Virus record (IMG/VR): IMGVR_UViG_3300015189_000074 | Span: 1 to 36,943 of that record | Length of the DNA stretch: 36,943 bases | Origin: a virus | Reading direction: 5' to 3' (one strand) | In this document: piece after piece, positions 1-36,943 of the stretch | How the letters are laid out: each line of letters starts with the position of its first letter | Numbering within the stretch: position 1 is the stretch's first letter | Notes under the pieces: generated by a model | Told to the model about the DNA's origin: nothing | Seen by the model: the letters and a program-made list of their open reading frames with translations, nothing else | The model's database searches: none | Made by a program: the position numbers and the translations under genes

Positions 1-40
1 TCGGACGGATGCGTGACGTACGGCGAATGTAATTGACCAT
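1..40 (-). CDS. Start of a leftward gene, cut by the window edge
   Basis: An ATG at 38-40 (reverse strand) is preceded by an AGGGAA ribosome-binding sequence at a good distance. It opens a frame reading MVNYIRRTSRIRP up to the window edge. It follows the leftward operon after a short gap of 17 bases, so it is probably the next gene of that operon. Thirteen residues are too few to recognise a family. Confidence 0.4.
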   Translation of the reverse strand, partial: MVNYIRRTSRIRP

Positions 41-57
41 CTTGTTCCCTGGGATAA

Positions 58-279
58 TTAGCTGACGTTGACGACGGGCACGATGTGCCCCTTGAGTACC
101 GGCACGACGAAGCAGCACACCTCGGTGCGGGCCGTGTGAAGATCGGCGGCAATTTCCGCGATTTTTTTAGACTCGAACACATGCGCCTGTTCGCGGCGCA
201 CCAGGTGGCCGGCTTGATCGAGATAGAGGAACGGCACATCGAGGCCGATCGCAAAGCCGTCTGCCGTGGCCGCATTCAT
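58..279 (-). CDS. Hypothetical small protein of the leftward early operon
   Basis: This 73-residue protein begins MNAATADGFAIGLDVPFLYL. The ATG at 277-279 overlaps the stop codon of the upstream gene (ATGA), so the pair is translationally coupled. An in-frame extension upstream would run through the neighbouring gene and is not needed. There is no signal peptide, membrane segment or motif I recognise; the C-terminal half is hydrophobic (CCFVVPVLKGHIVPVVNVS). It is the fifth cistron counted from the PL-like promoter near 1565-1593. Function unknown. Confidence 0.6.
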   Translation of the reverse strand: MNAATADGFAIGLDVPFLYLDQAGHLVRREQAHVFESKKIAEIAADLHTARTEVCCFVVPVLKGHIVPVVNVS

Positions 280-449
280 TGCAGCACCACGCCTTCGCGC
301 AGCGGCACCAGCGCGCGCAACGTCGGCGTGAAGCCGACCAGCAGGTACAGCCATTCGCGCTGGCCTTCGAAGCGACCGTGAAAGCCCAGGATGACGCCCG
401 GGCCCATGCCGGGAACGTGATACGAATCGCCGATCTGCAGATGGCTCAT
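276..449 (-). CDS. Hypothetical small protein of the leftward early operon
   Basis: A 57-residue protein starting MSHLQIGDSYHVPGMGPGVI. I chose the ATG at 447-449 because it overlaps the stop of the upstream gene by the usual ATGA; the longer frame upstream is arginine- and serine-rich shadow sequence. The pattern 'GxSYxVPGMGPGVILGFxGRFEGxxEWLYLLVGFTP' suggests a small beta-barrel, as in proteins that recognise or wrap around a ligand, but I do not recognise a family. It is coupled to the genes on both sides by 4-base overlaps. Confidence 0.6.
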   Translation of the reverse strand: MSHLQIGDSYHVPGMGPGVILGFHGRFEGQREWLYLLVGFTPTLRALVPLREGVVLQ

Positions 450-715
450 GCGCGACCTTTCGCGAAGGCTGGCAGCACCAGCTGGTGACGAGGAAGCGCG
501 GCCACGCGACGGGGAAACACAGCGAGGCGAAGGCGCCAATACCGCCCGCAGATGCGGCGTGCCACAGCTTGAGCGGCAGCGCGATTTGGATAGGCGGTAC
601 CGCGGCTCTCGCCGGTCAGCCATTCCCCTTGGACCTGGTGTGGCTCAGGCTCGCGGAAATAGCGATCGCTGAGCGTGTCGTGGAGCAGATATCCGCCGCG
701 GACCATGATCATCAA
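446..715 (-). CDS. Hypothetical basic protein of the leftward early operon
   Basis: An 89-residue frame with an arginine-rich C-terminal half (for example RRICGRYWRLRLAVFPRR), consistent with nucleic-acid binding but not diagnostic. The start is uncertain: TTG at 713-715, ATG at 710-712 and ATG at 704-706 are all in frame, and none has a good ribosome-binding sequence. The end overlaps the next gene by ATGA. It lies 17 bases after the DUF1566 gene. An arginine-rich protein in the left operon of a lambda-like phage could be an N-type antiterminator, but that is speculation from position only. Confidence 0.5.
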   Translation of the reverse strand: MMIMVRGGYLLHDTLSDRYFREPEPHQVQGEWLTGESRGTAYPNRAAAQAVARRICGRYWRLRLAVFPRRVAALPRHQLVLPAFAKGRA

Positions 716-732
716 ATTGCTGAATGATTGAA

Positions 733-1275
733 TTACGAAATCACTAATCTGCGGACGGGGCGAGCGCGGGCACTGAAGTCCTTGTGGCCGTCGTACTGGT
801 AGCCACTGTCGAAGTACGTGAGCCAGGCACAGTCCGGATCGCCCGCGTACTGCGTGCTGGACCAGTACCAGGTCTTTTGAAATAGCTCGGGCACGTTGGC
901 GCAGCAGATGGCCAGCTCGCCCTTGGCGGGCAGGTACAGATCGTTGAAGCCGTCGATTACCAGTGCGCGGCAGTCTTGCGCGGCGGGGTGAGCGTGCTTG
1001 GACTCGCAGAGCGCGATGGTGTTGGCGAGGCCGTCGTTCAGGCTTTCGGCGCCGGGTTCATTTTTGCTGGCGCCGCCCCATTTACGCGGATCCAGATCGC
1101 TGGCGGGATCGGTGGGGACGAAGAGATGCCAATCTTGTTGGCCTGCTGGCGCGCGGACCAGGCCGGCATATACGCCACCGTGCAGCGGGTAGGCGGCGCC
1201 GAGTTGGAAGGGTGGGAGGTGAAGGGCGGGAGCGGCGCTGCGCTCGACGGCGGGTGCTGCGGCTGTGGCGGTCAT
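733..1275 (-). CDS. DUF1566-type (C-type-lectin-like) protein
   Basis: This 180-residue protein carries a C-terminal DUF1566/Lcl-type domain. The visible hallmarks are 'DLYLPAKGEL' near residues 112-121, the 'TWYWSSTQYAG' segment near 135-145, then 'AWLTYFDSGYQ' and a closing 'RARPVRRL'. The N-terminal 50 residues are proline- and alanine-rich and end in a short 'HGGVYAGLV' beta segment. DUF1566 domains have a formylglycine-generating-enzyme/C-type-lectin-like fold and are common in phages and in secreted proteins; their role in phages is not established. There is no signal peptide. The ATG at 1273-1275 overlaps the stop of the upstream gene. The first codons repeat those of that upstream gene (see the repeat entry). 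Confidence 0.8.
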   Translation of the reverse strand: MTATAAAPAVERSAAPALHLPPFQLGAAYPLHGGVYAGLVRAPAGQQDWHLFVPTDPASDLDPRKWGGASKNEPGAESLNDGLANTIALCESKHAHPAAQDCRALVIDGFNDLYLPAKGELAICCANVPELFQKTWYWSSTQYAGDPDCAWLTYFDSGYQYDGHKDFSARARPVRRLVIS

Positions 1276-1517
1276 GCTGCGCCCCGTGCCAGCACAAGAA
1301 GCTCACATGATTGCGTTATGCCGATGGTGGGCGGGATAGCGTCCTCCCACTCACGCATCGCCTCGTTGTGCCAAAACTCCAGATGCTGCTGGGATACTTC
1401 CAGGTCGCGATTGAGGCTATCAATTTGACGCTGCTGTTCGGCGACCAGATTGCGTAGGTGATCGAGTTCCCACCGATTCAACTTGCGCGCGATCGTGGGT
1501 GCTGCGGCTGTGGCGGT
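1252..1517. repeat. 21-bp perfect direct repeat at the starts of two adjacent genes
   Basis: Positions 1252-1272 and 1497-1517 are identical over 21 bases. Both copies cover the first codons of a leftward gene and encode the same short peptide (TATAAAP) after the initiator region. The copies are 245 bases apart, one full gene length. Confidence 0.75.
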
Positions 1518-1523
1518 TTGCAT
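1272..1523 (-). CDS. Small coiled-coil protein, first gene of the leftward operon
   Basis: An 83-residue protein. I chose the ATG at 1521-1523 because a perfect GGAGG lies four bases upstream; an earlier in-frame ATG at 1541 lies inside the palindrome and has no such signal. Residues about 20-60 (ELDHLRNLVAEQQRQIDSLN and following) form a leucine/glutamine-rich heptad pattern typical of a coiled coil, so the protein probably forms dimers or binds a partner. The C-terminus has CELLVLARGAA. It overlaps the DUF1566 gene by ATGA. Function unknown. Confidence 0.7.
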   Translation of the reverse strand: MQTATAAAPTIARKLNRWELDHLRNLVAEQQRQIDSLNRDLEVSQQHLEFWHNEAMREWEDAIPPTIGITQSCELLVLARGAA

Positions 1524-1526
1524 GTG

Positions 1527-1564
1527 GCCTCCATTTGCCACCCAAGTTGGGTGGGAATGGAGGC
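1527..1564 (-). promoter_or_regulatory. 38-bp near-perfect palindrome covering the Shine-Dalgarno site
   Basis: Arms 1527-1535 and 1556-1564 (9 bp) and arms 1538-1545 and 1547-1554 (8 bp) pair around a single central base, with a 2/1 base asymmetry between the two stems. The left outer arm contains the GGAGG ribosome-binding site of the first leftward gene (1528-1532). In RNA made from further upstream the site would be buried in the stem; in DNA it is a good dimer-binding site. The start predicted from the PL-like promoter (about 1558) falls inside the outer arm, so the normal transcript would keep mainly the inner hairpin. Confidence 0.65.
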
Positions 1565-1606
1565 AAATTACAATGAACGTTGTACGTTGTCAACAACTAT
1601 CATTGT
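1565..1606 (-). promoter_or_regulatory. PL-like promoter with twin operators
   Basis: On the reverse strand a perfect TTGACA (-35, 1588-1593) is followed after 17 bases by TAATTT (-10, 1565-1570). Two 14-bp operator-like sites, 1570-1583 (ACAATGAACGTTGT) and 1593-1606 (ACAACTATCATTGT), start 23 bp apart and touch the edges of the -10 and -35. Both resemble the exact palindromic pair at 2784-2820. It should drive the leftward operon 1523 to 58. Confidence 0.7.
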
Positions 1607-1617
1607 TTTTCGAACGA

Positions 1618-1794
1618 CTAAGTTAACGGACGAACTCTATCCATCCGTTCAAGCATCTCTTCGTTCTGGCGAATGATGCGATCCAGTCGGCTGTTGGTGC
1701 CCATGATCAAAAAGGGCATCAGGCACCAAAGAATCGCGAGTATTACTAAAAATATCACCAGGATGACGCCGAGAACCCCCAAGCCTGCATTCAT
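1618..1794 (-). CDS. Small single-pass membrane protein
   Basis: A 58-residue protein with one strong membrane helix at residues about 5-33 (GLGVLGVILVIFLVILAILW and following), then a charged tail (RLDRIIRQNEEMLERMDRVR) that looks helical. The ATG at 1792-1794 has an AAGGGG ribosome-binding sequence six bases upstream, which decides against the longer frame overlapping the nuclease gene. It begins 10 bases after the nuclease stop, so it should be made from the repressor transcript in the lysogen. Holins and small exclusion peptides look like this, but position next to repressor and nuclease fits a membrane accessory better. Function unknown. Confidence 0.65.
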   Translation of the reverse strand: MNAGLGVLGVILVIFLVILAILWCLMPFLIMGTNSRLDRIIRQNEEMLERMDRVRPLT

Positions 1795-1804
1795 GTTTTC
1801 CCCT

Positions 1805-2287
1805 TCAGTGGTGGTTGTTCCTCCGAAACTCTTCTGGGCTGAGTGCTTTGCTGGGTTTGGGCGCCTTCCTGTCGGCAGCGCTGTAAGTTCGCCGATCTTT
1901 CGCGCTCTGTTTTGATTGATATTTCTTGTAATGCTGCGCCTGGCCTTGTTTGATTTGTTCCAGGCCCACATCCTTGCCGTCCGCAGTGACCTTAGCCACG
2001 GTGCGGCCGTATTTGTCGGGGCGCTTTTGCGTCTCCATCGTCACGCGTTTTCCGTCCGCCAGGCGCTTCATGTTTTGTTTTGAAGCGTCGCCACCAGTCT
2101 GGTGTTTTTCGGGGGCGTCAATGCCCTGAATTCGAACCGTCGTTGGGCGCCCTTTGCTTACGACAACTACGGTATCGCCATCGATTACACGGGTAACGGT
2201 GCCTTGAACGGTCTCTGCGCTTACGGGAAACGATAGCGCGAGTGCTGCTGCGAGTTGGGCTATCCCGCCCTTAAAATAAACAGCCAT
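1805..2287 (-). CDS. Exported staphylococcal-nuclease-like endonuclease (SNase fold)
   Basis: A 160-residue thermonuclease-family protein. Residues 1-24 form a hydrophobic signal peptide ending VSA before ETV, so it probably acts in the periplasm or outside the cell. The SNase active-site set is complete: D36 and D38 in VIDGDT, R52 in TVRIQGIDAPE, D57 and E60, and R95 in DKYGRTVA. The family cuts DNA and RNA using calcium. The C-terminal 50 residues are lysine-rich and probably bind nucleic acid. It lies 15 bases downstream of the repressor gene and before the membrane peptide. The ribosome-binding site is weak, suggesting translation after the repressor. A lysogenic-conversion or exclusion role is inference. 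Confidence 0.9.
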   Translation of the reverse strand: MAVYFKGGIAQLAAALALSFPVSAETVQGTVTRVIDGDTVVVVSKGRPTTVRIQGIDAPEKHQTGGDASKQNMKRLADGKRVTMETQKRPDKYGRTVAKVTADGKDVGLEQIKQGQAQHYKKYQSKQSAKDRRTYSAADRKAPKPSKALSPEEFRRNNHH

Positions 2288-2302
2288 ACGCCTGCGATGT
2301 GA

Positions 2303-2746
2303 TCACCCCGTCGCCTGTTTTTTTTGGGCAGTCCGCGCGATGGTCGGTGCGGATACTTCGTATGCCGCGACGTCTTGCTTGGCGACATGTTCCAGAATGC
2401 CGATGGCCATGGTTCGCACGCTCGGGTCCAGCGTAGGCACGGCTAGTTTTCCTACCGCGGCCAGTACTAGCGCCCGCGTTTCCTGATCGAGGCCCGCAAG
2501 CGGATCCAGCATCGGTTGTTCACCATATTCCAGCCATTGCGGACGAACGCCGGCGGCCGTCGCGATTGCGGCGCTCATAACACTGCCTTGGGCGGGTTTC
2601 TTCTTTTCGGAGCGGCTTGCAAGTCGTTGCATCGCCTGGGGAGTAACTTTTTCGCCGAGCAATTCCGTCACGATGGCGGCCAATTTGGTTTGGTCGCCAA
2701 CGCGCTTGATCACGATCGCCATCCGGTCTTGGAAGGTAGTTTCCAT
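2303..2746 (-). CDS. CI-like phage repressor lacking a peptidase domain
   Basis: A 147-residue protein from ATG 2744-2746 (METTFQDRMAIVIKRVGDQ). It has an N-terminal helix-turn-helix with 'TPQAMQRLASRSEKKKPAQG' followed by the motif 'GVRPQWLEYGEQPM', which is typical of phage CI/C2-type repressors. No S24/LexA peptidase residues are seen and the C-terminal part (about 65 residues, 'LDPSVRTMAIGILEHVAKQD') is helical. RecA-driven self-cleavage is therefore unlikely and induction must work differently. The start is not certain: ATG 2768-2770 is in frame, and neither has a strong ribosome-binding site. It is divergent from the Cro-like gene, with operators between them. Confidence 0.8.
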   Translation of the reverse strand: METTFQDRMAIVIKRVGDQTKLAAIVTELLGEKVTPQAMQRLASRSEKKKPAQGSVMSAAIATAAGVRPQWLEYGEQPMLDPLAGLDQETRALVLAAVGKLAVPTLDPSVRTMAIGILEHVAKQDVAAYEVSAPTIARTAQKKQATG

Positions 2747-2783
2747 TAACGAATAGCCTACAACTGGCATTGTAAGGCGTGTG

Positions 2784-2825
2784 ACAATCATCATTGTTGA
2801 CAGATTACAATGATGATTGTAAATT
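2784..2825 (+). promoter_or_regulatory. PR-like promoter with twin operators
   Basis: TTGACA (2797-2802), 17 bases, then TAAATT (2820-2825) form a near-consensus sigma-70 promoter pointing right. Sites 2784-2797 (ACAATCATCATTGT) and 2807-2820 (ACAATGATGATTGT) are exact reverse complements, each itself a partial palindrome, and start 23 bp apart. The second extends to an 18-bp palindrome, 2805-2822. The predicted start (about 2832) coincides with the ATG of the next gene at 2833. The repressor promoter must lie here on the other strand, but I cannot place it. Confidence 0.75.
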
Positions 2826-2832
2826 GCATCCC

Positions 2833-3081
2833 ATGAACGCTCTCGAAAAATGCGTGGGAATCGTTGGTACGCAACGAAAATTCGCCGAAAAGGTCGGCGC
2901 CACACAGCAATCTGTCAGCGCCTGGCTTCGAAAAGGCAAAGTCGGTGACGGCTTTGCGATTGCAGCGGCGCGAGCGGTTGATTTTCAGGTCACTCCCCAC
3001 GAATTGCGCGCGGATCATTATCCGCACCCTGACGACGGCCTGCCCGAAGCGATGCGCGAACAATCGAGGGCCGCCGAATGA
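2833..3081 (+). CDS. Cro/YdaS-like DNA-binding protein
   Basis: An 82-residue protein, MNALEKCVGIVGTQRKFAEK and following. Residues about 10-40 form a helix-turn-helix ('TQRKFAEKVGATQQSVSAWL'), and the tail 'TPHELRADHYPHPDDGLP' is the signature of YdaS/Cro-type phage regulators (the antitoxin-like half of the YdaS/YdaT pair in some prophages). I chose the ATG at 2833 because the longer frame (TTG at 2794) would run through the promoter and operator. No Shine-Dalgarno lies before it, and the predicted transcript starts at the ATG, so it may be leaderless. Its partner repressor is divergent; it should act at the twin operators to open lytic growth. Confidence 0.85.
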   Translation: MNALEKCVGIVGTQRKFAEKVGATQQSVSAWLRKGKVGDGFAIAAARAVDFQVTPHELRADHYPHPDDGLPEAMREQSRAAE

Positions 3082-3197
3082 CCCAAGAAGAGCTGTTAAT
3101 CGCAATCCTGGAAGAGCTGCAGGCGATTCGGGCCGAGCTCGTTAAAGCGAATCTGTGCGTCGAAGTTACTGGCTTGACGCCTTTTGAGCGGCTGTAA
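3078..3197 (+). CDS. Hypothetical 39-residue protein coupled to the Cro-like gene
   Basis: The frame starts at ATG 3078-3080, overlapping the stop of the Cro-like gene (ATGA), and ends at TAA 3195-3197. It encodes MTQEELLIAILEELQAIRAE and a further 19 residues. The first 25 residues form an amphipathic helix, as in small adaptor or coiled-coil peptides. Its last 32 bases overlap, tail to tail, the reverse-strand gene ending at 3166. No family is recognised. Confidence 0.55.
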   Translation: MTQEELLIAILEELQAIRAELVKANLCVEVTGLTPFERL

Positions 3198-3378
3198 TGG
3201 CTTCCCGAATATCCCCATACGTTTCGACAGCCTCCGGGATGAAGTCTTTCATCGGTCGCATGACGCGACCGCCGGTGGCATTCTGTTTTGCGGAATTGAA
3301 ATCGATGGCCCGTAGCTTGAAAGCCAAATCGAGTATGGCATGCGCTTCGAGTGTGTCGTTCAGGTCCTTGAGTTCCAT
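3166..3378 (-). CDS. Reverse-strand small protein inside the early operon
   Basis: A 70-residue, charged, helical protein (MELKDLNDTLEAHAILDLAF and following). It has a strong AGGGGGA ribosome-binding sequence about six bases before ATG 3376-3378. The opposite strand frame is arginine/serine-rich and looks like a shadow. It runs against the early rightward operon and ends inside the small coupled gene, so its mRNA would be antisense to the PR transcript. Its promoter should lie within 3379-3560 but I do not see a convincing one. Function unknown. Confidence 0.65.
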   Translation of the reverse strand: MELKDLNDTLEAHAILDLAFKLRAIDFNSAKQNATGGRVMRPMKDFIPEAVETYGDIREAITAAQKASSQ

Positions 3379-3497
3379 TGAGATTCCCCCTGTGTGTGGC
3401 TTGCGTGTGGAAGCGAAAGCCTAGCATGGCCGGGAAGCTCACCTTTCTCCTCCTCCGCACAGTCAACCGGCGATCACCCGGTATTGCTGTGCTTCCG

Positions 3498-3534
3498 CCC
3501 GGCCGTTGCGCAAGCGATGGCCGGGTTTCTTTTT
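3498..3534 (+). terminator. tR1-like intrinsic terminator
   Basis: Arms CCCGGCC (3498-3504) and GGCCGGG (3519-3525) flank a 14-base loop and are followed by TTTCTTTTT (3526-3534). It sits between the Cro-like and CII-like genes, where lambda carries tR1, so early transcription past it would need antitermination or partial read-through. Confidence 0.65.
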
Positions 3535-3562
3535 GCTGAATCACAACGAACTGGGATAGCGC

Positions 3563-3868
3563 ATGTCGGCTCACTTGACAATGATCGTCGCGACGATCAA
3601 GTTTTCCGCGGCGTTGGCCGAGCTGGACGTGCTGGCCAAGCATGCGCCGCTCGAGCTCGCCGAGAAGGCGTGGAAGCAGTTGCGCTATGCGACGCCCAAC
3701 GATTTGTGCGCGATCGAGATCGAGACGGATGAGTGGCTTAAACAGCCGCGAATCTTGTTGGTGCCCGGTCCGGCAATCGATCGTGCGTTCGCGATGCTGA
3801 AGCCGGGCGGAGCTGTCAACGCGTCCGAATCTGCGCTTCCAGCGAGTCCATCTGAACGGAGTGTGTGA
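3563..3868 (+). CDS. Hypothetical early protein
   Basis: A 101-residue protein starting MSAHLTMIVATIKFSAALAE at ATG 3563-3565; an in-frame ATG at 3581 is the alternative. It has a helical, leucine-rich middle (LAELDVLAKHAPLELAEKAW), then 'PNDLCAIEIETDEWLKQPRI' and a serine/proline-rich tail. It is the first gene after the tR1-like terminator and overlaps the CII-like gene region by a few bases at its end (its stop lies at 3866-3868, five bases before the next ATG). No recognised domain. Confidence 0.6.
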   Translation: MSAHLTMIVATIKFSAALAELDVLAKHAPLELAEKAWKQLRYATPNDLCAIEIETDEWLKQPRILLVPGPAIDRAFAMLKPGGAVNASESALPASPSERSV

Positions 3869-3872
3869 GCTC

Positions 3873-4178
3873 ATGAGTGCATCTTTGCCCAGCCCGGTTG
3901 AAAGCACCAGAAAGACGGTGAAATGTGTCTTACAGGCGCTTTCAGGCAAGCCGGCCAGCAGCATTGCGCTGGCCATGGGTGTCTCGGAGGCGACTATTTC
4001 CCGCCTCAAGAATGAGCATCTGGAATCATTCGCCACATTGCTCGCGCACCTGGGTTTGAAAGTGGTGCCGGTGGAAGCGCGTTGCTTCGATCCGCGCTAC
4101 ATCGAAGCGTTGCAGACCCTGGCCGAGGCTGAACTCGCACGCCAGAAGAATCCACCGCAGCTCGAGTTCGATGAATGA
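3873..4178 (+). CDS. CII-like transcriptional activator
   Basis: A 101-residue protein. The pattern 'VLQALSGKPASSIALAMGVS', then 'EATISRLKNEHLESFATLLAHLG', matches phage lambda CII, where a helix-turn-helix around 'VGVDKSQISRWK' is followed by 'FSMLLAVL'. CII activates the repressor-establishment promoter and favours lysogeny. The C-terminal 'LQTLAEAELARQKNPPQLEF' is the expected exposed helix. I chose ATG 3873 over the GTG at 3861, which overlaps the previous gene; the ribosome-binding site is modest. Position between the tR1-like terminator and replication genes is that of cII. No CIII-like gene was recognised. Confidence 0.75.
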   Translation: MSASLPSPVESTRKTVKCVLQALSGKPASSIALAMGVSEATISRLKNEHLESFATLLAHLGLKVVPVEARCFDPRYIEALQTLAEAELARQKNPPQLEFDE

Positions 4179-4816
4179 GTGGGGCAACAAGTCTTTCAAG
4201 CCTGCGTCCGGTGGCCGAACTGGCTGCGGGCAAAGCCCACGGCACGCGCCTGCGCTACATGGCCGGGTGCAAATGTTTTCAATGCCGGCGCGCCAATAGC
4301 GATTACGAACGCGAGCGCCAGGCTGCGCGGAAAGCCGGTGATTGGAATGGCGTAGTTTCCAGCTCGAAGGCACGACGCCATTTGCGCATGTTGAGCAAGC
4401 GCGGCGTCGGCCGCAATGCGGTGAGAAAAGCGACCGATTGCAGTCGCACCATTCTCCAGCAGATTTTGGCCGGCAATCGTAAACATATTCGCGCTCGCAC
4501 GGAGCGCAAGATCCTGGCGGTGACGTTGGCGTGTGCACTAGATGGCGCGCTGACCGATGCTGCGCGCAGCTGGCGGTTGATCGATGAGCTAGTGGCGCTT
4601 GGCTACACGAAGAGTCTGATCGCGAACCGCCTGGGTTTCCAGAATCGTGGAATCCAGATAAGCAAGAATTTCGTGAGGATCGGCACCGAGGCCAGTGTGA
4701 TCAAACTTCACCGTGAGTTGATGACGAAGGCGGCGCTCGAGCAGCTGCGCAGTATGCGGGCCAAAATAAAGGCGCAACCGGCGCGCATTGTCCACGTGCT
4801 GGAAGACGACGAATGA
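4175..4816 (+). CDS. Phage protein with HG-YxxGCxCxxC zinc-binding-like motif
   Basis: A 213-residue basic protein. Near residues 22-40 it has 'HGTRLRYMAGCKCFQC', a His/Cys arrangement found in a family of phage and actinobacterial proteins and probably binding zinc. Two further parts, 'VGRNAVRKATDCSRTILQQI' (about 88-107) and 'LGYTKSLIANRLGFQNRGIQ' (about 147-166), each look like helix-turn-helix segments. A DNA-binding role is likely but its target is unknown. It overlaps both neighbours by ATGA, inside a run of coupled early genes from about 3873 to 7045. Confidence 0.65.
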   Translation: MSGATSLSSLRPVAELAAGKAHGTRLRYMAGCKCFQCRRANSDYERERQAARKAGDWNGVVSSSKARRHLRMLSKRGVGRNAVRKATDCSRTILQQILAGNRKHIRARTERKILAVTLACALDGALTDAARSWRLIDELVALGYTKSLIANRLGFQNRGIQISKNFVRIGTEASVIKLHRELMTKAALEQLRSMRAKIKAQPARIVHVLEDDE

Positions 4817-5184
4817 GCCTATTGACCCAGGCCTTCGCGCTGATCCCGGATGCGGGCAGCGTCCGCGGTGTTTGTGCGGAGGATCTCGCCGGGCTGATGC
4901 CCGTGCGCGTCTCGGACCCTGCGCGGATCCTGTACGTGCTGGCGCTGCGTGAGTTGATCACCGTTGCATATATCGATCAATCGCGCGGCAAGAAATTCTA
5001 TGTGAAGGCGCCGGCGGCGACGCCACCGGCAGATAAGCGTCCCATCCGCTGCCGGGTGGCCAACAAGAAAAAGCAAGCCCGGAAGAAAGCAGCGCTGGCA
5101 CGTGCGCGACGCATGGCGAAGCGGATCGCGCAGTATTCCGATCGGCCGGCGGCAGCTTCCGAAAAAAATGGAACACGTTCATGA
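4813..5184 (+). CDS. Small winged-helix-like basic protein
   Basis: A 123-residue protein. Residues 1-65 read like a winged helix used to bind DNA ('LTQAFALIPDAGSVRGVCAE', 'DPARILYVLALREL', then a beta hairpin 'KKFYVKAP'). The C-terminal 50 residues are very lysine- and arginine-rich ('NKKKQARKKAALARARRMAK'), as in nucleic-acid tails. It overlaps both neighbours by four bases. A role in early regulation or replication is likely from context but not shown. Confidence 0.6.
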   Translation: MSLLTQAFALIPDAGSVRGVCAEDLAGLMPVRVSDPARILYVLALRELITVAYIDQSRGKKFYVKAPAATPPADKRPIRCRVANKKKQARKKAALARARRMAKRIAQYSDRPAAASEKNGTRS

Positions 5185-5648
5185 AACTGGCAGAGAAAAT
5201 AATCGCCTGGGCCGAGGCGCGTTCTCCCGACTATGTGATCGGCGGCCATGAGTCGCCATACCTGCTGCGCTGGTACCTGATCCCGCAGAATCCGCTGTTC
5301 AATATCTACGTGCATCTATTCCTGCGCAGTGACGACGATCGCGCGCACCACGATCACCCGTGGATGAATTTCTCGAAGCTGTTGCGGAACGAATATTGCG
5401 AGCACCGGATCCTGCAGGGCGGCGTTATGGAGCGCACGATTCGTCGCGCCGGCGACTGGACTTTCCGTTTTAGCGGCAGGATTGCCCACCGCATCGAATT
5501 GACAACGGGTCCATGTTGGACGTTGTTCATCACCGGGCCCAAGTATCGCGAGTGGGGCTTTCATTGTCCCGACCAGGGATGGATCCACTGGAAGCGATTC
5601 ACTGCCGAGCATGACGAAGGCGCGGTTGGCAAAGGGTGCGAGGGATGA
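5181..5648 (+). CDS. Cupin-like phage protein
   Basis: A 155-residue protein with 'DRAHHDHPWMNFSKLL' near residues 53-68, a histidine cluster suited to metal binding in a cupin beta barrel, followed by strands ending in 'TLFITGPKYREWGFHCPDQG'. This combination is seen in small phage proteins of unknown function. Cupins can be enzymes (dioxygenases, epimerases) or only bind ligands; the sequence does not decide which. ATG 5181 overlaps the upstream stop, and the end overlaps the helicase gene. Confidence 0.65.
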   Translation: MKLAEKIIAWAEARSPDYVIGGHESPYLLRWYLIPQNPLFNIYVHLFLRSDDDRAHHDHPWMNFSKLLRNEYCEHRILQGGVMERTIRRAGDWTFRFSGRIAHRIELTTGPCWTLFITGPKYREWGFHCPDQGWIHWKRFTAEHDEGAVGKGCEG

Positions 5649-7045
5649 ACGACACCGCCACGCAGCTGCAGACCCCGCCGCATGCGATGGATGCCGAGCA
5701 GGCCGTCCTGGCCGGTTTGATGACGAACAATGAAACGTTCGATATCATCGCCGGCCATTTGGCGGAAGGTGATTTTTATTCGATGGACAATCGCTATATC
5801 TGGCGCGCCATCACCACGCTGATCGATGCCAACAAACCGGCCGACGTGATATCGGTTGCAGCATGGCTCAAGGACCGCAATCAGCTTGAGCATGTCGGCG
5901 GCTTCGACTACCTGCAGGATCTGGAATACGTCGGATTCGCAGCGAACATTCGGCATTACGCCGAACTAGTCCGCGAAAAATCGGTGCTGCGCGCGATTCT
6001 GTCGGCGGCGATGAAGATGGGTGACCTGGTGTATGCCACCGAGCGCCGCAGCTCGCGCCAGCTGCTTGATGAGGCGCAGGCCTTGCTGGCGGCCGTCGAC
6101 GAGCGCAGTCTGCGCGGCGTGGGCACCTTCCGCTCGCTGAATGAGTCGTTGAGCGATTTGATGATGATGCTCGATGAAGCCAGCAAGGGTGATATCACCA
6201 CCGGCATCCAGACTGGTTTCCGGCAGCTGGATCATCTGCTGAATCCGCTCATGCCCGGCCAGTTGATCGTCGTCGGCGCGCGACCGGCCGCCGGTAAGAC
6301 TTCCTTCGCGGTGAACATTGCGATGCACGTGGCGATGCAATATCAGCGCCCGGTCGGAATGTTCTCGATGGAGATGACGGATATCGAGCTCGCGATCCGC
6401 ATCCTGTCCGGTTTCACTGGCATGGCCGCAGGCCGCTTCCGTGAGCATCGTCTGAACGGCGGCGACTGGGATCGCATCAATGGCGCGCTGGGGAAATTGT
6501 CCGGCGCGCCTTTCTATGTCGACGAGACCGGCGGCCTGTCGATCCAGGAACTGACAGCGCGTGCACGTGTGCAAGCGAAAAAGGTCGGCGGCTTCGGCCT
6601 GCTGGTGGTCGACTATCTGCAGCTGGCGCACGCGGAAGGGCGCTTTGACGGCAATCGCGCGACCGAGCTGGGCGTGGTGTCGTCCGGATTGAAACGCCTG
6701 GCGAAGGAACTGCAGTGTCCGGTGATCGCGCTATCGCAGCTTAATCGCGAAGCGGCCAAGGAACGCAAATTGCCGACGATCGCAGAGCTGCGCGATTCCG
6801 GATCGATCGAGGCCGATGCCGACACCGTGCTGCTGCTGCATCGTGAATTTGTGATGTCGCAAAAAGCGGAAGTCGAATTCGATGCCCTGGTGATTGTGGG
6901 CAAGCAACGCAACGGGGGCATCGGCAAGGTCGACCTGGATTACGACGCGCCGTTGACGCGGTTTTTCAATCATGGAGAAAGTCCAGCTCGCGCTTCGCGT
7001 GGGTCTGGCGGCGGCGCATATTCCGCGGCAAAAAGTGGTGGTTGA
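5645..7045 (+). CDS. dnaB: DnaB-type replicative helicase
   Basis: A 466-residue helicase that unwinds DNA at the phage replication fork. An N-terminal DnaB domain ('DAEQAVLAGLMTNNETFDII' onwards) occupies about the first 120 residues. The RecA-like motor carries Walker A 'GARPAAGKTS' near 211-220, Walker B 'LLVVDYLQL' near 319-327, 'ALSQLNREAA' near 362-371 and the loop 'LRDSGSIEADADTVLLLHR' near 382-400. Length agrees with the bacterial family. ATG 5645 overlaps the upstream stop (ATGA); an in-frame start nine bases earlier is less likely. The glycine/serine-rich tail is probably flexible. Confidence 0.93.
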   Translation: MNDTATQLQTPPHAMDAEQAVLAGLMTNNETFDIIAGHLAEGDFYSMDNRYIWRAITTLIDANKPADVISVAAWLKDRNQLEHVGGFDYLQDLEYVGFAANIRHYAELVREKSVLRAILSAAMKMGDLVYATERRSSRQLLDEAQALLAAVDERSLRGVGTFRSLNESLSDLMMMLDEASKGDITTGIQTGFRQLDHLLNPLMPGQLIVVGARPAAGKTSFAVNIAMHVAMQYQRPVGMFSMEMTDIELAIRILSGFTGMAAGRFREHRLNGGDWDRINGALGKLSGAPFYVDETGGLSIQELTARARVQAKKVGGFGLLVVDYLQLAHAEGRFDGNRATELGVVSSGLKRLAKELQCPVIALSQLNREAAKERKLPTIAELRDSGSIEADADTVLLLHREFVMSQKAEVEFDALVIVGKQRNGGIGKVDLDYDAPLTRFFNHGESPARASRGSGGGAYSAAKSGG

Positions 7046-7070
7046 GTACATTAATTAATGGAGAAAAGTC

Positions 7071-7334
7071 ATGATCAAGCTAGGTAACGAAGTAAAGCAC
7101 CTCATCACTGGTTTTACCGGTATCGCAGTTGCGCGTTGCGAGTATCTCAATGGCTGCATCCAGTACTGCGTGCAGCCGCAGGCGCTCGATAAGGACGGAA
7201 AGATGCAGGACGCGCTGTACATCGATGATCGGGCGCTGGTGGCCATTGGCGAAGGCGTCAAGTTGGATGCCAGGCCGAGTGATGGTGGTCCTCAACGCGG
7301 CGCGCCTGCCGCGAAGCCTGCAGGGATGCTGTAA
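7071..7334 (+). CDS. Conserved phage protein with a 'TGFTGIAVAR' beta barrel
   Basis: An 87-residue protein, MIKLGNEVKHLITGFTGIAV and following. The opening 'LGxxVKxxxTGFTGIAxARxEYLNG' is characteristic of a small conserved phage family found near replication or packaging genes; no function is assigned. It probably folds as a small SH3-like barrel. It has a good GGAGAAAAG ribosome-binding sequence and starts 25 bases after the helicase gene. Confidence 0.75.
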   Translation: MIKLGNEVKHLITGFTGIAVARCEYLNGCIQYCVQPQALDKDGKMQDALYIDDRALVAIGEGVKLDARPSDGGPQRGAPAAKPAGML

Positions 7335-7338
7335 AGCT

Positions 7339-7629
7339 GTGAACACGGCAGACCTTTTTGCTTCGTGGAATCCCGGCCGGATTTGCGGTGTCGACGTGAT
7401 CGAGGATCACTCATTTTCCCCGACGATTGCAATCCGGCCGGACTGTCCGGTCAGCGACGGTTTCCGCGCCAGGATGAATTACTGGCTGCTGTGTGAATTC
7501 GGTGGTGAGTACTCCATTCCGGACGGGCAGGTGCTCATGATGGGCGGCAAGGCGGTGATGAACCCGCACACCCTGGCACAGGTTCGCCGGGAATTGGCGG
7601 CGGATTTTCCGCCTATTTTTTCGAGGTAG
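7339..7629 (+). CDS. Hypothetical protein with a GTG start
   Basis: A 96-residue frame from GTG 7339-7341 (MNTADLFASWNPGRICGVDV), five bases after the upstream stop. Upstream in-frame sequence is shadow of the neighbouring gene. The body has 'RMNYWLLCEFGGEYSIPDGQ' and 'PHTLAQVRRELAADFPPIFS', mixed alpha/beta with no motif I know. Probably an early accessory protein. Confidence 0.6.
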   Translation: MNTADLFASWNPGRICGVDVIEDHSFSPTIAIRPDCPVSDGFRARMNYWLLCEFGGEYSIPDGQVLMMGGKAVMNPHTLAQVRRELAADFPPIFSR

Positions 7630-7635
7630 TTTGCA

Positions 7636-7659
7636 ATGAGTCTGGAACGATTACTGTGA
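7636..7659 (+). CDS. Seven-codon mini-cistron coupled to the HTH protein
   Basis: ATG 7636-7638 has GAGGT about eight bases upstream and encodes MSLERLL before TGA at 7657-7659. That stop overlaps the GTG start of the next gene (GTGA). The GTG gene itself has little ribosome-binding sequence, so the mini-cistron probably delivers ribosomes to it. Confidence 0.4.
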   Translation: MSLERLL

Positions 7660-8447
7660 GTGAACGACGAGCTTGGTCATGGAGGCAGCGGCTACTGGAA
7701 AGTAGCCTGCCTAGTACCACGCGCCACGTGCTGCTCACGTTGTCGTGTCATGTCAACGATGCCGGTGAACCGTGCTACCCGACGGTGCGCACTTTGGCGA
7801 AGGAAACCGGCCGTTCTCCCAGGGTGGTGATGTTGCACTTGGCGAAAGGGCAGGAGGATGGTTGGATCAGGGTCGGTCGGCACGGATTTTCCGGCCAAAA
7901 ATGGGCAACAAATGAGTACTCACTAGCCTGGCCGGATGATCAAAAAGGTGGTGACGTTGCGTCACCACCTTCTGCGAAAGGTGGTTACTTTCCAGCAGAA
8001 AAGGTGGTGACGGAAAGTAACCACCTTCAGGGCGACCATATATATGGGTTTCCCAATAGTAATTCCCAACCCCCCTTAGCCCCCTTGTCCGCTGAAGCGG
8101 ACGATGCCGGTTTCGAATCCTGGTGGCAAACCTATCCCAGGGACCGTCGAGTGGCAAAGGCGAAGTGCCTGCGATTGTGGCGACGCAAGGGGCTCGATGC
8201 GAGATCGCGGCAGGTGATGGCCGTGCTGGTGAGCGATATCGCTTCGACGCAGTGGTGCCGTGACGATGGGCAGTACATCCCGCTGCCGATGACCTGGCTA
8301 TTGCAGGATCGCTTCGAGCGTGAGGTGGTGCCTGCAAGGGCAGAGCCGCGATGCCGATGCGGTGCGCCGGCGCGCTACCAGCTGGGCAGCATGCACCTGT
8401 GCTCCGAGCACTTCGACGAAGAGACACAACGGGAGCGAACAGGATGA
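7656..8447 (+). CDS. Helix-turn-helix replication-type protein
   Basis: A 263-residue protein starting at GTG 7656. Residues about 15-70 form a winged helix-turn-helix ('PSTTRHVLLTLSCHVNDAGE', then 'PTVRTLAKETGRSPRVVMLH'), as in phage replication initiators and helicase loaders (HTH_36 type). A variable linker follows, then a C-terminal domain with 'ESWWQTYPRDRRVAKAKCLR', a feature of DnaT/O-like phage replication proteins. The end carries a CRCGAP and CSEH pattern that could bind zinc. It lies after the helicase, so loading DnaB on the phage origin is likely but not proven. Start is translationally coupled to a mini-cistron. Confidence 0.75.
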   Translation: MSERRAWSWRQRLLESSLPSTTRHVLLTLSCHVNDAGEPCYPTVRTLAKETGRSPRVVMLHLAKGQEDGWIRVGRHGFSGQKWATNEYSLAWPDDQKGGDVASPPSAKGGYFPAEKVVTESNHLQGDHIYGFPNSNSQPPLAPLSAEADDAGFESWWQTYPRDRRVAKAKCLRLWRRKGLDARSRQVMAVLVSDIASTQWCRDDGQYIPLPMTWLLQDRFEREVVPARAEPRCRCGAPARYQLGSMHLCSEHFDEETQRERTG

Positions 8448-8863
8448 GTTTGAACGTCGCATTGAGTGACCAGGACCCCGAGGACAAATACCCGGCCGAG
8501 CATTGGTGCGCGCGTAAGCTCGATGCCTGGCGTGCGCTGAAGCGTGGGTACTGGGATGGCGGCAATGTCGGTGCCCGCAAGGACCTCGGCGATCTCGATG
8601 ACGCCGCCGTGACGCAGTTGGAGATCAGGCGTGACGATACCCGCGCGTATGGTGCACGGGCCGATGCTGAGCGTACTGATCGTGCGGTGTCTGCACTGAA
8701 GGCCAGCGACAACCTGGCCTGGCGCGCAATCGAGTGCTACCACTTCGTCAGTACCGGCCAACGGGATGTGCGGCGTGCGTGCAAGTGCAGGGCTTTGGAT
8801 GTGCCGGCGCTGCTTGAGCGTGGGCATGAAAGCCTGTACCTGCTTCATCAGAAACATCTCTAA
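8444..8863 (+). CDS. Possible late-gene regulator (Q-like position)
   Basis: A 139-residue protein, starting at ATG 8444 and overlapping the upstream stop by ATGA. The first half is charged; residues about 80-139 read 'SALKASDNLAWRAIECYHFV', then 'RRACKCRALDVPALLERGHE', like the C-terminal helix-turn-helix of phage late activators (RinA/ArpU and Q-like families). I do not see a strict family match. It is the last early gene, followed by a candidate promoter, hairpin and terminator, then the late operon, which is the place of lambda Q. The regulatory call rests mostly on position. Confidence 0.5.
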   Translation: MSLNVALSDQDPEDKYPAEHWCARKLDAWRALKRGYWDGGNVGARKDLGDLDDAAVTQLEIRRDDTRAYGARADAERTDRAVSALKASDNLAWRAIECYHFVSTGQRDVRRACKCRALDVPALLERGHESLYLLHQKHL

Positions 8864-8963
8864 AAGGTCCGCGCCAGTTGTGGCTTAGCAGCCCGCCACA
8901 GCCCGCAAACCCGCGCCTGTATTGGGTTTGATGTAATTCCGACCACGGCGGAAACAAGCGGCG

Positions 8964-9015
8964 TATATTTCGTTATTCTTGGGGATTGGTGCGTTAGCGA
9001 CTCGATACCAATCCC
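8964..9015 (+). promoter_or_regulatory. Candidate late promoter and leader hairpin
   Basis: TATATT (8964-8969) is a good -10 but I see no matching -35 at 16-18 bases, as expected for an activator- or Q-dependent promoter. Transcription from it would begin about 8976. A 9-bp hairpin follows, with arms GGGATTGGT (8982-8990) and ACCAATCCC (9007-9015), in the early transcript. With the terminator at 9055-9088 it resembles lambda pR'-tR'. The 240 bases from 8864 to 9103 have no other gene. Confidence 0.45.
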
Positions 9016-9054
9016 GCCGACCGGAGCGCGCTGACACAGGTGCTGATGTGCCCG

Positions 9055-9088
9055 AACCCCGATGCGCCACCTGGCCGTCGGGGTTTTT
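9055..9088 (+). terminator. tR'-like intrinsic terminator before late genes
   Basis: Arms AACCCCGA (9055-9062) and TCGGGGTT (9078-9085) flank a 15-base loop, and the right arm runs into TTTTT (9084-9088). It lies 16 bases before the first late gene, and 110 bases after the candidate late promoter, so it should block late transcription unless an antiterminator acts. Confidence 0.7.
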
Positions 9089-9103
9089 CATTGGTGATGC
9101 ACC

Positions 9104-9529
9104 ATGCCCAACCGACCGCTCAGCCCCTGCAGCGCACCCGGGTGTACAGCACTCACCGACCAGGGTCGATGCCAGCTGCACAAAGTCGCCGAGCAACGTG
9201 GCAGCGCCAGGCAACGAGGCTATAGCGCCAAGTGGGACAAAGCGGCAGCAGGCTTCAAGCGCTCGCATCCGTTGTGTCTGGGTTGTGAAGCTGTTGGCCG
9301 GACGACACCGACGCAAGTCGTTGACCACGTCGAGCCTCACCGTGGTGACACGGTCAAGTTCTGGAACACCGCGTTGTGGCAGCCCACCTGCAAGTGGCAT
9401 CACGACGTGATCAAGCAACAGCTCGAACACCTCTTCGATCAGGGGCGAATCAGCCATGGTGACCTATGGCTGGACAGCGCCGTCGCCCAGCGCCTCACGC
9501 ACCAAAACGGGGCATGTGGGGGAGGGTAA
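9104..9529 (+). CDS. HNH endonuclease beside terminase
   Basis: A 141-residue HNH nuclease. An N-terminal zinc knot is suggested by C9, C14, C23 and H26. The HNH core is 'PLCLGCEAVG' (C58, C61), 'VVDHVEPHRGD' (D74-H75, H79), N88, and 'TCKWHHDVIK' (C96, H99-H100). HNH proteins next to terminase genes in HK97-like cos phages help terminase cut the DNA ends, so that is the likely role here. It starts 16 bases after the terminator. It is the first gene of the late operon. Confidence 0.9.
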   Translation: MPNRPLSPCSAPGCTALTDQGRCQLHKVAEQRGSARQRGYSAKWDKAAAGFKRSHPLCLGCEAVGRTTPTQVVDHVEPHRGDTVKFWNTALWQPTCKWHHDVIKQQLEHLFDQGRISHGDLWLDSAVAQRLTHQNGACGGG

Positions 9530-9633
9530 AACCTCAAAACTTTTTTCAAAGAAGGACCGGCTCCAAGAGACGCGTTCACGCAAAACAGTTTCCAGGGGAG
9601 GGGTGGTTCGCACAGGGGTGGTGAGAGGATTTT
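9530..9633 (+). other. Gap between HNH and terminase; possible packaging site
   Basis: This 104-base gap contains no gene. It has a 9-base direct repeat, AGGGGTGGT at 9599-9607 and 9614-9622, and an adjacent GAGAGG sequence that serves as the ribosome-binding site for the terminase. In HNH-containing cos phages the packaging site lies near this junction; no cos site can be named from sequence alone. Confidence 0.25.
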
Positions 9634-10197
9634 ATGGGACAGAGAGGACCGAAGCCACTACCGAAGAATGTACTGGCGCTGCGGGGGAACACGGCCTATC
9701 TGCAAAACCGTGATTCCGGCGGCGCCATTGAGCCCGAGATTGATATCCCGGGATGCCCGCGCCACCTGATGCCCGAAGCGCGCAAAGAGTGGAAGCGAGT
9801 CGCAGTCCAGCTCGAAGTGCTCGGCCTGGTGTCGCACATCGATCGCACAGCCTTGGCGTTGTACTGCCAGGAATATGCGTGGTGGGTGTGGCATGAGGAA
9901 GGCCTGCAGCGCGACGTGAAAATCGCAGCGGAAAAAGCGGCCGCGTTCCTGGCGGATCCCGCCAACCAGGACAAACCCTGGATTGGTGGCGACGGCTTCC
10001 AGCTGCCGACGCCGAATGGCGGTTGGACCTACAACCCGCACTGGGTTGCGCGGAACAAGCATGCGCTGATGGTCGATCGCTTCCTGGCCAACTTCGGCAT
10101 GTCGCCCAGCGCGCGCGGACGAGTCACCGCCAGCAATCGGCAGCTGACGTTGCCGCTTGAGGAAACCAAGCCGGCGGGCGGTTTCGGCGCGTTGTGA
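9634..10197 (+). CDS. Terminase small subunit (P27-like)
   Basis: A 187-residue protein with the P27-type small terminase start 'MGQRGPKPLPKNVLALRGNT' and the conserved 'PGCPRHLMPEARKEWKRVAV' with 'DRTALALYCQEYAWW' helices. These proteins recognise phage DNA and regulate the large subunit at packaging. The C-terminal part ('NPHWVARNKHALMVDRFLAN') is standard for the family. A GAGAGG ribosome-binding sequence lies seven bases upstream of ATG 9634. The stop overlaps the start of the large subunit gene (GTGA). Confidence 0.92.
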   Translation: MGQRGPKPLPKNVLALRGNTAYLQNRDSGGAIEPEIDIPGCPRHLMPEARKEWKRVAVQLEVLGLVSHIDRTALALYCQEYAWWVWHEEGLQRDVKIAAEKAAAFLADPANQDKPWIGGDGFQLPTPNGGWTYNPHWVARNKHALMVDRFLANFGMSPSARGRVTASNRQLTLPLEETKPAGGFGAL

Positions 10198-11939
10198 AAG
10201 ATTACGCCGGCATCGCAACGCAGTATGCGCGCGACATCGTCGACGGCCGCATGCTGTCGAACAAGTGGGCGCGCCTCACGTGTCAACGTCACCTCGATGA
10301 CCTGGTGCGTCTGAACGCGGACGGTTCGCCTTGGCGTTACGTGTGGAATCCGGTGTTGCCGGTCGAGGAAGGAAAAATCGCGACGCCAGCTGAGCGTGCG
10401 TGCACGTTTATCGAAATGCTGCCGCACATCAAGGGCGAGTGGGCGGCGCGCAAGGAACGGATCCGGCTTGAGCCCTGGCAGATTTTCATTGTCGCCTCGA
10501 TTTTTGGCTGGCTCGATCGCGAGACCTTGCGCCGGCGCTTTCGCATGGCCGACCTGTTTGTGCCGCGGAAGAATTCGAAGTCGACGATCGCCGCCGGCAT
10601 CGGCCTGTACATGCTATCGGCCGACAACGAATTTGGCGCGGAGGTTTACTCCGGCGCCACATCAGAAGGTCAGGCATACGAGGTTTTCGAGCCGGCGAAA
10701 AAAATGGCGGAAGGCACGCCGGATTTCATCTCGCGCTTCGGTGTAACGGTGCGGTCCTCGAACATCAGCATCGCCGAGACCAACTCGAAATTCGAGCCGA
10801 TCATCGGTGATCCCGGTGACGGCGCATCGCCCAGCTGCGCCATCGTCGACGAATATCACGAGCACCCGACCGAGGCGCTCTACGACACGATGAAAACGGG
10901 CATGCTGGCGCGCGCCCAGCCGCTGATGCTGATGATCACCACCGCCGGCGATGATGTTTCAGGCCCTTGCTACGCGCACCAGGAAAGTCTCCAGGAGATC
11001 CTCGAAGGTGTGGTGGTCGATGACCGCCGCTTCGGAATTATTTACGGCATCGACCTGCCGGTTGAACGCGAAGGTCAAGTGTCTGTACCGGGCGACGATT
11101 GGACCAGCGAGGAAGCGCTGATCAAGGCGAACCCGAATTACGGCGTGTCGATCGACCGCGACACGATGCTGGCCGACCAGGCCGAGGCCGTGCGGAATCC
11201 TCGCAAGCAGGCCGGGTTCCAAACGAAGCACTTGAACATGTGGGTCGGATCCTCGAATCCCTGGTTGAATCTGCATGAGTGGAAAGCGCTCGCAGATCCA
11301 ACGCTGAAGATCGAGGATTTTCACGGCGAGGAAGTTTTTCACGGTCTGGACCTGGCAAACGTGGTCGATATCGCCGGCGATTGCCGCGTGTTCCGCCGGC
11401 AGATCAATGGCAAAGATCATTTCTACCCATTCTGGCGCTGTTATCTGCCGGAAGCGCGGATCAATGAACCGGAAAATCGCCACTACCAGGGCTGGAAGCG
11501 GGAAGGCTGGCTGATCGAGTCGCCCGGCAACATGATCGACCAGGCGCTGATCGAGCGTGGCTGCACCGAGGACATGGAGAATTTCCGCTGCGGCGAACTC
11601 GGCATCGACGACTGGGGTGCCGCCGGCATCGCGCCCAAGTTGGAGCAGGCTGGCTTCACGGTCATTCGGGTTCCGCAGAACGTAAAGCACCTGTCGGCGC
11701 CGATGAAATTCATCGACGGCCTGGTGCAATCCGGGCGCGTGCACCACTGCGGCGATCCGGTGGCCACCTGGGGAATCTCGAACGTCTCGGTGAAGCCGGA
11801 TCTGAACGACAACTGGTTCCCGCGGCGCACCGCGAAAAAGAAAAAGATTGACCCCGCGCTGATGTTCATCATCGCCATGTCGCGGGCGATGCTGCCGACG
11901 CTGCAGCAGGACGAAAAATTCCAGATGATGTTTGTCTAA
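10194..11939 (+). CDS. Terminase large subunit
   Basis: A 581-residue packaging motor-nuclease of the HK97-type Terminase_1 family, beginning at GTG 10194. The ATPase has a variant Walker A 'PRKNSKST' near 124-131, Walker B 'CAIVDE' near 215-220 and the coupling 'ITTAG' near 248-252. The nuclease domain shows acidic residues in 'GLDLANVVD' (about D386) and 'GELGIDDWGAAG' (about D472). Length is in the family range. It moves DNA into the prohead and cuts it, with help from the HNH protein. It overlaps the small subunit by four bases. Confidence 0.95.
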   Translation: MKDYAGIATQYARDIVDGRMLSNKWARLTCQRHLDDLVRLNADGSPWRYVWNPVLPVEEGKIATPAERACTFIEMLPHIKGEWAARKERIRLEPWQIFIVASIFGWLDRETLRRRFRMADLFVPRKNSKSTIAAGIGLYMLSADNEFGAEVYSGATSEGQAYEVFEPAKKMAEGTPDFISRFGVTVRSSNISIAETNSKFEPIIGDPGDGASPSCAIVDEYHEHPTEALYDTMKTGMLARAQPLMLMITTAGDDVSGPCYAHQESLQEILEGVVVDDRRFGIIYGIDLPVEREGQVSVPGDDWTSEEALIKANPNYGVSIDRDTMLADQAEAVRNPRKQAGFQTKHLNMWVGSSNPWLNLHEWKALADPTLKIEDFHGEEVFHGLDLANVVDIAGDCRVFRRQINGKDHFYPFWRCYLPEARINEPENRHYQGWKREGWLIESPGNMIDQALIERGCTEDMENFRCGELGIDDWGAAGIAPKLEQAGFTVIRVPQNVKHLSAPMKFIDGLVQSGRVHHCGDPVATWGISNVSVKPDLNDNWFPRRTAKKKKIDPALMFIIAMSRAMLPTLQQDEKFQMMFV

Positions 11940-11964
11940 TCGCAACACTAATAGGAGAAACAAA

Positions 11965-12210
11965 ATGCACTACAGAAACGGACGTGAAGCGAAGAATGGC
12001 GACAAAATCGTGCAGCTCGAAGGCGGGAAAGTAGTTGCCTTCGGCGTGCTGCACAGCGCGGTTCCCGGCGGAAACGACTTTTGCAACGGGAATATCGCCG
12101 TAATTCAGAACCCGCAGCAGTATGCCTGCATGGTCGATTGCCTGCACATTGATGATGTAGCTGGGTTGCTGGCGGAAAAGGCGCTGGACAAGCGTCCGGA
12201 AGGTAAGTAA
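11965..12210 (+). CDS. Hypothetical protein between terminase and protease
   Basis: An 81-residue protein starting MHYRNGREAKNGDKIVQLEG. I chose ATG 11965 because AGGAG lies eight bases upstream, and the longer frame overlaps the terminase end. The opening 'RNGREAKNGDKIV' is like small phage proteins with an SH3-like barrel. It ends 31 bases before a terminator-like hairpin. Role in head assembly is possible but unknown. Confidence 0.65.
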   Translation: MHYRNGREAKNGDKIVQLEGGKVVAFGVLHSAVPGGNDFCNGNIAVIQNPQQYACMVDCLHIDDVAGLLAEKALDKRPEGK

Positions 12211-12241
12211 GCGTTATTCGATTATTGAAAATTCCCAAGAG

Positions 12242-12267
12242 GGCCGCCACGTGCGGCCTTTTCTTTT
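12242..12267 (+). terminator. Terminator-like hairpin before the capsid protease
   Basis: GGCCGC (12242-12247), five-base loop, GCGGCC (12253-12258), then TTTTCTTTT (12259-12267). It is inside the late operon, just upstream of the protease ribosome-binding site, so the late polymerase must read through it or use it as a processing site. Confidence 0.7.
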
Positions 12268-12281
12268 CCAGGAGCCGCCCC

Positions 12282-13094
12282 ATGAGCAAATCCACCAATC
12301 TGCCCCAGATGAGCGTCGCCAATAAACCGGCCGGCCTGAAATTAAAAACGCCGGCCAGCGCCCTGGCGAAGTGGGACAAGACCCTGCTCGCCGCAAAGTC
12401 GACCGAGCCCGTCTGCACTATTGACGTCATGGGTGAGATCGGCGATTCCGGCTGGGGTGATGACTGCACCACTGCGCTGATGGTGAAGGCCCAGCTCGAG
12501 GCGGCCGGAAAAGCGCCGGTGCTGGTCACCATCAATTCGCCTGGTGGCGACGCGTTCGAAGGTATCGCGATCTACAACCTGCTGCGCGCGCACGTCGGCA
12601 ACGTCACCGTGAATGTGCTCGGCCTGGCTGCTTCAGCCGCCTCGATCATCGCCATGGCCGGCGACAAGATCGTGATGGGCGAAGGCGCGTTCCTGATGAT
12701 CCATTCCGCCTGGGGCCTGGTGATGGGCAACCGCAACGATTTGCGCGAATTCGCCGACATGCTCGACAAGGTTGACACCTCCGTGGCTGAGCTCTACGCG
12801 CGCCGCTCCAAGCAATCCGTCGCCGATGTGCTGGCGATGATGGAGGCAGAAACCTGGCTGACCGGTGCGGAAGCCGTTAAGAAAGGTTTCGCCGATGAGG
12901 CCATCGCCGACAAGAAAACGAAGGCGAAAGCCGCCACCCGCAAACCTGTTTTTGCTCAAGCACCTGCTGCCCTGCTCGCCGCGCCCGGCGAAAAGCAGCG
13001 GCCGGTGGTGCGCTTGAGTGCTGCTGAAACATCCCCTCCCGGCGTCACGGGAACGCAAGAGACACGCCGTCCCGGCGTTGTCTATCTGAAGTGA
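12282..13094 (+). CDS. Head maturation protease, ClpP-like (S14)
   Basis: A 270-residue ClpP-fold serine protease that should trim the capsid assembly. It shows 'LVTINSPGGDAFEGIAIYNL' near 81-100, the nucleophile motif 'GLAASAAS' (S118) and 'MIHSAWG' (H141), then 'ETWLTGAEAVKKGFADEAIA', all as in phage S14 proteases. Residues beyond about 215 are Lys/Ala-rich and may act as a scaffold segment. I chose ATG 12282 for its AGGAG site; the longer frame overlaps the hairpin. The capsid gene follows 29 bases later. Confidence 0.92.
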   Translation: MSKSTNLPQMSVANKPAGLKLKTPASALAKWDKTLLAAKSTEPVCTIDVMGEIGDSGWGDDCTTALMVKAQLEAAGKAPVLVTINSPGGDAFEGIAIYNLLRAHVGNVTVNVLGLAASAASIIAMAGDKIVMGEGAFLMIHSAWGLVMGNRNDLREFADMLDKVDTSVAELYARRSKQSVADVLAMMEAETWLTGAEAVKKGFADEAIADKKTKAKAATRKPVFAQAPAALLAAPGEKQRPVVRLSAAETSPPGVTGTQETRRPGVVYLK

Positions 13095-13123
13095 TCCCCT
13101 CAATTCCCGGAAGGAAACAAATC

Positions 13124-14686
13124 ATGAAAATTACGCAGAAACACCTGGTCTTCGCCCTGTTGGCGGTGGCCCTGGTCGCAGCAGCGGTTGCGCTGACCGG
13201 CCCACCCGCCTTCATGCCGCACGATGTACTGAGTTCGCTCGCCGCTGGCGGCGGGTTGTCGTTCATGTTCGCCGGCAAGATGACGCTGGCCGAACAAATC
13301 TCCGCGTTTGAAAACAAACGTGCTGCAAACCTGGCGCGCATGGAAGTCATCATGGGTGCAAGCGGCGATGAAGGTCGAACGCTCGACGCCACCGAAGGTG
13401 AGGAATACGACGATCTCACTGGTCAGGTGAAGGACATCGACGCGCACATCATCCGCCTGAAAGCGCAGGAAGCCGCCGCCGTGGCGCGCGCAGCACCAGT
13501 GAAGACCCCTGCCGTCGTCGACCCCATCACCGGTGCACCAGTGCGCCCGGTTGAATCCAGCCGCATCATCTCCGTGCGCGCCAACGTCGAAAAAGGCGTG
13601 CCCTTTGTGCGTTACGTCAAAGCGATGGTGCAAGCCAAAGGCATCCCCGCCGTCGCACTGATGGTGGCCAATGCCAACAAGCAATGGCAAGAGCAGACAC
13701 CGGAAGTGGCGCATGTGTTGATGGCGGCGGTCGCTGCCGGTGACACCACCACCGCGGGCTGGGCCTCGGAACTGGTCTACAACCAGAACCTGGCCGGCGC
13801 GTTCCTGGAATACCTGCGTCCGCAAACCATCATCGGCCGCATCCAGAACTTCACGCAGGTGCCGTTCAACGTCCGTTGGGGTACGCAGACCTCCGGTTCG
13901 TCCGGCTACTGGGTCGGGCAGGGCAAGCCGATTCCGGTGTCGAAACTCGGTACCGGCAGTGACACGCTGGGCATCGCGAAAGCGGCCGGCCTGGTGGTGT
14001 TGGACAAAGAGCTGATGATGAGCTCCAGCCCGTCTGCCGAAGTGCTGGTGCGGAATGACCTGTCGAAAGCGATCGCGCAGTTCCTGGACGTGCAATTCAT
14101 CGCGCCGGACTACGCGGCCGTGGCCAACGTCAGCCCTGCGTCCATCACCAACGGCGTTGTGCCCGTTGCGGCTACCGGCACCACCGCGGCCACGCTGCGC
14201 GCCGACGTCCAGACGCTGTTCGCGGCATGGGACGCCGCCAATCTCTCATCCCAGGGTGCAGTGTGGATCATGACCCCGGCACTCGCGCGCGCGATTTCGT
14301 TGATGTTGAACGCGCTGGGTCAGCCGGTGTTCCCGACCATGACACCGGACGGCGGCACCTTCATGGGTTACCCCGTCATCGTGTCGCTCTCCGCGGTGCA
14401 GGTCGGCAGCCCGGTTGCCGGCGAAGGTGATCTCCTGGTGCTCGCAAGCGCGCCGGAAATCGCCATGGCCGACGAAGGTGGTGTAACGATCGACGCCAGC
14501 GGTGAGGCAGCGATCGAGATGCTGGACAACCCGACCAACCAGTCCACCGGTGCCACGGTTGCCACGTCGATGGTCTCGATGTTCCAGACCGACAGCATTG
14601 CGCTGCGTGCGATCCGGTTCATCAACTGGAAGAAACGCCGCACCTTCGCTGTGCAGTACATCAAGGATGCAGCCTACCGCACCTGA
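13124..14686 (+). CDS. Major capsid protein (HK97 fold) with hydrophobic N-terminus
   Basis: A 520-residue HK97-type major capsid protein. After the usual helical delta segment ('MTLAEQISAFENKRAANLAR', about residues 53-72) comes a proline-rich linker near 120-145 and the conserved capsid core ('AGWASELVYNQNLAGAFLEY', 'VRWGTQTSGSSGYWVGQGKP', 'DLLVLASAPEIAMADEGGVT'). The oddity is an N-terminal extension of 52 residues with a strong hydrophobic helix (KHLVFALLAVALVAAAVALT). ATG 13124 has a GGAAGGA ribosome site, while the internal ATG at 13280, where the usual family start lies, has none. The product may be cleaved by the neighbouring protease. Confidence 0.93.
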   Translation: MKITQKHLVFALLAVALVAAAVALTGPPAFMPHDVLSSLAAGGGLSFMFAGKMTLAEQISAFENKRAANLARMEVIMGASGDEGRTLDATEGEEYDDLTGQVKDIDAHIIRLKAQEAAAVARAAPVKTPAVVDPITGAPVRPVESSRIISVRANVEKGVPFVRYVKAMVQAKGIPAVALMVANANKQWQEQTPEVAHVLMAAVAAGDTTTAGWASELVYNQNLAGAFLEYLRPQTIIGRIQNFTQVPFNVRWGTQTSGSSGYWVGQGKPIPVSKLGTGSDTLGIAKAAGLVVLDKELMMSSSPSAEVLVRNDLSKAIAQFLDVQFIAPDYAAVANVSPASITNGVVPVAATGTTAATLRADVQTLFAAWDAANLSSQGAVWIMTPALARAISLMLNALGQPVFPTMTPDGGTFMGYPVIVSLSAVQVGSPVAGEGDLLVLASAPEIAMADEGGVTIDASGEAAIEMLDNPTNQSTGATVATSMVSMFQTDSIALRAIRFINWKKRRTFAVQYIKDAAYRT

Positions 14687-14704
14687 TGGTTGATCGTTGA
14701 AATA

Positions 14705-14737
14705 CGGGCGCGCCATAACGGCGCGCCCGCTTCGTTT
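14705..14737 (+). terminator. Strong hairpin after the capsid gene
   Basis: Perfect 10-bp stem CGGGCGCGCC (14705-14714) and GGCGCGCCCG (14720-14729) with a five-base loop, followed by CTTCGTTTT. It could terminate or protect the abundant capsid mRNA. The next gene starts 15 bases later. Confidence 0.6.
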
Positions 14738-14752
14738 TCAAGGAAGAAAATC

Positions 14753-14971
14753 ATGCCAGATCGCATCGCAAAAGAAGCGCAGGAATACAACGCCCGTCCG
14801 GTGGCGGTTGGCGAGAAGTTCCATGTGGAACCAGAGCACGTCGATCTGCTGTTGTTGCTGGGTCGTATCGAGCGCGAGGACGGTGACGCCGCAGTCGAAT
14901 CGACCAGCGTGTCGGCACCGCAAGTCACCCGCAGTAATCGCGGCAATCGCAGCAGCAGCCGGGCCGCATAA
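14753..14971 (+). CDS. Small head-associated protein
   Basis: A 72-residue protein starting MPDRIAKEAQEYNARPVAVG at ATG 14753, with AAGGAAG upstream. It has 'EKFHVEPEHVDLLLLLGRIE' and a Ser/Arg/Asn-rich tail. Small proteins of this type lie between capsid and portal genes in other phages, but no function is known. Its stop touches the portal start codon. Confidence 0.65.
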   Translation: MPDRIAKEAQEYNARPVAVGEKFHVEPEHVDLLLLLGRIEREDGDAAVESTSVSAPQVTRSNRGNRSSSRAA

Positions 14972-16507
14972 GTGAAGCTGTTCGGCTTCCAGATCTCGCG
15001 AGTCAACGCGCAGGCCATGCAGGCCGTCGACTCCATGCGCGGCTGGTTCCGTATCGTCGGCGAATCGTTTGCCGGCGCGTTTCAGTCCGCTGTTGTCGTT
15101 GACAACCAGCGCGACCTTCTCGCCTTCTCCGGCTTGTTCGCGCCGCTGACGCTGATCGGCAAGGACATCGCCAAGCTGCGAGTCAAGCTGATGAAGGAAG
15201 CGGCCGATGGTATCTGTGAAGAGATCAAATCTGCCTCGCCATTCCTGGCGGTGCTGAAAAAGCCGAACCGCTACCAGACCATCATCAACTTTATTGAGCA
15301 GTGGATTATCTCGAAGCTGCTCTATGGCAACACCTATATCCTGAAACAGCGTGACCGCCGCGGTATTGTGGTCGCGATGTTCGTACTCGACGCGACCCGC
15401 GTCGAGCCGCTTGTTGCTGAGGATGGTGGCGTGTACTACCGCCTGTCCATGGACCATCTGGCCGAACTGACCGAGAGCATCGTGGTGCCCGCCTCTGAAA
15501 TAATCCACGACCGCTGGAACTGCCTGTGGCATCCGCTGGTCGGCATCTCGCCCATCTACGCCTGCGGCATGTCTGCAACCATGGGCAACAAAATCCAGCG
15601 CAACAGCACCAAGTTTTTCGACAACATGAGCCGCCCCTCCGGGCAGCTGACCGCGCCTGGCGCCATCAGCACCGAGGCGGCCGCGCGGCTCAAGTCCCAC
15701 TTCGAGGAAAACTTCAGCGGCGCGAACATCGGCCGGCTGATGGTCTCCGGAGACGGCCTCAAGTACGAGCCGATGACCATACCGGCCGAACAGGCGCAGC
15801 TGATCGAACAGTTGAAATGGACCGTCGAGGATGTGGCGCGCTGTTTCCACATGCCGCTATTCATGGTCGGTGGTGCGATCCCTACCGGCACCTCCGTGGC
15901 GGCCATGCTGCAGATCTACTATTCCGCCTGCCTGCAATCGCTGATCGAATCGCTAGAAGCATCGCTGGATGAAGGCCTGGCTCTGCCGGCCGGCATGTCC
16001 ACCGAGTGCGATCTCGATGGCCTCATCCGCATGGACCAGGCTGCGCTGATGACCACATTGGCCGAAGGTGTGAAGGGCAGCATCCTCGCGCCGGATGAGG
16101 CGCGTGCCAAACTCAATCGTAAACCCGTACCCGGTGGATCTTCGCCGATGGCGCAACAGCAGAATTACTCGTTGGCGGCGCTGGCCAAGCGCGACGCCTC
16201 CGATGATCCCTTCAAGTCGCCGAGCAAATCCCCCGCTGGAAATGCGCCTGGTGAGGCGGACGACAGCAACGCACCGACTCCAGTTGCCGCCAACGACGAA
16301 CAGATCGACGCATTGTTTGGCCGCATGGACCAGAAGTTCGATGGCATTGATAAGAAGTTCGAGGAGTTCATGGCCAGGCTGCCGACGCTAGCGGTGCCCG
16401 ACGAAGATGACGATGACGAAGAGGCCGTCATGGCGGACGCGTTCATCGATGGCCTGCGTAAGTCCGATGTATCCAAGATCGCGGCCCGCCAGCTAACTGC
16501 CGCATAA
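14972..16507 (+). CDS. Portal protein (HK97 type)
   Basis: A 511-residue portal that forms the ring through which DNA enters. The HK97-type body runs from 'FRIVGESFAGAFQSAVVVDN' and 'LLAFSGLFAPLTLIGKDIAK' to 'VEDVARCFHMPLFMVGGAIP' and 'DEARAKLNRKPVPGGSSPMA' near 365-385. The last 120 residues are an extension with a coiled coil ('RMDQKFDGIDKKFEEFMARL') and an acidic stretch ('DEDDDDEE'). It starts at GTG 14972 immediately after the upstream stop. It is placed after the capsid gene instead of before the protease, the reverse of the usual order. Confidence 0.92.
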   Translation: MKLFGFQISRVNAQAMQAVDSMRGWFRIVGESFAGAFQSAVVVDNQRDLLAFSGLFAPLTLIGKDIAKLRVKLMKEAADGICEEIKSASPFLAVLKKPNRYQTIINFIEQWIISKLLYGNTYILKQRDRRGIVVAMFVLDATRVEPLVAEDGGVYYRLSMDHLAELTESIVVPASEIIHDRWNCLWHPLVGISPIYACGMSATMGNKIQRNSTKFFDNMSRPSGQLTAPGAISTEAAARLKSHFEENFSGANIGRLMVSGDGLKYEPMTIPAEQAQLIEQLKWTVEDVARCFHMPLFMVGGAIPTGTSVAAMLQIYYSACLQSLIESLEASLDEGLALPAGMSTECDLDGLIRMDQAALMTTLAEGVKGSILAPDEARAKLNRKPVPGGSSPMAQQQNYSLAALAKRDASDDPFKSPSKSPAGNAPGEADDSNAPTPVAANDEQIDALFGRMDQKFDGIDKKFEEFMARLPTLAVPDEDDDDEEAVMADAFIDGLRKSDVSKIAARQLTAA

Positions 16508-16519
16508 AGGAAATCGCGA

Positions 16520-17488
16520 ATGGCCAAGATAAAGGGTGAGGCGCTGGGGCGGTTGATGGTGGCTGCCGTAGAGGATTTTGTGGCGCGAGCTATATCGGCG
16601 CTGACGCCACGGTTTGAAGCGCTTGAGAATGGGTTGAAGACGCAGCCCGCGGCGGGAGTCAAGGGCGACGCCGGCGACAAAGGCGAACCAGGTGAACCCG
16701 GGCCCAAGGGCGACAAGGGTGATCCTGGCGAAGTGCTCACCGTCAAGGGTGAACAGGGCGAGCCCGGCGTCAAGGGTGAGAAAGGTGACGACGCAACTGT
16801 CGACCCGATCCAGCTGAAGAACATCGTCGACGAGTCGGTCACCGCCGCCGTGGCCAAACTCCCCCAGCCCGTCAACGGCAAAGACGGCCAGGACGGCAAG
16901 CCAGGCGAAAGCATTCACCCCGACACCATCGCCCGCATGATCAACGAACAGGTCGCCGCGGCCGTCGCGAACCTGCCACGCACGCAAGCGGTGGACGGTC
17001 GCGACGGCCGCGATGCCCTGTCCCTGGAGATCCTGCCCGCCATCGACGAGGCGAAGTCATATCCGCGCGGCACGTTCGCCGAACATCGCGGCGGCACTAT
17101 CCGCTCTATTCGCAACACGGATCCCATCACTGACGGCCTCGAGAAAGCCGGCTGGACAGTCGTGGTGAACGGCATTGACAGCGAAACCGAAGTGCCGTCC
17201 GACGAAGGCCGCACGCTCACCCGCACAACCCACTACACCAATGGTCGCCAGCTGGTGCGCACGATCAAAAGCAACGTCGTGCTCGACCGCGGTGTCTGGC
17301 GCGATGGCGAATACCAGGCGGGCGACGGCGTGACGCTTGGCGGCTCATTCTGGATCGCGCAGCGTGTCACCACCGATAAGCCGGAAACATCAGACGCCTG
17401 GCGCCTGGCCGTCAAACGCGGCCGCGACGGCAAGGACGGAAAACCGCCCGAAGCACCCGCCGCATCCACGCCCGTGAGACTCAAATGA
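16520..17488 (+). CDS. Collagen-like phage virion protein
   Basis: A 322-residue protein with Gly-X-Y collagen repeats at about residues 46-71 (GVKGDAGDKGEPGEPGPKGD and following), 77-91, 120-130 and 160-165, and a last block 'GRDGKDGK' near 305-312. The N-terminus is a helix that could form a trimer. Residues about 170-300 look globular, ending in a carbohydrate-binding-like 'YQAGDGVTLGGSFWIAQRVT'. Triple helices of this kind form elongated fibres in other phages; this one likely decorates the head or head-tail joint. It follows the portal gene and overlaps the connector by ATGA. No cysteines are seen in the repeats. Confidence 0.85.
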   Translation: MAKIKGEALGRLMVAAVEDFVARAISALTPRFEALENGLKTQPAAGVKGDAGDKGEPGEPGPKGDKGDPGEVLTVKGEQGEPGVKGEKGDDATVDPIQLKNIVDESVTAAVAKLPQPVNGKDGQDGKPGESIHPDTIARMINEQVAAAVANLPRTQAVDGRDGRDALSLEILPAIDEAKSYPRGTFAEHRGGTIRSIRNTDPITDGLEKAGWTVVVNGIDSETEVPSDEGRTLTRTTHYTNGRQLVRTIKSNVVLDRGVWRDGEYQAGDGVTLGGSFWIAQRVTTDKPETSDAWRLAVKRGRDGKDGKPPEAPAASTPVRLK

Positions 17489-18177
17489 GATTCACCCTGG
17501 AGCGCGTTACCCAGCCGGAATTCGAGCCGGTGACCCTGGAGGAAATGATTCGCCAGGTGCACGAATTCTCCAGCATCGATGAGATCACCCGGGCCGAGCT
17601 CGCCGACCTGATTACCGCCGGCCGCGAATGGGTGGAGGATTACACCGGCCGCGCCCTGGTTGAGCAGACCTGGCGGCTCACGCTGCTCAGCCAGGCGGGG
17701 AGCAATGCCGGCGGCGACGTTGTCGGCGGCCGCAGCGGCCCGGGCCCCGTCAACTATGACTTCTACGAGGGTCAGTGGCGCTGGGGCCGCTATGGTGAGA
17801 TCGTTTTGCCAAAAGCTCCGGCGCTGTCAATTGTCAATATCATTTCAGTGGACCAGGCCGGCGCAGAGACCGCGCTCGGTGCCGCGACTTACGGACTGCG
17901 CGAGGCAGATTCGAAGTGGCCGCGCCTGGTCGCGTTGAACGGCGCCAGCTGGTCCAGCGGGATCACAGGCGATATGCGCATCACCTTTCGCGCCGGCTTC
18001 ACTGATTCGGTCGGCAGTCCGCAGTTGGGTGTGGAACGGATACCGGTGCGTTTCAAGCAGGCCATCAAGCTGCACGCGGAAGCCCATTACGATCGCGACA
18101 AGGATCAAATGGAAAAACTGCTCGCCGCTGCCGAAAACCTGATCCGGCCCGAGCGCTCGGATCTGCAAATTGCGTGA
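17485..18177 (+). CDS. Head-tail connector (gp6-like)
   Basis: A 230-residue protein of the phage connector type. The opening 'TLEEMIRQVHEFSSIDEITR' and 'ELADLITAGREWVEDYTGRAL' are the helices that pack on the portal in gp6-like connectors, followed by beta segments 'IVLPKAPALSIVNIISVDQA' and the C-terminal 'IRPERSDLQI'. It starts by ATGA overlap with the collagen-like gene and ends one base from a reverse-strand gene. Confidence 0.85.
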   Translation: MRFTLERVTQPEFEPVTLEEMIRQVHEFSSIDEITRAELADLITAGREWVEDYTGRALVEQTWRLTLLSQAGSNAGGDVVGGRSGPGPVNYDFYEGQWRWGRYGEIVLPKAPALSIVNIISVDQAGAETALGAATYGLREADSKWPRLVALNGASWSSGITGDMRITFRAGFTDSVGSPQLGVERIPVRFKQAIKLHAEAHYDRDKDQMEKLLAAAENLIRPERSDLQIA

Positions 18178-18178
18178 C

Positions 18179-18367
18179 CTACTTTTTTCCGTAGGGCGGT
18201 ACGTTCATGGCGACAGCGGCGACGGCGAGTGCGATGCTCTTGGGAATTTTATTGGTGCCATTTTCCCAATTGACGATTGACCGGGCCGAGCAGCCGAGTT
18301 GCCTGGCTGCTTCGGCTTGCGACCAGTGAAATCGTTGGCGCAATTCAATAAGTTCGGAGGCGGTCAT
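18179..18367 (-). CDS. Small XRE-type helix-turn-helix protein
   Basis: A 62-residue protein almost entirely made of a helix-turn-helix: 'ELIELRQRFHWSQAEAARQL' then 'GCSARSIVNWENGTNKIPKS'. This is typical of antitoxins and small regulators. It is coupled by ATGA to the 70-residue gene upstream of it on the reverse strand and ends beside the connector gene. The pair stands alone against the late operon, so it has its own promoter. A toxin-antitoxin or moron control role is plausible; I cannot choose. Confidence 0.7.
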   Translation of the reverse strand: MTASELIELRQRFHWSQAEAARQLGCSARSIVNWENGTNKIPKSIALAVAAVAMNVPPYGKK

Positions 18368-18576
18368 TTTTTATGCTCGAGAGCTTCAGATTTCCACAGC
18401 ATATGCTGGTGATGGTCCTGGCGCATCTGATCGGCAATTATGATGGCCAGAGCTTTGCAATTCTTGCCTGCGGCGTTGACCAGGCGGTCAAATAAAACGC
18501 CGTCGATCTTGCCAGCTTCCAGTGCGATCGAAAGGCGGCGCATATCTAAACTGATTTGGCCCGCCTCAATTTGCAC
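18364..18576 (-). CDS. Hypothetical partner of the HTH protein
   Basis: A 70-residue, mostly helical protein ('MRRLSIALEAGKIDGVLFDR', 'NCKALAIIIADQMRQDHHQH'). The start is uncertain: GTG 18574-18576 or ATG 18541-18543, neither with a clear ribosome-binding site. It is transcribed first, then the HTH gene (ATGA overlap). Such order fits a toxin or effector followed by its antitoxin/regulator, but there is no known toxin motif. The region 18577-18616 must hold divergent signals for this and the rightward cargo. Confidence 0.5.
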   Translation of the reverse strand: MQIEAGQISLDMRRLSIALEAGKIDGVLFDRLVNAAGKNCKALAIIIADQMRQDHHQHMLWKSEALEHKK

Positions 18577-18616
18577 GGATGTGGGTGCTTGGGCGGCTTT
18601 TCAATTGGGAGGCTAA

Positions 18617-18757
18617 ATGTTCGCTATTGCCGGCGCACTCGAAGTGCAGATGTTCGCAAATATCGCCCGCCTAAAGCAGGACATGTCGCTAACGCGCCGC
18701 AGTGTGAAAAAGGCGAAGAAGTGCGTGAAGCGTGCCTTGCGTAAAACCAAAAGGTGA
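18617..18757 (+). CDS. 46-residue mini-copy of the tape-measure N-terminus
   Basis: ATG 18617 has GGGAGG upstream. The first part, 'AGALEVQMFANIARLKQDMS', closely matches the start of the tape-measure protein, 'AGKLEVQMFANIARITEDMT', with DNA nearly as similar. It then turns into a basic tail ('KKAKKCVKRALRKTKR') and stops. It opens the cargo block and overlaps the next gene (GTGA). It may be a small protein in its own right or the remains of a duplication; function unknown. Confidence 0.65.
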   Translation: MFAIAGALEVQMFANIARLKQDMSLTRRSVKKAKKCVKRALRKTKR

Positions 18758-19422
18758 TCCTCCAACGCAACGATTTCGACCGCTTCAGCCGCGTGCTGCG
18801 CGGCTGGGCTGGTGACACCGTCGTGCTGCTGGGCGGAGGTCCGTCGCTGACGATCGAGCAGGTGCAGGCCGTCTACGCGCGTCACGCCGCCGACGAGCTC
18901 CGCTGCATCGCCATCAACGACAGCTACCTGCTGGCGCCCTGGGCGGACGTGCTTTACGCAGCGGATCCGCGCTGGCACGGCTGGCATGCGGTGCGCGAAT
19001 CGTTCAAGAGTTTCGGTGGGCTGAAATGCAGCATCCAGAATCCCGGCGCGGATCTGTTTAGCGACAGCGTGCACGTGTTGCGCAATCGCGATCACCCGTA
19101 CCACGGCAGCGGCCTCTCGCTCGATCCTGATGCCATCTCTACCGGCCGCAATGGCGGTTGGCAGGCGCTGAACATCGCGATCCTCGCCGGCGCGCGCAAG
19201 GTCGTATTGCTCGGCTTCGACGGCAAGCCGGCAGCGGATGGCAAAACGCATTTTCACGCGGGCCATCCGACACCGACGCCGTTGGCGGCATACGAAGAAT
19301 ACCGGCGCGCCTTTTCAGCCGGTGAGAACGCGATCAAGGCAGCCGGCGTGCGCGTGATCAATTGCTCGCCCGGATCCGCGATCGATTCGTTCGAAAAGTT
19401 GACATTGGAGGAAGCGCTTTGA
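18754..19422 (+). CDS. MptE/DUF115-like Rossmann protein (glycan-related)
   Basis: A 222-residue protein with 'VVLLGGGPSLTIEQVQAV' near residues 23-40, 'AINDSYLLAPWADVLYAADP' near 52-71 and 'ALNIAILAGARKVVLLGFDG' near 143-162, the pattern of Rossmann-like proteins related to MptE/DUF115 and sialyltransferase-type enzymes. Phage annotations often call them 'norphogenetic protein'. Substrate unknown; nucleotide-sugar or glycan chemistry is likely from neighbours. Starts at GTG 18754 overlapping the upstream stop. A second copy lies at 24151. Confidence 0.7.
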   Translation: MILQRNDFDRFSRVLRGWAGDTVVLLGGGPSLTIEQVQAVYARHAADELRCIAINDSYLLAPWADVLYAADPRWHGWHAVRESFKSFGGLKCSIQNPGADLFSDSVHVLRNRDHPYHGSGLSLDPDAISTGRNGGWQALNIAILAGARKVVLLGFDGKPAADGKTHFHAGHPTPTPLAAYEEYRRAFSAGENAIKAAGVRVINCSPGSAIDSFEKLTLEEAL

Positions 19423-20306
19423 AACGCATTCCGAAACGCATACGCGGTGGGTCCGGCCTGGGCGATTCTCTTTACTTGCGCCCGCTGGTCGATCATTTCA
19501 TCGCTGCCGGCGATACGGTGACGGTGTGCTCGGATCATCCCGAGGTATTCCTGGATTCACGCGCGACGGTCGAACCGTTCAGCCGCGAAAACATCAACGT
19601 GCTGGGACACTACGTGGCCGGCAAGCCGAATCCGGACACCGATCAATGGCAGGACATCTGCGCCAGCGCCGGCACGCCGGGCTTACCGCTGCGCTTCGAT
19701 TGGACTGTGCGCAACCAGGCGCTCGTCGACCGCGTCACGGCGGCCGCCGGCCGGCAACCGATCATCCTGGTGCATGGCGGCCGCACGCCGATGGGCCGCA
19801 CCGATGGCTTCGGCCTGGAGCTGCTGCCGGACCGGCGCGCCTTTGACGCGGTGCTGGCTATGTTGCACGGCTGCCATACCGTGCGTATCGGCAAAGGCGC
19901 GAACCTGTATGCGCTGCCGGTATCTTCCGATCTCTCCGATGAGACATCGGTGTCCGACCTGTTGGACCTGGCCTCGATCTGTGACGGCATGATCGCGCAG
20001 TGTTCGTTTGCGATCCCGCTCGCGGAGGTGTTCGATAAACCGCTGCTCGCGATCTGGGCGGCCGGCGGCATGTGCGCATACCGGCACCCCTATATCAAGT
20101 CGATCACACCCAGGAAGGTATTGAGCAAACTGACCTCTCATTACGTGGTCGACGACTGGCCCGTGGACAAGGTGATGGAGGCGACGTTCCTGTGGAAAAG
20201 CGCAGCAGCGCCGATGGCGTCCGCTGCTCGTGGCGCATCCTACCCTCGTGAGGGGCACGGTATGAATGGTGGTGGGATGCGGGAGGCCGGGGCGTGCGTT
20301 TTATAA
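19419..20306 (+). CDS. GT9/heptosyltransferase-like glycosyltransferase
   Basis: A 295-residue protein starting at TTG 19419, with GGAGG eight bases upstream and a TTGA overlap with the previous gene. 'IRGGSGLGDSLYLRPLVDHF' near residues 8-27 and 'VTVCSDHPEVFLDSRATVEP' are the GT-B N-terminus of the ADP-heptose:LPS glycosyltransferase type, and 'DLLDLASICDGMIAQCSFAI PLAEVF' fits the C-terminal nucleotide-sugar side. It is likely to move a sugar onto a surface or virion glycan. The acidic and basic tail after residue 270 is unusual. The sugar cannot be told from sequence. Confidence 0.7.
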   Translation: MKRIPKRIRGGSGLGDSLYLRPLVDHFIAAGDTVTVCSDHPEVFLDSRATVEPFSRENINVLGHYVAGKPNPDTDQWQDICASAGTPGLPLRFDWTVRNQALVDRVTAAAGRQPIILVHGGRTPMGRTDGFGLELLPDRRAFDAVLAMLHGCHTVRIGKGANLYALPVSSDLSDETSVSDLLDLASICDGMIAQCSFAIPLAEVFDKPLLAIWAAGGMCAYRHPYIKSITPRKVLSKLTSHYVVDDWPVDKVMEATFLWKSAAAPMASAARGASYPREGHGMNGGGMREAGACVL

Positions 20307-20965
20307 CCTTCAACGACGCGGCGGGGCATCTGCGCGGTAAGCGCATCGCCATCGTCGGCAGCGCGCCGACCGTGCTTGAGAACGCGTCCGGCCTCATCGA
20401 TTCGCATGAAGTGGTAGTCCGCGTCAACAACTACAAGGTGAGTGAGGCGGCCGGCTTTCGCACCGACATCTTCTATTCATTTTTCGGCACCTCGATCCGC
20501 AAGACCGCAACTGAGCTGCAGCGCGATGGCGTGTATTTGTGCATGTGCAAGCTGCCCGACAGTAAGCCGCTGGAATCGGAGTGGCACGTGGCGCACAACA
20601 AGCCCGAAGGCATCGACTACCGCTATATCTACCGCAATCGTGCCGCCTGGTGGTTCGGTGACGTGTTTGTGCCAGATGCGGCGCGCTTCCTCCAAAAGTT
20701 TGAATTGCTGGACAAGCACCAGCCGACCACCGGCTTCGCCGCCATTCTCGACGTACTGGCCTGCGAGCCGCGGTCGGTGTTCCTGACTGGCTTCGATTTC
20801 TTCACCTCCGGGCTGCACAACGTCAACGAGCCCTGGCACGAAAAGAAAAACGGCGATCCGATCGGTCACCGGCCGGATCTCGAGGCCGCCTGGCTGAAAG
20901 CGAACGCGCATAAACATCCGCTGGTTTTCGATGCGTCGCTTTCCAAGCTGCTCGCGACCGCCTGA
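20294..20965 (+). CDS. GT29/sialyltransferase-like glycosyltransferase
   Basis: A 223-residue protein starting at GTG 20294, with GGGAGG about nine bases upstream. It carries a sialylmotif-L-like region 'AIVGSAPTVLENASGLIDSH' (about 19-38) followed by 'VVVRVNNYK', and a motif-S-like 'PTTGFAAILDVL' with 'VFLTGFDFF' (about 144-170). This is the fold of family 29 sialyltransferases and related bacterial enzymes that transfer acidic sugars from a CMP donor. The substrate cannot be given. It overlaps the previous gene by 13 bases, so the two enzymes are probably made together. Confidence 0.75.
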   Translation: MRFITFNDAAGHLRGKRIAIVGSAPTVLENASGLIDSHEVVVRVNNYKVSEAAGFRTDIFYSFFGTSIRKTATELQRDGVYLCMCKLPDSKPLESEWHVAHNKPEGIDYRYIYRNRAAWWFGDVFVPDAARFLQKFELLDKHQPTTGFAAILDVLACEPRSVFLTGFDFFTSGLHNVNEPWHEKKNGDPIGHRPDLEAAWLKANAHKHPLVFDASLSKLLATA

Positions 20966-20966
20966 A

Positions 20967-21197
20967 GTGATCACCTGTGCGCATCCGCGCGCGTCTGTGA
21001 TCTTCATCAATCGCCCGATCGATCCCTGGTCTGCGATTGCCGGGCAGCGATCGCTGCAGGCGGGGGAATTCGCCCACGTGGTCTGCGAATGCGGTGAAGC
21101 GTACCTTGGTGTGCCTCGGCATGCGTCGGCCGCTGGCATCCCGGCCTGGGTCACGCGCACGATCGCGCAGGCGAAACGGTTGGCCGGCGTCAGTTAA
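20967..21197 (+). CDS. Small hypothetical cargo protein
   Basis: A 76-residue frame from GTG 20967, one base after the preceding stop, reading MITCAHPRASVIFINRPIDP. It has 'ECGEAYLGVPRHASAAGIPA' with two cysteines in VVCECGEA, but no zinc-site partner is obvious. There is no clear ribosome-binding site, so translation is probably coupled. Function unknown; real gene status moderate. Confidence 0.5.
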   Translation: MITCAHPRASVIFINRPIDPWSAIAGQRSLQAGEFAHVVCECGEAYLGVPRHASAAGIPAWVTRTIAQAKRLAGVS

Positions 21198-21206
21198 GGG
21201 GAAGAC

Positions 21207-21506
21207 ATGGAAGCAGCAACGCAAAACCAACTGCCGATCAAGTCCAAGAACAAGGGCAAGAAAGACGATGTCATCAAGCTGAAGCCGCTGCGCGACAACC
21301 TGGCCGACTTGCTGGTACTCGCCGAAAAGCTGACCGACGCGCGCGACACTTTCAGCGAGAAAGTCAAGGCCGTCGCCAAGCAATCAGGCCTGCAGCCTGG
21401 TGTGGTGAAAAAGCTGGTGAATGCGAAAGCCACCGATCGCTTCGACAAGGCCGCGCGCCAGGTTGAGCAGTTGGCCATCGTCTTCGGCGAGATCGATAAT
21501 TTATGA
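21207..21506 (+). CDS. Hypothetical lysine-rich helical protein
   Basis: A 99-residue protein, MEAATQNQLPIKSKNKGKKD and following, with a good AAGGGGAAG ribosome site. Residues about 25-95 are an all-helical, charged region ('RDNLADLLVLAEKLTDARDT', 'LVNAKATDRFDKAARQVEQL'). It overlaps the next gene by ATGA. It resembles small phage helper proteins near tails, but no family is recognised. Confidence 0.6.
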   Translation: MEAATQNQLPIKSKNKGKKDDVIKLKPLRDNLADLLVLAEKLTDARDTFSEKVKAVAKQSGLQPGVVKKLVNAKATDRFDKAARQVEQLAIVFGEIDNL

Positions 21507-22012
21507 GCGAACTGTTCCGTTACGAAGGCGAGCTCTACCCGGATTACATTCGCCACGGCAATGCGATGCGGTTCATCGCGCCCACAGCCCTGGAGTTCTG
21601 CAAAGGTGAGGGGCTGGATATCGGCGCCGGCCGCTGGCCACTCGCCGGCGCCGTGCCGATCGAGCTGCACCCGGCCGATATCCGGCAGGAAGGCCAGTGT
21701 GCGATGTCCCTGCCGCCGGCCGAATACAACTTCATCTTTTCGTCGCATTGCCTCGAGCACCTGGTAAGTCCGGTCGCTGCGCTGGAGCATTGGAAAACGC
21801 GGTTGCGCGTGGGCGGTGTGCTGTTTCTCTACTTACCGCATCCGGAGATGGGTTACTGGCGGCCTGAGAACTGTCGCAAGCACCTGCACCTTTTCTGGCC
21901 GGCGGACGTGGCAAAAATGCTGCGCGCGCTGGGCTTCGTCGACGTGATTCACGGCGAGCGAGATCTCGCCTGGGGTTTCGCGGTAGTTGGATTTAACGGG
22001 AGAGCAATTTGA
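21503..22012 (+). CDS. SAM-dependent methyltransferase
   Basis: A 169-residue class I methyltransferase. Motif I is 'GLDIGAGRWPL' (residues 37-47), the acidic/active region is 'SSHCLEHL' (80-87), and 'WKTRLRVGGVLFLYLPHPEM' follows, as in the UbiE/Methyltransf_11 group. It would transfer a methyl group from S-adenosylmethionine to a small molecule or sugar; a protein or DNA substrate is not suggested. It overlaps both neighbours by four bases. Confidence 0.85.
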   Translation: MSELFRYEGELYPDYIRHGNAMRFIAPTALEFCKGEGLDIGAGRWPLAGAVPIELHPADIRQEGQCAMSLPPAEYNFIFSSHCLEHLVSPVAALEHWKTRLRVGGVLFLYLPHPEMGYWRPENCRKHLHLFWPADVAKMLRALGFVDVIHGERDLAWGFAVVGFNGRAI

Positions 22013-22611
22013 ACGAACGCATCATCGACGACGGCAACACCGAAGCCCTGGTCGGCGAGATCACCTTCGGGCCCTTCTCCAATCCGCAGCTGAACGCCGT
22101 GCTCAAGCGCTTCGGCAAAACCGCTTTCGGGCGTTCCAGCGTGTGCATGGAATTCGAGAGCTTCCTGCGGCAAATCGGTGTGCGCGGTGGTACTTGCCTG
22201 GAGATCGGCAGCTTCAACGGTATCTCGGGGGTGGTGCTGTCGCAGTTCTTCGATCGCGTCATCTGCGTGAGTGTGGATGACAAGCCGATCCCACTGAAGC
22301 ATGAGATCGTCCATTACCTGGGCATCGCCAACGTCGACTTTATCGACGTGAAAGACAACGCCGAGAAAGATCGCGTGGTCAACGGGCTCGAGTTCGACTT
22401 CTGTTACCAGGACGGCGATCACACCCACGACACGCGCGCCGACTTTGAGCTGGTGAAGCGCTGCGGGCGGGTGCTGTTCCACGAATACTGGCCGCTTCAG
22501 GCGCCGGTGTGGAATCTGGTCAACAGCCTGCCGGCCGACGAAGTCACGCGCGCGCAATTCGATTGCCTGGCGTATTGGCACCGCAACTCGCAACAACACG
22601 CGGGCGCATAA
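22009..22611 (+). CDS. Class I methyltransferase (Methyltransf_24-like)
   Basis: A 200-residue methyltransferase starting at TTG 22009, which overlaps the preceding stop; GGGAGAG lies upstream. 'CLEIGSFNGISGVVLSQFFD' (63-82) is motif I, and 'CYQDGDHTHDTRADFELV' (132-149) is the DGDH-type motif that marks Methyltransf_24/CmcI-like enzymes. These enzymes methylate hydroxyls of sugars and secondary metabolites. It is one of three methyltransferase genes in this block. Confidence 0.8.
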   Translation: MNERIIDDGNTEALVGEITFGPFSNPQLNAVLKRFGKTAFGRSSVCMEFESFLRQIGVRGGTCLEIGSFNGISGVVLSQFFDRVICVSVDDKPIPLKHEIVHYLGIANVDFIDVKDNAEKDRVVNGLEFDFCYQDGDHTHDTRADFELVKRCGRVLFHEYWPLQAPVWNLVNSLPADEVTRAQFDCLAYWHRNSQQHAGA

Positions 22612-22612
22612 G

Positions 22613-23653
22613 ATGGACCGCCTCATCAAACGCTTCGACGCTACCGTCGATGACGATCTGATGCGCTGTGATCAGCGCGGCGTGGCGTACCAGGCGAACA
22701 TGCGTGCCGGTCGGGTCAAGTACGACTCTTCGTACCTGGCCAGGGTCGAAGCCTACGAAGGCGGCGCGATCGCCCAGGCGGTGAATGCCGGGCGCTGCGC
22801 GTTGCTGGCGCGCCATCTCGAGCGGCGTGCCAACGTGTTGGATATCGGCGCCGGCTCCGGCGCCTTCGTCCGGGCCGCGCGCGCGCAAGGTTTCGAAGCG
22901 ATGGGTTTCGAGGTAATCCCGGAGGCAGCCGTGGCGCTGCGGCTGGCCGGACTCTATTCGGAGGAATACACCGGCGCCGATGCGCTGACGCTGTGGGATT
23001 CCCTGGAGCACATGGAGGATCCGGAAAATTATCTGAAGCGGGTGCGCAAGGGTGCGCACGTGTTCGTCTCCCTGCCGATCTTCGCGGACCTGGGCAGGAT
23101 CCGCGAGTCGCGGCACTACCGGCCAGGCGAGCACCTGTTCTATTTCACGCACCAGGGTTTCGTCGACTACATGGCGCTGTACGGTTTCCGCCTGCTGGAG
23201 GCCAGCGCGCACGAAACCGACGCCGGGCGCGAGAACATAGGCGCCTTCGCCTTTTGCCGCGACTTGCCGGACTTCGGTGATCACGTTGTGCTCTACCGCG
23301 AAATGCACTCAACGCGCTTTTACGGCAGCTCAGCCACGGAGCTGCACCTGGCCACGATCGCGTCCGTGGTCAAGGCCCGGGCCCCGCGCACGATCCTCGA
23401 TTACGGCTGCGGCCGCAGTGACCTGGCTGCGCACTTCTGGCTCGATGGCGCGCGCCGCATCGAACGTTTCGACCCGGCTATCCCGACCTACAAGACCATG
23501 CCAGCGGGGCGGTTCGACCTGGTGCTGGCCTGCGACGTACTCGAACATATTCCGATGTCGGGTGTTGATCGGGTGCCGCGGTGTTCACCATCAGCACCAA
23601 GCCGGCGCGGGCCAAGTTGCCGGACGGCCGCAATGCACACGTCACGCTGTTGA
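22613..23653 (+). CDS. Two-domain methyltransferase, frameshifted in the second domain
   Basis: The first domain (residues about 1-225) is a complete class I methyltransferase with 'VLDIGAGSGAFVRAARAQGF' (75-94) and 'DALTLWDSLEHMEDP' (123-137). A second starts with 'TILDYGCGRSDLAAHFW' (260-276) and reaches 'LVLACDVLEHIPMSGVDRV' at residues 303-321. From there the frame turns into a Ser/Arg/Pro-rich tail ending at 23653. The true remainder is in the next frame (23581-23778). A short deletion of a length not divisible by three, near 23575-23578, explains the break. The starting ATG follows the upstream stop by one base. Confidence 0.75.
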   Translation: MDRLIKRFDATVDDDLMRCDQRGVAYQANMRAGRVKYDSSYLARVEAYEGGAIAQAVNAGRCALLARHLERRANVLDIGAGSGAFVRAARAQGFEAMGFEVIPEAAVALRLAGLYSEEYTGADALTLWDSLEHMEDPENYLKRVRKGAHVFVSLPIFADLGRIRESRHYRPGEHLFYFTHQGFVDYMALYGFRLLEASAHETDAGRENIGAFAFCRDLPDFGDHVVLYREMHSTRFYGSSATELHLATIASVVKARAPRTILDYGCGRSDLAAHFWLDGARRIERFDPAIPTYKTMPAGRFDLVLACDVLEHIPMSGVDRVPRCSPSAPSRRGPSCRTAAMHTSRC

Positions 23654-23778
23654 CGCATGCCGAGTGGACGCGCTGGGTCAAAGATGTGTTCCGCACGGTG
23701 GAGGTCATGCCGTCAGCGTGGGAGCACGAACTGACCCTTCTGGCGGTCGATCCGCATGCATCGGAAAAGCAGGCATGA
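23581..23778 (+). pseudogene. Displaced C-terminal part of the two-domain methyltransferase
   Basis: From GTG 23581 the reading 'FTISTKPARAKLPDGRNAHV', then 'EWTRWVKDVFRTVEVMPSAW' and 'ELTLLAVDP' continues the second methyltransferase domain of the gene before it. The stop overlaps the start of the head-closure gene (ATGA), which suggests the frame was once the end of a coupled gene. Treated as a fragment, but translation from GTG cannot be ruled out. Confidence 0.65.
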
Positions 23779-24143
23779 ATACCGGTCGCCAGCGTCAGAT
23801 CACCGTAGAGCGGAAAGTGGTCACGCAGGATCCGCTGTACGGCACCGAGATCATCAGCTGGGCGCCACTGGTTGCGCTGCCGGGCAGCCCGGTGGTGGCC
23901 GAGCGCTTTTACGCCGAAGTGCAGGACGTGCTGCCCAGCCGCGCCGAGAGCGTGAAGATGGGCCTCGATGTCGCGCGCAACCAGGTGCGGGTGCGCATGC
24001 GCTGGCGTGACGATATCGACTCGTCGATGCGCATCACGGTTCATGGGGATAGCGACCAGGTCATGCAGATCATCGCCGGCCCGGCCGAGATCGAAGGCCG
24101 TAAACAACGCATCGAAATGATGTGCGAAAAAATTTCATCGTGA
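23775..24143 (+). CDS. Head closure / head-tail joining protein
   Basis: A 122-residue protein, MNTGRQRQITVERKVVTQDP, with 'SWAPLVALPGSPVVAERFYA' and 'VRVRMRWRDDIDSSMRITVH', the beta-rich pattern of phage head-tail joining (SPP1 gp16/HK97 gp7-like) adaptors. It lies inside the cargo block, between the two-domain methyltransferase and the second DUF115-like gene, though it belongs to the structural genes. ATG 23775 overlaps the upstream stop. The longer open frame upstream is shadow. Confidence 0.75.
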   Translation: MNTGRQRQITVERKVVTQDPLYGTEIISWAPLVALPGSPVVAERFYAEVQDVLPSRAESVKMGLDVARNQVRVRMRWRDDIDSSMRITVHGDSDQVMQIIAGPAEIEGRKQRIEMMCEKISS

Positions 24144-24150
24144 GGATCAT

Positions 24151-24774
24151 ATGACCACTGCCTGGACCATCGAGAAAATTTGGGAAGGCGAGACCGTCGC
24201 CATCCTCGGCAACGGCCCCGCCATGACCGAGGAACTGGCCGACGAAGCGATCGGGCGCGGCTACAGGACTATCGCCGTCAACCGCGCCGTGAAGTACGCG
24301 CCCAGCGCCGATATGTTCGTCGCGCTGGATCCGCACCGCGAGCATTGGGCCGAGGTTGAGCACTTTGCCGGCATCAAGATCGTCGGCGTCGAGAGCGACC
24401 AGGATTTCCTCGAAGACGCGCACTACGCCGGCATGTTCTATGAGCGGGTCGAGATCGGTGCCAACCATGTCATCGAGATCCGCAATAACTACCTGGCCGC
24501 TATGCGTATCGCGGCCCGTTGCGGCGCGTCCAAGATCGTGTTGCTGGGCTTGGATGTGGAGGCCTATCAGCGCAAAGTCGACGATTGCGATTTTCACGGG
24601 CTCGCCGAAGGCATCGCCCAGATCGCCGCCGAGCTCCGTGCCGCCGGGGTCGAGGTCGAGCATCCCGACCCGCTCCCGTCCGCCGACGTGGTGGCCGTGC
24701 AGAAAGTTGAAGAAAAAACGCCGCGTTTCGTTTCCAGGCATTCGCCGGCGCCAGGGGAAATCGAGGAATCCTGA
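24151..24774 (+). CDS. Second MptE/DUF115-like Rossmann protein
   Basis: A 207-residue protein with 'TVAILGNGPAMTEELADEAI' (about 14-33), 'IAVNRAVKYAPSADMFVALD' (42-61) and 'ASKIVLLGLDVEAYQRKVDD' (127-146), a distant relative of the protein at 18754. Like it, it is expected to act on a nucleotide-linked or glycan substrate. It has a GAGGATC ribosome site. The C-terminal 30 residues are proline/charge-rich. It follows the head-closure gene and overlaps the next by TGATG. The second copy frames the structural gene between cargo parts. Confidence 0.65.
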   Translation: MTTAWTIEKIWEGETVAILGNGPAMTEELADEAIGRGYRTIAVNRAVKYAPSADMFVALDPHREHWAEVEHFAGIKIVGVESDQDFLEDAHYAGMFYERVEIGANHVIEIRNNYLAAMRIAARCGASKIVLLGLDVEAYQRKVDDCDFHGLAEGIAQIAAELRAAGVEVEHPDPLPSADVVAVQKVEEKTPRFVSRHSPAPGEIEES

Positions 24775-25037
24775 TGGACGAGAATGTCAGCGTCGAGGCA
24801 CTCGAATCCATCTTCGAATCGGTCAAGGTCGCGCGGCTGCGCCCGGGCGATATCCTCATCTATCGCAGCCTGCAGCGCCTGAACGATCGCCAGCGCACGC
24901 ATATGTCCGCGCTGCTGGATAAACTATTCCCCGGCTTCGATTCGATCCTGCTCGAAGACGGCGAAGACATCGCGGTGCTGCGACCGGAGCCGGGCTTGCT
25001 GGGGCGGTTGTTCGGCAAACTGCGCGGGGCACGCTGA
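24774..25037 (+). CDS. Hypothetical protein at the end of the cargo block
   Basis: An 87-residue acidic-basic protein, MDENVSVEALESIFESVKVA and following, with 'LNDRQRTHMSALLDKLFPGF' and a basic end 'GLLGRLFGKLRGAR'. It is coupled at both ends by TGATG overlaps. No recognised family. The C-terminal helix could be amphipathic. Confidence 0.55.
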   Translation: MDENVSVEALESIFESVKVARLRPGDILIYRSLQRLNDRQRTHMSALLDKLFPGFDSILLEDGEDIAVLRPEPGLLGRLFGKLRGAR

Positions 25038-25537
25038 TGGCCGACGAATTCGTCGTCAAGGGACTCGATAAACTGAATGAGTTCCTGCAGCAGCTGCCGG
25101 TCAAGATTGAAAAGAACGTCCTGCGGGGCAGTCTGCGCGCCGGCATGCGCGTGGTGCTGCCGGCAGCCGCAGCGAAAATTCACAACGTATCCGGTGAGCT
25201 GGCCAAGGGTCTCAGGATCCGCACGCGCGCCAAAGGCGGCACAGTGACGGCGGTAGTCAAGGCCACCGGCCCGCACGCCTCGATCGCGCACCTAGTCGAA
25301 TTCGGCACCAGTGCGCATCGGATCAACGCCAAATCCGGCGGGTGGTTGTCCCTGGGCGGCTTGTTCGCCAAATCGGTGGAGCACCCGGGTGCCGAGCCGC
25401 ATCCGTTCATGCGTCCGGCACTCGACCAGGAAGCGCGCAACGCCGTCGTCGCCTCGGCCGAATACATGAAGCAACGGCTGGCTACCAAGGAAGGGTTGGA
25501 CACAGCCGATATCGTCATCGATGGGGATAGCGCGTGA
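25037..25537 (+). CDS. Tail component (HK97 gp10-like)
   Basis: A 166-residue protein of the HK97 gp10-like head-tail/tail-terminator family. The family motifs are 'VKGLDKLNEFLQQLPVKIEK', 'LRAGMRVVLPAAAAKI', then 'HASIAHLVEFGTSAHRINA' and 'PHPFMRPALDQEARNAVVAS'. It helps join the tail to the head. It starts at ATG 25037 with a TGATG overlap and ends with a GTGA overlap. Confidence 0.88.
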   Translation: MADEFVVKGLDKLNEFLQQLPVKIEKNVLRGSLRAGMRVVLPAAAAKIHNVSGELAKGLRIRTRAKGGTVTAVVKATGPHASIAHLVEFGTSAHRINAKSGGWLSLGGLFAKSVEHPGAEPHPFMRPALDQEARNAVVASAEYMKQRLATKEGLDTADIVIDGDSA

Positions 25538-25965
25538 GCGGCGTCGCCGTCATCCGCCATTTGTTGGCGAACAACGGGCCGCTGATCGCCGTGATCCCCG
25601 CCGCCAGAATCATGGCCGGCGATCTGCCGTTGAATACCGTGATGCCGGCGATCGCGGTGATGCAGATCACCAGCCTCCCGTACAACCACATCCGCACCAA
25701 CGAATCGCCGAAGATGCACACCGACCGGGTGCAGGTCAGCGCGCTGTTCAAGGGCCCGCAGGGCTCGCCGCCGGGCACCGGCTACCCAGGGGTCAAGGCG
25801 GCGCTGCGGCTGATCCTGGCGGCCTGCCCCAGCCAGCGCGGCACCATCAACGGCATCGTCGTCGATTCGATCCAGCCCGACATCGAGGGCCCCGATCTGT
25901 CGGACGCGGCGACCGCACTCTACAGCGGCTCGCGCGATTTCATCGTCAGGTGGATAGGTGCCTGA
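25534..25965 (+). CDS. Tail completion protein (DUF3168-like)
   Basis: A 143-residue protein starting at GTG 25534. 'GVAVIRHLLANNGPLIAVIP' and 'MHTDRVQVSALFKGP' followed by 'AALRLILAACPSQRGTINGI' and 'SGSRDFIVRWIG' are typical of the DUF3168/tail-terminator family that caps the tail tube. A strong terminator follows it. Confidence 0.75.
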   Translation: MSGVAVIRHLLANNGPLIAVIPAARIMAGDLPLNTVMPAIAVMQITSLPYNHIRTNESPKMHTDRVQVSALFKGPQGSPPGTGYPGVKAALRLILAACPSQRGTINGIVVDSIQPDIEGPDLSDAATALYSGSRDFIVRWIGA

Positions 25966-25991
25966 CGGCGTTGCAACGAGTAGTACCCACC

Positions 25992-26018
25992 GGCCGCTAA
26001 TTCAGCGGTCTTTTTTTT
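25992..26018 (+). terminator. Strong intrinsic terminator before the tail tube gene
   Basis: A 7-bp stem GGCCGCT (25992-25998) with AGCGGTC (26004-26010), a five-base loop, and then eight Ts (26011-26018). It sits inside the late operon, 22 bases before the tail tube gene. Confidence 0.8.
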
Positions 26019-26040
26019 GACCCCGTCGAAAGGAAACACC

Positions 26041-26622
26041 ATGAATCTGAAGACACTCGCGCGGCCGCTGGTTTCGGCGGTGTACGCAGCGCTGCAAGCC
26101 ATTGGCCTCACCGTCGAAAAATCAGCGCGTCCGATGCAACCCACGCCATGCCAGCAGCAGCAGGCTGCGCATACCTCGGCCGCCAGCTTCACCGACACCA
26201 TCTATGCCATCTCGGCGTCGCTGCCCGCGACCTACGATGCCGCAGGATATGGCGCCACCACTATCACCTACACCGCCATCGGTCGCGTGCAGGATTTCCC
26301 CACCTACGGCAGCAAGCGAACGGTGACAAAGTTCACGCCGATCTCGGGTGCCGTGGAAAAGCTGAAGGGCGTGGCTGATTACGGCGACGGCGACCTGGTC
26401 TGCGCCGACATGCCGACCGATGCCGGCCAGGTGATTCTGAAAGCGGCCGACGCCTCTCCTAATCACTACTCGATGAAGATCACCTTCCCGGATGGCGAGA
26501 TCCATTACCTCGATGTGATTAACGCCGGCTGGGCACTGGCGCCGGCCAAGGAAGGCGCAGTGATGACGCGTACTGCCACGCTCGGCATCTGCAAGGCGCC
26601 GGTGGTTGTGGCAGCCGTATAG
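26041..26622 (+). CDS. Major tail tube protein
   Basis: A 193-residue tail tube protein. The family pattern is 'FTDTIYAISASLPATYDAAG', 'TYTAIGRVQDFPTYGSKRTV', 'DMPTDAGQVILKAADASP' and 'HYLDVINAGWALAPAK'. The tube proteins form the hexameric rings of the tail. Here a leading segment of about 45 residues (MNLKTLARPLVSAVYAALQA and following) precedes the usual start, including a hydrophobic stretch. ATG 26041 has an AAAGGA ribosome site. It is bracketed by hairpins at 25992 and 26694. Confidence 0.88.
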   Translation: MNLKTLARPLVSAVYAALQAIGLTVEKSARPMQPTPCQQQQAAHTSAASFTDTIYAISASLPATYDAAGYGATTITYTAIGRVQDFPTYGSKRTVTKFTPISGAVEKLKGVADYGDGDLVCADMPTDAGQVILKAADASPNHYSMKITFPDGEIHYLDVINAGWALAPAKEGAVMTRTATLGICKAPVVVAAV

Positions 26623-26693
26623 CGCTGCGTCGGCGCAAAAAGAAACGGCCTACCATGGCCGCCTCCGTGTACGGACCTGGTGCGGTGTCTTCC

Positions 26694-26742
26694 TTAGCGG
26701 GAAGCCCGCGCCGGGCACCGGCATTTTTTCAGCTCCCGCTAA
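26694..26742 (+). promoter_or_regulatory. Nested hairpin after the tail tube gene
   Basis: A 9-bp outer stem (TTAGCGGGA, 26694-26702; TCCCGCTAA, 26734-26742) encloses a terminator-like GCCGG-gca-CCGGC (26710-26722) followed by six Ts (26724-26729). The outer arm ends at the AAGGA ribosome site of the next gene (about 26742-26746), so it could influence the chaperone's translation as well as termination. Confidence 0.6.
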
Positions 26743-26752
26743 AGGAATTCAT

Positions 26753-27199
26753 ATGCTTTCGCTTAAAGATCTGGATGTCACCAAACTGGCCGACGTGCCT
26801 TTTGAGTTCGAAGTCATCGACGAAGTCAGCGGCAAGGGTATCGGCGTTTTCCTGTCCGTCATCGGTGGCCATTCGCAGGAAATCCTTGATCTCATCAAGG
26901 AAGAAAGCAACGCGCAGCGCACCCAGGAAGCGTTAGCCGAAAAGCGCGATCCGCGCAACAAACAAATTAAGGTCCGACCGGTCGAAAAGGATATCGAGTA
27001 CTCGACCAAGCTGGTGGCGATTCGCGTCAAGGGCTGGCGCGGCATCCAGGAAGAGTATTCGCCTGAAGGTGCGATCGAGTTGTGCACCACCAATCCGCCG
27101 ATCAAGGAACAGATCCTCGCGAAGTCGGAGGACCTGAAAAATTTTATGAAGCCCTTTACGACGAAGCCAGCCTCTACGTCCGACACTCCGCCTGGCTGA
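26753..27199 (+). CDS. Tail assembly chaperone, short form (G-like)
   Basis: A 148-residue acidic/basic protein, MLSLKDLDVTKLADVPFEFE and following, with 'DLIKEESNAQRTQEALAEKR' and 'ATNPP'-type later segments. It is in the usual place of the lambda G gene, between tail tube and tape measure, and guides the tape-measure protein. I chose ATG 26753, which has AAAGGA upstream; the longer frame is shadow. The frame ends at 27199 in a Thr/Pro-rich tail, but a slippery site at 27139-27145 lets ribosomes shift into the T frame. Confidence 0.8.
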   Translation: MLSLKDLDVTKLADVPFEFEVIDEVSGKGIGVFLSVIGGHSQEILDLIKEESNAQRTQEALAEKRDPRNKQIKVRPVEKDIEYSTKLVAIRVKGWRGIQEEYSPEGAIELCTTNPPIKEQILAKSEDLKNFMKPFTTKPASTSDTPPG

Positions 27200-27624
27200 A
27201 CACGGCGCCGGAAAGGGCGGAACAGGATAAGTCGAAGTTGCCGCTGCTGACGCGTTTCGCACAGCGGCAGAAAGATTGGGTGGCGGCCGAGGCGGGCCGC
27301 AGCAAAGATCAATATCAGGCTGAAATGCCGCCGCTCGAAAACGGCGATCACCTGGTCGCCACGCTGTTCCGCATCGGCCCAACCATGGTCGACGGCATGG
27401 GCAGTTCGCCGATCACGCAGGCCGAAATTTGTTTCTGGAAATGCAATACCGGCGCCCGGCTCAGCGGGTGGGAAGCCGAGGCGCTGCATCGGCTCTCGGT
27501 TGAGTACCTGAGTGAATCCCACGCGGCCATCAAGCGCGATGCGCCGGCGCCCTGGGGTGGCGAAGTCGAACGCCCGGCGTGGATGGACCTGCGTGACCGC
27601 ATGCGTGTTATCGCGGCCTTGTAG
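26753..27624 (+). CDS. Tail assembly chaperone, frameshifted long form (GT-like)
   Basis: A -1 shift at 27139-27145 joins 131 codons of the G-like frame to 159 codons of the next frame (27145-27621), giving a 290-residue protein. The T part shows 'TRFAQRQKDWVAAEAGRSKD' and 'ITQAEICFWKCNTGARLSGW'. As in lambda, the T domain probably binds the tape-measure protein while G binds other chaperones, with the rare long form set by frameshift frequency. An isolated GTG start at 27082 in the T frame is possible but not needed. Confidence 0.75.
27139..27145 (+). other. Canonical -1 ribosomal slippery site (AAATTTT)
   Basis: The heptamer A AAT TTT sits in frame in the G-like gene. After a one-base slip back the next codon is 27145, TAT, and the frame reads YEALYDEASLYVRHSAW, which belongs to the downstream gene. 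This matches the X XXY YYZ rule of phage tail chaperone frameshifting. Confidence 0.8.
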
Positions 27625-27657
27625 TTGTGACCTGTTCTCATAAAAATCGGAGAAAGC

Positions 27658-30600
27658 ATGGCTGTCGCCGGCAAACTCGAAGTCCAGATGTTCGCGAACA
27701 TCGCGCGCATTACCGAGGATATGACCAAGGCTCGCGGCGTGGTCGGCAGCGCCATGGCGTCCGTCACCAGTGCGGTCAATATGGCGAAGAACGCGCTCGG
27801 CGCGCTCGGCGTCGGCCTGTCGATCGGCTGGGCTGTTGGCTTCATCAAGAATTCCATCGACGCCACCGCGCGCATGAAGGATCTCGGTCAGGAAGCCGGT
27901 GTCACTGCCTCGCAGATCTCACGCTTCGAAGCGCCAGCGCGGATGGCGGGTTTGGGTCTCGATGCTGTCGCCTCAGCGATGTTCCGCATGAACAAGGCTG
28001 CAATGGAAGCGAAGGACCCGCAGACCGCCTCCGCCCAAGCGCTGCGCGCGATCGGCCTGTCGGCTGCGGAGTTGAAGGGCCTTAAGCCCGACGAGATGTT
28101 CGAGAAGATCGCTCGCGCGGCCGACAAGTACGCCATCGGCAACGAGAGGAACGCCGTCATGCAGCAGGTGTTCAGCAAATCCGGCAAGGAAATGAATCGC
28201 GTCATCGCCGAAATCGCCGATGCACACAAGCTGGTGGCCACCGCCACTGATGAAGAGGCCGAGGCGGCCGACCGGCTGGGTGACCAGCTGGTCGAGCTGC
28301 AGATGAATTCCGAGCGCGCTTGGCGCAGCATCATCGCCGAAGGTGTGCCTGCGATGAATGAAATCATCAAGGTCTTCATCGAGGGGAAAAAGCAGGGCGG
28401 ATTTTTTGCAGGCCTCTTCCAGGGCGGCATGGCCGGTGCGTCGATCGCGTTTGACAAATTGGTGACGCAGAGCCCTGCTGAGAAACTGGCCGCGATCAAC
28501 CTGGAGGCTGCCACCTTTTTGCAGTCCCAGCGCGACCTGGATAAGGTCTGGGCGAGCATGGGGATGCGCATCAATCCGCAGGGGCAAGCGGCGCAGGACA
28601 AGACCTGGGCGGAAATTCAGGCTCGCAAATTAGCGATCGAGAGTGAGATTTCGAAGTTGGACATCGCGGCGCAGGACAAGCGCGCGACTGCGCCAGGTGA
28701 CCCATCCAAGCCGGTCATCAAGTTCGACCCGGCCGCGTCACTCGCCGCCGCAGCCGGGCTCAAGACCTACGAAAACGAGGTGGTTGCACTCGAAAAGGAA
28801 TTGGCTCACCTCAACGGAACTGGTGAGATGGCCGCCTACATACTTGAACTGCAGGGCGATAAATTCAAAAACGTGACTGCGGACGCGAAAATCAACCTGG
28901 AAATCCTCAAGGAAAGAAACATCGAGCGCAAATCGGCCCTGGTGCTGATCAACCAGGAGATCGCCGACGAGCAGCGCATGATCCAGGGCTGGCAGTCGAT
29001 GAAAGACGCGGCTGACCAGTTAATCGGTTCCCAGGTGGAAACGAACCGGCAAACCGCGCTGGAAAACAGCCTCATCGGCCAGACGGCTAACGCCACCGAG
29101 TTGGCGCTGGTGGCCGAGCAGAACCGCAAGAACATCATGAAGGCGATGACGGTCGAGCAACGCCTGCTCATCACCGAACAGGGCAAGCACCTGATGGGCC
29201 TGACGGCCGAGAAGCAGATCCTCGCTGACCAGCAGAATCGCTGGGTCAATCTGACCTCCGCCGCCAGCCAGTATTTCGGCGCGATCGGCGCCGGTGTGGG
29301 CAAGCTCATTACCACGATGGTGGAGCTGGGTAAAACCGAGGAGTCGATCGCCAAGCAACGAATCGCCATCGCGAACGATCCCACGCTCGATCCGGAGAAA
29401 AAAGCGCAACTGCAACTGACGCTGATGCGCGAGGAAACCCAGCAGCGGCTGGGCGCCTACGGTGACATGGCTGATGCCGCCTCGAACTTCTTCGATAAAC
29501 AATCGCGCGGCTACAAAGCGCTGCAGGCCGTCAGCCAGGTCTTCCACGCAGCCGAGCTGGCCATGACGATCGCGGAGCTGGTACCGAAGGCCATCGGCGC
29601 GGTGCTGAACCAGGGCAACGGCGATCCCTACACGGCGTTCGGTCGCATGGCGGCCATGGCGGCGATTGTGGCGGGGCTCGGTGTGGCCATTGGGGGTGGC
29701 AGCAGCAGCGGGGGTGGGATGTCGGCCAAGGACCGCCAGGCGGCGGCCGGTACCGGTTCGATCCTGGGTAACGCGAAAGCGCAATCGGAGTCGATCAGCA
29801 AGGCGCTGCAGCTGCTGTCCAACACCTCGATCCTGGGTAACGAGCACACCGCCTCGATGATGCGATCGCTGCGCAATATCGACAACAACATCGGCGGCCT
29901 GGCGGCGATTGTGGTGCGTTCTGGCCAGCTCACCGGGACCGACGAGACCGGATACAACCTCGCCACCACCAACAATGCCAACGCCAATTCGTTCGGCGGG
30001 CCGAATCCGCTCGGGCTGCCTTCGCTGTTCAACGATCAAAAGTTTTTCAACATGGTGTTCGGCACCACCAAGCGCTCGATCGTCGATTCCGGCCTGCAGA
30101 TCAACGCCCAGACGCTCGGCCAGGCTCGCAGTGGAATTTCAGCCGATGCGTACGCCGATATCGAATCGAAGAAGAGCTCGCTCTTCGGCCTGATCAAATC
30201 CAGCCGCATCGATCCGTCGACACAGGCCTTGTCCGCCGAGATCACTAGCCAGTTCACGATGATCATCAACGGCCTGTTCGATTCCATCATGCAGGCGGCC
30301 AAGGTGTTCGGCTCGAACGAAGGCGCGATCGGGCAGATCCTCGACGCGTTCAAGATTGATTTCCAGAAGATCAGTTTCAAGGATCTCACCGGCGATGAGA
30401 TCGAGAAGCAGCTGCGCGCTATCTTCAGCAAGATCGGCGACGACATGGCGGGTGCCGCGTTTGCCGGGCTCGATCGATTCCAGAAAGTTGGCGAAGGCCT
30501 GTTCGAAACGCTGATGCGTCTCGCCCAGGAATTCACTGCCACCGACATGGTGGCCAGGATCCTCGGCAAGGATGTCAAGACCGCGTTCGGTGAGATCGGT

Positions 30601-31398
30601 TTCGCCTCGATGGGCGCACGCACCGAGCTGGTGAAGCTGTTCGGCGGCATCGAAGAGATGTCCGATTCGGTGACCAAGTTTTACGATCAGTTTTACACCG
30701 CCGCCGAGAAGAATGGATTCGCCGTCGACACGCTCACGCAGCAGCTCGATGCGCTCGGCTTCAGCGTGCCGGCGAATGCGACCGCGTTCCGCGATCTCGT
30801 CACCGCGCAGGATCTGTCCACCGAGTCCGGCCGCAAGGCCTTCGCGGCGCTGACCCAGCTGGGCCCGGCGTTCAAGCAGATCGCCGATTACGCCAAACAG
30901 TTCGACGACGCCAAAGCCACGGTCGGTACCACGATCGCGCAGGCCATTCGAGATCTCACCTTCGGCACACTCGACAGCAGCGGCCAGTACAAGATGCTGC
31001 AGACCGAGGCGCAGGCCTTGAAGGATTCGCTGGGCGGCATGACCGACGCCGGCTTGATCGCCAGCACCGTCAGCCAAATCGTCGGCCTGTCCAACCAGGC
31101 ATTCGGCATGCTCGATGCTGGCGAACAAAAGGCCAAGCTCGATGAGTTCGTTCTCGGCCTGAAGGCAACGCAGCTTGAAGCCGATACGCGTTTGTCGGAA
31201 CTGCAGAAAGAAGCCGCCGATCACGCCGCGCAGATGCTGGCCGAGCAGAAGGCGATCGCCGAGACCGAACGGGCGACAGCAGAGATGAATCGCGAGACCG
31301 CGCTGATCGAGCGCGACACGGCCAACTTGAATGCCGGCACTGCCAGGCAGGGGTTCCGCGTCGAGGTGGTTGGTGGCGGCGGCGAATCGGGAGCATAG
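27658..31398 (+). CDS. Tape measure protein
   Basis: A 1246-residue tail tape-measure protein that sets tail length and threads inside the tube. It begins 'AGKLEVQMFANIARITEDMT' and contains long helical stretches, a Gly/Ala/Ser-rich hydrophobic segment near residues 640-690 (MAAMAAIVAGLGVAIGGG) that may act in membrane passage, and a C-terminal coiled coil rich in Ala/Glu/Gln. By the rule of about 1.5 angstroms per residue the tail should be about 185 nm. ATG 27658 has GGAGAAAG upstream. The first 25 residues have a near copy at 18617. Confidence 0.95.
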   Translation: MAVAGKLEVQMFANIARITEDMTKARGVVGSAMASVTSAVNMAKNALGALGVGLSIGWAVGFIKNSIDATARMKDLGQEAGVTASQISRFEAPARMAGLGLDAVASAMFRMNKAAMEAKDPQTASAQALRAIGLSAAELKGLKPDEMFEKIARAADKYAIGNERNAVMQQVFSKSGKEMNRVIAEIADAHKLVATATDEEAEAADRLGDQLVELQMNSERAWRSIIAEGVPAMNEIIKVFIEGKKQGGFFAGLFQGGMAGASIAFDKLVTQSPAEKLAAINLEAATFLQSQRDLDKVWASMGMRINPQGQAAQDKTWAEIQARKLAIESEISKLDIAAQDKRATAPGDPSKPVIKFDPAASLAAAAGLKTYENEVVALEKELAHLNGTGEMAAYILELQGDKFKNVTADAKINLEILKERNIERKSALVLINQEIADEQRMIQGWQSMKDAADQLIGSQVETNRQTALENSLIGQTANATELALVAEQNRKNIMKAMTVEQRLLITEQGKHLMGLTAEKQILADQQNRWVNLTSAASQYFGAIGAGVGKLITTMVELGKTEESIAKQRIAIANDPTLDPEKKAQLQLTLMREETQQRLGAYGDMADAASNFFDKQSRGYKALQAVSQVFHAAELAMTIAELVPKAIGAVLNQGNGDPYTAFGRMAAMAAIVAGLGVAIGGGSSSGGGMSAKDRQAAAGTGSILGNAKAQSESISKALQLLSNTSILGNEHTASMMRSLRNIDNNIGGLAAIVVRSGQLTGTDETGYNLATTNNANANSFGGPNPLGLPSLFNDQKFFNMVFGTTKRSIVDSGLQINAQTLGQARSGISADAYADIESKKSSLFGLIKSSRIDPSTQALSAEITSQFTMIINGLFDSIMQAAKVFGSNEGAIGQILDAFKIDFQKISFKDLTGDEIEKQLRAIFSKIGDDMAGAAFAGLDRFQKVGEGLFETLMRLAQEFTATDMVARILGKDVKTAFGEIGFASMGARTELVKLFGGIEEMSDSVTKFYDQFYTAAEKNGFAVDTLTQQLDALGFSVPANATAFRDLVTAQDLSTESGRKAFAALTQLGPAFKQIADYAKQFDDAKATVGTTIAQAIRDLTFGTLDSSGQYKMLQTEAQALKDSLGGMTDAGLIASTVSQIVGLSNQAFGMLDAGEQKAKLDEFVLGLKATQLEADTRLSELQKEAADHAAQMLAEQKAIAETERATAEMNRETALIERDTANLNAGTARQGFRVEVVGGGGESGA

Positions 31399-31400
31399 CA

Positions 31401-31730
31401 GTGGCTGCGTATCCTGCCTTCAACTGCTATCCCGGTTCGGCCGCCACGCCATCGCAGAAAGCCGAGGCCTTCGTCGATGGCGCCGGCGGCCATCACACTT
31501 ACTGGCCGCAGCAAAAGAAACGCTTCACGCTGAAGCATGTCCTGACCGTCGCCGACATGGCCACGCTGCAGGCGCTGTGGGTGGCCAACAAAGAGATTCC
31601 CGTCACCTTCACCTGGTATGAAGACGGCGTCGCGTACAGCGTGAAGTTCCTCGAAGAGCCGAAGCGCGAAGGTCTCGCCGGCACCACCGAATTTCGCAAC
31701 GTCACCGTCGAGCTGGGCGAGGTCTCATGA
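31401..31730 (+). CDS. Minor tail protein
   Basis: A 109-residue protein from GTG 31401, two bases after the tape-measure stop. It shows 'GHHTYWPQQKKRFTLKHVLT', 'TLQALWVANKEIPVTFTWYE' and 'FLEEPKREGLAGTTEFRNVT', a beta-sandwich like the tail-tip proteins of lambda M type. GGGAG lies upstream of the start. It overlaps the next gene by ATGA. Confidence 0.7.
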   Translation: MAAYPAFNCYPGSAATPSQKAEAFVDGAGGHHTYWPQQKKRFTLKHVLTVADMATLQALWVANKEIPVTFTWYEDGVAYSVKFLEEPKREGLAGTTEFRNVTVELGEVS

Positions 31731-32245
31731 CGCGTACCTTATCCGCGCCGACAATCGCCAAGATCGACTCGGCCAATTGGGAGCCGGGCTTCCTGGTGCA
31801 GCTGACGCTGTCGCAGATCGTGCGTTTTTCCACGCGCGATGCGGTGACCTGGCTCGGCAATATCTATGTGCCGGCGGTGCTCGAAGTGCAGAACCTGTTG
31901 GACGATTCCAGCGGCGGAACGCTGCAGTTCCGCGATCCGACCTTGGCCATTCAATCCTTGGTGCGGGTCGAATCGTTGATCGGCAAGCCGGTCGCGATCG
32001 CGCGTTTCTATGCCGGCGCCACCGGATCCACAGATCCTTTCTGGTTCTTCAGCGGCTGCATCCAGTCGGCATCCGAAGGCACGCCGCCGCAGGTGACGAT
32101 CAACGTCTCGCGCGATGCCGCGCAGCGCAGCCTTAGCCCATCCAAGCGTATCGGCAAAGCGACCGGCTTCAACGTGATGGCGCCGGAGGGGCAGATCATC
32201 CGCTTCCGGCAGTCGTCGTTCCGTCTCGAGCGCGCGCGCACATGA
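31727..32245 (+). CDS. Tail tip / baseplate hub-associated protein
   Basis: A 172-residue protein in the place of lambda L. 'SANWEPGFLVQLTLSQIVRF', 'RDAVTWLGNIYVPAVLEVQN', 'QFRDPTLAIQSLVRVESLIG' and 'KPVAIARFYAGATGSTDPFW' have the beta structure of hub proteins (DUF2163-like). No catalytic motif is seen. It overlaps the previous gene by ATGA and the mini-cistron at 32242. Confidence 0.7.
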   Translation: MTRTLSAPTIAKIDSANWEPGFLVQLTLSQIVRFSTRDAVTWLGNIYVPAVLEVQNLLDDSSGGTLQFRDPTLAIQSLVRVESLIGKPVAIARFYAGATGSTDPFWFFSGCIQSASEGTPPQVTINVSRDAAQRSLSPSKRIGKATGFNVMAPEGQIIRFRQSSFRLERART

Positions 32246-32274
32246 AACCGCACTTGCGTCTGGTATCCCTGTGA
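32242..32274 (+). CDS. Ten-codon mini-cistron bridging hub and J-like genes
   Basis: ATG 32242 overlaps the previous stop (ATGA) and the frame MKPHLRLVSL ends with TGA 32272-32274, overlapping the GTG start of the J-like gene (GTGA). Since the GTG lacks a good ribosome site, ribosomes likely reach it by reinitiation from this short frame. Confidence 0.4.
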   Translation: MKPHLRLVSL

Positions 32275-34457
32275 ACGTCATTCTTCCCGGCGCTTCGAAC
32301 CTGCCGGTGGGTCCCTTTGTCGGCCCGGTGCGGCCTGTCGTGCGCGTGATCCCGAATGCCAGGCTGCCGATCTCGCTGCCCGGTTACGAGACGCTGGCCG
32401 ATACCGCCGGCGTGCCATCTGAACAGCAGTTCACGCTGGCCGCCGCCAACGCGCCGCTGCGATTCAGCTACGGCCTGGTGCGCATCGGTCCGCTGCTGGT
32501 CAACGCGCTGCTCGATTCAACCGGCGCGATGCTGCTGGATTGTGTGCTGGGCGAAGGCACGATCGGCGGGGTGGTCAGTACCGAGATCAACGATGTGGCG
32601 CCGCCGGCAGGCGTCACTGTCACCGTGTACGACGGCACGCAAGTGGCGGCTGATGCCGCCCTGGTGGCCGCCTGGCTGCTGCAGGGTGTGGTCTATACCG
32701 ACGTGCGACCGGGTGTCGCTTATGCGGTGATCAAGATCCCGGCCAGCGTCGACGTTTCGATCGACGAACGCTCGATCGCGTTCACCATGCAGGGCCTGAA
32801 AGTTTACGATCCGCGATCGACGCTGACCGTGTATTCGAACAACCCGGCACTGCACTTGGCCGATTTCCTCGCGAACCCGACGCGCGGCCCGGGCGAGACA
32901 ATGGACTGGGCTTCGGTTGCGGTGGTGGCCGATCGCTGCGACGAGCTGCTGGCCACAAAGAAGCGCCACACCTTCGGGCTGACGTTTGCGCAGCAGGTGC
33001 AGAAGCGCGATATCGAAGAGACGCTGCGCACCGGTGTCTGTTTTGTGGTGCGCGAAGGACCGACGACGTACCTGGTTGCCGATGCGCCTGTCGATGTTTC
33101 CACCACGCAGGCCTTCGCCGCGGCAGACTGGCAGCCGCGCGAGCTGCGATACTCGCAGCGCGATTCGGCTAATGCGCCAAATCGGATCTCGGTGCGCTAT
33201 ACGAACACCGCGGTCAAGCCCTGGGCTGAGGCCTACACCGAAGCGATCGAAACGGCGGACGTGACGGCGCAGCTGGTCGACGCGGTTGAGATGGTGGTCA
33301 ATGCGCCATTCATCCAGGATTACGCCGAAGCCATCCGGCTGCGCAATCGCTACTACGCCGAACACACGCTGGGCCTGAAGACGCTGGAATTCCCGGTGTT
33401 CGAGAAAGGTTACAAAGCCCGCCGCGGCGATGTCATCCGGCTGACCAATGATGTCGATCTGGCCGCCAAGCCGGTGAGGATCCAGCGCCTGATTGCGATG
33501 GGTGCGGCGCGCGTAAAGATCGTGGCGCAGGAATACCAGCCCGCCATGTATTCAGATGACACGCCGGCGTCGCCCACCTATCCCGGCACCACGCTGCCGT
33601 CGCCGCTGACCGTGTTGCCCGTCACCGGGCTCGCGATGGTTGAAGAGGTTTACCTTGACCAGCTGCAGACGGCTGGATCGGGCGTGGCCAGCGGAGCCAA
33701 GTACCTGTCGCGGTTTCGCTGCACCTGGACGCCGTCGCCCGATCGATACTTCGTCGATTACATCGTGCGCTTTTTCAACGGATCGCAGCTGGTGTTCGAG
33801 GGCAGCGCCAGCAGCGCTGAATACGTTTCGCCGCCTGTGCAGCAATCGTTGTCCTATTCAGTCGCGGTGCAGGCGCGTAACACGCTGGGCTTCCTGTCTG
33901 CACCGCCGACGATGGAGAGCGCGGAGGCGCTGGGCAAGCTGCTGCCGCCCGGGGACGTTCCCCTCATCAGCCAGGCAATCGAGCTCGGCGGCGAGGTGTT
34001 GCTGGCCTGGGATCCGTCGGTCGATATCGACGTTATTCGTTATGAGTGGAGATACACGCCGAACACAACGGCGGGCTCGTGGGAATCTGCCACCCTGATC
34101 GACCGTGTCGACGGCCTGCGCACCCGCTTCAAAGGGCTGCCGGTTGGCACACACCGGTTTTATGTCAAGGCGATCGATTCGGTGCCGCAGTACTCAACAA
34201 ACGCCACCTATGCCGATGTGACGGTGTCTAGTGATTCGGACGCCTATCTGCAGACAAACGAATTCGTCAACCCGACGATACCGTTTCGCATACTGGCCTA
34301 TCGCGTGGACGGCGAGCGGCATCAGCGCTGGATCACCAATTGGGACGGCACCTGGGACGCGAATTTCACGGCCGCGATGTCGACACCAACTCGATCGCGT
34401 CGTACGGATTCGCAGCATTCACTGTTTCGCGTTTTGAATCCGAGATCATCGACATAG
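32271..34457 (+). CDS. Central tail fibre / host specificity protein (J-like), frameshifted end
   Basis: This frame of 728 residues is a J-like tail-tip protein that contacts the host. The N-terminal hub region has 'SEQQFTLAAANAPLRFSYGL' near 50-69 and 'FAQQVQKRDIEETLRTGVCF' near 240-260, followed from residue about 440 by fibronectin-III-like beta domains ('GSQLVFEGSASSAEYVSPP', 'PTMESAEALGKLLPPGDVPL', 'DVIRYEWRYTPNTTAGSWES'). The last part ends unnaturally (TRSRRTDSQHSLFRV) because a one-base deletion near 34370 seems to have moved the frame. Repaired, the protein would be about 886 residues, ending at 34930. Confidence 0.85.
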   Translation: MNVILPGASNLPVGPFVGPVRPVVRVIPNARLPISLPGYETLADTAGVPSEQQFTLAAANAPLRFSYGLVRIGPLLVNALLDSTGAMLLDCVLGEGTIGGVVSTEINDVAPPAGVTVTVYDGTQVAADAALVAAWLLQGVVYTDVRPGVAYAVIKIPASVDVSIDERSIAFTMQGLKVYDPRSTLTVYSNNPALHLADFLANPTRGPGETMDWASVAVVADRCDELLATKKRHTFGLTFAQQVQKRDIEETLRTGVCFVVREGPTTYLVADAPVDVSTTQAFAAADWQPRELRYSQRDSANAPNRISVRYTNTAVKPWAEAYTEAIETADVTAQLVDAVEMVVNAPFIQDYAEAIRLRNRYYAEHTLGLKTLEFPVFEKGYKARRGDVIRLTNDVDLAAKPVRIQRLIAMGAARVKIVAQEYQPAMYSDDTPASPTYPGTTLPSPLTVLPVTGLAMVEEVYLDQLQTAGSGVASGAKYLSRFRCTWTPSPDRYFVDYIVRFFNGSQLVFEGSASSAEYVSPPVQQSLSYSVAVQARNTLGFLSAPPTMESAEALGKLLPPGDVPLISQAIELGGEVLLAWDPSVDIDVIRYEWRYTPNTTAGSWESATLIDRVDGLRTRFKGLPVGTHRFYVKAIDSVPQYSTNATYADVTVSSDSDAYLQTNEFVNPTIPFRILAYRVDGERHQRWITNWDGTWDANFTAAMSTPTRSRRTDSQHSLFRVLNPRSST

Positions 34458-34930
34458 GTGCGCCTGTGTCGGGCGACTGGGTGTACGCGCCGAACGCCGT
34501 TGACATTGGCAGCGGCGGGATGGGGACGTGGATCGTCACGGGCCTCACGTCGCCGCCGGGTACCGTGCAGTCCGGGCTCAGCTTTGTGGCGACGGCGCGT
34601 TACGTCCAGGCCTACGTCAGCGTCAATGCCGCCGGCCAGGCGTTCCATATCACGCAACCGCCTGAGCTCTCGGTCGCGGCCGTGACGCGCAAGGAATCCG
34701 CCGGGCCGGTCACCAGTTCGGCCGGCGCTGCAACCACGATCTCGCTCACGGGCAAGTATTTCAAAGTGGTGCGCATCACCATCACGCCGCTCGGCACCGT
34801 GGCGCGCATGAGCACGATCGACAACATTGTGCTCTCGCTCTCCGGTGCGAACAGTTTCGATGTGTATCTCTTTGACCAGGCCGGAACGCAGGTCGCGTCC
34901 GATTTCAATTGGGATTTTGAAGGCGTCTAA
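34340..34930 (+). pseudogene. Displaced C-terminal part of the J-like protein
   Basis: From about 34370 the reading 'RDVDTNSIASYGFAAFTVSR' and 'LSVAAVTRKESAGPVTSSAG' down to 'VASDFNWDFEGV' continues the J-like protein in the frame one base back. The fit 'NFT' then 'GRDVDTNS' would need only one base, probably a G, near 34370. There is a TTG at 34340 in frame but no ribosome-binding site, so I treat it as the tail of the gene rather than an independent one. Confidence 0.7.
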
Positions 34931-34932
34931 CT

Positions 34933-35809
34933 ATGCCCACTCCAGCATATACCCACTACGATTCGGTTAACCCGCTCGGCAGCCAGACCGGGCCGAATGT
35001 AGTAGTCAGCACGTACAACAATCTGATCGCGCTTCGCAATTCGATCCTGAGCGGCAAGATCAAGGACTTCGTGTTTGAACGCGCCAACGGCGCCGGCAGC
35101 GCGGATGACCCGCAGTTCTTTTATTGGAAAAACGCGGGTACCAGCATATGGTTCCGCGCGACCAATACCTGGACCAGCGGCGCCATCACCTCGCAGACGT
35201 GGGATTGGTCCAATGACGCCGGCGCCAGTTACGCCAGCATGCATGCCGCCGATGCCATCACCTACGATGCGGCCAAGAACATCACTGCAGCCACCATCGG
35301 TTCGAGTTTCATCATCGTCGCGCTCGAGGCGCTGGCCAAGGTCAGGAAGGCCATCACGGATCTGGCTGCGCACATCGCGCTCACCGGCGCCAGTGTGCAT
35401 GGTCTGGCCAGTATGTCCACCCAGGCGAACACGGCCGTGAACATCGATGGCGGCACCATCGACGGCACACCGATCGGCAGTGCTGTGCGAGCGGCGGCCG
35501 AGTTCACCCGCAGGCAAGAACACCTACACGCCGGGGGCGTCAGCAGGGCAAGCGGTCGACTGGGCGAACGGATCGAGCTTCCTCACTACCAACGGCACCA
35601 ACGCCTTGACGTTCTCCAACGTGCCGGCGACCGGCATGATCGCGAGCCACGTGCTCGACACGTCCAATTTCAACAACACCACCTTTCCGGCGGCGGTCAC
35701 GTGGGGCCTGGGCGGCAAACCCAGTATTGCGGGGCGCGTTGTCGTGTCCCTGATCACGCTCGATGGTGGCACCACCGTGTTCGGCGCGGTGGTCTGGCGG
35801 GCCGTCTGA
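34933..35809 (+). pseudogene. Tail fibre protein, frameshifted
   Basis: The start MPTPAYTHYDSVNPLGSQTG and 'GSSFIIVALEALAKVRKAIT' lead to 'GTPIGSAVRAAAEFT' at residue 192 (35508). The frame then turns to Arg/His-rich nonsense, and the fibre sequence 'GKNTYTPGASAGQAVDWANG', 'NALTFSNVPATGMIASHVLD' and 'LGGKPSIAGRVVVSLITLDG' continues in the frame one base ahead. A one-base insertion, or two-base deletion, near 35500-35515 explains it. The repaired protein would be about 291-292 residues and end with TGA overlapping the next ATG. Confidence 0.75.
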
Positions 35810-36573
35810 TGCTGAAAGGCATCGGAGCAAGGCTGCGCAATGCGGTGACGCTGGTCATCACGAGCACGCAGACCGGCACCTACAACTTGTTCGCGGCGGC
35901 CGGCTATCCCGGCAGCTTGCTCGACGTGTATCTCACGATCAACGCCGGCGTTGTGCTCGAGGCGGGATTGACCGGTACCGGGTTCCCTGCCGGATCCACC
36001 ATCACGATCGTCAACAATGGGCGCATCGCGGGAACCGGTGGTTATGGCGGTCCGGGTGCGGGCGTGAACAACTCTCCGTATTCGTTCATCGTTCCCAGCG
36101 CGCCAGGCGCCGGTGGCCACGCCATCGAAACGAACGTGTCGACCATCATCGACAACACCGGCGGCGAAATTTTTGGCGGTGGCGGTGGTGGCGGTTCGGG
36201 CACGGCTCACCGCTCTCCGGCTGGCGGACCTTATACCAATTACGCCGCTGCAGGCGGTGGCGGTGGTGGCCAGGGTTACAACAACGCGGCCGGTGGCGCA
36301 GGCGGATTCGCGCCCGCGTTCCACTTCGGCAATTCCGGCGCGGCGGGATCTTCCGCCGGTCCAGGCGCGCCCGGCTCGTCCTATGTCCCAGCGGGTGCGA
36401 GTGGCGACGGCGGCGGCTGGGGCGGAGCTGGCGGCACCGGTGGTTACGGCGACTGGGAATACGGCGATGCCTATCTGGGTGGCGCCGCCGGCAATGCCGT
36501 GAAAACCAACGGCGGCGGCGTGACCTGGCTCGGCGGCAACAACGGCACGCAGGTCAAAGGCCTGGCTGTTTGA
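35809..36573 (+). CDS. Glycine-rich tail fibre adhesin
   Basis: A 254-residue protein, MLKGIGARLRNAVTLVITST, with a beta start up to residue about 75 and then long glycine-rich loops such as 'GGGGGGGSGTAHRSPAGGPY', 'GGGGGGQGYNNAAGGAGGFA' and 'GDGGGWGGAGGTGGYGDWEY'. Such sequences resemble the polyglycine-helix adhesins of phages such as S16 gp38, where the loops bind host receptors. It starts by a TGATG overlap with the fibre gene. Its frame is the same as the unrepaired fibre frame, so an in-frame fusion of 546 residues would be made if the upstream shift is real. Confidence 0.8.
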   Translation: MLKGIGARLRNAVTLVITSTQTGTYNLFAAAGYPGSLLDVYLTINAGVVLEAGLTGTGFPAGSTITIVNNGRIAGTGGYGGPGAGVNNSPYSFIVPSAPGAGGHAIETNVSTIIDNTGGEIFGGGGGGGSGTAHRSPAGGPYTNYAAAGGGGGGQGYNNAAGGAGGFAPAFHFGNSGAAGSSAGPGAPGSSYVPAGASGDGGGWGGAGGTGGYGDWEYGDAYLGGAAGNAVKTNGGGVTWLGGNNGTQVKGLAV

Positions 36574-36706
36574 AACAGCAGCATTGAAGCGTTGAAAAGC
36601 AGATCCCGCCTGTCTATCCCCGTTGCGTGAAGGCCACCCCAACACGTAGCGAAAAGCAAGGGACGCGGGCGGGCGCTGCCCATTTATCAATCACGAAAGG
36701 ATCATC

Positions 36707-36943
36707 ATGAAAAAAACCTCAATTCTTACCCTGTGGTGCGTTGCGATGCTGAGCGGCTGCGCGGGTCTTGGTCAAAGCAACATGAGTCCCGACCAGCTCA
36801 AGGAACTCGCAAAAGACAAGTCGATCGGCGTCATGACCAACGAGGTCTCCGGAATCTGGGGCACGCTGAAAAACAAAGTCGTCAGCGTCGACAAGAGCGT
36901 GCTGGTCGACGGCTCCGTCACCGTCGCGCCGGATGGATCTGTG
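36707..36943 (+). CDS. Phage lipoprotein, cut by the window edge
   Basis: ATG 36707 has GAAAGG upstream. The protein starts with a lipoprotein signal peptide, MKKTSILTLWCVAMLSGC, whose lipobox LSGC places the lipid-bearing cysteine at residue 18. The rest (MSPDQLKELAKDKSIGVMTN and following) is not recognised. It lies 133 bases after the adhesin gene, where lysis or superinfection-exclusion genes would be expected, so a membrane role is likely; 79 residues are visible. Confidence 0.75.
   Translation, partial: MKKTSILTLWCVAMLSGCAGLGQSNMSPDQLKELAKDKSIGVMTNEVSGIWGTLKNKVVSVDKSVLVDGSVTVAPDGSV

Follow-up and report, generated by a model that had tools for sequence, protein, structure and literature searches.

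Cargo genes within the head operon

The window, meaning the whole 36,943-nucleotide stretch analysed (IMG/VR record IMGVR_UViG_3300015189_000074), carries a block of cargo genes between a gp6-like connector and a gp10-like neck gene (Table 1). The initial annotation had described GT9-like, GT29-like, two DUF115-like and three methyltransferase genes amid the structural operon, rightward and coupled. These genes are all there, in order and on one strand; most neighbours are joined by four-base TTGA or ATGA overlaps, and the head-closure gene belongs to the same chain. The inventory holds for the named genes but not for its first ORF, which copies the tape-measure N-terminus and is no glycan gene. 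Promoter- or terminator-like signals within the block show no excess over chance, and no membrane span is predicted in the cassette proteins. The stretch doubles as a moron site, with the XRE pair in the window and an annotated anti-CRISPR in phage D14C; position alone is therefore a weak argument.

Table 1. Features of the block and its borders
Feature	Position	Strand	Basis
gp6-like head-tail connector (Ad1), left border	17485-18177	+	phrog_442 head-tail adaptor 1.1e-12
XRE-regulator pair, between connector and block	18179-18576	leftward	
ORF copying the tape-measure N-terminus	18617-18757		
DUF115/phrog_4603 protein, GT42-like glycosyltransferase	18754-19422	+	phrog_4603 1e-34; profile leads to CstII (GT42)
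GT9-like (heptosyltransferase-fold) enzyme	19419-20306	+	AlphaFold and Foldseek, WaaF best; invariant GxGD
GT29-like (sialyltransferase-fold) enzyme	20294-20965	+	PF00777 1.5e-3; AlphaFold and Foldseek; motif columns
Small ORF, role unassigned	20931-21197	+	0 relatives in searches
Small ORF, role unassigned	21207-21506	+	weak, sub-threshold library matches; 0 relatives in searches
SAM-dependent methyltransferase	21503-22012	+	PF13489 4.5e-9
Probable SAM-dependent methyltransferase	22009-22611	+	PF13578 0.012, phrog_15516 0.0097, both weak
Two-domain methyltransferase, frameshifted	22613-23653	+	PF13489 5e-23, phrog_6564 3e-45
Head closure/head completion protein (Hc1)	23775-24143	+	PF05521 3.6e-11
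Second DUF115/phrog_4603 protein, GT42-like	24151-24774	+	phrog_4603 6e-8; PF01973 0.0013
gp10-like neck protein, right border	25037-25537	+	phrog_5 2.7e-19

Enzyme families and likely donors

The enzyme identities in the cassette are well supported, by routes that differ from gene to gene. For the GT9-like protein neither Pfam nor PHROG gave a hit at E≤0.01, and NCBIfam and PDB-sequence searches were also empty; it is therefore named only ‘GT9-like’. Its AlphaFold model (pLDDT 96.4) nevertheless matches GT9 structures in Foldseek, WaaF (1psw) being best at 9e-9, followed by a Veillonella GT9, TibC and WaaC, with TM about 0.5-0.66; GxGD is invariant in 65 sequences. A GT9 fold is what the model predicts. 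That fold is shared with the protein heptosyltransferases of the TibC type, which move heptose onto protein; these are cellular and dodecameric and act on autotransporters (PMC4358343). The phage protein is shorter, a 262-residue model against about 370-390 residues.

The GT29-like protein scores against Pfam PF00777 at E=0.0015 (18.4 bits, where the curated cut-off is 23), and 33 of its 71 relatives match the same family at E≤0.01, the best at 1.3e-8. Foldseek with its AlphaFold model (pLDDT 95.7) returned 35 matches at E≤0.001, all GT29 or GT42 (2wml at 7e-7), and comparison with ST3Gal1 gave Z 14.2; the model thus points to a GT29 fold. T146-G147-F148, D168, H175, H192 and E197 are invariant in 71 sequences; assigning them by eye, we take them to be sialylmotifs L, S, III and VS, with H192/E197 as HxxxxE. 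The sialylmotif-like regions reported earlier are thus borne out. Eukaryotes are the best-known source of GT29-fold enzymes, so a branch carried by phages and retaining its sialylmotif residues is interesting in itself, whatever its donor.

The two DUF115 proteins, both present, had been called ‘MptE/DUF115-like’; in a profile comparison with the PDB their closer kin are GT42 sialyltransferases and not MptE. The family profile finds CstII (2x63) at 1.1e-4, and its best eight matches are all GT42, which supports a sequence relation to CstI/CstII. A pterin-kinase (MptE) identity was dropped for these proteins, as their scores against Pfam PF01973 (13.5 and 18.9 bits) lie under the curated cut-off of 34.6.

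The three methyltransferase genes are present as annotated, but the third is frameshifted. Alignment with intact relatives identifies it as a two-domain protein; in the window the second domain is apparently frameshifted at about 23560, lacks about a dozen residues and continues in another frame (23569-23778). This damage counts against the explanation preferred below. A profile built from the 22009-22611 product found a homologous gene in many relatives. The methyltransferase profiles (MT6, MT7 and MT8) may cross-match; therefore, only methyltransferase counts were used.

As to donors, 25 phage records yielded no gene for CMP-sugar synthesis (neither PF02348 nor NeuB), and three betaproteobacterial host MAGs carry the CMP-Kdo synthetase KdsB and lack NeuB. 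The lack of NeuB in these hosts argues for another CMP-sugar donor, such as CMP-Kdo; as these MAGs are incomplete, sialic-acid donors may still come into play. CMP-Kdo would then serve the GT29- and GT42-like enzymes, and ADP-heptose the GT9-like one.

Spread of the cassette and its closest counterparts

Recurrence in other phages had been proposed as a check. The GT29-like gene occurs at 77 distinct loci of viruses or prophages. In 71 of them a gene could be identified next upstream, and in 70 of these it is GT9; 74 loci have a methyltransferase downstream. With the same gene set recurring so often, the grouping is not chance. The cassette sits nearly always amid head genes, even where the capsid, portal and adaptor proteins belong to unrelated families, and a set of three to six genes is conserved in order at several different sites inside head clusters. 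Close pairs are under purifying selection (omega 0.04-0.15); in sister phages the cassette has been swapped, lost or replaced. A search for another gene family tied to it brought up recurrent genes that look like tail and head genes. Among genome contigs, an alignment of 71 GT29-like sequences picked out four MAG contigs; just three such sequences had given nothing. Among 50,697 phage records there was neither a DNA match to the block nor a protein match to GT9 or GT29, and in these sequence comparisons the GT9 plus GT29 version appears unseen in cultivated phages.

The initial annotation knew of no described system with this set in this position. A literature search of limited reach found no paper describing the cassette, which is weak evidence; partial counterparts nevertheless exist, with roles predicted from their genes. 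The D3-like Pseudomonas phages (D3 orf7/12/13, PAJU2 gp10-12, PMG1) carry, as the window does, a DUF115/phrog_4603 gene, a GT9-like gene and a methyltransferase amid connector, closure and gp10 genes. D3 orf12 and PAJU2 gp11 match the GT9 profile, and D14O, D14Q and D14C have an annotated GT9; the methyltransferase is single and related to the window's third. Unlike the window, these phages have no GT29-like gene, and in D3 the DUF115 gene precedes the connector. In Tetraselmis viridis virus S20 the interval from capsid to Hc1 contains a pair of phrog_4603 genes along with a methyltransferase and two genes annotated as glycosyltransferases; this head-to-neck island, known from annotation, gives no GT9-like or GT29-like profile match. 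P1 (pmgO/pmgP/pmgQ) and P7 (hdmB/hdmC/hdmD) place a phrog_4603 protein and an annotated glycosyltransferase in the late morphogenetic operon, though not between neck genes and with no GT29-like gene. P1 can form plaques without these genes (PMC10695390, PMC9024508), a property consistent with decoration but no proof of it. As a precedent, mycobacteriophages, Che8 among them, reportedly glycosylate capsid and tail with phage-encoded transferases (Freeman et al. 2023, in passages of PMC11256854 and PMC12619734); there the hosts are different and the modification was shown by experiment, whereas the window is known from its genes. In a related phage, Maravista, the glycosyltransferase genes lie near the genome 3' end, not amid head genes (PMC11256854).

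Virion, host surface or lysogen

One way to understand this arrangement is as an exchangeable set of genes, expressed late, whose products put a methyl-capped glycan drawn from host LPS precursors onto the virion, an account to which we give slightly better than an even chance. That is, the enzymes would be made alongside the head and neck proteins; the GT42-like, GT9-like and GT29-like transferases would act in the cytoplasm, with host CMP-Kdo and ADP-heptose as donors, to build a short glycan; the methyltransferases would cap it; the glycan would go to a virion protein and not to LPS; and exchange of alleles would diversify the particle surface, perhaps allowing escape from recognition or tuned adsorption. 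The cargo had earlier been assigned a late role at the virion or host surface rather than lysogenic conversion. That a conserved set stays beside head genes in phages otherwise unrelated speaks for the late, virion-linked role more than for lysogenic conversion; the choice of virion over host surface is one that we infer.

The main rival, unlikely but to be taken seriously, supposes late modification of the host surface: methylated heptose- or Kdo-type sugars would be added to the LPS inner core, freeing progeny from debris or shutting the cell to competing phages. Synthesis of the inner core uses the same donors and takes place on the same membrane face, which counts against the virion reading; the GT9-like enzyme has a WaaC/WaaF-like fold, and the hosts carry KdsB. 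Against this stand the fact that unrelated phages consistently keep the cassette with head genes and not with lysis or early genes; the little time that late expression leaves for a surface change; and the fact that no acyltransferase or flippase was recognised within the block. Less probable again is that the genes are moron cargo in a neck region tolerant of insertions, altering host surface or phage resistance when expressed in the lysogen. A prophage-like context on a Betaproteobacteria MAG contig is compatible with this idea, as are the XRE pair upstream in the window (with related regulators in L113, L018/L019 and L192) and the annotated anti-CRISPR that D14C has in this interval; but the block shares strand and coupling with the head genes, shows no promoter or terminator signal of its own above chance, and recurs as an ordered set of three to six genes at several head-cluster sites.

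Two further perspectives change the chemistry. Hypermodification of phage DNA does involve glycosyltransferases and methyltransferases (Pyle et al. 2024, in a passage of PMC12619734), so that the target could be glycosylated or methylated bases; this seems very improbable, as 19 records, many being fragments, contain no thymidylate synthase/dCMP hydroxymethylase homologue (PF00303), the position is late, and the folds match sugar transferases of glycoconjugates. Scarcely credible is the idea that the DUF115 and GT29-like proteins are pterin-kinase-like (MptE) enzymes and no transferases at all. The Pfam label for DUF115 is indeed ‘MptE-like’ (36 of 67 members) and the fold is shared with M. 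jannaschii HPPK (Z 12.4); however, the closest PDB sequence matches of the DUF115 profile are GT42, HxxxxE is invariant, the 35 best fold matches of the GT29-like protein are sialyltransferases, and a GT9-fold partner nearly always adjoins its gene.

Virion decoration, if extended, yields a tentative and rather doubtful generalisation: a widespread, exchangeable ‘virion serotype’ locus, by which tailed phages of Gram-negative bacteria would coat their heads with a methyl-capped glycan, made from the host LPS precursors CMP-Kdo and ADP-heptose through GT42-, GT9- and GT29-like enzymes, with alleles swapped like those of O-antigen loci. We know of virion glycosylation by phage-encoded enzymes being shown so far in just a few mycobacteriophages; if the proposal is true, glycan-coated particles would be a common trait among phages of Gram-negative bacteria. 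Partial versions in the tractable D3, PAJU2 and P1 would make experiments possible on why particles would be so coated, whether for stability, adsorption or escape from recognition.

A collagen-like neighbour (16520-17488) was considered as the glycan acceptor, since its Gly-X-Y repeats are longer in cargo-bearing phages (Mann-Whitney p=0.0006), but the idea is not supported. Independent pairs on the portal tree showed no association, about one going the same way and three the opposite, and L022, L023 and L044, all triad phages, lack the repeats.

Arrangement of the late cluster

The record (36.9 kb, from an uncultivated virus) bears on its plus strand a siphovirus-type late cluster: terminase, capsid, portal, connector, closure, gp10, tape measure and tail fibre. 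The full set of cargo genes described in the initial annotation is indeed found between connector and gp10. Neighbours at most cassette junctions abut or share four bases (TTGA or ATGA), and the start of the head-closure gene overlaps the 3' end of the third methyltransferase reading frame; promoter- and terminator-like patterns in the window show no excess over shuffles. On this layout, the simplest reading is that the block belongs to the late transcript; there is good support for a late setting linked to the virion.

The initial annotation needs amendment at three points. The ORF at 18617, where it began the cargo, copies the N-terminus of the tape measure and is possibly a recombination scar at the left edge of the cassette; an XRE-type pair intervenes between connector and block, and regulators akin to its first member occupy the cargo zones of phage loci L113, L018/L019 and L192; and the third methyltransferase, a two-domain enzyme in relatives, is frameshifted near 23560, with about a dozen residues missing compared with intact relatives, through either a real mutation or an assembly error.

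Late-cluster features at and upstream of the left edge of the cassette
Position	Strand	Feature	Remarks
16520-17488	+	Portal-adjacent protein, collagen-like Gly-X-Y repeats	In late cluster; repeats short in window
18179-18576	-	XRE-type regulator and 70-aa partner, two overlapping leftward genes	Inside rightward late cluster
18617-18757		46-codon ORF repeating tape-measure N-terminus	51% identity over 43 aa; tape measure from 27658 onward

Enzymes and their donors

The enzyme assignments are strong. The GT29-like protein of the window scores under the Pfam cut-off for PF00777, which 33 of 71 relatives match (best 1.3e-8); its AlphaFold model (pLDDT 95.7) yields 35 Foldseek matches at E<=0.001, all GT29 or GT42 sialyltransferases, and aligns with mammalian ST3Gal1 at Z 14.2. 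An alignment of 71 GT29-like proteins shows little or no variation at the residues of the L-, S-, III- and VS-type motifs, H192xxxxE197 among them. None of the libraries searched named the GT9-like protein; its model (pLDDT 96.4) matches heptosyltransferase II, a Veillonella GT9, the protein heptosyltransferase TibC and WaaC, with an invariant GxGD motif (65 sequences), and is called GT9-like rather than GT9 because the TM-scores are moderate. A DUF115 profile retrieves CstII (GT42) from the PDB at 1e-4, its best eight matches all being GT42, and aligns with the GT29-like profile at 96.5% probability; judged from these profiles, DUF115 is closer to a glycosyltransferase than to the pterin kinase implied by its Pfam name. 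Three methyltransferases follow the GT29-like gene, the second with weak library matches. Hydrophobic stretches strong enough to span a membrane are absent from all cassette proteins.

Neither CMP-sugar synthetase (PF02348) nor NeuB was detected in 25 virus records, in a search that found its positive controls. Each of three betaproteobacterial MAGs has a single PF02348 gene, KdsB; NeuB was found in none of the three, which are incomplete, and ADP-heptose synthase domain II is above or nearly at cut-off in two and weak in the third. The likeliest donors are thus host CMP-Kdo and ADP-heptose, on which the cassette enzymes would draw.

Distribution and exchange

Partial likenesses exist among known phages. 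In D3-like Pseudomonas phages the corresponding region has DUF115 together with a GT9-like gene and a methyltransferase; Tetraselmis virus S20 has a larger set; in P1 and P7, a morphogenetic operon contains DUF115 genes alongside a gene annotated as glycosyltransferase. Plaques form without P1 pmgO, pmgP and pmgQ, according to PMC10695390, which refers to the knockout survey PMC9024508. Glycosylation of virions as such is already known from mycobacteriophages (Freeman et al. 2023, as cited in PMC11256854 and PMC12619734); the GT9+GT29 version was absent from the 50,697 cultivated phage records searched, and no description of it was found in the literature searched.

The cassette noticed in the initial annotation is real, and occurs more widely than was then known. 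Alignment-based scans for the GT29-like gene collected 75 viral contigs and four MAG contigs, three of the latter betaproteobacterial; an 88.7-kb MAG contig has an integrase-like gene, with host-like genes near both ends (ORFs judged by eye). Across 77 distinct loci, the nearest identified gene upstream of the GT29-like gene is GT9 in 70 (the rest being six contig ends and one DUF115), and the nearest downstream is a methyltransferase in 74. Head, neck or tail genes lie on the same strand at 71 loci; at three of the other six (the three checked, L032, L037 and L038 being left out) the set adjoins terminase, portal, head-tail adaptor or capsid genes of other families, one podovirus-like. Where placeable, the cassette lies between connector and closure (17 loci), between closure and gp10 (18), before the connector (7) or after gp10 (1); along the GT29 tree the site shifts six times. 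Omega in cassette genes of several close pairs is about 0.04-0.15, similar to structural genes.

Among phages drawn by portal protein, not by cassette, the stretch is empty, or holds the full triad (the set including GT9-like and GT29-like genes), or carries DUF115 plus further cargo: in L128, several genes of which one encodes a GT8-family enzyme; in L131, a DUF115-led block between closure and gp10 with a GDPD-family protein (L131:14400-15248; PF03009, 4e-20). On a portal tree of 61 phages from the two samples, the minimum number of changes is 10 for DUF115 presence and seven for the triad, six of the latter forced by well-supported branches. L044, with the triad, and L227, with DUF115 only, form a fully supported sister pair; the portals of L024 and L099 are 91% identical, as against 56% for GT9 and 63% for GT29. 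By analogy, such exchange resembles that of antigen loci. In the L065 cassette a sulfotransferase-like gene (L065:4014-4640, by eye) lies between two methyltransferases, hinting at a sulfated variant.

Virion or host surface

The initial annotation had offered both the virion and the host surface as targets. Because the cassette is coupled to late genes and stays linked to head genes even where these differ in type, a virion protein is the favoured acceptor. This positional argument is weakened because the region also receives morons, such as the XRE pair in the window and an annotated anti-CRISPR in phage D14C. The enzymes might instead act on LPS, whose inner core shares their donors and compartment; that kinship keeps LPS in consideration as the target, at a distinctly lower probability.

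The collagen-like neighbour was tested as glycan acceptor and not supported; Gly-X-Y repeat length in this protein family is highly variable, reaching 80 triplets in L116 and falling to zero in close relatives. The protein annotated as anti-CRISPR in Pseudomonas phage vB_PaeS-D14C (L236:3836-4195) adjoins the GT9-like gene, between closure and gp10.
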